A program made the position numbers and the translations under genes. Under the pieces are notes generated by a model. That model saw only the letters and a list, made by a program, of their open reading frames with translations. It was not told the DNA's origin and searched no databases. This document shows, one piece after another, positions 1 to 64,000 of a stretch of 64,000 nt of DNA; position 1 is the first letter of the stretch, and each line of letters begins with the position of its first letter. The DNA is from an uncultured Cryomorphaceae bacterium. GTDB taxonomy: Bacteria; Bacteroidota; Bacteroidia; Flavobacteriales; Schleiferiaceae. The stretch lies in contig CAJWFD010000002.1 in the NCBI GenBank assembly GCA_913031435.1, forward strand, positions 1 through 64,000. The letters are read 5' to 3'.

Positions 1-134
1 TTACTTTGAGTGCGACCCGCAATGGCCCAAGGTTTGCCACGAAGTTCGGGGTGGGCGTCAAGGTAGGTGGCGACCAACTTTCCTGTAAATCCGGTCGCTC
101 CATAAACGATTAATACCAATGGTTCTGTTAACAT
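1..134 (-). CDS. Saccharopine dehydrogenase-like NAD(P)-binding reductase (N-terminal fragment, runs off window)
   Basis: Only the first 44 codons are inside the window. The N-terminus reads as a beta strand followed by YGATGFTGKLVA (residues 11-22), a Rossmann dinucleotide-binding loop of GxTGxxG type. It continues with WAIAGRTQ, the second strand typical of the saccharopine dehydrogenase/trans-acting enoyl reductase family. The start codon is the ATG at 132-134. The actual substrate cannot be told from this fragment. Bases 135-301 upstream are A/T-rich and I see no gene in them. Confidence 0.7.
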   Translation of the reverse strand, partial: MLTEPLVLIVYGATGFTGKLVATYLDAHPELRGKPWAIAGRTQS

Positions 135-301
135 AATAGTTTTCTCATAATAATATTAGTTTAAAGTATTTAGCGCCTTCAAAGCTGTAAAAGTAAGGGT
201 AGAAAGGATAAAACTTAATGAAGGAGAGTACCATAACTTAGAGGCCTGGGTCATCAGAGCAATTGGCACAAAGTAATTAATTTTCGTTTTAGTTAAAAAC
301 G

Positions 302-309
302 TACCTTTG
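302..309 (+). promoter_or_regulatory. Bacteroidota-type -7 promoter element for the DEAD-box helicase gene
   Basis: TACCTTTG matches the Bacteroidota sigma consensus TAnnTTTG exactly. A T-rich stretch (281-290) lies at about the -33 distance, without a clean TTTG. It would start transcription near 316 and give a leader of about 120 nt before the helicase ATG. Inferred from sequence only. Confidence 0.55.
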
Positions 310-362
310 CATGAAATTTAAGGGGTGTCCATCTTCCAAGTAGGCTAATAATTTGTACGGAA

Positions 363-429
363 GCGCTGACACTCAGTTAGCGCACCCAGCGGATCTGGGC
401 AATAAAAAAGGCCCATACAATTTAGGGCC
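363..429 (+). promoter_or_regulatory. Three tandem hairpins in the leader of the helicase gene
   Basis: Three inverted repeats follow one another in the predicted leader. An 8-bp stem (363-370 with 376-383, one G-U pair) closes a 5-nt loop. A 5-bp stem (385-389 with 395-399, CCCAG/CTGGG) follows. A third, GGCCC/GGGCC (410-414 with 425-429), ends 6 nt before the start codon. The last one could mask the ribosome site. Leaders of cold-shock helicase genes in other bacteria are structured and temperature-responsive; that role here is an inference. Confidence 0.5.
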
Positions 430-435
430 AACCTT

Positions 436-2544
436 ATGGAAAGTTACAAAGACAGTGGTCTGCATCCTGATATCATCAGAGGTGTGGAAGCGTTGGGATT
501 CGAAACCCCGACACCAATTCAGAAGCTCAGTATCGAGCATTTACTGGAAAACAAAACAGATTTAATTGCATTTGCCCAAACGGGTACAGGGAAAACGGCG
601 GCTTTTTCGCTTCCTATACTGAACCAGTTAGATTCAAATGTTCAACACGTACAAGCCATTGTATTGGCTCCAACTCGTGAGTTATGTCTTCAGATTTCTA
701 AAGACATTGCGTCGTACGCCAAATTTATGGACGTTAGAGTGACCGCTGTTTACGGTGGATCACCGATCACAAATCAAATAAGAGACCTTCAAGCGAAGCC
801 TCAAATTGTTGTGGGTACTCCGGGCCGTACGTTGGATTTAATTAACAGAAGAAAGCTTAGAATTGAAGATGTCCAGTTCTTAGTATTAGATGAGGCAGAT
901 GAAATGCTCAGTATGGGTTTCCAAGACGAGTTGGACGCTATTCTAGCCAACACTCCTGAAGATAAGCAAACATTATGTTTCAGTGCTACCATGCCGGAGG
1001 GTATGAAAAAACTAACGAATAAATACCTCAACGATCCGAAAGAGATCTCTGCTGGTAAGAAAAACATAAGCGCCTCCAACGTAGAGCACGAACTATACGT
1101 TACAAGCCCAAGAAACACTTACGAAGCAATGCGCCGTATAGTGGATTTCAATCCTAATATGTACGGTATTGTGTTCTGTAGAACTCGTCGTGAAACACAG
1201 AGTTTTGCCGAACACCTCGTGAATGACGGATACCGAGCAGAAGCTATTCACGGTGACTTAAGTCAAGCTCAACGTGATGATGTAATGGCACGTTTCCGTA
1301 AAAAATCCCTGAGTGTTATGGTTGCAACAGATGTTGCTGCCCGTGGAATTGACGTAACAGACTTGACCCACGTCATCAACTTGAACATACCTGACGATCC
1401 TGAAGTATATGTCCACCGTTCTGGGAGAACAGGTCGTGCTGGTGCTAGTGGTATTTCTATCGTAATAACACACGGAAGAAACATGCGCAAAGTTAAGGAG
1501 CTGGAGCGTTTGATCGGCAAAACATTCGAAACCAAGGAAGTTCCTTCTGGTGATGAGATTTGTCAGATTAAAATGCGTGGAGCTATTGATGATTTAGTAG
1601 CAATGAAACCCCAAGCAGCCTTAGATTCAGCGCTTCTTGAAGAAGCTTTAGATAAACTAGCTCACTTGAGTAAAGCTGAATTGATCGAAAAGTTTTTAGG
1701 ACACGAAACAGCATTGGTTCTCAAACGCTACCGTGGTGCGGGAAACATTAACGAAGCAGCAAGAGCTGTTAAAGAACGTGCACGTCGCGAAGGTGGTGGC
1801 AGCAGTAGAGATGGCTCTGAAGAAGGTTTCAAAACAGTAGTAGTTGACTTAGGATACCGTCAAAATGTAAACCCAAGCCGACTTATGGGCTTGATCAATG
1901 ATATTATGGAAGGTCAAAAAGTGAAAATCGGTAAGATTGACATGGATAAGACTTTTTCGAAAATTGATGTTGAAGAACGTTTCGCTGATGAAATCGCAAC
2001 GAAACTAACTGGGTCTACGACTGGTTCGTATACCGTAAAAGCATATTCCGAAGAAAGCAAAAGCGGCGGGAGACCACAACGCTCTTCTTCTTTTAGCGGT
2101 GGCGGTGGTAGTCGCAGCGGTTATAAAGGGGGAAGCGATCGAGGTGGTCGTCGTGAAGGCGGTGGCGGTTACGCTGGTCGTTCTGAAGGTGGTCGTCGTG
2201 AAGGCGGCGGCGGTTACGCTGGTCGTTCTGAAGGTGGTCGTCGTGAAGGCGGTGGCGGTTACGCTGGTCGTTCTGAAGGTGGTCGTCGCGAAGGCGGTGG
2301 CGGTTACGCTGGTCGTTCTGAAGGTGGTCGTCGTGAAGGCGGTGGCGGTTATGCTGGTCGTTCTGAAGGTGATCGTAGTGCAGCCCGTCGTACTGAAGGT
2401 GGCGGCGGTTACGCGGGCCGTTCTGAAGGTGACCGAGGAGCAAGACGTACTGAAGGCGGAAGTGCTGAAAGTACTGACCGTAGCAGTGGAAGAACCAAAT
2501 TCAAGGGTACCTCTAAATTTAAAGGTGCACCTAAACGCAAGTAA
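436..2544 (+). CDS. deaD: DEAD-box ATP-dependent RNA helicase, DeaD/CsdA type, with RGG-rich tail
   Basis: ATP-dependent RNA unwinding, expected in ribosome assembly and cold adaptation. The Q motif is near residues 21-29 (GFETPTPIQ), Walker A AQTGTGKT at 47-54, DEAD at 152-155, SAT after it, and the C-terminal motif HRSGRTGRAG. Around residues 470-548 lies a DbpA-type RNA-binding domain (GFKTVVVDLGYRQN onward), typical of DeaD/DbpA and absent from RhlE proteins. The last 135 residues are a low-complexity tail with five 15-residue GGRREGGGGYAGRSE repeats (570-644), degenerate copies and a Lys-rich end. The tail is probably a disordered RNA-binding or condensate-forming segment. The gene is preceded by a structured leader, and the SDR gene follows after 39 nt. 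It is a paralogue of the RhlE-type helicase at 11.3-12.6 kb. Confidence 0.95.
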   Translation: MESYKDSGLHPDIIRGVEALGFETPTPIQKLSIEHLLENKTDLIAFAQTGTGKTAAFSLPILNQLDSNVQHVQAIVLAPTRELCLQISKDIASYAKFMDVRVTAVYGGSPITNQIRDLQAKPQIVVGTPGRTLDLINRRKLRIEDVQFLVLDEADEMLSMGFQDELDAILANTPEDKQTLCFSATMPEGMKKLTNKYLNDPKEISAGKKNISASNVEHELYVTSPRNTYEAMRRIVDFNPNMYGIVFCRTRRETQSFAEHLVNDGYRAEAIHGDLSQAQRDDVMARFRKKSLSVMVATDVAARGIDVTDLTHVINLNIPDDPEVYVHRSGRTGRAGASGISIVITHGRNMRKVKELERLIGKTFETKEVPSGDEICQIKMRGAIDDLVAMKPQAALDSALLEEALDKLAHLSKAELIEKFLGHETALVLKRYRGAGNINEAARAVKERARREGGGSSRDGSEEGFKTVVVDLGYRQNVNPSRLMGLINDIMEGQKVKIGKIDMDKTFSKIDVEERFADEIATKLTGSTTGSYTVKAYSEESKSGGRPQRSSSFSGGGGSRSGYKGGSDRGGRREGGGGYAGRSEGGRREGGGGYAGRSEGGRREGGGGYAGRSEGGRREGGGGYAGRSEGGRREGGGGYAGRSEGDRSAARRTEGGGGYAGRSEGDRGARRTEGGSAESTDRSSGRTKFKGTSKFKGAPKRK
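2143..2367 (+). repeat. Five tandem 45-bp repeats encoding the RGG/YAGR tail
   Basis: Five contiguous 45-bp units start at 2143, 2188, 2233, 2278 and 2323. They differ only by scattered synonymous changes (GGT/GGC, CGT/CGC, TAC/TAT). A 60-bp variant unit (2368-2427) and a partial one follow. Each unit encodes GGRREGGGGYAGRSE. Copy number is likely to vary between strains through slippage or unequal crossing-over. Confidence 0.9.
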
Positions 2545-2583
2545 GCGTATAAATATTAAATTGCCAAGCAACACGCTACGATC

Positions 2584-3393
2584 ATGAAAGAGCAAACCGT
2601 TTGGATTACAGGAGCAAGCAGTGGTATAGGCTGGGCATTAGCCCAAGCCTATAACCGCGCTGGCGCCTTCGTGATTATTTCCGCCAGAAGAACATCCTTA
2701 CTGCATGATCTAAGGAAAAGCCTATCCTTTCCAGAGCACTGTCTCATTCTCCCTCTTGACCTTGAACAACATCACCAATCCGAACAATGGGTAAAAGATG
2801 CGCTACATGGCACCGGTAAAATAGACATCCTTATTAACAATGGAGGCGTAGGACATCTAGGCTCAGTGCAAACCATGGACCTACAAGTTGAAAAAAAGAT
2901 CATGGACGTTAACCTTTGGGGAGCTGTAGCATTAACTAAGGCAGTTTTACCTCACATGATACGCAATAACAAAGGTCAAATATGGACTGTTGCAAGTATA
3001 TTGGGCTATTTCGGAAGCCCCAGGTTAGCAGCATATGCAGCCAGTAAGTTTAGTATTGTTGGCTACTTTGAAAGCCTGCAGTATGAAATGAAAAACACGG
3101 ACATTCATATTGGTCTTCTAAGTCCTGGATTTATCAACACGAATGTCACCCTGAGTAGTCTTGGTCCGCAGGGCGAGCCAATTGGAAAGAACAGTATTGC
3201 CCAAGAAAATGGAATGCATCCAACGGAATTGGCCCGTATCTTCCTGAAAAAGGCAACCCGCAATAACCCTCCGAAACAAGTCTTTATAGGTGGTTACGAA
3301 ACATTTTCCGTTTTATTTAAACGCCTTACACCTTCCTTGTTTTTCTTTGTTTATGGAAAACTCACTGACATCACAAGAAAGAAGAAAAGCTAA
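2584..3393 (+). CDS. Short-chain dehydrogenase/reductase (SDR)
   Basis: NAD(P)H-dependent oxidoreductase of the classical SDR family; substrate unknown. The cofactor loop TGASSGIG is at residues 9-16, the structural NNGG motif near residue 86, and the catalytic Tyr151-x-x-x-Lys155 in AYAASKFS with the upstream Ser of VASILGY. Length (269 aa) is normal for classical SDRs with a C-terminal extension. The final ~25 residues are hydrophobic and aromatic (FKRLTPSLFFFVYGK) and may touch the membrane, as in the DltE/SDR7-like subgroup. The gene lies 39 nt after the helicase gene and 32 nt before the oxygenase gene, so co-transcription is possible. Confidence 0.9.
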   Translation: MKEQTVWITGASSGIGWALAQAYNRAGAFVIISARRTSLLHDLRKSLSFPEHCLILPLDLEQHHQSEQWVKDALHGTGKIDILINNGGVGHLGSVQTMDLQVEKKIMDVNLWGAVALTKAVLPHMIRNNKGQIWTVASILGYFGSPRLAAYAASKFSIVGYFESLQYEMKNTDIHIGLLSPGFINTNVTLSSLGPQGEPIGKNSIAQENGMHPTELARIFLKKATRNNPPKQVFIGGYETFSVLFKRLTPSLFFFVYGKLTDITRKKKS

Positions 3394-3425
3394 CTGCTAT
3401 ATTTGAAAAAGTTAAATCAACACCC

Positions 3426-4241
3426 ATGGCAACAGGTATTATCAATCCAAAGTTTTTAGATCAAGTCTTCGCTCAAGAATTGAGCAATAGTTATCTAAAC
3501 GCAAAACCTTGTAAATACCTCGTCATGGAGGATTTTTTCACTGAAGAAACAGCCAATACACTCTTTGAGAATTTTCCGCCCATTCAAGATTTGAATGTTA
3601 AACGCAAGAGTCTCAACGAAGAAAAGAGTGAAGATTATCATTTCGATCGCTGGCACCCTACCTTCTCGCTGGTTCGTGACGCTATTGGATCAAGTGAGTG
3701 GGGAGAACAACTGTGCAGAATAACAGGTATCGAAGATTTACACACAACGAAAGATGCCTTAGGATCCGGAGTTCATCAAGGTAAAAACGGATCATATGTT
3801 GATGTCCATATTGATGTCAATATGAATCCGAAACTTGGACTTTGGCGGAGAATCAACCTACTGGTGTACCTCAATAAAAATTGGCTACCGGAGTATGGTG
3901 GCGATTTAGAGCTCTGGAATAAGGACATGACCGAATGCGTCGTTAAAATACCTCCTACTTTTAACACAGCTGTGATATTCTACACCGATGACAATAGCCC
4001 TCATGGTTACAAGAAAATAAATATTCCTGATGGAGAGTCACGAAAGAGTTTCTATACCTATTACTATACCAAGCCTACAGAGGGGATAACTTACAGAGAC
4101 TCTAAGTTTGTATCGAGACCAGAAGACAATGCTGCAAGAAAAATTGCAACAGGCGTAAAAGAAATATTGAAAATTAACGGTAAAAAATTACTCAAAATAC
4201 TTGGGATTAAGAACTTAGATTTTCAAGACAAGAACAAATAA
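3426..4241 (+). CDS. 2-oxoglutarate/Fe(II)-dependent oxygenase, prolyl-4-hydroxylase-like
   Basis: Predicted hydroxylase using 2-oxoglutarate and Fe(II). The iron triad is readable: His128-x-Asp130 in VDVHIDVN and distal His193 in NSPHGYK, followed by a basic residue (SRKSFYTYYY) for the 2OG carboxylate. YGGDLELW between them is the conserved beta-strand region of the family. A TATATTTG at 3398-3405 is a perfect TAnnTTTG match 20 nt upstream, so the gene may have its own promoter besides read-through from the SDR gene. Similar small oxygenases are often found near surface glycan or peptide modification genes; the substrate is not evident. The C-terminal ~40 residues are Lys-rich. Confidence 0.85.
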   Translation: MATGIINPKFLDQVFAQELSNSYLNAKPCKYLVMEDFFTEETANTLFENFPPIQDLNVKRKSLNEEKSEDYHFDRWHPTFSLVRDAIGSSEWGEQLCRITGIEDLHTTKDALGSGVHQGKNGSYVDVHIDVNMNPKLGLWRRINLLVYLNKNWLPEYGGDLELWNKDMTECVVKIPPTFNTAVIFYTDDNSPHGYKKINIPDGESRKSFYTYYYTKPTEGITYRDSKFVSRPEDNAARKIATGVKEILKINGKKLLKILGIKNLDFQDKNK

Positions 4242-4262
4242 ATGATGTATCCAATCTCCTAC

Positions 4263-4291
4263 AAAGGCTGCTAGTAATAGTGGCCTTTTTT
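4263..4291. terminator. Bidirectional hairpin terminator between oxygenase and trkH genes
   Basis: AAAGGC (4263-4268) pairs with GCCTTT (4283-4288) and is followed by T's on the plus strand. The A-run on the left gives T's on the minus strand. It sits between two convergent genes and can serve both. Confidence 0.6.
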
Positions 4292-4292
4292 G

Positions 4293-6095
4293 CTACCCAA
4301 CGTTCATGCGAGCCTTAGGATACTTAAAGTAATTAGATTCAGGGCGCTTTGCACTGAGCGCAAATGCAAGGGTTAGCGTTCCTACACGACCCACAAGCAT
4401 ACTCACCATGAGCACAGTCTTGCTGGCCAAAGAAAGATCAGCAGTTATCCCCGTACTAAGACCCACTGTACAAAACGCACTTACCTGTTCAAAAACCAAG
4501 TCCAAAAGATCCATTTCCGGCTCAAAAACCGCTAAGGCAAAAATACCCAGAAAAATAAACACTACAGCGAATAAAAACACAGCAAAGGCGCGATTCATCA
4601 ACTCCCACGGGATTTGAAGTTTATACAGATTAATGTTTTTCTTCCCTTTAATCGTCGCGGCGGCACTTAAAAAAACCAGCGCAAACGTACTCGTTTTTAT
4701 CCCTCCAGCAGTAGAGCCGGAGCCTCCACCAACGAACATTAAAAATATCAGCAGCAACAAAGCTGGAGTGGCCATAGCACCAATATCTACGGTATTAAAC
4801 CCAGCAGTACGAGCCGTAATACTTTGAAAGATACTCTGGCCAATATGCCCGGCTAACCCTTGGTCTGGAGCAACCGTCGCTACCAGGATTACACTGCCTA
4901 AAACGATAAGTATTCCAGACACTGCAAGACCAAGCTTTGTTCCAATTCTTAATCCCCTCCATGATTTCGATAGCGATTGCTTTCGCCAAGACTGGTGCAA
5001 GACGTCCGATATGGTACCGAACCCTATACCACCCAGCACAATAAGTATGGCTATGATCACATGAATACCTCCATTTGAAGCGACCCCAGGAGTGGCTAAA
5101 GAGTCAGAGAATAATGAAAATCCTGCATTATTAAATGCGCTTATACTGTGAAACAAACTGTAGAAAATAGTTTCTCCAAGAGAATCAAATGAACTGTACC
5201 AAACTAAACCTAGAAGCAATGCACCTATGAGTTCTAGAGTGAACGTGAGTCGAAAAATAGACCCTACTAACGACCTGCTTTGCTTTAAGTTTTCGCCTAG
5301 ATTCTCACTCATAAAGTTTTGCTGGCGCATCCCAAAACCACCTCTTAAAATGGCGAATAATGCTGCAAATGAAATAATATTCAATCCACCAAGCTGCATC
5401 AGTACCATTAAAACAAATTGGCCCTTAAAGCTGAGCACCACGGAGACGTCAACTAAACTTAATCCAGTAACACAACTAGCTGATATACTGGTGAATAGTG
5501 CGGTCATAAAATCTAGATGCCCAGATCCTGCTGTCATCTCAGGAAGCATTAATAATAATGTTCCTAGAACAATCAGAAATAAGAAACTAAAGACCAATAA
5601 GGATGGTGCACTAAAATTACTCCTTGGAAGGAACTCTCCTACTCGACCAAACTCCAAACCGACTATAATAAGGACATAGAATTGAAGAAAAAGCAGAAAA
5701 CCAGATTGCAGACCGGGAATGCCTAAAACATTACCTAAATAGTAGAGCAATTCAACATGAGCTATATTGATAATCAATATGTTGACTATCAAAAAGGCCA
5801 TGAGTCCAGCTTCCCATTTACGGTTCAATAAAAATTGACGCGGTTGGAAATTGTAAACTAATTCGATAATAAACTTGACCAGGTAATAGCCTATTGAACC
5901 ACGAACGATATACCCTATGATTTTATTCTGTACATCGTCTAACTGGAAACCGTGATAGATCACAAGGGATACAATAGTAAAAAGAGCCACAAATAGCGAA
6001 CCTAAAGACAATAGCTTCAAAGCCCTCTCTCTGCTATCATAGAGACGTATATTCATACGTTCTCTGATCGTTTTTATTTGATTCTCAAGACCCAA
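4293..6095 (-). CDS. trkH: Trk/Ktr-family potassium uptake transporter, membrane subunit TrkH
   Basis: Integral-membrane K+ (or Na+-coupled K+) transporter subunit. The four pore-loop repeats of the superfamily can be read: SASCVTGLS, FNNAGFS, TARTAGFNT and FCTVGLST, each with the filter glycine. Many hydrophobic helices surround them. At 600 aa it is longer than E. coli TrkH (483 aa) because of an extra N-terminal set of membrane helices, usual for Bacteroidota. The first possible start is TTG at 6093-6095; the ATG at 6054-6056 (MNIRLYDSRE) is a good alternative, and I cannot decide between them. No TrkA (RCK) gene is adjacent. It lies 32 nt after the DUF6165-like gene and may share its transcript. 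Confidence 0.92.
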   Translation of the reverse strand: MGLENQIKTIRERMNIRLYDSRERALKLLSLGSLFVALFTIVSLVIYHGFQLDDVQNKIIGYIVRGSIGYYLVKFIIELVYNFQPRQFLLNRKWEAGLMAFLIVNILIINIAHVELLYYLGNVLGIPGLQSGFLLFLQFYVLIIVGLEFGRVGEFLPRSNFSAPSLLVFSFLFLIVLGTLLLMLPEMTAGSGHLDFMTALFTSISASCVTGLSLVDVSVVLSFKGQFVLMVLMQLGGLNIISFAALFAILRGGFGMRQQNFMSENLGENLKQSRSLVGSIFRLTFTLELIGALLLGLVWYSSFDSLGETIFYSLFHSISAFNNAGFSLFSDSLATPGVASNGGIHVIIAILIVLGGIGFGTISDVLHQSWRKQSLSKSWRGLRIGTKLGLAVSGILIVLGSVILVATVAPDQGLAGHIGQSIFQSITARTAGFNTVDIGAMATPALLLLIFLMFVGGGSGSTAGGIKTSTFALVFLSAAATIKGKKNINLYKLQIPWELMNRAFAVFLFAVVFIFLGIFALAVFEPEMDLLDLVFEQVSAFCTVGLSTGITADLSLASKTVLMVSMLVGRVGTLTLAFALSAKRPESNYFKYPKARMNVG

Positions 6096-6127
6096 ATTAT
6101 CCTATTTAAGAGTGTACCGAAAGTACA

Positions 6128-6544
6128 CTAATCTACCGATTTGTTACTGCCATTAGAATAATCTTCGTAAGACTTGGTTTCTTGAAGAATACTCTTAGTC
6201 AATACATTGATTGACTTCTTGATGGCCGCTCGCTCGTCGTTTAAAAAATAAACACTGCGCGCTTTTTCTATAAAACCCGGTCCGAAGTCCGAATTGTTCT
6301 CATGCACCCTAAGTACATCCTCTACGTCCCATAGTTGCTCGTTTACCGCCTTTAGCCTTTCAGCAAGGCGATGAAGGGACACATGATCTGGTACATTTTT
6401 ATAAATAATTGATACGGACGCCGTAAGCACCCTGAGCTCCTTGTTAATATGCTCAAGTTTTGCGGAATCAACTATTCGTTCGCATTTGATCACCAAAATG
6501 GTATGCTTATCTATTATTTCTCCGTGTGAAACTGCTATTTCCAA
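6128..6544 (-). CDS. DUF6165-like small protein
   Basis: A soluble 138-residue protein of unknown function. It resembles the DUF6165 family in its opening (MEIAVSHGEIIDKHTIL), the central LWDVEDVLR helix and the signature ARSVYFLNDERAAIKKSIN; the closing KSYEDY is also conserved. No signal peptide or membrane segment is visible, and it is mostly helical. Homologues are commonly found near glycan or LPS biosynthesis genes (from memory). Here it sits 13 nt after the aminotransferase gene and 32 nt before trkH, so the location gives no clear hint. The family assignment is from motif memory and was not searched. Confidence 0.7.
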   Translation of the reverse strand: MEIAVSHGEIIDKHTILVIKCERIVDSAKLEHINKELRVLTASVSIIYKNVPDHVSLHRLAERLKAVNEQLWDVEDVLRVHENNSDFGPGFIEKARSVYFLNDERAAIKKSINVLTKSILQETKSYEDYSNGSNKSVD

Positions 6545-6557
6545 AACTATGTATGTA

Positions 6558-7757
6558 TTAATCTTCTAGATTCGCCACTGCGGCCTTTACTCTTCTTACC
6601 GCCTCCTTTAAATCCATCTCCGCCGCCGCGTACGAAAACCTAATATATCCGGGCAATCCAAATGCATCTCCTGGAACGGTACTCACCAATCCTTCCTCGA
6701 GCAAGTACATGCTTAAATCAATGGATGTTTCCATTACTTTCTCACCAAACTTTTTTCCTAAAAGTTCAACTACTCTTGGAAACACATAAAATGCTCCCGG
6801 GGGGCTGTTTAGTTCAAAACCAGGAACTTCTTTCATCCAAGCTACCATTTTATCACGACGTTGCGCAAAGGTATCCACCATGTATTGAACTTTCGTTGGG
6901 TCTGCTTCTAACGCCGTTTTACAAGCACGTTGTGCAATAGAGTTAGTACCCGACGTAAAGTTAGACTGCAGCTTTGTACATGCCTTAGCGATCCATGCCG
7001 GTGCACCTATATAACCGACTCTCCAACCTGTCATAGCGAACCCTTTAGATAGACCATTCACTGTGATTGTCTGGTTATATACAGCAGGAAAACTAGCCAT
7101 GGATGTATGGGCTACCTCTCCGTAATTCAATAATTCGTAGATCTCATCAGAGATGATATAAAGATTGGGGTACTTTGCTATAATCGCGGCAATATCAGCG
7201 AGTTCATCCTCAGTATATATTGCGCCACATGGATTGTTGGGTGATGAGAATATAAATATTTTAGATTTGTCCGTAATCGCATTTTCAAGTTGATCTGGCG
7301 TTATTTTAAAACCGGTTTCCATCGTTGTAGAAAGGATCTTTACCTCAGCTCCACAATATTTAGCTTGATCCATATAACTCACCCAATAAGGCGCTGGAAT
7401 AATAACCTCTTCCCCAGGATCCACAAGTGCTAGGAAAATATTTAGTAGACTCTGCTTAGCACCCGTGCTAATCACAATCTGTTCTGCAGAATAGTCCAGG
7501 CCGTTGTCTCGTTTAAATTTATCTGCTATCGCTTGACGAACATCTACAAAACCCGGAACCGGCATGTAATGTGTAAAATTTTGAATCATAGCTTCATTTG
7601 CTGAGGCTTTGATGAAATCCGGCGTATCAAAATCTGGCTCACCGAGTGATAAACTAATGACGTGTTTTCCAGTGGCACTAAGCTCCCGAGCTTTTTGTGC
7701 CATTTCAATTGTCATAGGTAGACCCATCTCTTGGGCACGTTGCGAAAGTGGTTGCAT
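6558..7757 (-). CDS. Class I/II pyridoxal-phosphate aminotransferase (aspartate aminotransferase type)
   Basis: Transfers the amino group of aspartate (or an aromatic/prephenate-type donor) to 2-oxoglutarate. From the chosen start the PLP lysine is Lys238 (NGLSKGFAMTGWRVG). The motif SSPNNPCG has Asn174/175, Asp204-x-x-Tyr207 holds the cofactor ring, and Arg246 follows the lysine; the substrate-binding Arg is in GYIRFSYA near the C-terminus. Length (399 aa) fits the AspB/AAT-Ibeta subgroup. An upstream ATG at 7781 exists, but it lies inside a good promoter element, so I chose the ATG at 7755-7757 (MQPLSQRAQ). First gene of a likely operon with the DUF6165-like gene and trkH. Confidence 0.93.
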   Translation of the reverse strand: MQPLSQRAQEMGLPMTIEMAQKARELSATGKHVISLSLGEPDFDTPDFIKASANEAMIQNFTHYMPVPGFVDVRQAIADKFKRDNGLDYSAEQIVISTGAKQSLLNIFLALVDPGEEVIIPAPYWVSYMDQAKYCGAEVKILSTTMETGFKITPDQLENAITDKSKIFIFSSPNNPCGAIYTEDELADIAAIIAKYPNLYIISDEIYELLNYGEVAHTSMASFPAVYNQTITVNGLSKGFAMTGWRVGYIGAPAWIAKACTKLQSNFTSGTNSIAQRACKTALEADPTKVQYMVDTFAQRRDKMVAWMKEVPGFELNSPPGAFYVFPRVVELLGKKFGEKVMETSIDLSMYLLEEGLVSTVPGDAFGLPGYIRFSYAAAEMDLKEAVRRVKAAVANLED

Positions 7758-7778
7758 GATAAATGTATTGTAAGACCA

Positions 7779-7807
7779 CAAAAATAACGATATTTGTAAG
7801 CCTCAAC
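7779..7807 (-). promoter_or_regulatory. Promoter for the aminotransferase gene (-33 GTTG, -7 TATTTTTG)
   Basis: On the minus strand, TATTTTTG (7786-7779) matches TAnnTTTG exactly and GTTG (7807-7804) lies 17 nt upstream. This is close to the Bacteroidota TTTG-N17-20-TAnnTTTG layout. It places transcription start near 7772, about 15 nt before the chosen ATG. Confidence 0.6.
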
Positions 7808-7815
7808 GCACTTTC

Positions 7816-8337
7816 ATGGAAGCATTTATTGAAATCCTTAAATACACTTTTCCAGCAGCTTTAATGCTGCTACTCACCTACTTAATATTATCCAACTTTG
7901 TGGATAATGAAGAGAAGCGTAGAGCATTCGATTTAAGAAAGAATATGCAAAAACAGGCGCTTCCTATGCGTTTTCAGGCGTTTGAGCGTGTAATAATGCT
8001 GTTAGAACGAATTACGCCAAATCATCTAGTTATTCGTGTTCGACCAGAATCACAATCGATCAGTCAGTACCGAAAAACCCTTGTAGAGAGCGTACGACAA
8101 GAGTTCGATTACAACATCACCCAACAGATATACTTTTCAGATAAGAGCTGGAATCACGTGGTAAGCGCGAAAAGCCAAGTAGTGAGCTTGATCAATAAAA
8201 CCGCTGCTGAGTTGGGAGCTGAAGCGACAGCTTCAGATTTATCTAGAAAATTAATTGAAGCCGAAATGATTGTTGAGATTTTTCCGACAAAAGCCGCGGT
8301 CCTTCTCATCAAACATGAAGCAGCCCGTAACTTCTAG
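7816..8337 (+). CDS. Conserved Bacteroidota membrane-anchored protein of unknown function
   Basis: A 173-residue protein with one N-terminal membrane helix (residues ~10-28, YTFPAALMLLLTYLILSNFV) followed by a charged, mostly helical cytoplasmic part. I see no catalytic motif. The arrangement (a helix, then EKRRAFDLRKNMQKQALPMRFQAFERV and MLLERITPNHLVIRV) resembles an uncharacterised family common in Bacteroidota, possibly the one catalogued as DUF7935. It is transcribed divergently from the aminotransferase gene, and its 3' end overlaps the convergent meaB gene by 4 nt. The function is unknown. Confidence 0.75.
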   Translation: MEAFIEILKYTFPAALMLLLTYLILSNFVDNEEKRRAFDLRKNMQKQALPMRFQAFERVIMLLERITPNHLVIRVRPESQSISQYRKTLVESVRQEFDYNITQQIYFSDKSWNHVVSAKSQVVSLINKTAAELGAEATASDLSRKLIEAEMIVEIFPTKAAVLLIKHEAARNF

Positions 8338-9404
8338 ATTTTTCCTTTCAGACTATCGAGTAATTGACGGCTCGCTTCAAACGGGGAAACCTCTCTAGAG
8401 AGTACTTGCTGGTTTAATGCAGACTTGAGTGAAATCCAGTTTATATCAGATGCAAACAAAGATTGTATTCCTTCGTAAATAGACCGTTCAAACCAGAATT
8501 GGTTTTGTTCGTTACGCTTTTGCTCAAAAGTACCCTTGATCTTAGCATGACGGAAATAACGTTCCAAGTCAGCCTCAAGGACTTCGAATCCCTCACAAAA
8601 CAAACCGCTGATAAGCGATACAGAGGGAATCCATTCCTCTTGGCTCCTCGTAACCAACTGTAAAGCTCGTTTTACCTCTAATGCTCCTCGCTCAGCTGCC
8701 GTACGGTATTCACCTTCACTTTTATTCATCGCCACAAGATCCGCCATCTCCATAATACCCTTCTTGATTCCCTGAAGTTCATCACCGGTTCCAGGCATGG
8801 CCAGAAACAAAAAACAATCTGCTAATTGCGAAACCATGGTTTCACTTTGACCCACCCCAACGGTCTCCACAAAAATATGGTTAAATCCTGCTGCCTCACA
8901 TAGAATCATAGCCTCTTTTGTCGCTCGAGCAACACCACCTAAAGCACCACCGGCAGCTGTAGGACGAATGAATGCTCTTGGATGCTTACCAAGCTCCACC
9001 ATACGCGTTTTATCGCCTAAAATGGCTCCTTGATGCTTGGCACTGGAAGGATCAACTGCAAGAATAGCAACTTTTGCTTTTGGATCTTTCTCTAAGAGGT
9101 AGATTCCATAGCTTTCTAAAAAGGTACTTTTCCCAACACCAGGAACTCCACTCACTCCTATTCGGATAGCGTTACCTGATTTTGACATAAGTAAGTTCAA
9201 TAATTCAGATGCATCTGATAGATCAGTTGGAGCTTGACTTTCTACCAAAGTAATTCCTTGAGCTAAGGCAGAGAGATCACCCATGGCTAACTTGAGCGCC
9301 AATTCTTCCGGTGATCTTCTAGCAAACGGATGCGCTTTCAACTTAGGGTTGATGGACGGTGCGTCTTCCACCCCTTTGCTAATATGTAGAGTGCTTTTTG
9401 CCAC
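8334..9404 (-). CDS. meaB: Methylmalonyl-CoA mutase-associated GTPase MeaB
   Basis: G3E-family GTPase that guards adenosylcobalamin loading and reactivation of methylmalonyl-CoA mutase. Walker A GVSGVPGVGKST is at residues 83-94; DPSSAKHQGAILGDKTRM is the family switch region, FVETVGVGQSE follows, and NKSEGE acts as base-recognition motif. Length (356 aa) is somewhat over E. coli ArgK/YgfD. The start is GTG at 9402-9404, overlapping the upstream stop codon by one base (TAGTG), so translation is coupled to the dehydrogenase-like gene. Its target enzyme genes, mutA and mutB, are 17-20 kb away in this window. Confidence 0.93.
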   Translation of the reverse strand: MAKSTLHISKGVEDAPSINPKLKAHPFARRSPEELALKLAMGDLSALAQGITLVESQAPTDLSDASELLNLLMSKSGNAIRIGVSGVPGVGKSTFLESYGIYLLEKDPKAKVAILAVDPSSAKHQGAILGDKTRMVELGKHPRAFIRPTAAGGALGGVARATKEAMILCEAAGFNHIFVETVGVGQSETMVSQLADCFLFLAMPGTGDELQGIKKGIMEMADLVAMNKSEGEYRTAAERGALEVKRALQLVTRSQEEWIPSVSLISGLFCEGFEVLEADLERYFRHAKIKGTFEQKRNEQNQFWFERSIYEGIQSLFASDINWISLKSALNQQVLSREVSPFEASRQLLDSLKGKI

Positions 9405-10600
9405 TATACAATAGTAATATAAGATTTCAGATAATCGAAATTATCTGAAAGACTACCCTGCTCGCACTGGGTAGCTCTATATAGAACCTGATCTTTATCT
9501 CCATTAAAAAGTGCAGGAAGAACCTCTCTTAATAAATCAGTCCCAAAACTTAATGACGCATCTCTAGGTAGTTCGCAGGGTAAATTATCAACTGCCATGA
9601 CTCCAATAGCGCTTGGTTCTAGATGATCTACCACTGTTTCTTTAATGGTATCATAGCCGTAAAAGGGATGCTCAATGGTGGAAGGTCTTAAAGTCGAAGC
9701 CACTGGACCATCTATATCACAGCTCACATCTGCCACGTATTTTATATTAAAATCCCTCAAGCGCATATCTTTACGAGAAAAGAGAAATGGCGCTCTAGCA
9801 TCGTAATAATGTCCAGCAATAAACAAACTAGCATGTGGTGCGTAATGCATGAATTTACTTTCAAAAGTAGAAGGGTCCTTGTACAACTGTTGTTTGTTAA
9901 ATGGCTCGCCATCTCTCGAAGTATAATAGTTCTGGGCATCAAGCTGTGTCCAAACAGGACCAGAAGCCCCTGATACGAATTCTTCTGGTGTACATTCTTT
10001 AATCCCAGCAGCACGCAATGTTTCAACGGCACCGCGAGAAACTCTACCCTTACCAGTGAGTATGATTTTTAAATCCGACGACCAGTTTTGAGCATTTAAC
10101 TGTTCCCACATCTCTGAAAGATCGTGACATTCATGTGCGGGCTTCAAAGGCGAACCCCCAAACTTCTCACGCCAGCCGCGCAGACCATTATAAGCGCCTA
10201 CAAGTCCTGCAAACCTTCCAAAAGACACTACCCTAGAACTTCCATTAGTTAGAAGTTCGTAGTCAATGAGTTTTATATTTTTATCAACACAGGCCTTTAG
10301 TAGTCCCGCATTATAGGGTTGTTGTTTATAGGTATGCGAAAAGAAAAAATATGTTTTATCAGAGATTAGCTGGCTAATAGGTACCTCTTTCACTCCCATC
10401 AATACGTCACAATCAGATAAATCTTCCTGTAAAGGAATTCCTGCATCGAGATATTCTTGATCAAGAATAGCACGTATGGGCGAGGGCTGCACCACAACTG
10501 TACAATCGTATAAAGCCATTAACGCTGAGCAATGGGCAGGAGTTAATGGCACTCGTCTGTCTACTGGGACCTTACCCTCTTTTACTATTCCTATTTTCAT
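9404..10600 (-). CDS. Saccharopine/alanine dehydrogenase-family NAD(P)-dependent oxidoreductase
   Basis: The N-terminus MKIGIVKEGKVPVDRRVPLTP is the signature of the alanine dehydrogenase/transhydrogenase fold. The pattern KEVP..., FFFSHTYKQQPYN and LIDYELL, with the later RVSRGAVETLRAAGIKE, matches the lysine-forming saccharopine dehydrogenase branch better than alanine dehydrogenase. At 398 aa it has the family length. Bacteroidota commonly carry this gene without an obvious fungal-type lysine pathway, so the natural reaction is uncertain. The stop overlaps the meaB start by one base. Confidence 0.8.
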   Translation of the reverse strand: MKIGIVKEGKVPVDRRVPLTPAHCSALMALYDCTVVVQPSPIRAILDQEYLDAGIPLQEDLSDCDVLMGVKEVPISQLISDKTYFFFSHTYKQQPYNAGLLKACVDKNIKLIDYELLTNGSSRVVSFGRFAGLVGAYNGLRGWREKFGGSPLKPAHECHDLSEMWEQLNAQNWSSDLKIILTGKGRVSRGAVETLRAAGIKECTPEEFVSGASGPVWTQLDAQNYYTSRDGEPFNKQQLYKDPSTFESKFMHYAPHASLFIAGHYYDARAPFLFSRKDMRLRDFNIKYVADVSCDIDGPVASTLRPSTIEHPFYGYDTIKETVVDHLEPSAIGVMAVDNLPCELPRDASLSFGTDLLREVLPALFNGDKDQVLYRATQCEQGSLSDNFDYLKSYITIV

Positions 10601-10681
10601 TATGGTAAAAGTACTGAAGAAAATCCGCTCTTTTCAAACTCTTACTATTACACTAAAGGCTCATTTCACATTCTTTCCATG

Positions 10682-10689
10682 TATCTTTG
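10682..10689 (+). promoter_or_regulatory. -7 promoter element for tmRNA gene
   Basis: TATCTTTG is an exact TAnnTTTG match, 36 nt before the predicted mature 5' end of tmRNA. This leaves room for a short 5' precursor removed by RNase P. A small hairpin (CTCACT/AGTGAG, 10694-10713) lies in that precursor. No clean -33 motif is seen. Confidence 0.55.
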
Positions 10690-10724
10690 CGCGCTCACTG
10701 TTTTATAAGTGAGAAACATTACCC

Positions 10725-11122
10725 GGGGCTGACTGGTTTTGACAGCAAGTCGAAGGTTGATGTAAGCATGCCGAGGGCTGGAGGGGCTGCTCGTTAATAC
10801 ACCGCTCCAATTTTTTATAACTGGCGAAGATTCTTACGCTTTGGCCGCTTAATCTGACTGTATGTCGATTTTGCTAATCCTGCACTAGGTGCAGGAGCTG
10901 AACATCTCGCAGGAGCCCCCGTCTTGAGGCGACTGATTACGAGGTGTAGAAAACTCAGGACTGCGACTTGCCTTCGCTTCGCGGGCTCGTTCAAGTTAAG
11001 AAGCTAAGCCGTGATTAGGGTGCTTTTTCTCAGAGATCGGTCGAAAACCTAATAAAAAGCTAAGCATGTAGAAAGCCTCAGGTTTCCTTGTTTGGACGCG
11101 GGTTCGATTCCCGCCAGCTCCA
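10725..11122 (+). ncRNA. ssrA: Transfer-messenger RNA (tmRNA)
   Basis: Rescues stalled ribosomes and tags the unfinished protein for proteolysis. The tRNA-like ends are clear: the 5' GGGGCTG pairs with the 3' CAGCTCC, and the T-arm GGTTCGATTCC is intact. The CCA end is not encoded (the genome continues CTT after the discriminator A at 11122). The internal reading frame begins with the resume codon GGC at 10823-10825 and encodes the tag GEDSYALAA, ending in TAA at 10850-10852. The ending YALAA is the usual protease degron. The four-pseudoknot middle region follows. Size (398 nt) fits a one-piece tmRNA. Confidence 0.95.
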
Positions 11123-11124
11123 CT

Positions 11125-11136
11125 TGGTGATCACCA
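11125..11136. repeat. Perfect 12-bp palindrome just after tmRNA
   Basis: TGGTGATCACCA is a perfect palindrome beginning 2 nt after the mature 3' end of tmRNA and ending 6 nt before the terminator stem. It could be a protein site or part of the 3' processing region. It is short enough to be chance. Confidence 0.4.
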
Positions 11137-11142
11137 TGAAGA

Positions 11143-11176
11143 ACAAAGCCAGCGCAAGAAATTGCGCTGGCTTTGT
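11143..11176 (+). terminator. Strong hairpin terminator downstream of tmRNA
   Basis: A perfect 15-bp inverted repeat (11143-11157 with 11162-11176, stem ending GCGCAA/TTGCGC) with a GAAA loop. There is no long T tract after it, so it may act as an RNA 3' stabiliser and barrier as much as a classic terminator. Confidence 0.75.
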
Positions 11177-11253
11177 ATGAAGAAAGATCCACTCAATCTC
11201 TATTTATATATAGAAAAAGTGGACGATATATTTAACGTCTAAATAAGTCTAAA

Positions 11254-12552
11254 CTACCACTTCCTTTTAGCAGGACGCGAGCCACGTGAATTTCCGTCGT
11301 TAGAACGAGGACGAGATGAACCACCACCCTGCTGGGGACGTTGGCCTCTTCCTCTTCCACCACCGCCGCCACCTTGCTTGATGGGTTTTCTGTTTTCAGG
11401 ATCTGACCATTCTATGGCTGCTCCTTCCGTGAAGGGGTGCTTACTTACCAGATCAATTTCCTGAGAAATAAGTTTTTCAATATCCTTGAGATAGCCACGC
11501 TCATCTGCGGAACAGAATGAAATAGATGAACCCGAAGCATCAGCCCTACCCGTGCGACCAATGCGGTGTACATAGGTTTCTGAAACGTTTGGCAATTCAA
11601 AATTAACAACGTGCTCCAAGCCAGAAATATCGATACCTCTAGCTGCAATATCTGTTGCAATCAGAACACGAATTTCACCTGCTTTAAAGCCCTTTAATGC
11701 CTTTTGTCTGGCGTTCTGACTCTTATTACCATGAATAGCTGCTGCTGACACACCTTCCTTTTGAAGGATACGCACCACCTTATCACAGCCATGCTTAGTA
11801 CGTCCGAAAACTAATACAGCTCCTTTAATTTCATTTAACAAATGAAGTAGTAACGCTGGCTTTTCTTTCTTGCTTACATGGTAAACACACTGAGTAACAC
11901 GCTCCGCTGTAGGTTTATCCACAGCTATTCGGACACTTTTGTAATTGGGCCGTAGTATTTGTGAACTAAGCTCAATAATTGACTTAGGCATCGTCGCTGA
12001 GAAGAATAAACTCTGACGCTTAGCCGGTATAATTCTTAATAGCTTCCTGATGTCGTGGATAAATCCCATGTCTAGCATTTGATCAGCCTCATCTAAAACA
12101 AAGTGACTGATATTCCCAAGGTCTGCGTGCCCTTGGTTTTCTAAATCTAGAAGGCGACCAGGCGTCGCAACAAGGATATCCACTCCTCTTCTTAATTGGT
12201 CGACCTGAGGTCCTTGACCAACACCACCAAAAACAACTGTTGTTCTCAGGCCGGTATTTTTACTGTAACGTTTTGCATTTTCTCCAACTTGCAAGGCAAG
12301 TTCTCGAGTTGGCGCAACGACCAATGCTTTTACCTGTCGACGATTGCTCTTTGGCTGAGACAACAGGTGTTGTATTATAGGTATAACGAATGCAGCAGTT
12401 TTACCAGTCCCCGTCTGTGCGGTGCCTAATAAATCTGATCCTTCAAGTAAAACGGGTATACTCTGCGCTTGAATAGGTGTTGGGGTTGTGTAACCCTGTT
12501 CCTTCAAAGCAGATAGAATTTGCGGGTCGAGCCCAAGCGCATCAAATGCCAT
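11254..12552 (-). CDS. rhlE: DEAD-box RNA helicase, RhlE type
   Basis: ATP-dependent RNA helicase expected in ribosome maturation or RNA decay. Motifs in order: TTPTPIQAQSIP (Q), AQTGTGKTAAF (I), PTRELALQ (Ia), VLDEADQMLDMGF (II), FFSATMP (III), LVFGRTKHGCDK, ATDIAARGIDI (V) and HRIGRTGRAD (VI). The core has no DbpA RNA-binding domain. The last ~40 residues are GGGGGRGRGQRPQQGG-type RG-rich and basic. Length (432 aa) fits the RhlE group. A near-consensus -7 (TATTTTCG on the minus strand, about 65 nt upstream) may drive it. It is a paralogue of the longer helicase at the window start. Confidence 0.93.
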   Translation of the reverse strand: MAFDALGLDPQILSALKEQGYTTPTPIQAQSIPVLLEGSDLLGTAQTGTGKTAAFVIPIIQHLLSQPKSNRRQVKALVVAPTRELALQVGENAKRYSKNTGLRTTVVFGGVGQGPQVDQLRRGVDILVATPGRLLDLENQGHADLGNISHFVLDEADQMLDMGFIHDIRKLLRIIPAKRQSLFFSATMPKSIIELSSQILRPNYKSVRIAVDKPTAERVTQCVYHVSKKEKPALLLHLLNEIKGAVLVFGRTKHGCDKVVRILQKEGVSAAAIHGNKSQNARQKALKGFKAGEIRVLIATDIAARGIDISGLEHVVNFELPNVSETYVHRIGRTGRADASGSSISFCSADERGYLKDIEKLISQEIDLVSKHPFTEGAAIEWSDPENRKPIKQGGGGGGRGRGQRPQQGGGSSRPRSNDGNSRGSRPAKRKW

Positions 12553-12673
12553 AGAGTGATTTTAATGGTCCTCGGGTTTGTGAGAACTCGGTGCAAGTTA
12601 CGGCGAAAATAGATGCCAGTTTCTAGAACCTCAACTTAGGATTGTATATTGGGGCTAGTTAATCATTACTCGA

Positions 12674-14002
12674 ATGAACAAAACTTGGAACTGGTCATTG
12701 ACCGTGGCTCTAGCAGGCTTTCTATTTGGATTTGACACCGTTGTCATCAGCGGAGCAAACGCTCCAATCAAAGAGCTCTGGGAGACCTCTGCATGGTTCC
12801 ACGGCGTGTTCATTATGTCTATGGCCCTTTGGGGAACAGTTTTAGGCTCATTAGCAGGAGGTATACCTACGAAACTGATAGGGCGGAAAAACACTTTAAT
12901 CTGGGTAGGGATACTCTACCTCATTTCAGCTGTTGGGTCAGGCCTCGCGCAAGATCCTTATAGTTTTAGCTTTTTTAGATTTATTGGAGGGATAGGCGTA
13001 GGTGCATCTACAGTTGCCGCCCCAGCCTATATATCAGAAATATCCTCTGCACACTCTCGAGGTAGATTGGTGGCGCTCTACCAGTTCAATATCGTTTTCG
13101 GGATTCTGATTGCCTTCATTTCAAACTACTTATTAAGCGGAATAGGCGGCGCAAATGATTGGCGTTTTATGCTCGGTATTGAGGCCATACCCGCTGCACT
13201 TTATTGCTTGTTAATCTTTGGCGTACCAAAAAGTCCAAGATGGTTGATTGTTGAGAAAAACGATGAGGCTTCCGCACTCGCTACGCTAAAACTCATTCAT
13301 GAAAATGAATTAGACGCCCTTAAAGAATTACAAAGCATAAAAGACCATAATACAGTGGAATCTCGGTCTTCAAATCTCTTTAGCGGTGCGTTTAAAAAAC
13401 CACTTACACTGGCATTTCTGCTGGCCTTCTTCAACCAATTAAGTGGCATTAATTTTATTTTATACTACGCACCAGTAATCCTTGAAAAGGCTGGTTTCGC
13501 TTCCTCAGACTCTTTATTAAGTTCAATCTCTATTGGCGGAACCAATCTGATCTTCACTTTTGTAGGTGTCTATCTTATTGACCGGGTCGGCAGGAAGAAT
13601 CTCATGTATTTTGGATCAATTGGCTATATAATCTCGCTCTCTATGGTAGCCTATGGGTTTAAAACGGATGCAAGTGCCACATTTAACTTGACATTTATCC
13701 TCGTCTTTATAGCCTCTCATGCTATTGGACAAGGGGCTGTTATTTGGGTATTTATTTCAGAGATTTTTCCAAACAGTGTTCGTGCCTCAGGCCAAGCATG
13801 GGGTACAGGTACCCACTGGGTATTTGCGGCGCTTATAACGATGTTAGGAGAGGTTGTTATTGATACATTTCCAAGCTGGACGATATTCGCCTTCTTCTCC
13901 TTTTTTATGGTTCTTCAACTGCTTTTCACTCATTTCATGATGCCAGAAACTAAAGGAGTGAGCTTGGAGAAGCTGCAAGAAACGCTTACCACCAAAGTCT
14001 AA
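12674..14002 (+). CDS. Sugar-porter family MFS transporter
   Basis: Proton-coupled sugar or polyol uptake across the inner membrane. Family marks: the opening FLFGFDTVVISGAN, the loop 2-3 motif GGIPTKLIGRKNTL, the PAYISEISSAHSRGRLV motif after helix 4, the central FGVPKSPRWLI, FFNQLSGINFILYYAP (helix 7), the second half DRVGRKNLM, and the closing MPETKGVSLEKLQE. Twelve membrane segments can be counted. Length (442 aa) is normal for XylE/GlcP-type porters. The QLSGIN motif suggests a hexose or pentose, but specificity cannot be fixed. No sugar-metabolism genes flank it. The gene is convergent with the carbonic anhydrase gene. Confidence 0.92.
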   Translation: MNKTWNWSLTVALAGFLFGFDTVVISGANAPIKELWETSAWFHGVFIMSMALWGTVLGSLAGGIPTKLIGRKNTLIWVGILYLISAVGSGLAQDPYSFSFFRFIGGIGVGASTVAAPAYISEISSAHSRGRLVALYQFNIVFGILIAFISNYLLSGIGGANDWRFMLGIEAIPAALYCLLIFGVPKSPRWLIVEKNDEASALATLKLIHENELDALKELQSIKDHNTVESRSSNLFSGAFKKPLTLAFLLAFFNQLSGINFILYYAPVILEKAGFASSDSLLSSISIGGTNLIFTFVGVYLIDRVGRKNLMYFGSIGYIISLSMVAYGFKTDASATFNLTFILVFIASHAIGQGAVIWVFISEIFPNSVRASGQAWGTGTHWVFAALITMLGEVVIDTFPSWTIFAFFSFFMVLQLLFTHFMMPETKGVSLEKLQETLTTKV

Positions 14003-14091
14003 ATGAGTTTGTCCGACGAAGCTCAGGCTGTTGCAATCGTTCATCAGGCATGTATTTAAGAACTCAACTAGTAGACGTTCAAAAAGCGGCA

Positions 14092-14730
14092 CTACTTGGT
14101 TATATCATAAACCTCTTGAATTTTCTTAAGGGCACTGTCGAAATCAAAATTTAGATCTATCAACTCACCATTAGCCAGATCATAAACCCAGCCATGGACC
14201 TGAGGAAATTTCTTTTGAGCATAGCTCTTCTGCACAAACTCAGTTTTCATCACGTTAAAGCATTGTTCCATTACGTTTAACTCGATAAGTTTATTGTAAC
14301 GTTCGTGCTCGTCTTCAATGGCATTGAGCGTGGTTGAATGTAGCCTGTAGACGTCGCGAATTTCTCTGAGCCAGCCGTCAAGTAACCCTAGACTACTGTT
14401 TCCCATTGCCGCCTTAACACCGCCACAATTATAATGTCCGCAAACCACTACATGTTTCACCTCTAAATGCTCAACGGCGTATTGAATAACACTTTGCGCG
14501 TTCATATCCGTATTGACCACCATATTGGCAATATTTCGATGCACAAAAACATCGCCAGGCTCTAGCCCCATTATTTCGTTAGCAGGAACTCTTGAATCCG
14601 CACAACCTATATACAAGAATTCAGGACTCTGGCCTTTAGCTAAATGCTGGAAGAAATTTTCATCCTTAGCTAAATTATCTGAAACCCACTTTTTGTTGTT
14701 CTCGAAAACTTGATCGTAGGATTTTTGCAT
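14092..14730 (-). CDS. can: Beta-class carbonic anhydrase
   Basis: Reversible hydration of CO2 to bicarbonate, with zinc held by Cys43, His99 and Cys102 (motifs IGCADSRVPA and CGHYNCGGV) and the Asp45/Arg47 gate dyad. The protein is 212 residues from the chosen start, a normal size. The reading frame is open to a TTG at 14751, but that codon lies within a perfect promoter -7 element, so the ATG at 14728-14730 (MQKSYDQVFE) is the better start. Bicarbonate supply fits with PEP carboxylase (20.9 kb), carbamoyl-phosphate synthase (56.3 kb) and acetyl-CoA carboxylase (38.6 kb), all in this window. Confidence 0.95.
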   Translation of the reverse strand: MQKSYDQVFENNKKWVSDNLAKDENFFQHLAKGQSPEFLYIGCADSRVPANEIMGLEPGDVFVHRNIANMVVNTDMNAQSVIQYAVEHLEVKHVVVCGHYNCGGVKAAMGNSSLGLLDGWLREIRDVYRLHSTTLNAIEDEHERYNKLIELNVMEQCFNVMKTEFVQKSYAQKKFPQVHGWVYDLANGELIDLNFDFDSALKKIQEVYDITK

Positions 14731-14748
14731 TGTTGGAAGATTTAAGTA

Positions 14749-14756
14749 CAAAAGTA
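14749..14756 (-). promoter_or_regulatory. -7 promoter element for carbonic anhydrase gene
   Basis: Minus strand TACTTTTG matches TAnnTTTG exactly and lies 18 nt before the chosen ATG. No good -33 TTTG is seen. The overlap with the alternative TTG start argues against that start. Confidence 0.55.
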
Positions 14757-14808
14757 GATGCTATACCTTGATAAGAAAAATAAAAAAAAATTATCGTGTC
14801 TATTCGAT

Positions 14809-15747
14809 TTACTTAAACGGAGATCTAAGCGTGTACTCCTTTGGCACGTATGTCCGCTTAGCAACATATAACACCAATTTCAACAACACATTTCGCGTAT
14901 AAAACGAAAAATGATTCTCAGCAGCTCGAGCCCCATAGGTGCTTTTTATTTCCGTAGCTGTTCGGCCTAAATTAATCTGTTTAAAACCATGCTCAATACC
15001 ATATTCAATTACATGAAACATGGCGAGACTGTACATCATATCTGGATTAGATTTTAAAGTGCCATAATGCATAGCACGAAGACATTCCCCATCTTCTACG
15101 ACAGAGATAAATCCTTTTAACTCACCCTTATCCTGAATTCCGAAAATTTTATAATCCTCTTTAAACCAAACTTTAAACCGTATAATCAATTCACTTAAGT
15201 CGATTGGGAGAACCGCTACTTTATCTGTCAACGTCTTTTCAAGCATTCCAGCGCAACGTGTGATATTATCCTCATTATGCTCTAGCTCAACTACATCATA
15301 ACCCTCTCTGAACCGTGCAGCCTTCTTTAAGCGTGATCGATATTTCGTCTTCATAGAATCCATGTATTCCTGAAAACTATTCCATCTATTGTCTACGATC
15401 ATGAAAGGCTCTGCCCTAAAACTTGTCCAATTATCCTGAGATACAGGTTTATCAGAAACACCCATTAGAAGTATGGGAAGTTTCAAATTAAGGGAACCTA
15501 CAAGCGATTGCAGGACCTCTGGTTTTTGAATCCAAAACCCAGGCAACCAAGGACTGCCGACCACTTCTAAAACACCCTTTCTGACAAAGGCATTGATCAT
15601 ATTTAAGCCTCTCTTCTTAAGGTAACTTCCTGAACTCCTTCTGAATTCTGGGATACAAATTGGAAGTCCCTTGGTGTCATTGTCATATTGGACAATTCGA
15701 CCTTGAACGTGAATTAATATTGACTTTTCTAACGGGGTAGTGTTCAT
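14809..15747 (-). CDS. GNAT/FemAB-like acyltransferase-fold protein
   Basis: A 312-residue cytoplasmic protein. The central part (about residues 125-290) carries features of the FemAB-like GNAT superfamily: YMDSMKTKYRSRLKKAARF, GELKGFISVVEDGE, and MFHVIEYGIEHGFKQINLGRTATEIKSTYG near the C-terminus. Such proteins transfer acyl or aminoacyl groups in cell-wall, capsule or lipid modification. The donor and acceptor cannot be told from sequence. The start is the ATG at 15745-15747. It is transcribed divergently from the HTH regulator gene, with 46 nt between starts, which suggests shared regulation. Confidence 0.7.
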   Translation of the reverse strand: MNTTPLEKSILIHVQGRIVQYDNDTKGLPICIPEFRRSSGSYLKKRGLNMINAFVRKGVLEVVGSPWLPGFWIQKPEVLQSLVGSLNLKLPILLMGVSDKPVSQDNWTSFRAEPFMIVDNRWNSFQEYMDSMKTKYRSRLKKAARFREGYDVVELEHNEDNITRCAGMLEKTLTDKVAVLPIDLSELIIRFKVWFKEDYKIFGIQDKGELKGFISVVEDGECLRAMHYGTLKSNPDMMYSLAMFHVIEYGIEHGFKQINLGRTATEIKSTYGARAAENHFSFYTRNVLLKLVLYVAKRTYVPKEYTLRSPFK

Positions 15748-15793
15748 TGATTGTAAAATAGAATACTTTTATGTTAATTATAAGATACTGCTG

Positions 15794-16753
15794 ATGTTTA
15801 CCTCCAACGCTTTTCAAAAACAATTGTTTGAGCAGATATTCGATTCAACCACTGGCAAATCTAAGATTACTGCAGACTTAATGGCTATTTTGGGTTGCTC
15901 AAGAGCCTCTTTATACAGAAAACGGATTGGCTCAACTCCATTGACAGCAGATGAGTTGATCAAAATCGCCAATCATTTCTCACTAAGTATTGATGCTTTA
16001 CGTTCTCATCCTGAGAACAATAGTCATATTGTTGTTTGTACTACACTCCCTCCCATACAGAGTTATGCCGATATAGATTTTTATATAGACAACACAAAAA
16101 AAAATCTAGAATTAGCCATAAGCCAACCTACTGCGCAGCTTTATTTCACGGCAAAAGAAGTGCCGCTATACAGATATATGGATATGCCTGGCCTCAGTGC
16201 ATTCAGGTATTACCTATGGATCATGGAGAACATGAGGAAAAACGAACGCTTTGATCCGAAAAACATTCCACAGGAATTGATTGACAAAGGACGTGAGTTG
16301 ACAAATTTAAGTGAGGGGATAAAATCAACTGAATTTTGGTTACCTAGTGCATTTGACAATCTAATTGGTCAAATAAAATATGTTTCTAATTCCTCGCGAA
16401 TGTCTAATAGAATAAAAGACCAACTCAAAGAAGAATTAGAGACTGTTCTACAGAAGTTAGTGCAAAACGTCAAGACTGAACAAACGGACAAAGGCAAGCC
16501 ATATCAAATGGTACTTTGTCATTACCTGACTTTGAGTGATGCTGCATTGATTGAAATTGGCCCTAACCATAGTGAGGTTATGTTCTCATACGGATCCATC
16601 AATTACATGAAAAGCTCCAATCCAAACATCATTAACGCATTTCGACGGGGACTTCGCTATCACAAATTAGAAGGACAGACTCTAGGGGCTTTAGATAGCG
16701 ATACAATTGATGACTTTGCTAGCTCTATTAGGATCAAGATCAATGAACTGTAA
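15794..16753 (+). CDS. Helix-turn-helix transcriptional regulator with large C-terminal domain
   Basis: Residues ~20-65 form a DNA-binding helix-turn-helix ([19 protein letters not shown], then [19 protein letters not shown]). The remaining ~250 residues are an alpha/beta region with no recognised ligand pocket, a layout seen in uncharacterised regulators of Bacteroidota. The frame is open to a GTG at 15740, which would overlap the divergent gene, so the ATG at 15794 is preferred. A near-consensus TACTTTTA at 15764-15771 may be its -7. The 3' end overlaps purT by 14 nt. Likely target: the divergent GNAT/FemAB-like gene or itself (inference). Confidence 0.75.
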
Positions 16754-17900
16754 TCTCTGAGGCTATTTTAGCTGCTCGTATACGTAACTCATCCATGGAC
16801 TCTTCTCCAGTCCTGTCGTAGGTCAATGCTAATGCCATTCTTCGAAATGGTCTTGTCGTAGGTTTACCGAAAATCTTAATATCAGATTGCTCATATCCAC
16901 AAGCTCTTTCCAAACCACCGTAATGCGGCACACCATCTTTAGAAGCTAAAATTACCGCACTTACTCCCGGATAACGCTGTTCTATTTTTGCAATAGGAAG
17001 TCCTAATAGCGCCCTTGCATGCAATTCAAATTCATTGAAATTCTGAGTTCCAGCTAACGTTACCATACCTGTATCATGAGGCCTTGGACTCAATTCCGAG
17101 AAGTATACTCCGTCAGATGCAAGAAAATACTCAATGCCCCATAACCCTTCGCCACCAAGCGCTTTAGTAACCTTTATCGCCATACGTTGTGCTTCCAATA
17201 ATTGTTCACCATCCATTGCGCAAGGCTGCCAACTTTCTTGGTAATCGCCACGCTCCTGACGATGACCTATGGGTGCACAGAATAAGGTCTCTCCCTCTTT
17301 TTGGGTGACGGTCAACAGCGTTATCTCCGTATGGAAATCAATAAAACCTTCGATGATGATTTCTTTTAAGTCCCCTCTTGATCCTTCCATCGCATAAGTA
17401 AACGCATACTCAAGTTCTGAAGCCTTCCTAACGACGCTCTGTCCTTTCCCTGAGCTAGACATCAAAGGTTTAATAACACAAGGCATTCCTATAGCTTCAA
17501 CAGCTGATTTGAATTCCTGAAAAGTCGTTGCATATTGATAAGGAGCTGTTTTTAACCCCAAGTCCTTTGCTGCAAGATCCCTTATGAGCTTTCTGTTCAT
17601 TGTGAAATTTGCAGCTTTAGCAGAGGGCGTGACCTGAATCCCTCGTTGCTCAAAATCATATAATCTATCCGTGCGGATACTCTCAACCTCGGGGACAATG
17701 ATGTCTGGCTGGTGCTTCGCAACTGCAGCAGCTAAGGAGTCACCGTCAAGCATAGAGAATACCTCAAAAGTATCTGCAACTTGCATAGCGGGTGCGCCTG
17801 CATAGGAATCGCAGGCGATGGTAAAACAACCCAGTCTTTGCAGTGCAATAATCACTTCTTTGCCCAGCTCACCTGAGCCTAATAGCATCACTTTTTTCAT
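16740..17900 (-). CDS. purT: Formate-dependent phosphoribosylglycinamide formyltransferase PurT
   Basis: Third step of purine synthesis: GAR plus formate plus ATP gives FGAR, using free formate instead of 10-formyl-THF. It is an ATP-grasp protein of 386 aa (E. coli PurT 392). Seen: N-terminal [10 protein letters not shown] substrate loop, [21 protein letters not shown] (ATP-binding), [46 protein letters not shown], and [13 protein letters not shown]. The motif HDTGMVT separates PurT from PurK. A perfect -7 TATCTTTG lies at 17927-17920 on the minus strand. The 3' end overlaps the convergent regulator gene. Confidence 0.94.
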
Positions 17901-17919
17901 AGTCCAATCGAATGTTTGT

Positions 17920-17927
17920 CAAAGATA
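17920..17927 (-). promoter_or_regulatory. -7 promoter element for purT
   Basis: Minus-strand TATCTTTG is an exact TAnnTTTG match 20 nt before the purT ATG, within the 44-nt divergent gap shared with the metal operon. No clear -33 element is seen. On the plus strand TAATTTCG (17933-17940) is one base off consensus but only 4 nt before the next ATG. Confidence 0.5.
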
Positions 17928-17944
17928 TTCGTTAATTTCGCTTC

Positions 17945-18361
17945 ATGCGCAAAGTACTGAGCTTCATCTTCACTATAATGTACGCTACTATGAGTAGTGG
18001 CGCTCCTTCGTTGTTACATTACTGCGCGCATGAAGAAGCATTACATCTATCTGTGGGAGAGCATGATCACCAAGAAGTGCCCTGTTGTAGCGACGTAATG
18101 AATATTGAAGGGTGCGATTCTCAAGAAAAGGCATTGCATCACACTCCCGAAAATGATGATTGTTGCGCAAATACACATATAGATTTAGATTTTTCAGAAC
18201 AAGAATCTAAGCTGGTCCATAAAACAGTTTCTGCACTGTCTTCGGTACTCATTACAGTACATCACCACTCTTTAGCTCCATTTCGCCCTGCGACTAGGTT
18301 TTTACAAATAAACGGACCACCGCTCTTTATCCTGTTCCATAGGTTGACGTTGTATGACTGA
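17945..18361 (+). CDS. HYC_CC_PP family secreted Cys/His-rich protein
   Basis: A 138-residue secreted protein with an N-terminal signal segment (residues 1-20). The family-naming motifs are present: His-Tyr-Cys at 25-27, Cys-Cys at 47-48 and again at 73-74, a lone Cys57, and Pro-Pro at 125-126. Many His, Asp and Glu residues lie between them. Such clusters suggest binding of a soft metal such as copper in the periplasm. In Bacteroidota these proteins commonly sit next to HMA-domain and TonB-receptor genes, as here. It is the first gene of the three-gene metal operon. The biochemical role has not been shown to my knowledge. Confidence 0.8.
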   Translation: MRKVLSFIFTIMYATMSSGAPSLLHYCAHEEALHLSVGEHDHQEVPCCSDVMNIEGCDSQEKALHHTPENDDCCANTHIDLDFSEQESKLVHKTVSALSSVLITVHHHSLAPFRPATRFLQINGPPLFILFHRLTLYD

Positions 18362-18413
18362 TTTAGATCAATAGTATCGTTCTAAATTTTTCTAACAAAA
18401 AAAATTAATCATT

Positions 18414-18839
18414 ATGAAACTTAAAACAATTTTGGCAGCTGCCATCCTCTTTCTTTCCATTCCATCTTTTGGTCAATCAAACATCACAGAAACCACGCTA
18501 GAAGTGGACGGACTTTGTGGGATGTGTAAAAAACGTATCGAAAACGCTGCGTACATTCAAGGGGTTAAAAAAGTAAATTGGGATTTATCAACGCACGAAT
18601 TAGCGATTACTTACCGCAATGACAAGGTAAACGAACAAGGAATCATTGCTGCAATTAATAGCGCAGGCCATGACGTCAAAGACCATATAGCTACGGATGA
18701 GCAGTATGCCACTGTTCACGGATGCTGCACCTACCGTGATGCTGAAATGCGAAAATCTCATGGACTAGATGACGCATTGTGTAAGCCGAATGAAACGCAT
18801 GAGGAGCACCACGCACACGGTGGCAAGGACAAACATTAA
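18414..18839 (+). CDS. Periplasmic heavy-metal-associated (HMA) domain protein
   Basis: Metal-binding protein of the MerP/CopZ fold with a signal peptide (cleavage after about residue 20, SFGQS). The metal site is Cys35-Gly-Met-Cys38 in VDGLCGMCKKRIENAA, matching the GxCxxC loop. The beta-alpha-beta core ends near residue 90. After it come HGCCTYRD, another Cys, and a His-rich tail (ETHEEHHAHGGKDKH), all possible extra ligands. It probably carries copper or a similar ion between the outer-membrane receptor and another partner. A TAAATTTT box 20-35 nt upstream is one base from a -7 element. The stop codon overlaps the next start (TAATG), so it is coupled to the receptor gene. Confidence 0.88.
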   Translation: MKLKTILAAAILFLSIPSFGQSNITETTLEVDGLCGMCKKRIENAAYIQGVKKVNWDLSTHELAITYRNDKVNEQGIIAAINSAGHDVKDHIATDEQYATVHGCCTYRDAEMRKSHGLDDALCKPNETHEEHHAHGGKDKH

Positions 18840-20881
18840 TGAGGTCTTTTTTAATGATTTTAGCCGTCGCCTTTGGGTGTACGGTCAATACTGCTTTGGG
18901 ACAATCCGACAGCTCTTCCATACAGCTTTTCGAAACCCTAGATCAAGTAAATATCGGTAGTGATCCAGGGATTAGCTTGTCTAAAAAAGCGATCATCACT
19001 CAAGAATTGATTTCGGAAGTAGAGCTCCGTAAAGCTGCTTGTTGTGACCTGAGCGAAAGTTTCGAGACCAATGCATCCATTTCAGCATCATTCACTGATG
19101 CCGTTACAGGAACACGTCAAATCAGGCTGCTAGGACTAGAAGGGCCTTATGCCCTATACACAAAGGGTAATCTCACGACCATGGGTGGACTTGCTTCAGT
19201 GATGGGACTGGGATTCATTCCCGGCGCATGGATACAAAGCATACAACTGACTAAAGGACCGGGAAGTGTAGTTAATGGTGCTGGAGCCATAAGTGGCCAA
19301 ATCAATTACGAATTGCGACCGAGCTTTACCGAACAAATAGGACATGTCAATTTATTTGCAGGACCTGGTAGGTTTGAGCAAAACCTGATCTACACCTGGC
19401 ATCAGAGTAAAAAATGGTCCTCAAATATTATGGTTCATGGTCGCCAGCAACTCTTCCGCTGGGATGGAAATAAGGATGGATACCTGGATACGCCTTTGTC
19501 TAGACATTTTTTCGTTCAAAATGCTTGGAAATTCAATGGTAAAAATAGTGAAGGTCAATTAGGTATAAAATTCAGTTCTGCCGATAACATTGGGGGTAGC
19601 ACGCTCTATGGTAAGGAAACCTTAGCACCTATTTGGAGTCATGAACTTCAAACAGACCGTTATGAACTCTGGGCGAAACGAGGCTATTTCCTAAAGGGTG
19701 GTATCAATAGAAGTATAGGTACTCAGTTTTCAGCAAATTACCAAGATCTCGATAGTTATTTTGGAGAACGATTGTTCACAGCGAAAGAGTTAAGAACCTA
19801 TGGAAATCTTATTTTTCAAGACAACATTATAGATACTCGTCGAAGTATTAAAGTTGGTGCCGATTTCAACCTTCACAATGTTGAACAAGAGATGTGGGGT
19901 TCTAATGGTGATTACGACGCCTCTACCTTCGGTATATATGGTGAGTATAGCTATGTAGCTAGTCCTGACGGAGAGGGATTGAGTATGATTTTAGGCCAGC
20001 GGTTAGATCACCTAAACATTACCGATAATGTCGATAAGTTCTTCTATGTTCCACGACTTCACATAAAATACAATAGTGGAGCTTGGTCCTTACGTTCTCA
20101 AGCAAGCCGTTCTTACCGCTACACAACACTCGGTGCTGAATACATGGGATACATGGCTAATAATCGTGTCTTTAACCTCAGTAGTGGTTCAGCTCCAGCG
20201 GTGGAAAGCGCATGGACATTAGGGACATCCGGTGCGTTTACGAAAGACATCGCATTTAAAGAGCTGCAAATAACTGGAGATGTGTTTTTAACGAAATTCG
20301 ATCGCAAGATGACACTTGACCTTGACCAAGACACTGAAACTGCTTTGTTCTACAACAGAAGTTGGACGATGAATGAATGGGAAGATCAACCTTATTCACT
20401 GTCAGCACAGTTTGGAGGACAATATGAACTTCTGCACAGAACACTCTTTAAATTCGCATATCGGTATCAGAAAGTTACGCAGCTTAATCTCACGGCGTTT
20501 AACCAGGGAATAGACAACGAGCTCGAGGAAGTAATTCTAAATGTCCCTCACCTGCTCTATGGCGGAATAAGCTACACTGGAACAAAAGGGCTGGGTATTG
20601 AATTAAACGCGACCTACAATTCATCTCAACGCCTACCAAATGTTGGTTATGATGATCGTAGCCCAGCATTCACTATGCTCGGCGGGCAAGTAAGTAAAGA
20701 GTTCAGGAGGCGCGGGCAAGTTTATCTAGGACTTCAAAACGCTTTGAATGTTCGCCAACTCAATCCTATCCTGGGTGGCGACTTGCCATTCGAAGATCGA
20801 TTTGATGCATCAGTAGTATGGGGCCCCATCATGGGAAGACAGGTCTATATGGGCTGGAGATACGATTTAAGAAAACCTTAG
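18839..20881 (+). CDS. TonB-dependent outer-membrane receptor, heavy-metal type, short N-terminus
   Basis: 22-stranded outer-membrane transporter with a plug, 680 aa. A signal peptide (about residues 1-22) is followed by only ~35 residues before the plug (SEVELRKAACCDLSESFETN, GTRQIRLLGLEGPY, IQLTKGPGSVVNGAGAISG). Most Bacteroidota receptors of this group have a carboxypeptidase-regulatory-like domain of ~90 residues at this point; none is visible here. The ACCDLSESFE plug signature is typical of receptors adjacent to HMA/HYC_CC_PP genes. The C-terminus GRQVYMGWRYDLRKP lacks the usual terminal Phe. It starts within the upstream stop and ends in a pair of terminators. Probable cargo: copper or another transition metal (inference from neighbours). 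Confidence 0.9.
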   Translation: MRSFLMILAVAFGCTVNTALGQSDSSSIQLFETLDQVNIGSDPGISLSKKAIITQELISEVELRKAACCDLSESFETNASISASFTDAVTGTRQIRLLGLEGPYALYTKGNLTTMGGLASVMGLGFIPGAWIQSIQLTKGPGSVVNGAGAISGQINYELRPSFTEQIGHVNLFAGPGRFEQNLIYTWHQSKKWSSNIMVHGRQQLFRWDGNKDGYLDTPLSRHFFVQNAWKFNGKNSEGQLGIKFSSADNIGGSTLYGKETLAPIWSHELQTDRYELWAKRGYFLKGGINRSIGTQFSANYQDLDSYFGERLFTAKELRTYGNLIFQDNIIDTRRSIKVGADFNLHNVEQEMWGSNGDYDASTFGIYGEYSYVASPDGEGLSMILGQRLDHLNITDNVDKFFYVPRLHIKYNSGAWSLRSQASRSYRYTTLGAEYMGYMANNRVFNLSSGSAPAVESAWTLGTSGAFTKDIAFKELQITGDVFLTKFDRKMTLDLDQDTETALFYNRSWTMNEWEDQPYSLSAQFGGQYELLHRTLFKFAYRYQKVTQLNLTAFNQGIDNELEEVILNVPHLLYGGISYTGTKGLGIELNATYNSSQRLPNVGYDDRSPAFTMLGGQVSKEFRRRGQVYLGLQNALNVRQLNPILGGDLPFEDRFDASVVWGPIMGRQVYMGWRYDLRKP

Positions 20882-20892
20882 CGAGGTTTTTT
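20872..20892 (+). terminator. Hairpin overlapping the stop codon of the TonB receptor gene
   Basis: AAAACCT (20872-20878) pairs with AGGTTTT (20884-20890) with the TAG stop in the loop, followed by T's. It is the first of two tandem terminators for this operon. Confidence 0.5.
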
Positions 20893-20898
20893 ATAATT

Positions 20899-20934
20899 AA
20901 AAAAAGCCACCCATTGATTTGGGTGGCTTTTTTG
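20899..20934. terminator. Bidirectional terminator between TonB receptor and ppc
   Basis: A 13-bp stem (20901-20913 with 20920-20932, core AGCCACCCA/TGGGTGGCT) has T's after it on both strands. It separates two convergent genes. Confidence 0.8.
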
Positions 20935-20953
20935 TTTGAACTTCAAATATTTC

Positions 20954-23494
20954 TTAAGCGCTGTTCCTAGAAGCATTGATATTACCATAAAGAGATCTTA
21001 CAATAAGCTTCTCGAGAACAGCTCGTTCTTTATCCGAAATATCCTTCTCACGCAACGTGATGAGCGCATATTGCTGAATCACCAGCAAGGGGAGCACTAT
21101 ATTCTCACGCAATGCAATCGAAGCTTTGATTCCTGGATTATTACTGAGTAATTCCGGCTGTCCAGAGATGGTTAATACCCATTTTTTGGTTCGCTCGAAC
21201 TCTTCACTTAATTGACTCCAGAAAGCACCATACTTAGCATCGTGAGCCATGTAGGCGGTAAGAGGAAAAAATGTTTTACACATACTCTGCATAGAATTTT
21301 CTATGAGTGTCCTGAAAAATTTTGATCGTTTATACAAACTTTGTACTTCGTGTAATTTACCCGCTTCACTCAATTCCTGTAGTGCCTTTCCTAAGCCATA
21401 AAAACCAGGTATATTCATTTTTAACTGCGACCAAGCGCCTACGAAAGGAATGGCGCGTAAATCATCAAGTTCTAGTTTTGCAGATTGCCCCCGTTTTGAT
21501 GGACGCGAACCAATATTAGCCATTCCATAATAATTCAAAGGGCTCATCTCTTCCAAGAATTCTGTGAATAACGGATTCTCCTTTAAAAGGGTGTAATATT
21601 TCAAGCTAATATTACTCAACTGCTCCAGAACAGAGCGTTCATTGGGCTGAAGTACTTTAGCCTCATCTATCATAAGACTATTTTCTAGCCCAGCTGTGAT
21701 GAGCTGCTCCATATTAAACTGGGCACTTTGAGAGGTACCAAAATTGCTCGATATGGTTTGGCCTTGCACGGTCAATTGTATCTGAGATGATGCAATATTT
21801 TGACCTAAGGATGCGTAAAAATTATGGGTGTTACCACCGCCTCTTGCGGGTGGCCCACCACGACCATCAAAAAACAAGACATCTATGTCATTCTGTAAAG
21901 AAATGCGGGTTAAATTTTCTTTAGCCCTGTAAATATTCCAGTTGGCAGACATGTATCCTCCGTCTTTGGTGCCATCACTGAATCCCAACATAATCGTTTG
22001 TTTGTTGCTACGTTGGGTTAGATGTGTACGATAATTATGTTCAGAATACAATGTATTCATACTCGCTCCGGAGCCCATTAAATCATCAATAGTCTCAAAT
22101 AAGGGAACAATATCCACAGTGATTTTATCACTACCAAAAGCAGTCCATCGGGCTAAAGCAAATACCCTAGCGACGTCCATCGCGCCCCTACAATTAGAAA
22201 TAATATAACGATGAGCGCCCTTCGGACCGTTTTGAGCTTGAATGTCACGAATAACCTGAAAACTTTGTAACGTATCATCGATCCTGTCGTCGCCTGTCAA
22301 GGTACCATCCCAATTAGCCTGCATTGTAAATAACTCCTCTGGGCGCGTTGGCTCAGGAATATTTAACAGCGTTAATAACGTATCAAACGCCCGTTTAATT
22401 TCTCGGCTGTCTTGGCGAAAATCTACACTAGCGAAATGAGAGCCAAAAAGTGCAACACGATCGAGTAATTCTTCAACCAATTCAACAAATATAGCATCGT
22501 GGAACTCTATAAGATTCGCGCGAACGGAGCGCAGAGCTTCGCGGAATTCCATAAAATCCCATTCGTCTTGATCACGAATGCATCGCAACACTTGCTGCTC
22601 AATACCCATCAAATCCTCATAAACACCATTAAATGAAATGCGACGACGTAATTTTCTAAGGTCTTGGTAATAGCATTGCAATAGCACATCTCTGAGTCTG
22701 TTGGCTACCTTCTTTGTAATGTCAATACTCACAAAAGGATTTCCATCGCGATCCCCCCCTGGCCAAAAGCCTAGATTGATCAGGTTCAATGTACCATCCC
22801 AGTCGGGAAGACTGCGGCGCATTTCAGCAGTAATATCCCCAGCACTCTGGTAGAAGACGTTTTGTAGATACCAAATCAAATTTACGGCTTCGTCATACGG
22901 ACTAGGTTTTGATTTCTGAAGAAAGGGGGTTTTACCCAACTGTTTCAAATACATACGAATAGAACTCAGGTCGTTTTCACGAATAGCTCCGGTTAAATCC
23001 GTAATAATTGCCAATACTCTTCCCGGGTAAAACTGAGTAGGATGAGCCGTTAAGACCGGACGTATAGAAAACTCTTGAAGCCGTTGTTTCAATTCTTCTA
23101 AGTTCCCTGCACGCTCCATGCGCATCATGAACTCACTCAGGGAGCCCTTTCCTGAGAGGTTATTTAACTCGCCATAAGCAGCATCCTCTAACGCATCCAC
23201 TAGTACGACTTGACGCTCAATATATTGCAACACCTTGAATAAGAAATTCAACTGCTCTTTCTCGTCATCACCATCCTTAAACTCTTCAAAGAACTCTTTG
23301 ATGATTTCTCTTGGACTTTGGCCATCTGCGAGTCTTGTGAGACAGTATTCATTTAACACTGGAATGAAAATTCCGGTGTTCTTGATTCCATCTAATGGCA
23401 GTGTCAAAAACAAACTATTATAGAGTTGAAATTTTAATCCAACATGCGTCTCGTAATTTGCGGCACTTAGTGCTAAACTCTCTTGATATTCCAT
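20954..23494 (-). CDS. ppc: Phosphoenolpyruvate carboxylase
   Basis: Anaplerotic fixation of bicarbonate onto PEP to make oxaloacetate. Key segments: VLTAHPTQFYPGR (catalytic His region, canonical LTAHPTE), FWPGGDRDGNPFV, GFSDGTKDGGYMSANW (Lys loop), and FFDGRGGPPARGGGN, where most PEPCs have FHGRGG. The E-to-Q and H-to-D changes are probably a Bacteroidota subgroup trait. Length 846 aa (E. coli 883). The C-terminus ends SRNSA rather than the common NTG, so it may be regulated differently by aspartate. Directly upstream, with only one nucleotide between, is the remnant of an aldo/keto reductase gene. Confidence 0.93.
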   Translation of the reverse strand: MEYQESLALSAANYETHVGLKFQLYNSLFLTLPLDGIKNTGIFIPVLNEYCLTRLADGQSPREIIKEFFEEFKDGDDEKEQLNFLFKVLQYIERQVVLVDALEDAAYGELNNLSGKGSLSEFMMRMERAGNLEELKQRLQEFSIRPVLTAHPTQFYPGRVLAIITDLTGAIRENDLSSIRMYLKQLGKTPFLQKSKPSPYDEAVNLIWYLQNVFYQSAGDITAEMRRSLPDWDGTLNLINLGFWPGGDRDGNPFVSIDITKKVANRLRDVLLQCYYQDLRKLRRRISFNGVYEDLMGIEQQVLRCIRDQDEWDFMEFREALRSVRANLIEFHDAIFVELVEELLDRVALFGSHFASVDFRQDSREIKRAFDTLLTLLNIPEPTRPEELFTMQANWDGTLTGDDRIDDTLQSFQVIRDIQAQNGPKGAHRYIISNCRGAMDVARVFALARWTAFGSDKITVDIVPLFETIDDLMGSGASMNTLYSEHNYRTHLTQRSNKQTIMLGFSDGTKDGGYMSANWNIYRAKENLTRISLQNDIDVLFFDGRGGPPARGGGNTHNFYASLGQNIASSQIQLTVQGQTISSNFGTSQSAQFNMEQLITAGLENSLMIDEAKVLQPNERSVLEQLSNISLKYYTLLKENPLFTEFLEEMSPLNYYGMANIGSRPSKRGQSAKLELDDLRAIPFVGAWSQLKMNIPGFYGLGKALQELSEAGKLHEVQSLYKRSKFFRTLIENSMQSMCKTFFPLTAYMAHDAKYGAFWSQLSEEFERTKKWVLTISGQPELLSNNPGIKASIALRENIVLPLLVIQQYALITLREKDISDKERAVLEKLIVRSLYGNINASRNSA

Positions 23495-23495
23495 A

Positions 23496-23648
23496 TTAAG
23501 GTAATATAAATCCTATTGCTGCTTGGTACACTTGATACCATTGCTCGCAGTTAAGTGCGATTGACAATGCACCCCAGCGCATGGTGCCTAGCACAATATC
23601 ACTCATCCAAGGAGTACTGTACATCGTACTCGTTTTATGCTGCAACAT
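23496..23648 (-). pseudogene. Aldo/keto reductase N-terminal remnant
   Basis: A 50-codon reading frame ends in TAA one base before the ppc ATG. Its residues ~16-30 read WMSDIVLGTMRWGAL, then NCEQWYQVYQAAIGF. This matches the start of aldo/keto reductases (S-x-I-V-L-G-T-M-x-W-G, then a helix leading to the FDHADIYG motif). The frame stops exactly where the catalytic Asp/Tyr region should come, so about 85% of the enzyme is missing. Either a deletion joined the 5' end of the gene to ppc or it is a relic. It may now serve as leader for ppc. The family match is by eye only. Confidence 0.5.
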
Positions 23649-23661
23649 AGCACTTTCTACG

Positions 23662-23940
23662 CTACTTCACCGTAACGACCTTCACCCATTTACCATCTAT
23701 TCTCATAACCTTCATTGTTCCATTTTCCGAACTAGTTCGTCCCAATAAATCATATGTAGACCCCGTTCCATTTTGGAAATACGGATTTCGCGCCTCGCTA
23801 ATAAATAACGAAATAGAATCCCGTTCTTCCTCTACATGTTTAGTATCATCTATATGATCAGCATCGAGCCAATAAATTTTATGTGCACCTGGACCGATTA
23901 ATTGAAGGGGTAGATGTCCAAAATAAATATTAGGAGGCAC
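23662..23940 (-). CDS. Unrecognised short open reading frame, possibly truncated
   Basis: 92 codons from a GTG at 23940. The frame is open only to a TGA about 12 codons further upstream and contains no upstream ATG, so the 5' end may be lost. The sequence looks protein-like (IYFGHLPLQLIGPGAHKIYW; TYDLLGRTSSENG; MRIDGKWVKVVTVK), with balanced composition. YDLLGR recalls the start of type IX sorting domains, but the rest does not follow that pattern. I do not recognise a family. It lies in the decayed stretch upstream of ppc and may itself be a gene remnant. Confidence 0.35.
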   Translation of the reverse strand: MPPNIYFGHLPLQLIGPGAHKIYWLDADHIDDTKHVEEERDSISLFISEARNPYFQNGTGSTYDLLGRTSSENGTMKVMRIDGKWVKVVTVK

Positions 23941-23984
23941 AAAGAAATAGCCGGGAGATCCTTGAGCTGTTATTATTCATCGGC

Positions 23985-24197
23985 CTAGGTCAAAAATTTC
24001 GTAAAACTACTTTTAGGAAAATTTGCGACGCACATGCTAGTGTTGTTCTTCTTAATGGAAACCTGGGGGTCAAGTTTACTACCAATGTAAAGTTGATCAC
24101 AACAAGACATAAAACTTGAAATAAACGAACTGTCTATCAGCAGTATACATTGATAACTTTTAGATGACTTACCAGAAGTGGCAAAATCAAACATCAC
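23985..24197 (-). CDS. Small hypothetical ORF, doubtful
   Basis: 70 codons starting MMFDFATSG. The composition is rich in Ser, Cys and Lys (SSFISSFMSCCDQLYIG; SIKKNNTSMCVANF), with no recognised motif, signal peptide or membrane helix. No -7 element is evident upstream on the minus strand. It could be chance in an A/T-rich non-coding region or a relic. Kept because it is the only sizeable frame here. Confidence 0.2.
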   Translation of the reverse strand: MMFDFATSGKSSKSYQCILLIDSSFISSFMSCCDQLYIGSKLDPQVSIKKNNTSMCVANFPKSSFTKFLT

Positions 24198-24609
24198 AGA
24201 ATGAAGGTTTAAGTTAAACTTCTCGGTAAAGTTGACGATTTATCGGCTTGAATTGGTTTCAAAAACGACCAGTTAAATGAATTATTTGCAAATATATCAT
24301 TACTGATTGCACTATTATTTTTGGCTAAAGCTGATAAAAAATTGACAAATTAATCCTGCGCCTCATCAATATTACAGGGTCTCATAGGCCATTTGTCTAC
24401 GATCGTTGAAAAGTATTAGTTTTCAATAAATAAAGTCTTAAAGTGCTGTTTGTCAAGCGATAAGTCATTGCTCGTGCCTAGTAAAAAGATGTATGACAAA
24501 GCGAGGCGCCACCATAGTGGCCCATGAAAAGGAGCGAGTTTCATAGTAAAGAGGGTTAGGTTATTTAAAACTGCTTCATTTTAAGTTAGCCTACCGCGAT
24601 AAAAGAGAG
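24198..24609. other. Non-coding stretch upstream of typA with two adjacent hairpins
   Basis: About 410 bp without a credible gene on either strand. Two inverted repeats lie close together: GCCAC/GTGGC (24508-24512 with 24517-24521, 4-nt loop) and ATGAAA/TTTCAT (24524-24529 with 24539-24544). No U-tract follows them. They could belong to a small RNA or simply be chance. Together with 23.5-24.2 kb this is the least gene-dense part of the window. Confidence 0.35.
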
Positions 24610-24617
24610 TACTTTTG
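24610..24617 (+). promoter_or_regulatory. -7 promoter element for typA
   Basis: TACTTTTG matches TAnnTTTG exactly and ends 22 nt before the typA ATG. GTTAG at 24585-24589 is a weak -33 candidate. Confidence 0.6.
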
Positions 24618-24639
24618 CGCCAAATTAATTTGACGTCAA

Positions 24640-26433
24640 ATGAAATTGCGCAACATCGCCATAATCGCACACGTTGATCACGGGAAAACCACCCTAGTTG
24701 ACAACATGCTGCACACTGCTAAGTTATTCAGAGACAATCAACAAGTAGAAGAACTCTTGTTAGATAGTAATGAACTCGAACGAGAACGTGGCATCACTAT
24801 TCTTTCTAAAAATGTAAGTATTCGTTGGAAAGACACTAAGATCAACATTATTGATACCCCAGGTCACAGTGACTTCGGTGGAGAAGTTGAGCGTGTTTTA
24901 AATATGGCGGATGGTGTTATTTTACTCGTAGATGCTTTTGAAGGACCTATGCCCCAGACGCGTTTTGTACTTCAGAAAGCCTTGAGTTTGAACAAAGTGC
25001 CTATTGTGGTCATCAACAAAGTTGATAAGCCCAACTGTGCTCCTGATATTGTCCATGACCAAGTATTCGAGCTATTCTTTAATTTAGAAGCTAACGACGA
25101 TCAACTTGACTTTAAGACCGTTTACGGCTCAGGAAAAGAAAAGTGGATGGGTCCTGACTGGGAAACGCCTACAAATGACATTACCTACCTTCTTGACTCT
25201 ATCGTTGACACTATACCCGAGCCTGCGGTTGAAGAAGGTAACTTACAGTTACAGATTACATCCTTAGCCTTCAGTTCATTTACGGGCAGAATCGCTATTG
25301 GTCGCATAAAAAGAGGTAGCATTAAAGAAAACATGCAAATCGTTCTTTGTAAAAGAGACGGAACCATAAAGAAAGCCAAGATCAAAGAATTAATGGTTTT
25401 TGAAGGCTTGGGTAAAACAAAGGTTGCAAATGCTGATGCGGGAGAAATTGTTGCCGTAAGTGGATTGGAAGATTTTGAAATTGGTGATACAATAGCTTCG
25501 ATAGAAAACCCTGAAGCATTGCCTACAATGGAGATTGACAAGCCTACTATGAGCATGTTATTCTCTATCAATAACTCTCCATTCTTCGGAAGAGAAGGAA
25601 AGCATGTTACTTCTCAGAAGATTCGCGAGCGCTTGATGCTTGAGATTCAAAAAAACCTAGCGCTCAAGGTACAGGATACCGGTTCTGCAGATCAATTTAT
25701 CGTTCATGGACGTGGAATTCTTCATCTAGGTATCTTGATTGAGACTATGCGTCGTGAAGGCTACGAATTACAATTAGGTATGCCTCAAGTAATCAACAAA
25801 ACAGTTGATGGCAAAAAGCACGAACCTATTGAAGAGCTTACAGTAGATGTTCCAGCAGCTACCGCAGGTAAGGTGATCGAAATGGTGACAAAACGTAAAG
25901 GAGAACTTTTAGTGATGGAAGCTAAAAGTGATTTGACACGCTTAGAGTTTGAAATTCCTTCACGAGGGTTGATGGGGCTAAGAAATAATGTCTTGACAGC
26001 AACAGCTGGTGAGGCAATCATGGCACACCGCTTGAAAAACTACCAAGCATATAAAGGAGATATGGAGCGTCGCATCTCTGGAGTTCTAGTCGCTAAAGAA
26101 GCAGGTAAAGCAAGTACCTATTCTATGGATAAGCTCCAAGATCGTGGTAAGTTCTTTATTGAGCCAGGCCAAGAACTTTATGGAGGACAGGTTATTGGTG
26201 AAGCTAACAGACCAGGTGACTTAGTCGTTAACCCTTGTATAGCGAAGCAATTGAATAACATGAGAGCTGCAGGAAAAGATGACAACTCTGCCTTATTCAC
26301 ACCTATAAAATTCAGCTTAGAAGAAGCGATGGAATATATTGGTGCTGATGAGTATGTAGAAGTTACTCCTGAAAGCATTCGTATTAGAAAGATTTTATTG
26401 AACGAGAGTGACAGAAAGCGCTCGGCTAAATAA
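24640..26433 (+). CDS. typA: Ribosome-associated GTPase TypA/BipA
   Basis: Translational GTPase that acts on the 50S subunit, especially at low temperature or stress. G1 [15 protein letters not shown] is at residues 9-23; the switch region with RERGITI, G3 [15 protein letters not shown] and G4 NKVDK follow. Domain II and EF-G-like domains III and V come next, then the BipA-specific C-terminus ([20 protein letters not shown] and [19 protein letters not shown]-like region near the end). 597 aa is the usual size. Single gene between its own promoter and a bidirectional terminator. Confidence 0.96.
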
Positions 26434-26453
26434 ATTCAAATACGCTATTGCAC

Positions 26454-26488
26454 AAAAAAAAGCCCAAGGTATTACTTGGGCTTTTTTT
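26454..26488. terminator. Bidirectional terminator between typA and mutB
   Basis: AAGCCCAAG (26459-26467) pairs with CTTGGGCTT (26474-26482) around a 6-nt loop, with A's before and T's after. It serves both convergent genes. Confidence 0.85.
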
Positions 26489-26516
26489 GTATGATTGGGT
26501 GACGTACATGGTCCTC

Positions 26517-28595
26517 CTACTTACTAATACTATCCTGTAAAACAGTAATTATAGACTTTGCTGCATTCGCTATGGCCGTTCCAGGTCCAAAAATACCCGC
26601 TACCCCCATATTATATAAATAATCATAATCTTGGGAAGGAATAACTCCTCCAACGATTACTAAAATATCTGGACGGCCAAGTTTTGTCAACTCTTCCATC
26701 ACCGCAGGAACAAGTGTCTTATGTCCCGCTGCTAAGGAACTAACACCTAATACATGAACATCATTCTCTACAGCCTGTTTAGCTGCTTCTGCAGGGGTTT
26801 GAAACAACGGCCCCATATCTACATCAAATCCTAAATCCGCAAAAGAAGTAGCAACCACTTTTGCTCCACGATCGTGACCGTCTTGGCCCATTTTAGCAAC
26901 CATGATGCGCGGTCGACGACCTGCTGTAATAGCAAACTCATTAGAAGCAATAAGGGCCTGTTCAAAATCTTTATTTTTCTTCATCTCGTTTGAATAAACA
27001 CCGCTAATAGTTTGTGTATTAGCGACATACCTACCCCATGGGGTTTCTAGAGCGGCTGATATTTCACCTAATGTCGCTCTAGCCTTAGCGGCTTCTATTG
27101 CTAGAGTCAATAAGTTTTGATCTTTTCTGCCAGCAGCCTTTTCAAGTGCGTCAAGTGCTTTCGAGACTAACGATTGATCTCTATTAGCTTTTAAACGATT
27201 TAAGCCCTCTAACTGCTCCTTAAGTACCTCAGCTCCCTTTACTTCAAGTATATCCAGTGAAGCCCGTTTAGATGACTGAAATGCATTTACACCTACAATC
27301 ACATCTATGCCGCTATCTATTCTGGCTTGCTTTCTTGCAGCAGCCTCTTCAATTCTAAGTTTTGGAATACCTGCCTCAATGGCTTTTGTCATACCGCCTA
27401 ACTCCTCTATTTCCCTCATCAAGTTCTCAGCACGGACAATTAAGTCCGCAGTGAGTTTCTCCACATAATAGGAACCACCCCATGGGTCAGCTGTAAAGGT
27501 GATATCGGTTTCTAGTTGAAGATGTAACTGTGTGTTTCTTGCAATGCGCGCAGAAAAATCTGTAGGAAGTGCAATGGCCTCGTCCAATGAATTAGTGTGT
27601 AAACTTTGTGTCCCCCCCATAGCTGCAGCCATAGCTTCAATCGCCGTACGTGTAACATTGTTGAATGGGTCCTGTTCCGTGAGAGACCAACCAGAGGTTT
27701 GACTATGGGTTCTTAGGGCTAATGATTTTGGGTTTTTAGCGCCCAACTCAACCATATGTTTAGACCAGATAAATCTGGCAGCGCGTAATTTAGCGATCTC
27801 CATAAATGGATTCAGTCCTATACCCCAGAAAAAACTTAACCTAGGTGCAAAGGCATCTATTTCAAGCCCTGTTTCTATTCCTGTTTTAACATATTCCAAC
27901 CCGTTACACAACGTATAAGCCATTTCAATATCAGCGGTCGCTCCTGCCTCTTGCATATGGTATCCTGAAATAGAGATACTATTGAATTTGGGCATGTTTT
28001 TACTTGTGAATGAGAAAATATCACTGATGATTCTCATGCTTTGTGCTGGAGGATATATATAAGTGTTGCGCACCATAAACTCCTTGAGTATATCATTTTG
28101 TATGGTGCCATTTAACATGGAAATATCAACTCCTTGCTCCATTGCTGCAACAATATAAAAAGCCATTATGGGCAATACAGCACCATTCATTGTCATTGAA
28201 ACGGACATTTTATCGAGTGGTATTCCATCGAACAGCACTTTCATATCTTCAACGCTGTCTATAGCAACACCTGCTTTTCCCACATCGCCAACCACTCGGG
28301 GGTGGTCACTATCATAACCTCTATGCGTCGCAAGATCAAAGGCCACAGAGAGTCCCTTCTGCCCAGCAGCGAGGTTTCTGCGATAGAACAAATTAGACTC
28401 AGTCGCTGTCGAAAAACCGGCGTATTGACGTACCGTCCATGGACGTCCAACGTACATTGATTTATAAGGTCCACGCACAAAAGGGGGTTCACCAGGTAAG
28501 GTTTCTAAATGGCATGCCTCTCCTAAATCCTCTTGTCTGTACTTAGGTTTTACGACTATTTGTTCTGGTGTTTTCCAGCTGTTATTCTGCGACAT
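26517..28595 (-). CDS. mutB: Methylmalonyl-CoA mutase, large (catalytic) subunit
   Basis: Adenosylcobalamin-dependent interconversion of succinyl-CoA and (R)-methylmalonyl-CoA. The N-terminal TIM barrel carries [19 protein letters not shown] (CoA and substrate binding). The C-terminal ~130 residues are the B12-binding domain with [11 protein letters not shown] (the DxHxxG lower-ligand motif), SSLAAGH and [12 protein letters not shown]. 692 aa is close to the standard 710. The start overlaps the mutA end by 14 nt. In Bacteroidota the pathway runs with propionate production or use; MeaB, its chaperone, is at 8.3 kb. Confidence 0.96.
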
Positions 28596-29889
28596 GACCC
28601 TCTTGCTTTGCAGATTCTTTAAATAAACGTTCGTGCTCTAAATTTGCTGCCCAACGTACAGGGATCAATGGTTCGATCTCTGAATCTTTATTGGCTAACT
28701 GATGTTCAGGCCTTGATTTCAATGGTTGTAACTGTAAATCCGCAGGCAGAACCTGACTTTTTTCTGGAAAAATATTTACTCCAAGAAATTTCTCCGGTAT
28801 TGCGGCTTGAACTTCAGCTTCTAACTTATCCTGAACCCATCCATTACGCAAGGCTTCTACTATTCCACCGAGCTCTCGAATTTCCTGAAGTAGACCCCAA
28901 GCTTCAGCGCACAGTTCTTCCGTCTTAGTTTCAATGAAATAGGAACCAGCAGCCGGGTCTTCAACTCGGTCTAAGTAACTCTCATAAGCCAATATATAAT
29001 GCTGGTTCAAAGCAAGTCTTTCTCCCTCTGGGTCAGCACCTTCAGTCAGTGCGTTATAAGGACGTATTTGTACTGAGTCTGCTCCACCCACTATAGCTCC
29101 AAACGCAGCAGACGTTGCTCTGAGTAAATTAGAATGCTCATCGTAAGCAGTTTGGTGCATTGTAGAGGTCTCGGAATACAATTCTAAATGTGTTGGTGGC
29201 AATTCATATTCTTCGAGTAACCTAGCCCACAGCAGCCTTATGCCGCGATGTTTTGCGATCTCTTCGAATAGATAAGTACCACTAGTTAGTGCTAACCAAT
29301 ACTGGGTATACCCTACTTCTCCAAAAGCATCTAAATAAAAATCTAAATGTGCCGCTGCTAAACCTAACTGAGTTGCTGCAGATGCACCACAAGCACCGAA
29401 AAAGTTTGCATTACAACACATATACTTGAATTGAGAAGGTGCTAATCGACTAATTTCGCCGAGGTCGTACATTTTCTCTTCATGCCATATACCAGTGCGG
29501 GCGGCTATTTCCACAGGATCAATATTAATAAAGCCTTCCAAGCCATCTATGGTGTTCCCCTCATCGTGTGCATGGTGCAGTAAAGCCTCCATTACATCCG
29601 GGCCACTACCTTCTACGACCAATCCTATATTAACGTAAGATAATTTGATATCTCTCAATATGCGTGGCAGATAATGATCGCTGTTCACGTAAAAGAGCAA
29701 ACCGGATGCCCCGTGCTGTAATCGGTTTATAGCCCAATCGTTGGCTGAAAATTCTTTTTTTACGGTATGCTCTTGCAGCATCGTCCACCATGGCTTCGTC
29801 CTAAAACCTGGATTTAGGTCAGGGCCTGAAGTGTAAACGGGCTCCACGATAGATCCGTGAGGGTAAGTTCTATTAGGAGTATCACTCAT
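28582..29889 (-). CDS. mutA: Methylmalonyl-CoA mutase, small subunit
   Basis: Structural partner of MutB. It shares the barrel fold (FRTKPWTMLQ near the N-terminus, [33 protein letters not shown]) but lacks B12-binding residues, and it is only 435 aa long. Many MutA proteins are over 600 aa with a degenerate B12-like domain; here that domain is absent, as in other Bacteroidota short forms. The frame is open to an ATG at 29904. The ATG at 29889 ([12 protein letters not shown]) overlaps the upstream stop as ATGAGTGA and is preferred. Confidence 0.88.
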
Positions 29890-30199
29890 GTGATGAATCT
29901 TCAAATTCGATGATGGTTATTGTTTCGCCTTTCTTAAGCATGCCGAAATTTTCTCGCGCATAGCTTTCAAAAGCCTTAGGATCAGTCTCTAGTTGTTCTA
30001 ACAAGACACGATCCTCCTTAAGGGTAGTTTCGTAATAATCTATGTCACGTTCAAGATTGTCCAATTGCTGGTCCAATTCTGAGTGAATAAAATAGTTGTT
30101 GGTATCTAAGAATACCATCCAAAAAGCAAATAAAAGTCCCGACAAGATATATTTGTTCATTAGGATTTTAATTATTGGATGGCTCAGTAGTTTCTTCAT
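29882..30199 (-). CDS. DivIC/FtsB-like septum formation initiator protein
   Basis: A 105-residue single-pass membrane protein: one helix (about residues 16-33, YILSGLLFAFWMVFLD) followed by a coiled coil (SELDQQLDNLERDIDYYETTLKEDR). It closes with the family's conserved block ESYARENFGMLKKGETITII. That layout is the DivIC/FtsB family acting with FtsL and FtsQ at the division septum. It lies between an ABC exporter gene (22 nt gap) and mutA (8 nt overlap). Co-transcription with mutAB is metabolic bystander context, seen in other Flavobacteriales from memory. Confidence 0.85.
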   Translation of the reverse strand: MKKLLSHPIIKILMNKYILSGLLFAFWMVFLDTNNYFIHSELDQQLDNLERDIDYYETTLKEDRVLLEQLETDPKAFESYARENFGMLKKGETITIIEFEDSSHE

Positions 30200-30221
30200 A
30201 GCTCTAATTTATGGAAAGACT

Positions 30222-32042
30222 TTAAGACTTAGCAACTGAATGCTTTGACTGTAAAAATTCGCTTCCCCCTAAATCTTGTAACCTCACCAATTCTGAATAG
30301 GTCCCACCCAGGTTGAGTAACTGATCATGGGTTCCTCTCTCTGTTATTCGACCTTCATTAATCACCAATATTTCATGGGCGTTACGTATCGTAGAGAGTC
30401 GATGAGCGATCACAACGGAGGTTCTACCTTGCATTAAACGATCTAGCGCTTCCTGCACAAGGAACTCACTCTCACTATCTAAAGCACTTGTCGCCTCGTC
30501 AAGTATCAAGAGTTGTGGATCTTTAAGTAAGGCACGTGCTATGGCAATTCTTTGTCGTTGACCACCGCTCAATTGAACGCCACGTTCACCAACGGTGGTT
30601 TCCAGGCCTTCCGGAAAACCTTGAATAAACTCCCACGCATTAGCTTGTTGCGCGGCTTCAATAATCTCTGCGTCGCTGGCGTTGGTCTTTCCGTACGTAA
30701 TATTTTCTTTGATGCTACCGCCAAAAAGTAGTACATCCTGAGGCACCAGAGCCAATTCCTCTCTCCAAGCAGCCAGATCAACTTCATTCAACGGCTTTGA
30801 ATTAGATACAATTCCTCCCTGTTCTAGGTGATAAAATCGCATAAGCAAGGATGCAATGGTGCTCTTTCCTGAACCACTCTTACCTACCAGCGCTATCGTT
30901 TTTCCTTTCGGAATCTTAAAACTAAGTCCATTTAAAACTTGTACATCTGAACGAGATGGATAACTAAATTCTACCTGGTCAAATGCAATGTCACCAATCT
31001 CCACAGCTTCAGTTTCAACACGATCTACGGTCATCTCGGTTTGCTCCTCCATAAGGTCAAAAATAGTCTCCGTAGCTCCAATTGCCTTCTGTAGCTGTGC
31101 ATATACACTTGCCAATCCACCTATTGAACCTCCGATAAACAAGGCATACAGGATGAATTCATTAAGCTTGTCTCCTGCCAATTCACCATTGTGAACCATT
31201 CCAGCACCAAACCAAATTACCAAGGCAATAGCTCCAAACAATCCAAAAGTGATGAAACTAGCAAACGCTCCTCTGTAGTAGCCTCCCTTTACTGCTAAGC
31301 CGACCACTTCTTTAATTCTTGTAGCATACCTGCTACGCTCCCATGCTTCGTTAGCGAATGCCTTGACGGTTTGGATCCCCGCAAAAGTTTCTTCTACAAT
31401 GGTATTTGAGGCGGCCACTTCGTCTTGTACGCTCTTCGAATACTTTCTTATAAATTTTCCGAATATAATGGTCACGATAATTAATGGAGGAATAACACCA
31501 ACAATGAAGAGTGTTAGCTTTATTGAGGTAAACGCTAAAATGGCAATTCCACCTATTACCATCGAAATTCCCCTCAATAATTCTGCTAAAGTGGTGGTTA
31601 ATGTTTCACCGATTTGAGATGTGTCCGAGGCTACTCTAGAGTTTAGTTCTCCTACACGTTTTGCAGAAAAAAAGCTCATGGGCAGGTGAATCAGGTGTCC
31701 ATACAAATCTTCACGTATTGCAGCTAACGCACGTTCCGTAACCATTACGAAAATCACAACCCGGAAGAAGCTTGCAATACTCTGAATAACAAGCAATCCC
31801 ATCATTTGCAACATATTGTCACGTAAGTTGCTTGGAGTTGATCCCATCAAACCTCCTAAAAGTTTCGGGAACAACAAGGAGGTTACCATGGTTATAAGCA
31901 AGAAGAAGAATCCAAGAGCCCAGAGCTTTCGTTGAGGGCGTAGATAAGCAAATATTTTATTTAGCTTCTTTAAGTCCTTTACAGACAACGTTTTGCGCTT
32001 GTTTTTTTTTCCTTTTAAGGAATCGTCACTAGTTTTACTCAT
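30222..32042 (-). CDS. ABC exporter, fused permease/ATPase (MsbA/MDR-like)
   Basis: Half-transporter expected to act as a homodimer exporting lipids or amphiphiles. The N-terminal ~320 residues hold six membrane helices (ABC type 1 membrane domain). The ATPase part has Walker A VGKSGSGKSTIA, Q-loop LVPQDVLLFGG, signature VQLSGGQRQRIA, Walker B LLILDEATSALD and the H-loop VIAHRLSTI. The first ~30 residues are basic (KGKKNKRKTLSVKDLKKL). Substrate not determined. First gene of a likely four-gene unit with the DivIC-like gene, mutA and mutB, and divergent from menG. Confidence 0.92.
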   Translation of the reverse strand: MSKTSDDSLKGKKNKRKTLSVKDLKKLNKIFAYLRPQRKLWALGFFFLLITMVTSLLFPKLLGGLMGSTPSNLRDNMLQMMGLLVIQSIASFFRVVIFVMVTERALAAIREDLYGHLIHLPMSFFSAKRVGELNSRVASDTSQIGETLTTTLAELLRGISMVIGGIAILAFTSIKLTLFIVGVIPPLIIVTIIFGKFIRKYSKSVQDEVAASNTIVEETFAGIQTVKAFANEAWERSRYATRIKEVVGLAVKGGYYRGAFASFITFGLFGAIALVIWFGAGMVHNGELAGDKLNEFILYALFIGGSIGGLASVYAQLQKAIGATETIFDLMEEQTEMTVDRVETEAVEIGDIAFDQVEFSYPSRSDVQVLNGLSFKIPKGKTIALVGKSGSGKSTIASLLMRFYHLEQGGIVSNSKPLNEVDLAAWREELALVPQDVLLFGGSIKENITYGKTNASDAEIIEAAQQANAWEFIQGFPEGLETTVGERGVQLSGGQRQRIAIARALLKDPQLLILDEATSALDSESEFLVQEALDRLMQGRTSVVIAHRLSTIRNAHEILVINEGRITERGTHDQLLNLGGTYSELVRLQDLGGSEFLQSKHSVAKS

Positions 32043-32067
32043 ACCCGCTAAGTTACGCCATATGGCC

Positions 32068-32075
32068 TACCTTTG
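32068..32075 (+). promoter_or_regulatory. -7 promoter element for menG-porT
   Basis: TACCTTTG matches TAnnTTTG exactly, 18 nt before the ATG of menG. An alternative TTG start at 32073 lies inside this element, which argues for the downstream ATG. Confidence 0.6.
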
Positions 32076-32093
32076 CGCTTCAATTTTTCAATA

Positions 32094-32834
32094 ATGGCAG
32101 GAGCAGAAAACATAAAACCCTACCACAATAGTGATGCGGAAAAGAAAGAACAAGTCGCTGAAATGTTTGATAATATTTCCAAGCGCTATGACTTGTTAAA
32201 CCATCTATTGTCCTTGAACATAGACAAAGGCTGGAGACGTAAGGTAGTCAACCTCGTGAAGGCTGATGAGCCCAACGTTATTTTAGACGTAGCAACGGGT
32301 ACCGCCGATTTAGCCATTGCTCTTGCAAAAGGAACAGGTGCTCGTATTACCGGTGCTGACATCAGTGAAGGAATGTTGGAGGTTGGGCGAGTAAAAGTGG
32401 CAAAAAAAGGATTACATAAGAGTATAGTGCTAGAGCTTGGAGATAGTGAAAATCTACCTTATGCAGATCAAACATTCGATGCTATTACTGTTGCTTTTGG
32501 TGTTCGCAATTTCCAAAATCTTCACAATGGCTTGAAGGACATGGCTAGGGTACTCAAACCGGGTGGTCAAATCGTAGTACTAGAGTTTAGTCAACCGCGG
32601 TACTTTCCCTTCAAGCAAATTTATTGGCTATATTTCAAAGCAGTATTGCCTACGGTAGGTAAATTAGTTTCCAAAGATCCAAGAGCCTACACGTACCTTC
32701 CAGAAAGTGTTCAAGCTTTCCCTCACGGTAAGGATTTCGAGGCAGAACTAGTTCGAGCGGGTCTAAAGCCTATTTTAACAAAACCTGTTACTTTTGGTAT
32801 TGCTTCTATCTATCAAGCAAGAAAAGAGGCCTAG
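32094..32834 (+). CDS. menG: Demethylmenaquinone methyltransferase (UbiE/MenG)
   Basis: SAM-dependent C-methylation in the last step of menaquinone synthesis. Motifs: FDNISKRYDLLNHLLSLNID near the N-terminus, SAM motif LDVATGTADLAIA, ITGADISEGML, and the UbiE signatures YADQTFDAITVAFGVRNFQN and RVLKPGGQIVVLEFSQP; the end SIYQARK is typical. 246 aa. The next gene, porT, starts 17 nt later. That gene pair is common in Bacteroidota. Confidence 0.94.
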   Translation: MAGAENIKPYHNSDAEKKEQVAEMFDNISKRYDLLNHLLSLNIDKGWRRKVVNLVKADEPNVILDVATGTADLAIALAKGTGARITGADISEGMLEVGRVKVAKKGLHKSIVLELGDSENLPYADQTFDAITVAFGVRNFQNLHNGLKDMARVLKPGGQIVVLEFSQPRYFPFKQIYWLYFKAVLPTVGKLVSKDPRAYTYLPESVQAFPHGKDFEAELVRAGLKPILTKPVTFGIASIYQARKEA

Positions 32835-32850
32835 AAACGTTGTCTACCTA

Positions 32851-33546
32851 ATGAAACTCCGCCTTTTAATTATTGTAACCCTTCTTGCCCCTTTGAGCAG
32901 CGCTGCGCAATTCGCTAGGCTACGCAATCAACCACTTTACGATAAGAGTGGGTTGCATTTTGGATTTCATATTGGCATCAACAACTACGACTTCTCGATG
33001 GACCTCAAGGACTTGAGCGAAGTGAGCAATATTTTTGGAGTGGAAAGTGAAGCCCTGCCTGGTTATAACATCAACATCATTTCTAACCTCAGATTAACGG
33101 AGCATTTAGACCTGAGATTTACCCCGGGATTTGCAGCGACGGTTCGTAAAGTTCACTTTGACTTAATAGATCCCATCCTAGATCAGCGTAGAATAGTTAC
33201 CCGACAGATTGAGTCATCTTATGTACAATTTCCATTTCATTTAAAATTCAAAAGTGTTCGCGTGGACAACTACCGTCTGTACTTAATGGGCGGATTGCGT
33301 TATTGTAATGACTTGGCCTCTCGGGCTAAGGTCGTTGATGATAATCTCTTTAAATTACAACGTCACACGGGGGATTACGAGTTTGGTTTCGGTGCTGATT
33401 TGTACTTCGAATATTTTAAATTTTCACCACAAATTCGAGCTTCTTGGGGACTCACTAATCTTCTTGTTCAAGATGGCACACTTCCTGTCGAAGCATTTGA
33501 TGCGATTAGAAACCGAGCCATATTGGTAAACTTTACCTTCGAATAG
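32851..33546 (+). CDS. porT: Type IX secretion-associated outer-membrane protein PorT
   Basis: Outer-membrane beta-barrel protein needed for type IX secretion. A signal peptide (MKLRLLIIVTLLAPLSSAAQ) is followed by KSGLHFGFHIGINNYDF and alternating hydrophobic strands ending in VNFTFE, the expected terminal strand with aromatic residue. 231 aa. The assignment rests on size, fold pattern and its position directly behind menG, a conserved arrangement. The frame opens 19 codons earlier inside menG, but the ATG at 32851 begins the signal peptide. It shares one base with the next start. Confidence 0.85.
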   Translation: MKLRLLIIVTLLAPLSSAAQFARLRNQPLYDKSGLHFGFHIGINNYDFSMDLKDLSEVSNIFGVESEALPGYNINIISNLRLTEHLDLRFTPGFAATVRKVHFDLIDPILDQRRIVTRQIESSYVQFPFHLKFKSVRVDNYRLYLMGGLRYCNDLASRAKVVDDNLFKLQRHTGDYEFGFGADLYFEYFKFSPQIRASWGLTNLLVQDGTLPVEAFDAIRNRAILVNFTFE

Positions 33547-34400
33547 TGCAAAAAGGTATCCTTTATATGCTCATCTCGGTAGGCTGTTTCGCCGCAGTCA
33601 ACCTGCTTGTTAAATTCTTACCTCACCTTCCTGCAACAGAATTGGTGCTTTTCAGGTCACTCATCACCTTCGCTATCAGCTACAGTCTACTTAAAAAAAA
33701 GAAACTATATCCATGGGGAAACAATAAGCCATGGCTTTTGATCAGAGGTGTAGCGGGTACCACAGCACTTACTATATTTTTCTATACGCTACAAAAAATG
33801 CCCCTTTCTGCAGCCGTTACCGTCCAATACCTCAGTCCTTTTTTCACCGCTTTCATTGCAGGCTTCTTACTGGGAGAAAAAACGAAAGCCGCACAATGGT
33901 TGTTCTTCTTAGTTTCTTTCGCGGGGATAGTGGTCGTGAAGGGCTCAAGTGCAGATATACCACCTACGCTCTTGGCCTTAGGTGTTTTTTCTAGTATGTT
34001 CTCTGGACTGGCCTACAATGCTATAAGAAAGCTAAAAGATGAAGAGCCCTTAGTCATTGTCATGTACTTCCCTCTAGTTGCAACGCCAGTAATGCTAGTA
34101 TTTAGCCTGTTTAATTGGGTAACTCCTGTGGGAATAGATTGGCTTTTACTCCTGGCACTTGGAGTTCTTACGCAATTTGCCCAACTGTACATGACAAAAT
34201 CCTACCAGCTCTCTGAAGTAAACACCGTAGCACCTTTAAAATACATAGGAGTCATTTTCGCGCTGACCTGGGACATAGCATTATTTGATTTTATACCTAA
34301 TGCGCAAATGTTTTTGGGGATAGCCTTGGTTATTGGTGGAGTACTTATGAATCTCCGATTTAAAAGCGTCGAGAAGAAGCGTACTCGTAAAGTAACGTAG
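33546..34400 (+). CDS. EamA/DMT-family membrane transporter
   Basis: Ten-helix drug/metabolite transporter with two EamA repeats (first repeat begins LYMLISVGCFAAVNLLVKF, second near PPTLLALGVFSSMFSGLAYN). Conserved residues include FRSLITF and the helix 4 region AAVTVQYLSPFFTAFIAG. 284 aa is the usual size. The GTG start at 33546 overlaps the porT stop (TAGTG). Substrate unknown; possible export of a metabolite. The 3' end overlaps the convergent TrmH-family gene by 41 nt. Confidence 0.88.
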   Translation: MQKGILYMLISVGCFAAVNLLVKFLPHLPATELVLFRSLITFAISYSLLKKKKLYPWGNNKPWLLIRGVAGTTALTIFFYTLQKMPLSAAVTVQYLSPFFTAFIAGFLLGEKTKAAQWLFFLVSFAGIVVVKGSSADIPPTLLALGVFSSMFSGLAYNAIRKLKDEEPLVIVMYFPLVATPVMLVFSLFNWVTPVGIDWLLLLALGVLTQFAQLYMTKSYQLSEVNTVAPLKYIGVIFALTWDIALFDFIPNAQMFLGIALVIGGVLMNLRFKSVEKKRTRKVT

Positions 34401-35100
34401 CGCCACTTACTGCAACGTTTAAACTTTCCATTTTACTCGCGTCTCCAGGTAATGTGATCGAGCGACCGCTGGACTTCAATATGTCGCTAGCTCCCTGACC
34501 CTCATTGCCCATTACAAGGATTTGCTTGCTCGACCATTCAAACGATTTCGCGGGCGTACCGTTCATGTCTGCAATAACTAGATCAAACTGGTTATCACTT
34601 GCAAAAGTCAACCATTCTTGCTCTTCAAGTAGCACAACTTTAACATGAGCCAATGCACTCATACTTGCTTGAACAACCTTAGGGCTCCATGCATCTGCTG
34701 TTCCACTCACTAAGGCAATATGATCAATGCCGTACCACAATGCCGTGCGCAATAGTGTCCCTAAATTTCCTGGGTCCTGAACACGATCTAGTAAGAGAAT
34801 AAAGGGTGCATTGACAAAAGACTTAAGATCTTCATTTTTTTGATGAAAAACAGCCAGTACGGAAGATGCGGTTTCTAAAAAAGTGATTCTCTTCATGTCG
34901 CTTTCCGATATCTCCATGGTTCGATCACCCTGTAAATCCGCTGCAATAGGTCCTACATGATAAATAATATCAACCTCCACTCCAGATGAAACAAAATCAG
35001 TCACTAACTTGAGACCTTCAGCAATAAAAAGACCCGTTTTTTTTCGGTTCTTTCGTAAAGCCAAACCGCGAATAAGTTTCTCTGAATTTTTAGTAACCAC
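34360..35100 (-). CDS. TrmH/SpoU-family RNA 2'-O-methyltransferase
   Basis: SAM-dependent 2'-O-ribose methylation of tRNA or rRNA. The N-terminal substrate-binding part (KIIRGLALRKNRKKTGLF-like, FIAEGLKLV) is followed by the knotted SPOUT domain. The motifs FILLLDRVQDPGNLGTLLRTA (motif 1), VMGNEGQGAS (motif 2) and ITLPGDASKMESLNVAVSGATLLYE (motif 3) are clear. The frame stays open to 35436 across the start of the TamL gene, but family length (about 245 aa) and an imperfect -7 (TATTTTAG on the minus strand) point to the GTG at 35098-35100. Which RNA it modifies is not known. Confidence 0.88.
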   Translation of the reverse strand: MVTKNSEKLIRGLALRKNRKKTGLFIAEGLKLVTDFVSSGVEVDIIYHVGPIAADLQGDRTMEISESDMKRITFLETASSVLAVFHQKNEDLKSFVNAPFILLLDRVQDPGNLGTLLRTALWYGIDHIALVSGTADAWSPKVVQASMSALAHVKVVLLEEQEWLTFASDNQFDLVIADMNGTPAKSFEWSSKQILVMGNEGQGASDILKSSGRSITLPGDASKMESLNVAVSGATLLYEYASSRRF

Positions 35101-35149
35101 TGTGATAAATTTTAAGGCTAAAATACACGCTAAATCTACGCACATCATT

Positions 35150-37342
35150 ATGGTGCTTGGTGTATTATTTACCACAGCAAGTTGCAGTGGGCTTAGGGTC
35201 GTGGATGAGCTCGCTCCACTACTGGTGGAGAACAACATTGAGGTTAATGGAAAGGCCACCCAATCTGACGACGACTTTGACATCATGCGCCAGCGTCCTA
35301 ATAGGGGAATTGGAAACGTTAGGTTATTCCTTTCAATGCACCAGATTGGCACATCACTTGGAGAGAATGTCATAGGACAATGGTTTAAGTCCATTGGAGA
35401 AGCTCCAGCCGTATATGATAGTATAGCACGAATCAATAGTGCCGCACAATTGGGCTTACATTATTTTAACTTAGGCTTTTACAAAACTGAGGTAACCACT
35501 TACGAAACAGTCAAACGCAAAAAAGTCATTGCTCATTACGGCATAAATACAGGACCGCAATACACGATCAATCAGTATAGCCTCACCTCTACGAGTAGAT
35601 TTATAGACTCCGCACTTACCTTTCATACCCCTTTATTAACTTCTGGAGAAGGAATCGTTGCTGAAAATCTAGAAAACGAACAATTAAGCGTTCTTAATTT
35701 TCTGAAGAACAATGGCTATTATCAGGCAAAGTTGGGATGGATATACTTTGAGGTCGACACAACAAGAGGGCCTTCCACGAGTCAAGTTGTTTGTATTGTT
35801 GATCCGTATATTTATGGAGGGAGTATTGAGCGAAAAATCTTGAGTAAAATAACTGTTGAACCCAGTTTTAGTTATACCCATACGCTAAAGGCTCAAGATA
35901 GTGTACGCACCTCAAATGGTATGGATATTTTACAGCCTTCGCGCAAATTCAGACCTGGTTTTCTCGATGATCAAATATTCCTAGCTCGCGGCGCTTATTA
36001 CGATAATTCAGAACTTCGCAACACCTTCAAGAACCTGACCGCACTGGGTGTATTTAAAAATATCGAGCTCGATATTGAAGAACAGGACAGCACGCTAACA
36101 GCTCGTATTAAGCTCGTGCCTCTTCCAAAACGTGCCGTTACAGCTGGCATTGAAGGACTTGGCAACAATGGTAGCTTAGGAATTGGAGGCAATTTTAGCT
36201 GGGACAACCGTAACCTATTTAAGGGAGGAGAACTTCTCAGGCTGTCCATGGGTGGCTCCGTTACAGAGCAAAGAAATTCAACCAACAATACTTGGCTCAT
36301 TGATGCACGCGAGCTCAATAGTTCTGCGACGCTGCGCATACCTAAACTACTTCTACCAGAAGCTTGGCTTCCTGAAAAATCAAAAAAGTGGTCCCCTAGA
36401 ACCGAAATGATAACTAAGGTTTCCTATCAATTCAGGGCGAACGAGTTTAACCGTCTAAACCTGACCAATAGATTGGATTACCACTGGAAAATCGGTAAAA
36501 CAAACCATACCCTTACACCCGCTCAATTGTCATTAATTCGCATTGACTTTAATACCGCCTCCCAGTCCACACCGTTTTTATTTGTCGGGTTTCAAGACCT
36601 TGTCTTCGCTTCAACTGCCTATAGATTTAGTGAAACATGGAGTAAAGCTAAGCGCAGATACTACCTTTCTGCAGATCTTGAGTCTGGAGGACATCTTTGG
36701 AATGCGCTAGACAGAGACAGCATCGTATCCCTACCTGTATCCAGATTTTTAAAAACTTCTATTGACTTTCGTTTTTATCAACCTTTGGTTCGAAAGAGGG
36801 AATTGGCTTTCCGAAGCTTTCTGGGTATGAGCAAATCTTGGGGCGAAGGCGCCATATTTACCCCATTCGAAAAGTCTTATTTCATGGGTGGATCTAATGA
36901 CATGAGAGGCTGGACAGCATACCACTTTGGACCGGGAGCAACACCTGAAAACCTATTACAATCTGATGGTTTTTTTACTGCAGCACCCATAAAATTAATT
37001 CTCTCAGGAGAATACAGATATACTATTCAAGAAGCACTAAAGGGTGCTATATTCATTGATGCTGGCAATATGTGGCTATACGCGAAGGACTATAATGGCG
37101 TATTCAATGCTGCGCAACAAGAAGCGATAACATTGGGGCAATTTTATTGGAATACATTCTACAAACAACTTGGCTTAAATGCAGGAATTGGACTCAGGTA
37201 TGATATTGAATTCTTTATTCTACGTGCAGATCTTGGATTAAAAATGCACCACCCTGGTGCCGTGGATCGCTCTAACTGGGTAATTAGCGACCCAAAACTA
37301 CGCGATTTGAATCTTAACATAGGTATTGGATATCCCTTTTAA
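35150..37342 (+). CDS. tamL: TamA-like outer-membrane assembly factor, probable lipoprotein (TamL)
   Basis: Omp85-superfamily protein. N-terminal POTRA-like region (about residues 60-300: NSAAQLGLHYFNLGFYKTEV, LNFLKNNGYYQA, TYRDNSELRNTFKNLTALGVF-type segments), then a 16-stranded barrel with the superfamily loop region GGSNDMRGW (family: G-G-x-x-x-x-R-G) and a C-terminal strand NLNIGIGYPF ending in Phe. A short leader VLGVLFTTASC gives an imperfect lipobox at about residue 12, as expected of Bacteroidota TamL lipoproteins. The chosen ATG at 35150 lies 49 nt from the divergent TrmH-family start. The frame opens further upstream but overlaps the other gene. No TamB gene is in the window. Confidence 0.85.
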   Translation: MVLGVLFTTASCSGLRVVDELAPLLVENNIEVNGKATQSDDDFDIMRQRPNRGIGNVRLFLSMHQIGTSLGENVIGQWFKSIGEAPAVYDSIARINSAAQLGLHYFNLGFYKTEVTTYETVKRKKVIAHYGINTGPQYTINQYSLTSTSRFIDSALTFHTPLLTSGEGIVAENLENEQLSVLNFLKNNGYYQAKLGWIYFEVDTTRGPSTSQVVCIVDPYIYGGSIERKILSKITVEPSFSYTHTLKAQDSVRTSNGMDILQPSRKFRPGFLDDQIFLARGAYYDNSELRNTFKNLTALGVFKNIELDIEEQDSTLTARIKLVPLPKRAVTAGIEGLGNNGSLGIGGNFSWDNRNLFKGGELLRLSMGGSVTEQRNSTNNTWLIDARELNSSATLRIPKLLLPEAWLPEKSKKWSPRTEMITKVSYQFRANEFNRLNLTNRLDYHWKIGKTNHTLTPAQLSLIRIDFNTASQSTPFLFVGFQDLVFASTAYRFSETWSKAKRRYYLSADLESGGHLWNALDRDSIVSLPVSRFLKTSIDFRFYQPLVRKRELAFRSFLGMSKSWGEGAIFTPFEKSYFMGGSNDMRGWTAYHFGPGATPENLLQSDGFFTAAPIKLILSGEYRYTIQEALKGAIFIDAGNMWLYAKDYNGVFNAAQQEAITLGQFYWNTFYKQLGLNAGIGLRYDIEFFILRADLGLKMHHPGAVDRSNWVISDPKLRDLNLNIGIGYPF

Positions 37343-37405
37343 TTATTTGGCGGAGGCTATATAAATTCATCTTATTTTAGCCATTCACTAATACTATCAG
37401 AAACT

Positions 37406-38476
37406 ATGATGTCCATTGACAAAATTAGAGAGTTGCTCGGCGATCAAGCCGATTCCTTGTTGAACCACACATCTACTACCATTCCTGTAGATTCGCTGGC
37501 ACACACACCAAGCGGCAACTTTGTCACGGAATCTTTCACAGACTCTAACCGCAGCATCCCCGTGATGCGTTCGCTTCAAACTCTTTATGGCGCAGGCCGT
37601 TTAGGGGGAACCGGTTATTTAAGTATTCTACCCATTGACCAGGGTATTGAGCACAGTGCAGGAGGTTCTTTTGCGCCAAATCCAATGTTCTTCGACCCGG
37701 AAAACATTGTGAAAATGGCCATTGACGCCGAGTGTAATGCTGTTGCATCTACCTTTGGGGTTCTAGCTACTGTAGCGCGTAAATATGCGCACAAAATTCC
37801 TTTTGTAGTTAAAATCAACCACAACGAATTTCTGTCTTACCCAAACACCTTCTTACAAAGCCCTTATGGCTCCGTTGAAGATGCTTGGAATATGGGAGCC
37901 GTTGCTGTTGGCGCGACGATCTACTTTGGTCATGAACAAAGCCGTGAAATGATAGAACAGGTTGCAATGGCCTTTGAGCGTGCTCATGAGCTTGGAATGG
38001 CTACTATATTATGGTGTTACACACGTAACAATGCCTTTAAAGTTGATGGTGTAGACTATCATTCTTCTGCCGATTTATCTTCTCAAGCAATACACTTAGG
38101 TGTGACCATACAGGCTGACATCATCAAGCAAAAACTTCCTACGAATAATGGTGGTTACAATGCCACTGGTCATGGAAAAACTCACCCTAAAGTATATTCT
38201 GAGTTGACTACTGACAATCCAATCGACCTTACCCGTTACCAGGTTTTAAATAGCTATAATGGGCGTATTGGTGTGATTAATTCAGGTGGAGCTTCTACTG
38301 GAAATGATGCTGACGATTTAAAAGAAGCTGTATTAACTGCAGTAGTTAATAAGCGTGCAGGTGGCCAAGGCTTGATCCTAGGCCGTAAGGCATTCCAGAA
38401 AGACTACAAAGACGGTATCGCTCTGTTGCGTTCTGTTCAAGATGTTTACTTGAATGACGACATTACTCTTGCTTAA
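37406..38476 (+). CDS. fbaB: Fructose-bisphosphate aldolase, class I (FbaB/DhnA type)
   Basis: Cleavage or formation of fructose-1,6-bisphosphate by a Schiff-base mechanism. Seen: [20 protein letters not shown] (family N-terminal block), [28 protein letters not shown], the lysine-bearing strand [23 protein letters not shown], and the phosphate loop [11 protein letters not shown]. 356 aa (E. coli FbaB 350). MMS at the start leaves two adjacent ATG choices (37406 and 37409). It has 63 nt between it and tamL and a terminator after it. Same enzyme group as GpmI and enolase elsewhere in this window. Confidence 0.93.
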
Positions 38477-38499
38477 AGCACTATAAAAGACTCTTATCT

Positions 38500-38534
38500 A
38501 AAGGGCATTCTTCTACCGAAGAGTGCCCTTTTTT
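38500..38534 (+). terminator. Terminator after fbaB
   Basis: AAAGGGCA (38500-38507) pairs with TGCCCTTT (38524-38531), with an inner TCTTC/GAAGA stem (38509-38513 with 38518-38522), and T's follow. Confidence 0.8.
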
Positions 38535-38572
38535 ACTACATTAGCACGCTATAAACAGGACAAACAACACGT

Positions 38573-39418
38573 ATGGGTTGGTTTAAAAGAACAACTGCTG
38601 GTATTACTACGCAGACTAAGGATAAAAAAGAAACGCCGGATGGCTTATGGCACAAATGCCCCAAGTGTAAGGTGATTGTGAGCGTTGAAGACCATGCTGC
38701 AGAGATGTGGACCTGCGGTAACTGCGGACACCATGACCGTATCAACGCGAAAGAATACTTTGAGATTTTATTTGATCAAGGAGTATTTACTGAATTAGAT
38801 CCTAAGATGCAGTCGATAGATCCATTGAAATTCAAGGATACTAAGCCCTATAGTGATCGTCTAAAAGCTGGTCAGAAAAAATCAGGTCTTAAAGATGCTA
38901 TTACCACAGGCCATGGAGAAATGAATGGACATCAAGTGGTCATTGCATGTATGAACTTTAACTTTATTGGTGGCTCTATGGGGTCAGTAGTAGGTGAGAA
39001 AATTGCTCGCGCGATGGATAAAAGCCTAGCCACAGGTGCTCCCTTTATCATGATTTCAAAATCAGGTGGCGCCAGAATGATGGAAGCTGCATTTTCGCTC
39101 ATGCAAATGGCGAAAACAGCTGCTAAAATCGCCTTACTAGATGATAAAAAGATTCCGTACATATCTTTCTTGACCGATCCTACTACAGGTGGTGTAACGG
39201 CTTCTTATGCTATGCTAGGTGATATAAATATTGCGGAACCTAATGCACTGATTGCTTTCGCTGGTCCACGGGTAGTGCGAGAAACTATAGGTAAAGATCT
39301 TCCACAGGGATTTCAAAAATCTGAGTTTTTACTGGAACACGGCTTCCTGGATTTCATTGTAGAACGCAAGAATCTAAAAGCAAAAATTAGCCAATACCTT
39401 GACATGGTAAAGGGCTAG
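38573..39418 (+). CDS. accD: Acetyl-CoA carboxylase carboxyltransferase subunit beta
   Basis: Transfers carboxyl from biotin to acetyl-CoA, the first step of fatty-acid synthesis, together with AccA. The N-terminal zinc ribbon has two CxxC pairs (CPKC and CGNC, residues ~24-46). The carboxyltransferase domain shows [48 protein letters not shown] and [16 protein letters not shown]; the end [28 protein letters not shown] is characteristic. 281 aa. Flanked by terminators, so likely a single transcript. Confidence 0.95.
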
Positions 39419-39442
39419 TATTTTTCTAACAATAGATCTTAT

Positions 39443-39476
39443 AAAAAAAGCCGACTCAAAATGAGCCGGCTTTTTT
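39443..39476. terminator. Bidirectional terminator between accD and the M1 peptidase gene
   Basis: AAAAGCCG-ACTC pairs with GAG-CCGGCTTTT around an AAAAT loop (39443-39476), with T's on both strands. It sits between convergent genes. Confidence 0.8.
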
Positions 39477-39497
39477 CTGTCTGTTATTTTGAAGATA

Positions 39498-41831
39498 TTA
39501 TTTTGCTGTAGTATTTGCTTCGCGCATTGGATTACTTTGTCCATTGCGCTGCCATCTGCTTGTTGCGTTTTTAGAATACACATCAAACTTACTAGGCTCA
39601 ACTAAAGCTGGCCAATAATTATTTCTTCTATCTGTATCTGCCATCTCAAGGAAAGGATCTAGTGTGATTTGCACAACACGCTGGCTAAAGTTGAACCATT
39701 TAGTGAACGACTTTTCATGCTTTACCCATACCTCGACTGGAACTCTTTTTACCTCTTCGGATCCATCTTCGAGCGTAAACTTTACTACCAAAGGCATCAA
39801 TAACCCACCCTTATTTTCAAAGGATATTCCATAGAAATGATAACCTGCATCTAACATAGCGGCCTCATCTAGAGACAAACGGCTTCTGTACTGCTCATAT
39901 TCTTCTCGATCGGCGTCGCTTACCTCAAATTGATTATATCCATTGTAAAAATCTCTAGATGCAGGAACTTCATCCACAACGGTACGAATTGTAATGTTCC
40001 GGGATATACCGATGTGCGCATTTTCTTTTATGAATTGATCTTCTTTGATCGGGTTTTCTAGGTCCGGATTCTTAGTGGACATTTGATACCATTTCACGTC
40101 CGTCATTGCAACATCTACATGATCCGTTGTGTAGAACCACCCCCTCCAAAACCAATCTAAATCAACTGCTGACGCATCTTCCATGGTACGGAAGAAATCT
40201 GCTGGAGATGGATGCTTAAACGCCCACCTACGGCTGTATTCTTTAAACGCGTAATCAAACAGCTCTCTACCCATCACTGTTTCACGCAAAATATTTAATG
40301 CGGTTGCAGGTTTACTGTAAGCATTATTTCCAAACTGGAGAATGCTCTCTGAATTAGTCATGATCGGAACCATCCTATCTTTAGGTCCACTCATATATGG
40401 CACTATCTTATGCGCTGGGCCTCTTCTTGATGGATAGTCGTGGTCCCATTCTTGTTCTGTTAAATACTGCACAAAAGTGTTCAAACCCTCATCCATCCAA
40501 GTCCACTGACGTTCATCGGAGTTGATGATCATAGGAAAGAAATTATGGCCCACTTCGTGGATAATAACGCCTATCATACCATATTTAGTTCCCTCACTAT
40601 AGGTTCCATCCGATTCCGGGCGACCACCATTAAAGCAAATCATAGGGTACTCCATTCCAATCCACTTTGTATGTACTGAAATGGCTTTGTGATACGGATA
40701 GTCTATGGTGAACTTACTGTATACTTCAAGCGTGTGCGCTACAACTCTGGTAGAATACTGTTCCCAAAGCGGATTGCCTTCCTTAGGATAATAGCTCATT
40801 GCCATGGTTGTCGTTCCATTGATATCTACGGCCATAGCATCCCAGATGAACTTTCTAGAAGATGCGAAAGCGAAATCTCTAACATTATCCGCCTGAAAAA
40901 CCCAGGTCTTCGTTTTTGAATTTTTGTTTTTTTCTGCCGCTTCAGCTTCGGCCTGAGTCACGATAATAACCGGATCCTTATAGCTTCTTTTCGCCTTGGC
41001 TAACCTCGCACGTTGGGAGGCATTCAGAACTCTACTTTCATTTGTCAATTTCCCAGTAGATGCTACAACATGATCACCAGGAACGGTAATACTCACTTTG
41101 TAATCTCCGAAGGGCAAAGTAAATTCTCCCTGACCTAAGAATTGTTTGTTTTGCCATCCTACAATATCATCATAGACCGCCATTCTTGGGAAAAACTGAG
41201 CAATTGTATATAAATAGTTGTCCTCTTCTTCAAAATATTCATAGCCTGAACGACCACCAATATCCATACGATCATTTACATTGAACCACCATTTTATATT
41301 AAAGCTGAACTTTTGACCCTTCCCCAGCGGAGTTGGCAGGTCAACGCGCATCATTGTATTATTTACAGTATACCTGAGGTTAGTCCCCCCCGTGGATTGT
41401 ACGTAATCGATCTTGAAACCACCATCAAAGTCATAGAACTGGTTCTTTTTAAGTTGGTTAAAAGCTGTCTGAGCAGTATTACCTCTTTGCGAAAAGATAC
41501 CATCCGTATTAATTTCTTGAGTGGTACTATTCTTTGCCCGCATATTTTGGTCTAACTGCACCCATAAGTATCGCAATTCATCCGGACTATTATTCGTGTA
41601 GGTAATGGTTTCCTTCCCGTAAATGCGCTGGGTCTCGTCATCTAGGGTGATTTCCATATCGTAATCCGCTTGTTGCTGGAAGTACTGGTGACCGGGCGCT
41701 CCAGAAGCGGTTCGATAAACGTTAGGCGTTGGTAATGCTTCGCCCAGTTGCTGGAACTTTGAGGTATTCACGTTTTGCGCAATTAAAGAAGAGCTTAATA
41801 TTGCTGCTAATAGGAATGAAATCTTATTCAT
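39498..41831 (-). CDS. Secreted M1-family zinc metallopeptidase
   Basis: Zinc aminopeptidase-like enzyme of 777 aa with a signal peptide (MNKISFLLAAILSSSLIAQ). Zinc site HEVGHNFFP near residue 427, with the third ligand Glu in WMDEGLN about 19 residues later. The exopeptidase block is GMEYPMICFNGG, corresponding to GAMEN in classic M1 enzymes. The C-terminal ~200 residues form a beta-rich region and lack a clear type IX sorting domain. It probably acts in the periplasm or at the surface on peptides. It lies 11 nt downstream of the HupE/UreJ gene and 25 nt before the shared terminator. Confidence 0.92.
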   Translation of the reverse strand: MNKISFLLAAILSSSLIAQNVNTSKFQQLGEALPTPNVYRTASGAPGHQYFQQQADYDMEITLDDETQRIYGKETITYTNNSPDELRYLWVQLDQNMRAKNSTTQEINTDGIFSQRGNTAQTAFNQLKKNQFYDFDGGFKIDYVQSTGGTNLRYTVNNTMMRVDLPTPLGKGQKFSFNIKWWFNVNDRMDIGGRSGYEYFEEEDNYLYTIAQFFPRMAVYDDIVGWQNKQFLGQGEFTLPFGDYKVSITVPGDHVVASTGKLTNESRVLNASQRARLAKAKRSYKDPVIIVTQAEAEAAEKNKNSKTKTWVFQADNVRDFAFASSRKFIWDAMAVDINGTTTMAMSYYPKEGNPLWEQYSTRVVAHTLEVYSKFTIDYPYHKAISVHTKWIGMEYPMICFNGGRPESDGTYSEGTKYGMIGVIIHEVGHNFFPMIINSDERQWTWMDEGLNTFVQYLTEQEWDHDYPSRRGPAHKIVPYMSGPKDRMVPIMTNSESILQFGNNAYSKPATALNILRETVMGRELFDYAFKEYSRRWAFKHPSPADFFRTMEDASAVDLDWFWRGWFYTTDHVDVAMTDVKWYQMSTKNPDLENPIKEDQFIKENAHIGISRNITIRTVVDEVPASRDFYNGYNQFEVSDADREEYEQYRSRLSLDEAAMLDAGYHFYGISFENKGGLLMPLVVKFTLEDGSEEVKRVPVEVWVKHEKSFTKWFNFSQRVVQITLDPFLEMADTDRRNNYWPALVEPSKFDVYSKNATSRWQRNGQSNPMREANTTAK

Positions 41832-41842
41832 TTAATCGTTTG

Positions 41843-42394
41843 TTAAGTAGGTATTCTCTCTAATATCATTTGAAAACTCAAGGCTAAAATACCACCAGAT
41901 ATAACCAAACGGTATGCCTGGGGTCTAACACTCATTTTTTCGATGAACCAATATACTAAAAGCACAGCGAGTACAACCATGATTTGACCCAGCTCAATAC
42001 CCAAATTGAAGGGAATCCAAGCCCACCAAAAAGAATCACTTTGAGCGATAAAGGAATAGTAGGAACCGAATCCAAAACCATGCACGATCCCAAAAACACC
42101 AGAGACCAACATGCCCATACGGTTCACTTTAAATCCTGACAACAGGTGTAAGACAGCTGTAACACCTATACTCAAAGCGATTGCCAGCTCAATATATCCT
42201 GATGGTACTTTAAGCAGCTCCATCGCTGACAGCCCAAGGGCAAGACTATGACCCAGGGTAAAAGCGGTGATCCACCTTAACATTGGCTTCCAATTCTTCA
42301 AGCTTAAAGGTAGTGTAAGGGCTAATAGAAATAGCATGTGATCGTATCCTTGAAGGTCGGTGATATGGCGCATGCCTAGATTAACGTAAAACAT
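41843..42394 (-). CDS. HupE/UreJ-family membrane protein
   Basis: A 183-residue polytopic membrane protein (about six helices). Family marks: GMRHITDLQGYDHMLFLLAL near the N-terminus (conserved His/Asp positions in helix 1), FTLGHSLALGLS (helix 3), and FGIVHGFGFGSYY with FNLGIELGQIMVV. HupE and UreJ proteins in other bacteria are nickel-related permeases; the Bacteroidota version may carry another metal. It follows the DUF6702 gene by 2 nt and precedes the M1 peptidase by 11 nt, which suggests one three-gene unit. The metal and direction of transport are unknown. Confidence 0.85.
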   Translation of the reverse strand: MFYVNLGMRHITDLQGYDHMLFLLALTLPLSLKNWKPMLRWITAFTLGHSLALGLSAMELLKVPSGYIELAIALSIGVTAVLHLLSGFKVNRMGMLVSGVFGIVHGFGFGSYYSFIAQSDSFWWAWIPFNLGIELGQIMVVLAVLLVYWFIEKMSVRPQAYRLVISGGILALSFQMILERIPT

Positions 42395-42396
42395 AT

Positions 42397-42927
42397 TTAA
42401 AAGAAGCTCGTGTTAAAGTTGTTTTCAATCCTGCAGCTATTTGTCGAACGACTGCCCAGTTCGTTGTAAAAGGTGATGATGTTCTCTTGGCTTGAAAAGA
42501 CATCACTTAAAGTTGAGCAATATATATTCCAGTTAAAGCCTTCTACATTTTTTGGCAGTACCGAAAAAGAGAAAAATAGCTTTACATATTCATTATCTGT
42601 GACACTCCCTATATAAGAGAATCTAAGCGCAGTCATGAGGTCTTCTTTGTTGCATTGAATACTAAAAGTTCGAGCCAGCTCGAAGGCATGAAGTGAATCT
42701 TTTTGCAGCTCGGACATTGCATGGTATCTCATGTTTTCATCCATGACTAGTGCATTCATAGCACGTTCCCAATCATCGGGGAAAAACTGCATAGATCCCG
42801 TAATGCGATCTTGTTCTAAATCAACCCTTAATTCAGTGATGCTTACATAAAACTCGTGCTGTATCTTAGAGGAAACGTTGCCAAGTAAAACCGGTAACGA
42901 AGTAAAAAGGACCAATAGTAAATTCAT
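42397..42927 (-). CDS. DUF6702 family exported protein
   Basis: A 176-residue protein with an N-terminal signal peptide (MNLLLVLFTSLPVLLGNVSS). It is followed by the DUF6702 hallmark HEFYVSITELRVDLEQDRITGSMQFFPDDWERAM, where a His opens the mature chain (other members read AHPFYVSVTE). Predicted to be periplasmic; in Bacteroidota this family stands next to HupE/UreJ and M1 peptidase genes, as here. Function unknown; the N-terminal His hints at metal binding (inference). The frame opens further upstream, but ATG 42925-42927 starts the signal peptide. That ATG lies 4 nt from the divergent gene's GTG. Confidence 0.8.
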   Translation of the reverse strand: MNLLLVLFTSLPVLLGNVSSKIQHEFYVSITELRVDLEQDRITGSMQFFPDDWERAMNALVMDENMRYHAMSELQKDSLHAFELARTFSIQCNKEDLMTALRFSYIGSVTDNEYVKLFFSFSVLPKNVEGFNWNIYCSTLSDVFSSQENIITFYNELGSRSTNSCRIENNFNTSFF

Positions 42928-42931
42928 AACT

Positions 42932-44218
42932 GTGAAAATAAACCAATTTTTAGCTTTTGTAGCCCTTATCACGACAATACTGCTACCAAAACCGACTGAT
43001 GCCCAAGCCATTAAAATTCATGAAGGCGTGGCCTTTAAAACAGGAGTTTGCGAACCTAGTATTTCTGTGGACCCCACGAACAAGAACAACATCTATGCCG
43101 GCAGCATTTTGAGCAACTTCTACCAAAGTACGGATGGTGGACTGACATGGACGACTTCTGAAATCACAAGTCCTCACGGAGTTTATGGTGATCCATGTAT
43201 CATTACGGACTATAGTGGACGTACTTATTATTTTCATTTAAGTGATCCTGAAGGAACAAATTGGCAAAGCGACAGCATACTCGACAGAATGGTTTGTCAA
43301 AGTAAAGATGGGCCAAATGACCGCTTTAATGAAGGGAGCTTCACACAAATAAATGGCAAGAAACACGACAAGGAATGGGCAGCGGTGCACCCTTCAAACG
43401 GAACGATCGGACTCAGTTGGACCCAGTTTGACTCCTATGGAACAACGGACCCGTCTTGCACCAGTACTATTCTGTATAGTGAGAGTGTAGATCAGGGAGA
43501 CACTTGGTCGTCCCCTGCGATCATCTCAGAGCGGAAAGGCGACTGTGTGGATGATGACAAAACTGCAGAGGGAGCAGTACCCGCCTTCGGTATCAAAAAC
43601 GCACGATACGTCGGATGGGCATTGGACCGTAAAATTTTCTTTAACCGGAGCCTAGATGGTTTGGTCTGGGAGGAGTTTGAAGTAGCTGATCAAAAAGCTG
43701 GATGGACCCAGTCTTACAATGGATTTTCAAGATGCAATGGAATGCCTGTAACCGTAGTTGATCAATGCTCAAGCAGTCCTTTTTATGGCCGAATATACAT
43801 GTGCTGGGGGGATCAATCTGAACAAACCGGTGGTGAGATTTATATAAGTTACAGCGACAATGGAGGTGAAAACTGGTCACGGCCATTTGCAGTATCAAAC
43901 CAAGGTGGATCTTCTGATCAGTTTCTGCCATGGCTAACTATTGACCCAACCTCAGGATTTCTATACGCGGTCTATTACGACCGCAGAAACACCACTAAAC
44001 CAACGGAAACGAACACGTACTTAGCGATAAGTAAAGATGGAGGTAGCAACTGGACAGAACAACAAATAAACGAAGTGCCATTCTTCCCTTCAAATGATGT
44101 TTTTATGGGTGATTACAACCATATCTCGGCCTATGGTGGTGTAGTAAGACCTATTTGGACGGAGCTTAACGACAGCAAAAAATCAGTTTGGACCTACTTG
44201 TATAATGAAACTTTTTAA
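42932..44218 (+). CDS. Secreted sialidase-like beta-propeller protein (BNR/Asp-box repeats)
   Basis: A 428-residue exported protein with a signal peptide after the GTG start (MKINQFLAFVALITTILL, cleavage near TDAQA). It has four Asp-box motifs: YQSTDGGLTW, SVDQGDTW, SDNGGENW and SKDGGSNW, giving a six-bladed propeller fold. I do not see the sialidase Arg triad and Tyr/Glu pair clearly, so true glycosidase activity is unproven. The start is GTG at 42932-42934, confirmed by the signal peptide; the only earlier starts (TTG at 42878) lie inside the divergent gene. The PepE gene follows 3 nt after the stop. Confidence 0.8.
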   Translation: MKINQFLAFVALITTILLPKPTDAQAIKIHEGVAFKTGVCEPSISVDPTNKNNIYAGSILSNFYQSTDGGLTWTTSEITSPHGVYGDPCIITDYSGRTYYFHLSDPEGTNWQSDSILDRMVCQSKDGPNDRFNEGSFTQINGKKHDKEWAAVHPSNGTIGLSWTQFDSYGTTDPSCTSTILYSESVDQGDTWSSPAIISERKGDCVDDDKTAEGAVPAFGIKNARYVGWALDRKIFFNRSLDGLVWEEFEVADQKAGWTQSYNGFSRCNGMPVTVVDQCSSSPFYGRIYMCWGDQSEQTGGEIYISYSDNGGENWSRPFAVSNQGGSSDQFLPWLTIDPTSGFLYAVYYDRRNTTKPTETNTYLAISKDGGSNWTEQQINEVPFFPSNDVFMGDYNHISAYGGVVRPIWTELNDSKKSVWTYLYNETF

Positions 44219-44221
44219 CAA

Positions 44222-44920
44222 ATGAGATTACTTATTGTCAGCACTTCGACTGTTTTTGGAAAACCTTACCTCAGCTACCTACAAGAAGAGTGTATTGATT
44301 TTTTTGCTCCTGGAAAAAACATCCTGTTCCTTCCTTTTGCAAGACCTGGTGGGATAAGTCACGATCAATATACTGCTAAAGCGAAGGCCGTATTCCAGCA
44401 GTGGGGATTTAACATGAGGGGAGCTCATGAATTTGACAGCGCTTCACATGGCTGCGATTGGGCAGATGGTTTCTTTGTAGGTGGGGGGAATACGTTTGTA
44501 CTAGCGGAATCTCTACGTTCGAGTGGTTATTTTGAGCGTATAGATAAGGATGTACGACAAGGAAAACCTTATATGGGTACATCAGCGGGATGTAATATGG
44601 CGGGTATATCCATCTGTACGACCAATGATATGCCCATAGCCTACCCGTCAAGTTTTGATGCTTTTAGCTGGGTTCCGTTTAATCTCAACCCTCATTACTT
44701 AGATCCCGTAGACGGAATCGAGCATATGGGTGAGACTCGAGAGACTAGAATTAAGGAATTTCATGAATTTAATACTCAACCAGTGATTGGGCTTAGAGAG
44801 GGATCTTGGATTAGAGTTGAAGAAAACTCGGTGGTACTCCATGGCGATTCCACTGCTAGAATATTTTTACCTAACCAAGAAGCATTCGAGTCACAAATAC
44901 TACCGGAGTCAGTTCTTTAG
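44222..44920 (+). CDS. pepE: Dipeptidase E (peptidase S51)
   Basis: Hydrolyses dipeptides with N-terminal aspartate. The nucleophile Ser is in GTSAGCNMAG near residue 121, GGGNTFVLAESLRSSG precedes it, and FDAFSWVPFNLNPHYLD follows. His and Glu of the triad lie in the region PHYLDPVDG...GETRETRIKEF. 232 aa is the family length. Three nt separate it from the propeller gene, so it is co-transcribed. The peptidase and a propeller may act on the same peptide or glycoprotein supply (inference). Confidence 0.92.
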   Translation: MRLLIVSTSTVFGKPYLSYLQEECIDFFAPGKNILFLPFARPGGISHDQYTAKAKAVFQQWGFNMRGAHEFDSASHGCDWADGFFVGGGNTFVLAESLRSSGYFERIDKDVRQGKPYMGTSAGCNMAGISICTTNDMPIAYPSSFDAFSWVPFNLNPHYLDPVDGIEHMGETRETRIKEFHEFNTQPVIGLREGSWIRVEENSVVLHGDSTARIFLPNQEAFESQILPESVL

Positions 44921-45124
44921 AAGAATACGACTGCCCTAAGTTTGTTAACCTTACGTCTTTTAATAGTGCCATTGGACAGGACCTATTGCGATATGCTCGC
45001 GCATCAAGTCTATTCGAATCAATTCCCTTGGAAGTCAAGAAATAAAGAACCGTTTGAACCGGTATGCCATTTAGTTGCTGATTGAATTTATAGTGGGTAT
45101 TTTTATACTCCAAAACTTATCCAT

Positions 45125-46180
45125 ATGAAGTTTACCGTAATACTGTTTTTAGCTTTTTCTAGCCTTTTCCTTAAGGCCCAAAACAAATGGTCATTTCTTA
45201 CTTCAGTGGAAGAAAGTATGTTAATTGGAGACCAGTCTTCCTTACTTACACTCACTAATCTGAATAGTTTGTTCTCTAATTTCGGAATACGAACGGGAGT
45301 TCATCGTGTGTTTTCAAATCAATATGCTGCTGACGTGTCGTTTGGTATTACCGGTATTGCAAAGACAAATACCTATACCGCTACAATTCTTCCTGTACAG
45401 GTAACACTTAGATATAACCTTCTCAGTAGTTTAGAGAGGTTTAACTCTCAGGGTACAAAGTTAAATGTCAACGTAGGTGCCGGTGGAGCGCTCTATAGAA
45501 CTACTGGAGTCAATCTTATAGAGCCTGCTGAAGTGGGATTTTCGTTTAGTGAAAATTTTAGTTTAGGAAGCTCGATAGAATTTAACCTTTCCAAAAGCGG
45601 AGCTCTGTCTTTAGGCTATCGTCACTCTTTGTATTTAGACGATAATTTAGACACCGATGCTTCGGGCCTATTAGGAGATGTATTAGGTAGTTTTTATACT
45701 GCGGTTCGCTGGAACATAAAAAGTAACAACACAAAGACTCGCAAAGTGTCTAAAAAAATGTCTTCAGTGGACTCTAATGCCCTCGAAGCTGAACTTAAAA
45801 TAGCACAAGCAAAAGTAAAGGCCATGGAAAAAGCTGTCTTACAGATGAAGTCCATGAAACCGGATCCTATTAAAATAGACGATAATGTTTCTGACATGCC
45901 CTCTGATACAACATTGACCAGCATCGAGAAAGCTACTGATATACCTATGGTCAAAACCAGTGATACGAAAAGGTATGCTATTATCATTGCGAGTTATAAA
46001 TCAGAGGACGTAGCACAGTCACTCGCTGAAGAATTAGGGAACACCGCCCAGGTGATCGCTGTGCCAGAGCTTAGCAGATTCAGAGTCGCTTACGATGTGT
46101 ACGACACCTATCAAGATGCCAAGAAATTTCAAGAGGAATTGGTATTAGACTTCGGAAATTGCTGGATTGTAAATCTATAA
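45125..46180 (+). CDS. Outer-membrane barrel-like protein with C-terminal SPOR-like domain
   Basis: A 351-residue exported protein (signal peptide MKFTVILFLAFSSLFLKAQ). Residues ~20-200 have the strand pattern of a small outer-membrane barrel (ADVSFGITGIAKTNTYTATI, LNVNVGAGGALYRTTG, SLGYRHSLYLDDN). Then comes a ~40-residue coiled-coil linker (LEAELKIAQAKVKAMEKAVLQM). The last ~75 residues (RYAIIIASYKSEDVAQSLAEEL onward to NCWIVNL) resemble a SPOR domain, which binds denuded peptidoglycan. This layout mimics OmpA but with SPOR instead of the OmpA domain. Near-consensus -7 TATTTTTA at 45098-45105. The 204 bp before it hold no gene. Confidence 0.7.
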   Translation: MKFTVILFLAFSSLFLKAQNKWSFLTSVEESMLIGDQSSLLTLTNLNSLFSNFGIRTGVHRVFSNQYAADVSFGITGIAKTNTYTATILPVQVTLRYNLLSSLERFNSQGTKLNVNVGAGGALYRTTGVNLIEPAEVGFSFSENFSLGSSIEFNLSKSGALSLGYRHSLYLDDNLDTDASGLLGDVLGSFYTAVRWNIKSNNTKTRKVSKKMSSVDSNALEAELKIAQAKVKAMEKAVLQMKSMKPDPIKIDDNVSDMPSDTTLTSIEKATDIPMVKTSDTKRYAIIIASYKSEDVAQSLAEELGNTAQVIAVPELSRFRVAYDVYDTYQDAKKFQEELVLDFGNCWIVNL

Positions 46181-46200
46181 TCCGGGTAAAACATATGATC

Positions 46201-46230
46201 AAATACCCGCCTAACAGCGGGTATTTTTTT
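46201..46230 (+). terminator. Terminator after the SPOR protein gene
   Basis: A 10-bp stem (AAATACCCGC 46201-46210 with GCGGGTATTT 46217-46226) is followed by T's to 46230. Confidence 0.85.
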
Positions 46231-46244
46231 GCCTAAAGAATCCT

Positions 46245-46252
46245 TAAATTTG
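46245..46252 (+). promoter_or_regulatory. -7 promoter element for gpmI
   Basis: TAAATTTG matches TAnnTTTG exactly, 17 nt before the gpmI ATG. The T run of the preceding terminator occupies the -33 region, so terminator and promoter overlap closely. Confidence 0.55.
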
Positions 46253-46269
46253 CTCCTTCAAAAGATCTT

Positions 46270-47799
46270 ATGAAAAAGACTGCACTTATTGTCCTCGATG
46301 GATGGGGACGCGCTGACGATCCTAAAGTGAGTGCTATTGACCTGGCCCGCACGCCCTATGTAGATTCACTTTACACGGACTATCCATCTACTTGGATCAA
46401 AACATCAGGATTAGACGTAGGACTGCCTGACGGACAAATGGGTAACTCAGAAGTGGGACACATGAATCTAGGCGCCGGTAGAGTCGTTTACCAAGACCTG
46501 GTAAAGGTAAATCTAGCAGCGGAATCTGGAGATTTTGAGACAAATCCTACGCTACAAAAAGCATTAAGTATAGCGCAAAAAGGGAACAAAAAAATTCACA
46601 TCATGGGATTACTTTCCGATGGTGGAGTTCATGCACATATTAGCCATGTTAAGGCCCTTTGCAGCTGGTTAGATAACAAGAACTTTCGTGATGTATACAT
46701 TCATGCATTTACGGATGGGAGAGATACCAGTCCTAAAGGAGGTGCTCAATATCTTGAGGACCTCACCAAGCATATGATGAAGACTACGGGACAAATAGCT
46801 TCTGTTATTGGTCGGTATTTCGCAATGGACCGTGACCAGCGTTGGGAGCGAGTTGCTCGTGCCTATGATCTTCTTGTACATGGTAGTGGTACGCCGTCTA
46901 CAGACCCTATTTCAATGGTACGCAGCTCTTACCATTCTGGAATTACGGATGAGTTCATGGAGCCCATTATAGCTACTGATACCCATGGAAAACCATTGGC
47001 TCTGATCTCAAAGGATGATGTAGTTATTATGTTTAATTACAGAACTGATCGCGGAAGAGAAATCACCCAAGCATTAACTCAGCGAGCGTATAGTGATTAC
47101 AACATGAGTCCATTGCCACTACATTATGTAACCATGACCAGTTATGACGATACCTTTAAGGACATAAACGTTGTTTTTAGAAAAGATAATTTGGTCAATA
47201 CCTTAGGTGAAGTTCTTGAAAAAGCAAATAAAACTCAGATTCGAATTGCGGAAACAGAGAAATACCCTCATGTGACTTTCTTCTTTTCAGGTGGTCGTGA
47301 GGTTCCATACATAGGAGAACAGCGTCTTTTATGCCCAAGTCCTAAAGTAGCTACCTATGACCTTCAACCGGAAATGAGTGCAGCTGATATTCGCGATGCC
47401 ATTGTTCCAAAACTCAAAGAAGGGGAGACCGACTTTATCTGTCTGAACTTTGCAAATCCGGACATGGTAGGGCATACTGGAGTCATGTCAGCGGCCGTAA
47501 AAGCGTGTGAGGTTGTGGACCGTTGCTTGCGCGATGTAGTTGCTGCCGGACTTGAATCCGATTATCAATTTATCATTCTCGCCGATCATGGGAATGCCGA
47601 TTGTATGGTCAACGAAGACGGTACGCCAAACACAGCACATACTACGACAGTGGTTCCGTGTTTCTTGGTAGGTAGCAGTGCCTCCAAATTCGCTATGAAA
47701 GAAGGAAAGTTAGGTGACATTGCGCCTACTCTACTTGCCCTAATGGATGTTAAACAGCCGTCTGAAATGACTGGAGATAATCTACTGATTTCGAAGTAA
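46270..47799 (+). CDS. gpmI: 2,3-bisphosphoglycerate-independent phosphoglycerate mutase
   Basis: Glycolytic 3-PG to 2-PG interconversion with two manganese ions. N-terminal LIVLDGWGR (Asp10) and the phospho-accepting Ser60 in GQMGNSEVGHMN; later DGRDTSPKGGAQYL, GRYFAMDRDQRWERV and the metal cluster in ILADHGNADCM with NTAHTTTVVP. 509 aa matches the family (E. coli 514). The map gene overlaps its end (TAATG). Enolase, next in the pathway, is at 55 kb. Confidence 0.96.
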   Translation: MKKTALIVLDGWGRADDPKVSAIDLARTPYVDSLYTDYPSTWIKTSGLDVGLPDGQMGNSEVGHMNLGAGRVVYQDLVKVNLAAESGDFETNPTLQKALSIAQKGNKKIHIMGLLSDGGVHAHISHVKALCSWLDNKNFRDVYIHAFTDGRDTSPKGGAQYLEDLTKHMMKTTGQIASVIGRYFAMDRDQRWERVARAYDLLVHGSGTPSTDPISMVRSSYHSGITDEFMEPIIATDTHGKPLALISKDDVVIMFNYRTDRGREITQALTQRAYSDYNMSPLPLHYVTMTSYDDTFKDINVVFRKDNLVNTLGEVLEKANKTQIRIAETEKYPHVTFFFSGGREVPYIGEQRLLCPSPKVATYDLQPEMSAADIRDAIVPKLKEGETDFICLNFANPDMVGHTGVMSAAVKACEVVDRCLRDVVAAGLESDYQFIILADHGNADCMVNEDGTPNTAHTTTVVPCFLVGSSASKFAMKEGKLGDIAPTLLALMDVKQPSEMTGDNLLISK

Positions 47800-48596
47800 T
47801 GATTAAATATAAGACTAGAGAGGAAATTGAATTGATGCGTGAAAGTGCACAGCTCGTTAGTAAGACTCTGGGGCTTCTTGCTCCATACATCGTACCGGGA
47901 GCCATTCCACTGGAACTAGATAAAATGGCCGAGACTTTCATTCGTGACCACGGTGGTGAACCTGGTTTCCTAGGTATGTATGGTTTCCCGAATAGCCTCT
48001 GTATGTCTCCGAACGCCCAAGTAGTGCACGGTATACCAGGAAAAAAAGCAATGCAAAATGGAGATATTCTCTCCGTGGATTGCGGTGTTTTTATGAATGG
48101 GTTCTATGGGGATCATGCTTATACCTTCCCTGTTGGAGAGGTAGCAAAAGAGACCTCGGAGTTGCTTGAAGTCACTAAAGCATCTCTTTACGCTGGAATT
48201 AAAGAAGTCGTTGAAGGAAATAGAATAGGGGATATTGGCGCAGCAATCCAAGAATATACGGAAAGCAGGGGCTATGGAGTGGTCAGAGAGCTCGTAGGGC
48301 ACGGCCTTGGAACAAAAATGCATGAAGATCCACAGGTTCCAAACTACGGGAAACATGGTCGTGGTAAAAAAATTCAAGAAGGACTCGTCATTGCCATAGA
48401 GCCAATGATAAACCTAGGAACCCATAGAATCAAGCAGCTTCCCGATGGCTGGACCATTTTAACTGCGGATGGGAAGAACAGTGCACATTTCGAGCACGAT
48501 GTTGCCGTGATTAACGGCAAACCTGAAATTCTAAGTACCTTCCAATACATTTATGATGCACTAGGCATGGATAGGGCTGAATACGAAAAGATATGA
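47799..48596 (+). CDS. map: Methionine aminopeptidase, type I
   Basis: Removes the initiator Met from nascent proteins. Metal ligands are readable: Asp in ILSVDCGVFMNGFYGDHAYTF (two), His in VGHGLGTKMHEDPQ, Glu in AIEPMINLGT and Glu in FEHDVAV. 265 aa fits type Ia without the zinc-finger extension. In many bacteria map sits between secY and infA in the ribosomal operon; here it is instead with gpmI, overlapping it by one base and the next gene by four (ATGA). Confidence 0.95.
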   Translation: MIKYKTREEIELMRESAQLVSKTLGLLAPYIVPGAIPLELDKMAETFIRDHGGEPGFLGMYGFPNSLCMSPNAQVVHGIPGKKAMQNGDILSVDCGVFMNGFYGDHAYTFPVGEVAKETSELLEVTKASLYAGIKEVVEGNRIGDIGAAIQEYTESRGYGVVRELVGHGLGTKMHEDPQVPNYGKHGRGKKIQEGLVIAIEPMINLGTHRIKQLPDGWTILTADGKNSAHFEHDVAVINGKPEILSTFQYIYDALGMDRAEYEKI

Positions 48597-49363
48597 TTGC
48601 AAAAATGATGAAATGGGCGCTTGCTTCGGTACCCCGCCCATTACTAATTAGACTCAGCTACATAGTTCAATGGCTAAGCCCTGTGCTTTTTAAAGGCAAC
48701 CGATTTGTAGACCCTATTGACGGAAGAGGTTACTCTAGATTTTTTCCTTACGGCTATGGAGAAAATCAACGTCCAAATGCGCTGTGCCCTGGGACCAATA
48801 GCCTTGAAAGACACCGACTACTTTGGCTTTACCTAAAAGACTACACTGACTTTTTAACGAAAGAGCAAAAACTATTGCATATCGCACCAGAGCAATGTTT
48901 TTATGGCCGTTTCAAAAAAATGAATAACCTGAACTACACTACAGCGGACCTATTTTCACCACTAGCAGATCTGCGATTCGATGTTCAAAACATTCCTCTG
49001 GAAGACAACTCCTTTGATACGATTCTGTGCAACCATGTTTTAGAGCATGTAGATGATGATCTAAAAGCAATGAGTGAGATGTGCCGTATTCTAAAGCCAG
49101 GTGGATTAGCGATTATGCAAGTCCCTCTAGACCCGGACTACGCATTAACAGACGAAGACATTACGATTACCGATCCTGTAGAGCGCGAGAAAAGGTTTAG
49201 ACAATATGACCATGTACGTCTTTACGGGCAGGACTATCCTAATCGATTAAAAGCCGCTGGATTCAAAGTAACTACTTTCGATGCTCAACAAGAGCTCCCA
49301 GAGGGTTGGTTCTCTAAATACGCCTTACCCAAGCGCGAAATGCTCTACATCTGTAGTAAGTAG
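48593..49363 (+). CDS. Class I SAM-dependent methyltransferase
   Basis: 256-residue protein with an unusual N-terminal ~85 residues (hydrophobic stretch LIRLSYIVQWLSPVLFKG and a short Cys/Asn-rich part) before a methyltransferase fold. Motif I is LLHIAPEQCFY rather than the common GCGxG loop, followed by YTTADLFSPLADLRFDVQNIPLEDNSFDTILCNHVLEHVDDDLKAM; RILKPGGLAIMQVPLD completes the core. Target unknown. It overlaps map by 4 nt. Confidence 0.8.
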   Translation: MIAKMMKWALASVPRPLLIRLSYIVQWLSPVLFKGNRFVDPIDGRGYSRFFPYGYGENQRPNALCPGTNSLERHRLLWLYLKDYTDFLTKEQKLLHIAPEQCFYGRFKKMNNLNYTTADLFSPLADLRFDVQNIPLEDNSFDTILCNHVLEHVDDDLKAMSEMCRILKPGGLAIMQVPLDPDYALTDEDITITDPVEREKRFRQYDHVRLYGQDYPNRLKAAGFKVTTFDAQQELPEGWFSKYALPKREMLYICSK

Positions 49364-49387
49364 CACTTTAGACCCGTTTTCTACCAT

Positions 49388-49422
49388 AAAAAAAGCCCGT
49401 ACTGTTGCAGTACGGGCTTTTT
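49388..49422. terminator. Bidirectional terminator between methyltransferase and coiled-coil genes
   Basis: A long stem (AGCCCGTACTG 49394-49404 with CAGTACGGGCT 49408-49418) has a 3-nt loop and A/T runs on both sides. It lies between convergent genes. Confidence 0.88.
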
Positions 49423-49438
49423 AACTATTTTAAATTTC

Positions 49439-50227
49439 TTACTTCAACCAAGCAGCAATCATGGCCTCCATTTTCTCCTCTTGCTCTGCAGCTAATAGAG
49501 GATCAACAAGAATACGTCCACTATGCTCGTCAATCATGATTTTCTTGCGTTGTGCAAGCTCCATTTGACGTTGTGGGGGAATCACAAAGAACGATCCTGC
49601 TGATGCACCACGCTCCACGGAAACAACTGCAAGCTTATTCTTTGTAGCCAAGCGAATTCGGTCGTAAGCTTTAACAAGGCGATCTTCAATGGATTCCTTG
49701 TACTCAACACTTTTAGCAAGAAGCATTTCTTCTTCTTTAGCCGTTTCAGACATGATGCTGTCTAATTCAGCTACTTTATGAGTAAGGTGTGTTTTACGCT
49801 CTTCTAAACGCTCAACACTTGAACTATTCACTTCTCTTTTCGAGTCAATGCGCGCGCTAAACTCACGAATACGCTTTTCAGCCAATTGAATTTCTAATTC
49901 TTGGTACTCTATTTCTTTTGCAATCGCCTCAAATTCACGATTGTTACGGACTTGCTCTTGATCCTTGACATACTTCGCCATTTTCTCTTGGCAATCCTTA
50001 ATCATTTGGTGCTTTTCCTTTATATCTGTCTCTAGATCAGATACTTCATGGTTCACTTTATCCATTCTGGTTTCTAAACCAGCGACCTCGCTTATTAGAT
50101 CTTCAACTTCCAAAGGAAGCTCACCTCGCATTGAGCGAATTTCGTCTACACGACGATCGATAATTTGAAGATCATAAAGCGCTCTTAATTTGTCTTCTAC
50201 GCTTAACTCTTTTGCCTTCTTAGCCAT
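49439..50227 (-). CDS. Coiled-coil protein of the CT398/Rv2229c zinc-ribbon family, zinc ligands lost
   Basis: 262-residue protein. Residues ~10-185 are two long coiled-coil helices (for example VAGLETRMDKVNHEVSDLET and QEQVRNNREFEAIAKEIEYQ). The C-terminal part is the family's zinc-ribbon region RGASAGSFFVIPPQRQ...MIDEHSGRILVD. In typical members both CxxC pairs sit here (RGACGGC and CEHCGR). In this protein the four cysteine positions are Ser209, Ser212, Asp233 and Ser236, so zinc cannot be held in the usual way. The fold otherwise looks intact. The frame opens upstream, but the ATG at 50225-50227 (MAKKAKELSV) is preferred. It begins 1 nt after the Nif3-like gene. Confidence 0.85.
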   Translation of the reverse strand: MAKKAKELSVEDKLRALYDLQIIDRRVDEIRSMRGELPLEVEDLISEVAGLETRMDKVNHEVSDLETDIKEKHQMIKDCQEKMAKYVKDQEQVRNNREFEAIAKEIEYQELEIQLAEKRIREFSARIDSKREVNSSSVERLEERKTHLTHKVAELDSIMSETAKEEEMLLAKSVEYKESIEDRLVKAYDRIRLATKNKLAVVSVERGASAGSFFVIPPQRQMELAQRKKIMIDEHSGRILVDPLLAAEQEEKMEAMIAAWLK

Positions 50228-50228
50228 A

Positions 50229-51320
50229 CTAATAGTACTGTATAGGATTTGTGTTGACCTCTGTTTTGAGAACGGCAAATTTAGGGAATTTTTTCGACAG
50301 TCTCTCTGTGATCAAGTCGATTGTAAAGCGTTCACTCTCATAATGTCCAATATCTAAGATACAGATTGAATTATCAGCATCAAAGTATTGATGGTACTTG
50401 AAATCTGAAGTAATTAAAACATCCGCATCAGACCGTTTCGCTGCATCTAACAAAAAACTACCTGAACCGCCACAAACGGCCACGGTCTTGATTAGCTCGT
50501 TTACAGGCTTCGTATATTTTATCGTAGCACCAAACTTAGATTTCACTTGATGTAGGAAAGACATGAAGTCCACTGGTATTTCAAATTCACCTAGTGCACC
50601 AGCTCCGTATTGTGCAGCTGTATTGCCCAATTCAATCCAATCATAAGCCATCACTTCATAAGGGTGTGATCCCCGAGCGGCGCGTTCCACAGCTTGACAA
50701 GCAAAAACAGGAACGATGAACTCTAATTTAGCCTCCTGAACGGATTCCTGTTTACCAATGGAGCCTGTAACAGGTGAAGCCCCCTCGATCGGTTTGAATG
50801 TTCCTTCCCCAATCGACTTAAAACTACACGCCTCATATGCACTTATTTTTCCTCCACCAGCGGCGTAAACAGCATTCGCTAATGCATCCGCTTCTTCCAC
50901 AGGAACATATACCTGAAATTTCCTCAACAAACCTTGCGATGGACTCAAAACGACGTGGTTAGAAATACCCAGTACTTCCATGATCTTCCCATTTACACCC
51001 CAAGCAACATTATCAAGGTTAGTGTGAATAGCATATAATGCAACATCATGTTTTATGGCCTTCATAATAACGCGCTCCACATAGGTAGACCCGTTGAATT
51101 TCTTTAATCCGTTGAATACAATTGGATGGTGGGTCACGACCAGATGAACCCCTTTTAAAATAGCCTCATCAACTACACTCTCAAGACAATCTAAAGCTAC
51201 CATCACACCATTAGTTTCCCAATGAGGCGCGCCTACGATCAGTCCGCTATTGTCATACGATTCTTGAAGCTTGAGTGGTGCCCATGATTCTAAAACCTCT
51301 ATAATATCTTTTACTTTCAT
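50229..51320 (-). CDS. Nif3-like dinuclear metal centre hexameric protein
   Basis: Conserved protein of the NIF3/YbgI family (GTP cyclohydrolase I type 2-like annotation). Metal-binding motifs: VVTHHPIVFNG (His pair), YAIHTNLDN, and near the C-terminus DVLITSDFKYH with DIGHYESER. The middle holds the ~100-residue insert (VPVEEADALANAVYAAGGG) common to longer family members. 363 aa. The biochemical role is unsettled. It precedes the coiled-coil zinc-ribbon-family gene by 1 nt, an arrangement common in Bacteroidota. Confidence 0.92.
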   Translation of the reverse strand: MKVKDIIEVLESWAPLKLQESYDNSGLIVGAPHWETNGVMVALDCLESVVDEAILKGVHLVVTHHPIVFNGLKKFNGSTYVERVIMKAIKHDVALYAIHTNLDNVAWGVNGKIMEVLGISNHVVLSPSQGLLRKFQVYVPVEEADALANAVYAAGGGKISAYEACSFKSIGEGTFKPIEGASPVTGSIGKQESVQEAKLEFIVPVFACQAVERAARGSHPYEVMAYDWIELGNTAAQYGAGALGEFEIPVDFMSFLHQVKSKFGATIKYTKPVNELIKTVAVCGGSGSFLLDAAKRSDADVLITSDFKYHQYFDADNSICILDIGHYESERFTIDLITERLSKKFPKFAVLKTEVNTNPIQYY

Positions 51321-51344
51321 ACCTCTAAGTTAGTTTTTTCAGCA

Positions 51345-51378
51345 TAAAAAAAACCCCCGAACTTTCGCTCGAGGGTTT
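51345..51378 (-). terminator. Terminator after rpsA
   Basis: On the minus strand AAACCCTCGA (51378-51369) pairs with TCGGGGGTTT (51360-51351, one mismatch) and T's follow. It ends the rpsA transcript before the Nif3-like gene. Confidence 0.8.
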
Positions 51379-51399
51379 CTATATCAAAGTAAATGGGGC

Positions 51400-53427
51400 T
51401 TATTTCCCGCCTTTTTCCATTTGCTCTTTCAAAGCTGCTAAAGCATCTAAATCACCCATAGTAGAGCGCTCTACATTTTGGTTAGGTACAGAAACGTTTC
51501 CGCCTTTACTACCTCCACCAGTATTTCCAGCGCTACGAGCTTTCTTCAATTCGACCTCTTTGTAAGTTCCAACATGTGAAACCACAATACGACGGTTTTC
51601 CTTATTGAACTCAATTACCTTAAAGTCAGCTGTTTCATCTTTTTCAAGCTTAGCTCCATCTTCTTTAGTAATATGACGTGCAGGGCAGTATGCTTCAATG
51701 CCTTCGTGCTCAGCGAAAGTTACATCACCACCTTTATCGCCTGAGTTAACCATAGTACCCGAGTGCGTAGTGCCTATTTCGAATACAGATGCATAGTTAT
51801 CCCAAGGATTGACACTTATTTGCTTGTGTCCTAAACTTAGACGACGATTATCAGCATCAATATCTAAAACAACAACATCCAACTTCGCTCCTATCGTAGT
51901 GAATTCTGATGGATGCTTGATTTTCTTAGTCCAGCTCAAGTCAGATATATGAATCAAACCATCAATGCCTTCCTCAAGCTCCAAGAATATACCAAAGTTC
52001 GTGAAATTACGTACCGTACCAGTATGCTGTGAAGCTTGTGGATACTTAGAAGTAATGTCAGTCCATGGATCAGTAGTCAATTGCTTGATACCTAAGCTCA
52101 TCTTACGATCTTCACGATCTAAAGTCAATACTTCAGCTTCAACAATCTCTCCTACTTTCATGAAATCACCAGCACTGCGTAGGTGAGCAGACCAGCTCAT
52201 TTCACTAACGTGAATCAAACCTTCAACCCCTGGCAATACTTCGATAAAGGCTCCGTAATCCGCTAGAACTACAACTTTACCATTCACCTTATGACCAACA
52301 CTCAATTCTGCATCTAGTGCATCCCATGGGTGCTTCTCAAGTTGCTTAAGACCTAACTGAATACGTGTTTTGCCTTCATCAAAATCAAGAATTACAACAT
52401 TGATTTTTTGATCCAGCTCAACAATTTCAGACGGATGATTAATACGACTCCAGCTCAAGTCTGTAATGTGCACTAATCCATCTACGCCACCAAGATCGAT
52501 GAATACACCGTAAGAAGTGATGTTCTTAACGATACCTTCAAGAACTTGACCTTTTTCAAGTTTAGAGATGATTTCTTTTTTCTGCTCTTCAAGATCAGCT
52601 TCAATAAGTGCCTTGTGAGAAACAACAACATTTTTGAATTCATGGTTAATTTTAACCACCTTGAATTCCATGGTTTTATCAACATACTGGTCGTAATCGC
52701 GGATCGGCTTCACATCGATTTGTGAACCTGGCAAGAATGCCTCTAGTCCGAAAACATCTACGATCATACCACCTTTAGTACGAGCCTTAACGTAACCTTT
52801 AACAATCTCATCCTTGTCATGCGCTTCGTTAACACGATCCCATGCTTTGATCGAGCGTGCCTTTCTATGAGAAAGAACTAACTGACCATACTTATCTTCT
52901 TGACGATCAACAAGTACTTCAACGGTATCTCCAACTGCAAGTTCAGGGTTGTAACGGAACTCATTTAAGCTAACTACACCTTCACTCTTAGAGTTGATAT
53001 CGATGATTACTTCGCGTTCCGTCTTAACGGTTACTTTACCATCTACTACTTGATGCTCTACAGAAGAACCAAGAGTACTTTCATAGGCAGCCATTAATTC
53101 TATGCGCTCAGCATTCATTTCAGTTGCACTAACTTCTACGTCAGCCCAATTGAACTCTTCTGCGATGATTTCTTCTACTGTAGCTTCTTCAGCAACAACT
53201 TCCGGAGCAGCTTCTTCAACAACAGTTACTTCTTCCTTTGGAGCTTCTTCAGCAACAACTTCCGGAGCAGCTTCTTCAACAACAGTTACTTCTTCCTTTG
53301 GAGCTTCTTCTACCGCAGTTTCTTCCGCAGCAGTTTCTTCAACAATAGTTTCTTCGACTTTTGGAGTTTCCTGAACAGGAATCTCCTTCTTCACCTCTTC
53401 TTGAGGTGTTTGATTCTCTTCTGACAT
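51400..53427 (-). CDS. rpsA: 30S ribosomal protein S1 with acidic N-terminal extension
   Basis: mRNA-binding ribosomal protein. Six S1 domains can be read: the first near VTVKTEREVIIDINSKSEG, then GYVKARTKGGMIVDV, GIVKNITSYGVFIDLGGVDG, GKVVVLADYGAFIEV, GTVRNFTNFGIFLEL, and a last weaker one (GTMVNSGDKGGDVTF). The first ~100 residues are Glu/Val/Ala-rich and include a 20-residue tandem repeat. The Gly-rich end (NTGGGSKGGNV) is followed by a short helix. 675 aa against 557 in E. coli. The frame opens further upstream; the ATG at 53425-53427 (MSEENQTPQ) is chosen. Because Shine-Dalgarno sites are rare in this phylum, S1 probably matters more for initiation. The leader carries a strong hairpin. 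Confidence 0.95.
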   Translation of the reverse strand: MSEENQTPQEEVKKEIPVQETPKVEETIVEETAAEETAVEEAPKEEVTVVEEAAPEVVAEEAPKEEVTVVEEAAPEVVAEEATVEEIIAEEFNWADVEVSATEMNAERIELMAAYESTLGSSVEHQVVDGKVTVKTEREVIIDINSKSEGVVSLNEFRYNPELAVGDTVEVLVDRQEDKYGQLVLSHRKARSIKAWDRVNEAHDKDEIVKGYVKARTKGGMIVDVFGLEAFLPGSQIDVKPIRDYDQYVDKTMEFKVVKINHEFKNVVVSHKALIEADLEEQKKEIISKLEKGQVLEGIVKNITSYGVFIDLGGVDGLVHITDLSWSRINHPSEIVELDQKINVVILDFDEGKTRIQLGLKQLEKHPWDALDAELSVGHKVNGKVVVLADYGAFIEVLPGVEGLIHVSEMSWSAHLRSAGDFMKVGEIVEAEVLTLDREDRKMSLGIKQLTTDPWTDITSKYPQASQHTGTVRNFTNFGIFLELEEGIDGLIHISDLSWTKKIKHPSEFTTIGAKLDVVVLDIDADNRRLSLGHKQISVNPWDNYASVFEIGTTHSGTMVNSGDKGGDVTFAEHEGIEAYCPARHITKEDGAKLEKDETADFKVIEFNKENRRIVVSHVGTYKEVELKKARSAGNTGGGSKGGNVSVPNQNVERSTMGDLDALAALKEQMEKGGK
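53182..53310 (-). repeat. Perfect 60-bp tandem repeat inside rpsA
   Basis: The stretch has exact period 60 (2.15 copies with no mismatch). It encodes a duplicated 20-residue block beginning EEAPKEEVTVVEEAAPEVVA. Identity at synonymous positions means a very recent duplication. Confidence 0.95.
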
Positions 53428-53503
53428 GAGAGATATAATTGTATCCCAGGTACTTGTATGCAATTATCACTTTCCCTTGAGAGTGGTTTTTATATTTAAC
53501 AGA

Positions 53504-53537
53504 CCCCTATGTATGCATACTACGTGTCCATAAGGGG
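53504..53537 (-). promoter_or_regulatory. Hairpin in the rpsA leader
   Basis: On the minus strand CCCCTTATG (53537-53529) pairs with CATAGGGG (53511-53504) with one bulged T, leaving a 17-nt loop that contains the palindrome GTATGCATAC. It begins about 8 nt after the predicted transcription start and lies some 77 nt before the ATG. A structured leader is what one expects for S1 autoregulation, but that is an inference. Confidence 0.5.
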
Positions 53538-53540
53538 GTG

Positions 53541-53548
53541 CAAATATA
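53541..53548 (-). promoter_or_regulatory. -7 promoter element for rpsA
   Basis: Minus-strand TATATTTG is an exact TAnnTTTG match. It gives a leader of roughly 105 nt to the rpsA ATG. A weak -33 is seen upstream. Confidence 0.6.
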
Positions 53549-53583
53549 TACTATAAATAGCTAGAAATCTAAATGTTAACCAA

Positions 53584-53618
53584 CAAAAAACCCTGACTCA
53601 AATCAATGAATCAGGGTC
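53584..53618 (-). terminator. Terminator after gltA
   Basis: On the minus strand ACCCTGATTCA (53617-53607) pairs with TGAGTCAGGGT (53600-53590, one mismatch), followed by TTTTTTG. It ends the carA-eno-gltA unit. Confidence 0.82.
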
Positions 53619-53638
53619 TCTAAAGAATAGCCTTTTTG

Positions 53639-54943
53639 CTACTTATCAAATTGTTTTTTTAACAAATCCGTCGTGGTTGAACCTGGACGTTCCAATGGCA
53701 TTCCCATAGCACGATCCCAAATTAAATTAGTTAAAGTACCGAGTGAACGAGCAACACCAAAAAGCACGGTATAGAATTCATACTCTACCAAACCATAATG
53801 TGTTAAAAGCTGACCACTGTGTGCATCAACGTTTGGCCAGGGATTCTTAACCTTTCCTGTTGCTGCAAGAATGTCCGGAACAACCTCATAAATCATACTG
53901 ACAATCTTAAATAGCTCACTATTTGGCATTTTAGCCAATGCAAATTCACGTTGTGCAGTATAGCGAGGATCAGTTTTCCGAAGAACGGCATGTCCAAAAC
54001 CAGGTATAACTTTACCCGCCTCCAGTGTTTTTCTACAATAGTTTGCGATTTGATCTTTAGTAGGCAATCCGCCGCCAAGCTCCTGACGCATACTGTTGAT
54101 CCATCTAATGACTTCCTGATTTGCTAAACCGTGTAATGGGCCTGCTAAACCATTCATACCGGCAGAAAAACTAAGGTAAGCATCGCTTAATGTTGACCCG
54201 ACTAAATGAACTGCATGGGCACTTACGTTCCCGCCTTCATGATCCGCGTGTATCGTAAGATAAACACGCATCAACTCTTTGAATTCATCGTTATCAAAGC
54301 CCAACATATGTGCGAAATTTCCTGCCCAGTCAAGTTTAGGATCCGGCTCAATGTGCTGGTCGCTGTGGTACATTCTACGATAAATATAAGCCGCTACACG
54401 AGGTAGACGTGCAATCAAGTTCATGCTGTCCTCATACGTTGAGTCCCAATATTCACTTTTATGGACGCCATTTGCATAGGCCTTTGAGAATACGCTCTCT
54501 GTTCCCATTGCCATAATTGCAATTGAAAACTGGGTCATTGGGTGCGTTCTAATAGGTAACGCATCTATAGCCTTGAAAACGTGTACCGGCACATTGCTTC
54601 TACGAACCCAATTGTTACTTAAACGTCTAGCTTCGTCTTCGGTTGGAATCTCATTCATTAACATCAGGTGAAAAAGACCTTCCGGTAATGGCTGCTCACC
54701 ACCTGGATACTTAGGCAATTTCTGCTGAAGTTCTGGAATACTGTATCCTCTAAAACGAATACCTTCATCAGGATCTAATTTAGATGTCTCGCAAATTAAC
54801 GCGGGCATTCCGCGCATACCTCCATAAAGTTGTCCCAATTTGATGTCTGCAATTTTCTCATCGGCATTTGCCTTTAGAAAAGACTTAGTATCGGCAACAA
54901 TGGCGGGAAATATGTCTCGGAACTGCTCTTTAATTCTATCCAT
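53639..54943 (-). CDS. gltA: Citrate synthase of the eukaryotic/mitochondrial type
   Basis: Condenses oxaloacetate and acetyl-CoA. Catalytic residues: His271 (GPLHGLANQEV), His318 (GFGHAVLRKTDPR) and Asp373 (NVDAHSG). The sequence follows mitochondrial citrate synthase much more closely than E. coli GltA: LYGGMRGMPAL, LDPDEGIRFRGYSIPE, GGEQPLPEGLF, THPMTQ, YEDSMNLIARLPRVAA and IHADHEGGNVSAH. It lacks the N-terminal domain of allosteric hexameric enzymes. 434 aa matches the animal mature enzyme. It lies 24 nt after eno and is the last gene of the unit. Confidence 0.95.
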   Translation of the reverse strand: MDRIKEQFRDIFPAIVADTKSFLKANADEKIADIKLGQLYGGMRGMPALICETSKLDPDEGIRFRGYSIPELQQKLPKYPGGEQPLPEGLFHLMLMNEIPTEDEARRLSNNWVRRSNVPVHVFKAIDALPIRTHPMTQFSIAIMAMGTESVFSKAYANGVHKSEYWDSTYEDSMNLIARLPRVAAYIYRRMYHSDQHIEPDPKLDWAGNFAHMLGFDNDEFKELMRVYLTIHADHEGGNVSAHAVHLVGSTLSDAYLSFSAGMNGLAGPLHGLANQEVIRWINSMRQELGGGLPTKDQIANYCRKTLEAGKVIPGFGHAVLRKTDPRYTAQREFALAKMPNSELFKIVSMIYEVVPDILAATGKVKNPWPNVDAHSGQLLTHYGLVEYEFYTVLFGVARSLGTLTNLIWDRAMGMPLERPGSTTTDLLKKQFDK

Positions 54944-54966
54944 GATAAGGGTATTTTATATTTTCA

Positions 54967-56268
<1,302 letters not shown>

Positions 56269-56300
56269 TTAAATATTAGTTGTCTAAAACAATGATCGGA

Positions 56301-57407
56301 CTAGTGGTTCTTAACGTTTTCTATGAATTGGTCAAAAAGATAGCGACTATCATGAGGACCTGGTGAAGCTTCTGGATGGTATTGAACAGAAAAGCAATTT
56401 GCGTCCGTACGCCTAATGCCAGCGACTGTTTGATCGTTTAAATGTAGATGAGTCAATTCGACATTAGGTGAAGCCTTAACATCATCCATGTTGACAACAA
56501 AACCGTGGTTTTGCGAAGTGATTTCTCCTAAGCCTGTTGCCATATTCTTAACAGGGTGATTGATTCCTCGGTGGCCATTATGCATCTTAAACGTAGTTAG
56601 CCCGCTGGCTAATGCAATCATCTGATGTCCCAAACAGATACCAAAAACAGGTAATCCGCTTTCAATTCCTTTAGCCACTTCTTTAACCACTTCTGGAGAT
56701 GCAGCAGGATCACCTGGACCATTGGAATAAAACAGACCATTAGGGGCCCACTTTAACATTTCCTCTACGGAAGTATTCCACGGGAAGACCCTAACCAAGG
56801 CACCGCGATCAGTCAAACACTTAGTGATATTACTTTTTATTCCCAAATCTAAAGCAGCAATGCGCAAGTTACTCGCGGGGTCACCCACTTCAAAAGCTTC
56901 CACAGTACTCACCTTAGGAGCAAGGGCCAACCCTTCCATTGAAGGACAATCGTTAAGCCTTATTTTCAAAGCCTCAACATCCTGAATTTCCGTTGAAATG
57001 ATAGCATTCATAGCTCCGCTATCTCGAATATGACGCACTAATGCTCTTGTATCAATATCCTTAATAGCAACCTTATTCTCTTTCTCAAAATAACCAAATA
57101 AACTATCAGACTTTCCTGACCTTGAAGCAACCTCGCTGAAATTTTTTGTAATCAAGCCTGCAATCTGAATTTTCTCACTCTCTACCTCATTCGCACGAAC
57201 ACCATAATTACCAATATGGGCTGACGCCATCACTATAAGCTGGCCGAAATAAGAAGGATCAGTAAAAATTTCCTGATAACCCGTCATTCCAGTATTGAAA
57301 CAAATCTCACCGAATGCAGTGCCGTCTAATCCTGTAGAGGAACCGTAAAAAACTGTTCCATCCTCTAATAGTAAAAGGGCTTTTTTAGATGTGTCTTTCA
57401 TATTCAT
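56301..57407 (-). CDS. carA: Carbamoyl-phosphate synthase small (glutaminase) subunit
   Basis: Supplies ammonia from glutamine for carbamoyl phosphate in pyrimidine and arginine synthesis. N-terminal CPSase_sm domain with LEDGTVFYGSSTG and NTGMTGYQEIFTDPSYFGQ; C-terminal class I amidotransferase with nucleophile Cys in GICLGHQMIALASG and the His/Glu pair in YHPEASPGPHDS. 368 aa. Starts at ATG 57407 (a second Met is two codons later). It is the first gene after the ribosomal-operon terminator. No carB gene is adjacent. Confidence 0.95.
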   Translation of the reverse strand: MNMKDTSKKALLLLEDGTVFYGSSTGLDGTAFGEICFNTGMTGYQEIFTDPSYFGQLIVMASAHIGNYGVRANEVESEKIQIAGLITKNFSEVASRSGKSDSLFGYFEKENKVAIKDIDTRALVRHIRDSGAMNAIISTEIQDVEALKIRLNDCPSMEGLALAPKVSTVEAFEVGDPASNLRIAALDLGIKSNITKCLTDRGALVRVFPWNTSVEEMLKWAPNGLFYSNGPGDPAASPEVVKEVAKGIESGLPVFGICLGHQMIALASGLTTFKMHNGHRGINHPVKNMATGLGEITSQNHGFVVNMDDVKASPNVELTHLHLNDQTVAGIRRTDANCFSVQYHPEASPGPHDSRYLFDQFIENVKNH

Positions 57408-57413
57408 TTTTTC

Positions 57414-57453
57414 AAAAAAAAAGGGAAAGTAGGCATGACCCTATTTCCCCTTT
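57414..57453 (-). terminator. Terminator at the end of the ribosomal protein operon
   Basis: On the minus strand AAAGGGGAAATAGG (57453-57440) pairs with CCTACTTTCCCTTT (57433-57420, one mismatch and one G-U), followed by nine T's. It lies between rplQ and carA, in the 86-nt gap. Confidence 0.85.
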
Positions 57454-57493
57454 AAATTACTCAACTATGACCAATTAGGCACATTAGATAGGT

Positions 57494-58000
57494 TTATTCA
57501 GCCGTTTCTTCTTTAACATCCTCTGTAGAAGCGTCAGCCACTACTTCTTCTGCTACCACCTCAGTAACCACTTCATCCGTTGAAGTTTTCACTCGGCGAC
57601 CACGACGTGTTGTTTTTTTCTTTTCATCATTGCCATAGATTTCGTTGAAATCTACAAGCTCTACCATACACATCTCAGCATTATCACCTAGTCTCGTACC
57701 AGTTTTGATAATACGTGTATAACCTCCAGGACGATCCCCTACTTTAGGACCAACAACAGTAAATAGTTCAGTTACTATTTCCTTTTGACGAAGCGCCGCA
57801 AACGTCATACGACGATTGTGCGTAGTATTATCCTTAGAGCGAGTAACCAGTGGGTCTACAAACTTACGTAGCTCTTTTGCCTTCTGAACAGTAGTATTGA
57901 TACGCTTATGCATAATCAACGATCCTGCCATATTGCTAAGCATAGCCTTTCTGTGAGCAGTTTTTCTTCCGAGGTGGTTGTTTTTCTTACCGTGTCTCAT
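57494..58000 (-). CDS. rplQ: 50S ribosomal protein L17 with acidic C-terminal extension
   Basis: The core (residues 1-125) has [36 protein letters not shown] and [13 protein letters not shown], and ends [10 protein letters not shown]. The remaining ~45 residues are first basic ([15 protein letters not shown]) and then acidic ([18 protein letters not shown]), similar in flavour to the S1 extension. 168 aa against 127 in E. coli. Last gene of the operon, 2 nt after rpoA. Confidence 0.96.
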
Positions 58001-58002
58001 GA

Positions 58003-58995
58003 TTATTCTTTATCGAGCTTGTACTTGGAAATATCCATTCCAAAACTCAAGTTTTTATTATCTACAAGCTCCTCTAATTCAGTCAACGACTTTTTACCAA
58101 AGTTGCGGAACTTCATTAAATCAGACTTAGAGAACGTTACTAAATCGCCTAAAGTATCTACTTCCGCAGCCTTCAAACAATTTAACGCACGTACACTAAG
58201 ATCCATATCATGCAGCTTAGTTTTCAGCAGTTGACGCATGTGTAAAGCTTCCTCGTCATACGATTCAGTTTCAGAAGACTCCTCGTCTTCCAAGCTAATA
58301 CGCTCATCACTAAATAACATAAAGTGATGTATGAGGATTTTAGCAGCTTCAGTTAGCGCTTCTTTTGGATGTATAGAGCCGTCTGTTTCAATGTCTAAAA
58401 CTAACTTCTCGTAATCCGTTTTTTGCTCAACACGATAGTTATCTATTGAGTACTTTACATTCTTAATAGGAGTGTAAATACTGTCTAAAGCGATCGTACC
58501 GATAGCTGCATCAGGCTTCTTGTTGAATTCAGCACCAATGTAACCTCTTCCCTTGTCTATAATAAGCTCCATAGACAAACTCACGCTTGGATCCATGTTA
58601 CAAATTACCAACTCAGGATTGAGAACCTGAAAAGCAGTAATATGAGCGGCTAGATCACCAGCGACTAATTGCTCCTTACCGCTAACTGTAATTCTCACAG
58701 TCTCAGTATCAGTGGATTCAATTTGTTGCTTAAATCTAACTTGCTTCAGATTCAGAACCATTTCAGTAACATCTTCTACGACGCCCTGAATAGTGCTAAA
58801 CTCATGGTCTACACCATCAATTCTCAATGAAGTCAAGGCGAAACCCTCAAGACCTGATAACAACACTCTTCGGAGCGCATTACCTACTGTTAGACCGTAG
58901 CCTGGTTCCAAAGGTCTGAACTCGAACTGGCCACTACGGTCAGTTGATGCGTTCATGATAACTTTATCCGGCTTTTGGAAATTAAGAATAGCCAT
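58003..58995 (-). CDS. rpoA: RNA polymerase alpha subunit
   Basis: N-terminal dimerisation and assembly domain ([28 protein letters not shown]) and the C-terminal domain with the UP-element binding determinants ([21 protein letters not shown]-like, [17 protein letters not shown]), joined by an acidic linker ([14 protein letters not shown]). 330 aa. Between rpsD and rplQ as usual. Confidence 0.97.
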
Positions 58996-59016
58996 ATAAA
59001 TGGGTATAAGGTGTTA

Positions 59017-59622
59017 TTATTTAGAGTACAATTCTACGATCAACTGTTCTTTGATATTCTCTGGAATGGCATCACGAGAAGGAGCATTTAGGAATGTACC
59101 TTCTTGCTTGCTGTCGTTCCACTCTAACCAAGGGGAATCAGCATTTTTGGAAGCCATCGAATCAGAAATCACAACCAGCGATTTAGATTTTTCACGTATG
59201 CCTATTACATCACCTGCTTTGATGATCATAGAAGGAATACTTGCGATTTCACCATTCACAGTAATGTGACGATGACCCACGAGCTGACGACCAGCATCAC
59301 GAGTCTTACCTAAACCCAAGCGATAAACAACATTATCCAAACGACTCTCACAGAGCTGAAGAAGAACATCACCTGTTTTTCCTTTACTTCTAGATGCCTT
59401 GTCAAACATATTCGCAAACTGACGCTCTAAAATACCATAAGTGTATTTAGCTTTTTGCTTTTCCTGTAATTGAACAGCATACTCACTTTTCTTACCGCGT
59501 CTACGGGTGTTACCATGCTGACCTGGTCCATATTTACGCTTCTCGAAAGAGCTATCTGGGCCAAAGATTGCTTCACCCATACGACGAGCAATCTTTGTTT
59601 TTGGTCCTCTATATCTTGCCAT
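59017..59622 (-). CDS. rpsD: 30S ribosomal protein S4, zinc-free form
   Basis: [17 protein letters not shown] at the start, then [18 protein letters not shown] and the S4 RNA-binding domain [20 protein letters not shown] with GHRHITVNG. The N-terminus has no Cys, so it is the zinc-independent form. 201 aa. Confidence 0.97.
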
Positions 59623-59640
59623 AATACTATTATTCTAAAA

Positions 59641-60033
59641 TTATACTCGACGCTTCTTGGGCGCACGACATCCATTATGTGGTATTGGAGTGATATCAAC
59701 GATTTCTACCACCTCTATCCCTAAGTTGTGTAAAGAGCGTATTGCACTCTCACGACCATTACCCGGACCCTTCACGTAGGCCTTGACCTTTTTCAGGCCA
59801 GCCTCCAAAGCAACACGACCACAGTCTTCCGCAGCCATTTGAGCTGCGTAAGGAGTATTCTTTTTGCTCCCGCGGAATCCCATTTTACCAGCAGAAGACC
59901 AAGAGATAACTTGCCCTTGCTGGTTTGTCAATGAGATTATAATATTATTAAATGAAGAACCGATATGCGCTTGACCCAGTGCGTCAATACGCACTTTACG
60001 TTTCTTCGTTTGCTTTCCTTGTTTCTTAGCCAT
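59641..60033 (-). CDS. rpsK: 30S ribosomal protein S11
   Basis: Platform protein of the 30S subunit. Basic start ([15 protein letters not shown]), the block [55 protein letters not shown] and the closing [17 protein letters not shown] are all typical. 130 aa. Confidence 0.97.
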
Positions 60034-60042
60034 AACTAACTA

Positions 60043-60420
60043 TTATTTAGTTGCTTTTTTCTTATTAGCAACCGTTTTTCTCTTACCCTTTCTCGTACGA
60101 GAGTTGTTCTTAGTCCTTTGACCTCGTAACGGTAGACCCAAACGGTGACGAATTCCTCGGTTACAACCAATATCCATCATTCTCTTGATGTTCAATTGTA
60201 CCTCAGAACGCAACTCACCTTCAACACGATACTCTTCGGAAATAACTCCTCGAATAGCGGTTAACTGATCATCAGTCCACTCTTGTACTTTAATGTCCTC
60301 GTGGACATCTGCCTTTGCTAAAATCTCTTTCGAGCGGTTCAAACCAACCCCGTAAATATACGTCAGGCCAATAACACCACGCTTAGCTTTAGGTAAATCC
60401 ACACCTGCAATCCTTGCCAT
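60043..60420 (-). CDS. rpsM: 30S ribosomal protein S13
   Basis: Head protein of the 30S subunit. [20 protein letters not shown], then [33 protein letters not shown]-type core (here [20 protein letters not shown]) and [18 protein letters not shown] at the basic end. 125 aa. Confidence 0.97.
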
Positions 60421-60442
60421 AGTTCTGTTTATCTATTATTGC

Positions 60443-60559
60443 TTAACCCTGACGTTGCTTAAACTTGGGGTTCTTTTTGTTAATTACATATAAGCGACCT
60501 TTACGACGGACAATTTTACAGTCCGCACTACGCTTTTTTACTGAAGCTCTAACTTTCAT
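60443..60559 (-). CDS. rpmJ: 50S ribosomal protein L36, zinc-free form
   Basis: A 38-residue gene found by translation of the 143-nt gap between rpsM and inf[21 protein letters not shown], then [18 protein letters not shown]. Only one Cys remains (residue 14), where C+ forms have three Cys and a His, so it cannot bind zinc. The position between infA and rpsM is the standard one. Confidence 0.95.
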
Positions 60560-60563
60560 TTCC

Positions 60564-60779
60564 TTAGTATCTATACGTTATACGAGCCTTAGATAAATCG
60601 TAAGGACTCATTTCTAGTTTAACTTTATCTCCAGGAAGAAGTTTGATGTAATGCATCCTCATCTTTCCTGAAATATGGGCGGTCACAACATGACCGTTCT
60701 CTAACTCAACTCTAAACATAGCATTGGATAACGCCTCTGTGACACTACCGTCTTGCTCAATCGCATTTTGCTTTGCCAT
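60564..60779 (-). CDS. infA: Translation initiation factor IF-1
   Basis: A 71-residue OB-fold protein: [20 protein letters not shown], then [20 protein letters not shown] and [20 protein letters not shown]. It begins 1 nt after secY, with no adk or map gene between them as found in many other bacteria. Confidence 0.97.
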
Positions 60780-60780
60780 A

Positions 60781-62121
60781 TTAAATTGTGGAGGTTTGAG
60801 TTCGTCCTCTTAGCTTTCCAGTCTTCATTAAACCGTCATAATGGCGGTTCAATAAGTAACTTTCCACCTGCTGAAGTGTATCCAATATCACCCCTACAGT
60901 AATTAATAAGGATGTTCCACCATAAAAATATGCCCACTGCGTATTCAAACCAACCACCATTGCTAGTGCAGGGAGGACAGCTATTATAGACAATAAGATA
61001 GAGCCCGGTAAAGTAATTCTACTTAACACAGTGTCTAAAAATTCAGCAGTAGGTCCACCTGGTTTGATACCTGGAATAAAACCACCGTTACGTTTTAGAT
61101 CATCTGATATGCTTGTAGTATTTACCTGTATGGCTGTATAAAAATATGTAAACACGATAATCAATAATGCAAAGGTAAGGTTATAACCTAAACCCTGAAT
61201 ATTACCAAACACTGTAATCAACCAACTAACACTATCACCCTCAGCACCGCTGAACTGCAGCACCGTGATTGGTATAAACATTATTGCTTGAGCAAAAATA
61301 ATTGGCATTACACCAGCAGCATTTACCTTCATAGGAAGATACTGTCTAGCCGCAGGTGTTGCTGTAGTTCTTCCTGCCGCAGCTTGCTTAGCATATTGAA
61401 CGGGAATTTGTCGTACTGCCTGTGTTAGAGCAATGGCAAACATTGTAATAACAAACAAGACGAATAGCTCTATAATGAATGCAACCCATCCAGCACCTTG
61501 ATTCACCTGTGAAAGCATCTCCTGGAAGAACGCCTGAGGAAGTGTTGCAATAATACCCACCATAATCAATAGTGAAATACCATTTCCAATTCCTTTGTCC
61601 GTAATTCTTTCACCCAACCACATCGCGAAAATAGTACCGGTAGTTAACGTTACCCAAGCTAGAAACCAAAAGGTTGCTGGGTCTAGGGTTAAGACAACAC
61701 CTTGTGCGCTTAAATTAGCCAGGTAACTAGGTGCCTGAACACCAGCTATCAAAATAGTCAAGTAACGTGTAATCTGATTCAACTTTCTACGACCACTCTC
61801 GCCATCCTTCTGCATTTTCTGTACCGCAGGAACTGCCATACCCATGAGTTGGATGATAATTGAAGCTGAGATGTAAGGCATAATACCTAAAGCCAGTACA
61901 GATGCACGCGAAAATGCACCACCTGTAAAAGCATTCAATACGCCTAGAAGACCTTCTGAAGTCTGCGCCTGTAATTGCGTAAGACTACTTGGATCAACTC
62001 CTGGTAGAAGAACCGTCGAACCAATTCTATATATCAAGAGCAAGCCAAGCGTCGTAAGGATCTTTCCTTTCAACTCTTCTATACCCCAGATATTTCTAAT
62101 TGTTTCTACGAATCGTTTCAT
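60781..62121 (-). CDS. secY: Protein translocase subunit SecY
   Basis: Channel of the Sec translocon, ten membrane helices, 446 aa from the ATG at 62119-62121 ([10 protein letters not shown]). Seen: [13 protein letters not shown] (helix 1 and plug), [30 protein letters not shown], and [10 protein letters not shown] in cytoplasmic loop, [15 protein letters not shown] region and [18 protein letters not shown]. The frame opens 23 codons earlier inside rplO; that start is unlikely. Confidence 0.96.
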
Positions 62122-62125
62122 CGAA

Positions 62126-62575
62126 TTACGATATAGTTGCAGAACCGCCTTTTGCCTCAATGGCAGCGACTGCAGATTTACTAAAAGCATGAGCGGTAAT
62201 ATCCAACTTAACGGATAATTCCCCTCTACCTAAAATCTTAACTAATTCCTTTTTCCCAACAAGACCATTATCAACAAGATCTTGAAAAATGATAGTAGAC
62301 TTCATCTTTTTACTCTCCACTAACAATTGAAGAGTGTCAAGATTAATGCCCTTGTATTCTACACGATTAGGATTTGTAAAGCCAAATTTTGGTACACGAC
62401 GTTGAAGTGGCATTTGACCACCCTCAAAACCGATTTTACGACTGTAACCTGAACGCGATTGAGCACCATTGTGTCCGCGTGTAGAGGTACCTCCGTGACC
62501 AGAGCCTTCGCCTCTACCTACTCGCTTACGGCTGTGGGTTGCCCCTTTCGCAGGTTGAAGATTTGATAAATCCAT
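62126..62575 (-). CDS. rplO: 50S ribosomal protein L15
   Basis: MDLSNLQPAKGATHSRKRVG, then RGEGSGHGGTSTRGHNGAQS, GFEGGQMPLQRRVPKFGF and the C-terminal FSKSAVAAIEAKGGS. 149 aa. Secured by its place between rpmD and secY; secY starts 4 nt after it. Confidence 0.97.
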   Translation of the reverse strand: MDLSNLQPAKGATHSRKRVGRGEGSGHGGTSTRGHNGAQSRSGYSRKIGFEGGQMPLQRRVPKFGFTNPNRVEYKGINLDTLQLLVESKKMKSTIIFQDLVDNGLVGKKELVKILGRGELSVKLDITAHAFSKSAVAAIEAKGGSATIS

Positions 62576-62590
62576 TATTATCTATTTAAA

Positions 62591-62770
62591 TTAAAGTTCA
62601 ACTACTTCAACAAGGTGTAACACCTTGCGAACCATACCTAACACTTGAGGAGTTCCCTCTACTTCAACCGTAGCATTAATCTTACGTAAGCCCAAAGCTA
62701 CCATAGTTGCCTTTTGACGCTCTGGACGACCAATGACGCTACGTTTTTGAGTTATTTTTAACTTTCCCAT
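62591..62770 (-). CDS. rpmD: 50S ribosomal protein L30
   Basis: A 59-residue gene found by translating the gap between rpsE and rpl[21 protein letters not shown], then [20 protein letters not shown] and [19 protein letters not shown]. The GLRKIN and GMVxKVxHLVEV blocks are diagnostic. ATG at 62768-62770. Confidence 0.96.
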
Positions 62771-62782
62771 TACTTACGAATA

Positions 62783-63307
62783 TTAACCGTTAAATACTTG
62801 ATCCAAAGAAATGCCACGTGTCTTAGCAATTTGCTTCGCATCGCGCAGTTTCAATAAGGCATCAAAAGTAGCTTTAACTACGTTCTGTGGATTAGAAGAC
62901 CCCTTACTTTTTGCTAACACATCCTGAACGCCTACACTTTCCAAAACCGCACGCATTGCACCACCTGCAATTACACCTGTACCGCTTGATGCAGGACGTA
63001 GAAAGACTCTAGATCCAGAAAACTTACCGTTTTCCTCATGAGGTATAGTGCTCTTGAGTAAAGGAATATGATAAAGGTTCTTTTTAGCATCATCTACCGC
63101 TTTAGCAATAGCCTCGCTAACGCCCTTTGATTTACCTGATCCAAAACCAGCAGTACCATTTTCATCTCCAACAACAACAATTGCTGAGAAACTAAAAGTA
63201 CGACCACCTTTATTTACATTAGTTACACGATTCACCGCTACCAAGCGATCAATCAATTCAATACCCGAAGGTTTTACTTTACGTGAGTTTTTCATAGTAC
63301 CCGACAT
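62783..63307 (-). CDS. rpsE: 30S ribosomal protein S5
   Basis: Decoding-fidelity protein of the 30[41 protein letters not shown], then [20 protein letters not shown] and [20 protein letters not shown]. 174 aa. It ends with SLDQVFNG. Confidence 0.97.
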
Positions 63308-63308
63308 T

Positions 63309-63665
63309 TTAGAATTTCAAGCCGCCATCTCGAGCGCCTTCAGCTAATTGTTTTACACGTCCGTGATATAAGTAACCACCACGATCGAAACATACCTCAG
63401 TAATACCGTTTTCCTGTGCTTGCTTAGCTAAAGCTTGACCTACCTGGAAGCTCTTATCACTCTTTGTACCTGTGGCAGACTCTAGCTCTTTACTTCTAGA
63501 AGAATACGACAGAAGAGTCTTCTGATTTACGTCATCAATTAATTGACCGTAAATCTCCTTGTTACTTCTGAATACAGATAGACGAGGCTTCTGTGCTGTA
63601 CCAGTAACTACCTTACGAATCCTTCTACGAATGCGAAGTCTTCTCTCTGTTTTAGTTAGTGCCAT
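63309..63665 (-). CDS. rplR: 50S ribosomal protein L18
   Basis: 5S rRNA-binding protein. [60 protein letters not shown] and [20 protein letters not shown]. 118 aa, 1 nt before rpsE. Confidence 0.97.
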
Positions 63666-63676
63666 ATCTTATTCTA

Positions 63677-64000
63677 TTATTTAGATGCAGACTTACCTGC
63701 TTTTCTGCGGACTTGCTCACCCTGGTATCTGATACCTTTTCCTTTGTAAGGCTCTGGCTTGCGTAATGAGCGAATTTTCGCTGCAACTGCTCCTATTAAT
63801 TGTTTATCAAAAGACGACAGCTTAATCAAAGGGGCCTTACCCTTTTCCATTACAGCTTCGATCTTAACTTCCTTAGGAATGCTCATAAGGAAGTTATGAG
63901 AATAGCCCAAAGAAAGATCTAAGACCTGACCTTGATTAGTCGCTCTATATCCAACACCTATTAGTTCTAAAGTCTTAGTATAGCCTTCGCTAACACCTGT
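63677..64000 (-). CDS. rplF: 50S ribosomal protein L6 (C-terminal part, runs off window)
   Basis: The frame is open to the window edge: the last bases encode GVSEGYTKTLELIGVGYRAT, then QGQVLDLSLGYSHNF and the C-terminal SLRKPEPYKGKGIRYQGEQV. The N-terminal ~75 residues lie beyond 64000. First visible gene of the ribosomal block. Confidence 0.96.
   Translation of the reverse strand, partial: TGVSEGYTKTLELIGVGYRATNQGQVLDLSLGYSHNFLMSIPKEVKIEAVMEKGKAPLIKLSSFDKQLIGAVAAKIRSLRKPEPYKGKGIRYQGEQVRRKAGKSASK

Follow-up and report, generated by a model that had tools for sequence, protein, structure and literature searches.

The window, the whole stretch of 64,000 nucleotides analysed here, carries a three-gene cassette that probably constitutes an outer-membrane metal import module, most likely for copper or a copper chelate, with an exported HMA protein working at the periplasmic face of a TonB-dependent receptor. 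The receptor lacks the N-terminal CarbopepD domain of its long-form relatives. This absence is a lineage-wide and recurrent loss and not a defect mended by the histidine tail of the HMA protein.

Cassette layout and receptor architecture

The open reading frame listing of the window contains three adjoining frames on the plus strand, coding for an HYC-like protein, an HMA protein and the receptor. They are given here with two features inside the receptor gene:

17945..18361, plus strand: HYC_CC_PP-like small exported Cys/His-rich protein of 138 aa, divergent (open reading frame)
18414..18839, plus strand: exported HMA protein of 141 aa (Pfam HMA match)
18839..20881, plus strand: TonB-dependent receptor of 680 aa, CC-plug type, without N-terminal CarbopepD (NTE) (Plug match, AF2, Foldseek, VIA-align)
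18929..18967, plus strand: TonB-box-region segment FETLDQVNIGSDP, receptor residues 31-43, aligned with LxEVxV of the long forms
19040..19045, plus strand: plug Cys68-Cys69, conserved in the family (alignment)

The earlier note described all three genes as translationally linked. This fits the HMA and receptor genes only, whose stop and start share one nucleotide (TAATG) and which lie -1 to +6 nt apart at the 16 genus loci checked. The HYC-like frame ends 52 nt upstream of the HMA start, such that coupling looks likely for the HMA protein and the receptor only. By eye, the neighbours of the cassette resemble a PurT-type gene and a PEP-carboxylase gene. A promoter and terminator scan of the window returned fewer sites than were obtained in shuffles.

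The receptor gave no Pfam match to CarbopepD, and the N-terminal PF13715 domain that characterizes SusC/NTE-type receptors was detected neither with Pfam nor with a profile built from the N-terminal domain of long-form relatives. The open frame reaches just 12 codons upstream of the ATG (692 versus 680 aa). Applied to the window frames of at least 50 codons, the domain profile found nothing at E 0.01, and a search of all six frames in 17901-19060, run at maximum sensitivity, was likewise without a significant hit (best E 0.84). An overlooked upstream frame coding for the missing domain, which the earlier note had raised against its own reading, is ruled out by this search of the window frames, and the receptor is genuinely without its N-terminal accessory domain.

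In the alignment with long forms, the stretch absent from the window receptor falls between the signal peptide (approximately residues 1-22, by eye) and the LxEVxV TonB-box region, where FETLDQVNIGSDP may act as the TonB box. In the AF2 model, which has a mean pLDDT of 88.9 with residues 1-34 below 50, the first predicted strand of the fold begins at residue 45. The Plug match remained just under the Pfam cut-off (1.8e-4, 22.4 versus 23.9 bits), and the NCBIfam library, which includes a copper-receptor model, gave no match to the receptor at all. Taken together, the sub-threshold Plug match, the AF2 model and the structure matches identify a TonB-dependent receptor with plug and outer-membrane barrel. 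As modelled, the short receptor has a full plug and barrel and retains the TonB-box region; the absence leaves the classical layout of signal peptide, TonB box, plug and barrel. The plug cysteine pair was found in 169 of 169 aligned rows, which had been picked by a pattern that itself includes CC. Two loci outside this pattern (L035 and L041) likewise have the pair, as PCC in place of ACC.

The first gene product had been named an HYC_CC_PP protein. It has the HYC, CC and PP features and adjoins the same receptor type as HYC_CC_PP members, but neither Pfam nor NCBIfam, including its HYC_CC_PP model NF047658, matched the window protein. Among 12 genus members one matches NF047658 at 7.8e-5. Profile alignment of these 12 with 16 HYC_CC_PP-type neighbours (hhalign) gave a probability of 96.5 and an E-value of 8.9e-10 over 73 columns, a similarity to positional homologues that covers the N-terminal half only. 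By features and profile the protein thus looks like a divergent HYC_CC_PP relative, while the assignment to the model itself does not hold.

For comparison we used 175 receptor loci with a plug anchor, of which 171 are distinct, four being repeats of the same record (L089, L090, L091, L168). Excluded beforehand were the window itself (L001), three fragments (L027-L029), another receptor (L030) and L177; seven further loci, L035 and L041 among them, either did not show the anchor pattern or did not include this part of the gene. The sample follows likeness to the window. Its 80 out-of-family loci from genome contigs are the best 80 of at least 580 relatives ranked by this likeness, and its 19 order-level loci were chosen by hand, in 11 cases for a late-starting match to a long-form query. 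Since the sample is not random, the counts below are not frequencies in nature.

Candidate substrates and roles of the cassette

Copper is suggested by the CopZ-type scores of the HMA protein (best NCBIfam match 5.9e-11, below the cut-off of that model), by the thiol motifs and by an MbnH-like gene upstream in g5 and g17. In these two groups a di-haem MbnH-like gene lies upstream of the HMA gene, at the place where the window genus has the HYC-like gene. We saw this arrangement by eye at 18 loci (L062-L064, L066, L067, L069, L072-L083). In the two loci tested the MbnH-like protein scored above the Pfam cut-off for CCP_MauG and below that of NCBIfam; an MbnP-like gene, tested in L069 only, was above the Pfam MbnP cut-off and again below the NCBIfam one. 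According to the accessible part of a 2013 paper, no data at that time tied close MbnP homologues to copper (PMC3621798). Elsewhere, the genome of the window itself contains an MbnP match, after which comes a gene of the di-haem peroxidase type (L204, 1405-3155).

The operon could instead import another substrate, such as zinc or an iron or other metallophore, with the HMA and HYC-like proteins being general thiol metal-binding partners. We give this reading a limited but real chance. The sequence profile search with the receptor finds Cir/FepA-type siderophore receptors, and in Foldseek and VIA-align iron, cobalamin, haem, zinc and copper transporters match about equally. Siderophore and cobalamin receptors take the top VIA-align rows (Z 29.8-36.3, 498-580 residues aligned and rmsd 2.8-3.9 over the rows shown), copper receptors are not ranked above others there, and the first ten Foldseek rows include both ZnuD and OprC. 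A PDB search with the receptor alone gave nothing useful. In addition, the genus lacks the His residues at 302 and 392 that are present in most other Bacteroidota rows of the alignment; its own gains are His at 223, 268 and 533 and Met at 115 and 436. Such differences from most of the family make a changed ligand or substrate possible. Against a non-copper substrate stand the HMA protein, which scores best, though below cut-off, with CopZ-type models, and the MbnP/MbnH-like partners in g5 and g17.

Known copper transporters offer partial likenesses. OprC of Pseudomonas aeruginosa shares the TonB-dependent transporter fold (Foldseek TM ~0.7, 14-16% identity), but its copper motif, given as CxxxM-HxM in the accessible text of PMC11213822, is absent: the 680-aa receptor contains no CxxxM and no HxM. 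CrtA/BfrG of Bordetella, a copper TonB-dependent transporter reported as a chelated-copper importer (PMC12914433), resembles the present case by description; the terms 'HMA' and 'MbnP' do not appear in the main text of that paper as accessible. In SusC-type receptors with an NTE (PF13715), e.g. Bt1763, the same kind of domain precedes the TonB box as in our long-form relatives, according to the accessible part of PMC7782687. The window receptor differs in having no NTE, and its barrel is Cir/FepA-like by sequence profile. In a literature search on the receptor motif, HYC_CC_PP and HMA-TonB combinations, whose coverage stopped short of most subscription journals and all bioRxiv preprints, we recognised no paper describing the receptor family.

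A role in copper defence or sensing, in which the HYC-like and HMA proteins bind excess periplasmic metal and the receptor serves as a sensor or otherwise, appears unlikely. Exported HMA and Cys/His-rich proteins are also found in resistance loci, which counts for such a role, as do the weak matches of three of the 12 HYC members to a model for CzcI-type efflux proteins (best 4.8e-4). However, none of the genes directly next to the window operon codes for an efflux pump, an oxidase or a regulator, and the receptor has no Pfam match to the STN signalling domain.

Distribution and repeated loss of the CarbopepD domain

The receptor is present in all 25 genus genomes, with an N-terminus that is readable and short in each of them. 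In one assembly (G004) it is spread over two frames (L025, L028). Of 88 family genomes searched 86 give a match, some of these matches being other receptors. Loci with a plug anchor were short in 22 of 22 cases in g5 and g17 and long in 29 of 29 cases in the family outside g1, g5 and g17. Outside the family, short forms made up 10 of the best 80 of at least 580 relatives, seven of the ten being titled Flavobacterium.

Among the 171 distinct receptors 97 carry CarbopepD alone and 57 neither CarbopepD nor a fused HMA domain; a fused HMA domain (one or two modules) without CarbopepD occurs in 11 and both together in six. In a set of 23 aligned receptors CarbopepD_reg_2 was matched in 11, the number of long forms given. 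That family members normally carry the domain is therefore true for 103 of the 171 sampled receptors and untrue for 68. A lack of the domain in all orthologues, which would have spoken against the earlier note, is found at the level of the genus (25 of 25) but not at that of the family. The main point of a missing domain is right, and its oddity is weakened by the genus-wide and repeated loss.

On a 70-row tree L031, a long form, forms a group with the genus (100/100), and g5 and g17 are placed elsewhere. A single short-form clade in the family is rejected by this tree and by the AU test (p 0.0002). Caution is due here, as stems are long (that of the genus measures 1.58); the family tree has long branches, and the AU test shares this weakness. 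From these data the domain is reconstructed to have been lost at least twice within the family. A 133-row tree, made with a quick method after 37 names had been listed beforehand for removal as near copies, implies at least six changes of the CarbopepD state.

Genome streamlining as a sufficient cause is weakened by small f10 genomes with long forms and by the short-form Flavobacterium. Genomes of g1, g5 and g17 measure 1.3-2.5 Mb and those of f10 1.3-2.0 Mb; the f10 genomes among the matches listed gave long-form-like hits, and CarbopepD is present in the three that were read (L183, L185, L186). Nor is the loss genome-wide, as 12 PF13715 matches above cut-off are present elsewhere in the window genome. 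When this kind of domain was deleted from the SusC protein Bt1763, growth on levan was undetectable after 24 h, as reported in the accessible part of PMC7782687. Loss of CarbopepD is thus not obviously harmless and its repeated natural occurrence is noteworthy, Bt1763 being one receptor of another type.

The HMA partner and the receptor N-terminus

The HMA protein consists of a signal peptide (by eye), an HMA domain with GLCGMC, an HGCCTYRD motif and a His-rich tail. Its match to Pfam HMA (PF00403; 1.5e-6, 28.9 bits versus a cut-off of 24.8) and its CxxC place it among candidate HMA metallochaperones with predicted metal binding. An HMA gene lies at most 2.6 kb from the receptor in 144 of 175 loci (141 of 171 distinct). 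In 17 receptors the HMA domain is fused, such that it is neighbouring or fused in 158 of the 171. Neither was found at 14 of 175 loci (13 of 171 distinct); five (four) of these had only 0-35 nt of upstream sequence available, and at the nine loci with upstream sequence no nearby HMA gene was found. With three HMA matches in the whole window genome, adjacency by chance appears unlikely. A second HMA protein of this genome (L201) adjoins a gene that by eye resembles haem A synthase (CtaA), which suggests a link to oxidase assembly; at L203 no closed open reading frame of 150 aa was listed.

All 17 fusions place the HMA domain at the periplasmic N-terminus of the receptor, and of all the evidence they speak most strongly for an HMA protein that acts at the periplasmic receptor face. 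The proposal that it works with the receptor is well supported by these fusions and by the adjacency counts. HMA and CarbopepD occur together in L094, L101, L106, L110, L118 and L181. The HMA-only fusions (L169-L176, L178, L187, L188) come in 11 of 11 cases from family f5, possibly Weeksellaceae; here the HMA modules occupy the position of CarbopepD in other receptors and are followed by His-bearing linkers with 2-7 His between the last CC and the plug anchor. Among the matches listed, 72 f5 rows (counted by eye) begin at query residue 89 or later and all other rows at 34 or earlier. These late starts would fit a replaced N-terminus, as read in 11 f5 loci. In eight of nine fusions tested the Pfam HMA match was found along with the barrel, mostly below cut-off: L169 and L171 were clearly above it, L106 was at it, and L110 gave no match at E 0.01. 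Upstream of the fused receptor at L176 lies a further HMA-like frame. Searching plasmids with a full-length fused receptor returned 16 records, all of which covered less than 80% of the query.

According to the earlier note, the extra cysteines and the His-rich tail of the HMA protein could replace the function of the lost domain or pass metal on to the plug. A tail with at least four His after the CC motif, which the window protein has by eye, was counted in 11 of 24 distinct short-form genus loci (window not included) versus one of 80 distinct long-form loci; it is absent from the 13 other genus loci and from 30 of 30 other short-form loci. Six HMA hits without the CC motif were left out of this count. 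The counts reject the tail as a general correlate of domain loss; judged from these sequences, it characterizes some members of the genus and is not a counterpart of the loss. The extra cysteines fare no better, since HMA proteins with HxCC-type motifs occur across the family loci, next to long as well as short receptors. Six of the 17 fusions keep CarbopepD. Functional replacement of CarbopepD by the His-tailed HMA protein, for which the tail-bearing genus loci and the f5 modules and linkers at the CarbopepD position speak, is thus very improbable given the tail-less short-form loci, the fusions with both domains and the Flavobacterium short forms L156 and L140, which retain a plain HMA gene downstream.

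For the favoured metal import module we envisage that the receptor, as a TonB-dependent transporter, would take its substrate through the barrel. On the periplasmic side, the metal would be taken over by the plug Cys-Cys pair and by the exported HMA protein, which has CxxC and CC motifs; the HYC-like Cys/His-rich protein would be an accessory. The identity of the metal, the direction of transport and any passing of metal to or from the plug, including a hand-over from the plug cysteines to the HMA protein, are what we infer from the combined evidence.

More tentatively, this Bacteroidota receptor family may couple metal import to a dedicated periplasmic metallochaperone, with the metal passing from the plug Cys-Cys pair to HMA and the receptor N-terminus being a swappable docking site. 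If so, the HMA protein would be separate and probably co-translated in the genus and, in other lineages, joined covalently to the receptor as an N-terminal module, and the site would accept CarbopepD, nothing, HMA, HMA-HMA or HMA with CarbopepD. The function of the CarbopepD-type N-terminal extension is called unknown in the accessible part of PMC7782687. Natural variants, in which the extension was repeatedly lost or a metal-binding domain has been joined to the receptor at its position, allow its role to be tested, and they also bear on what takes the metal up once a TonB-dependent receptor opens.
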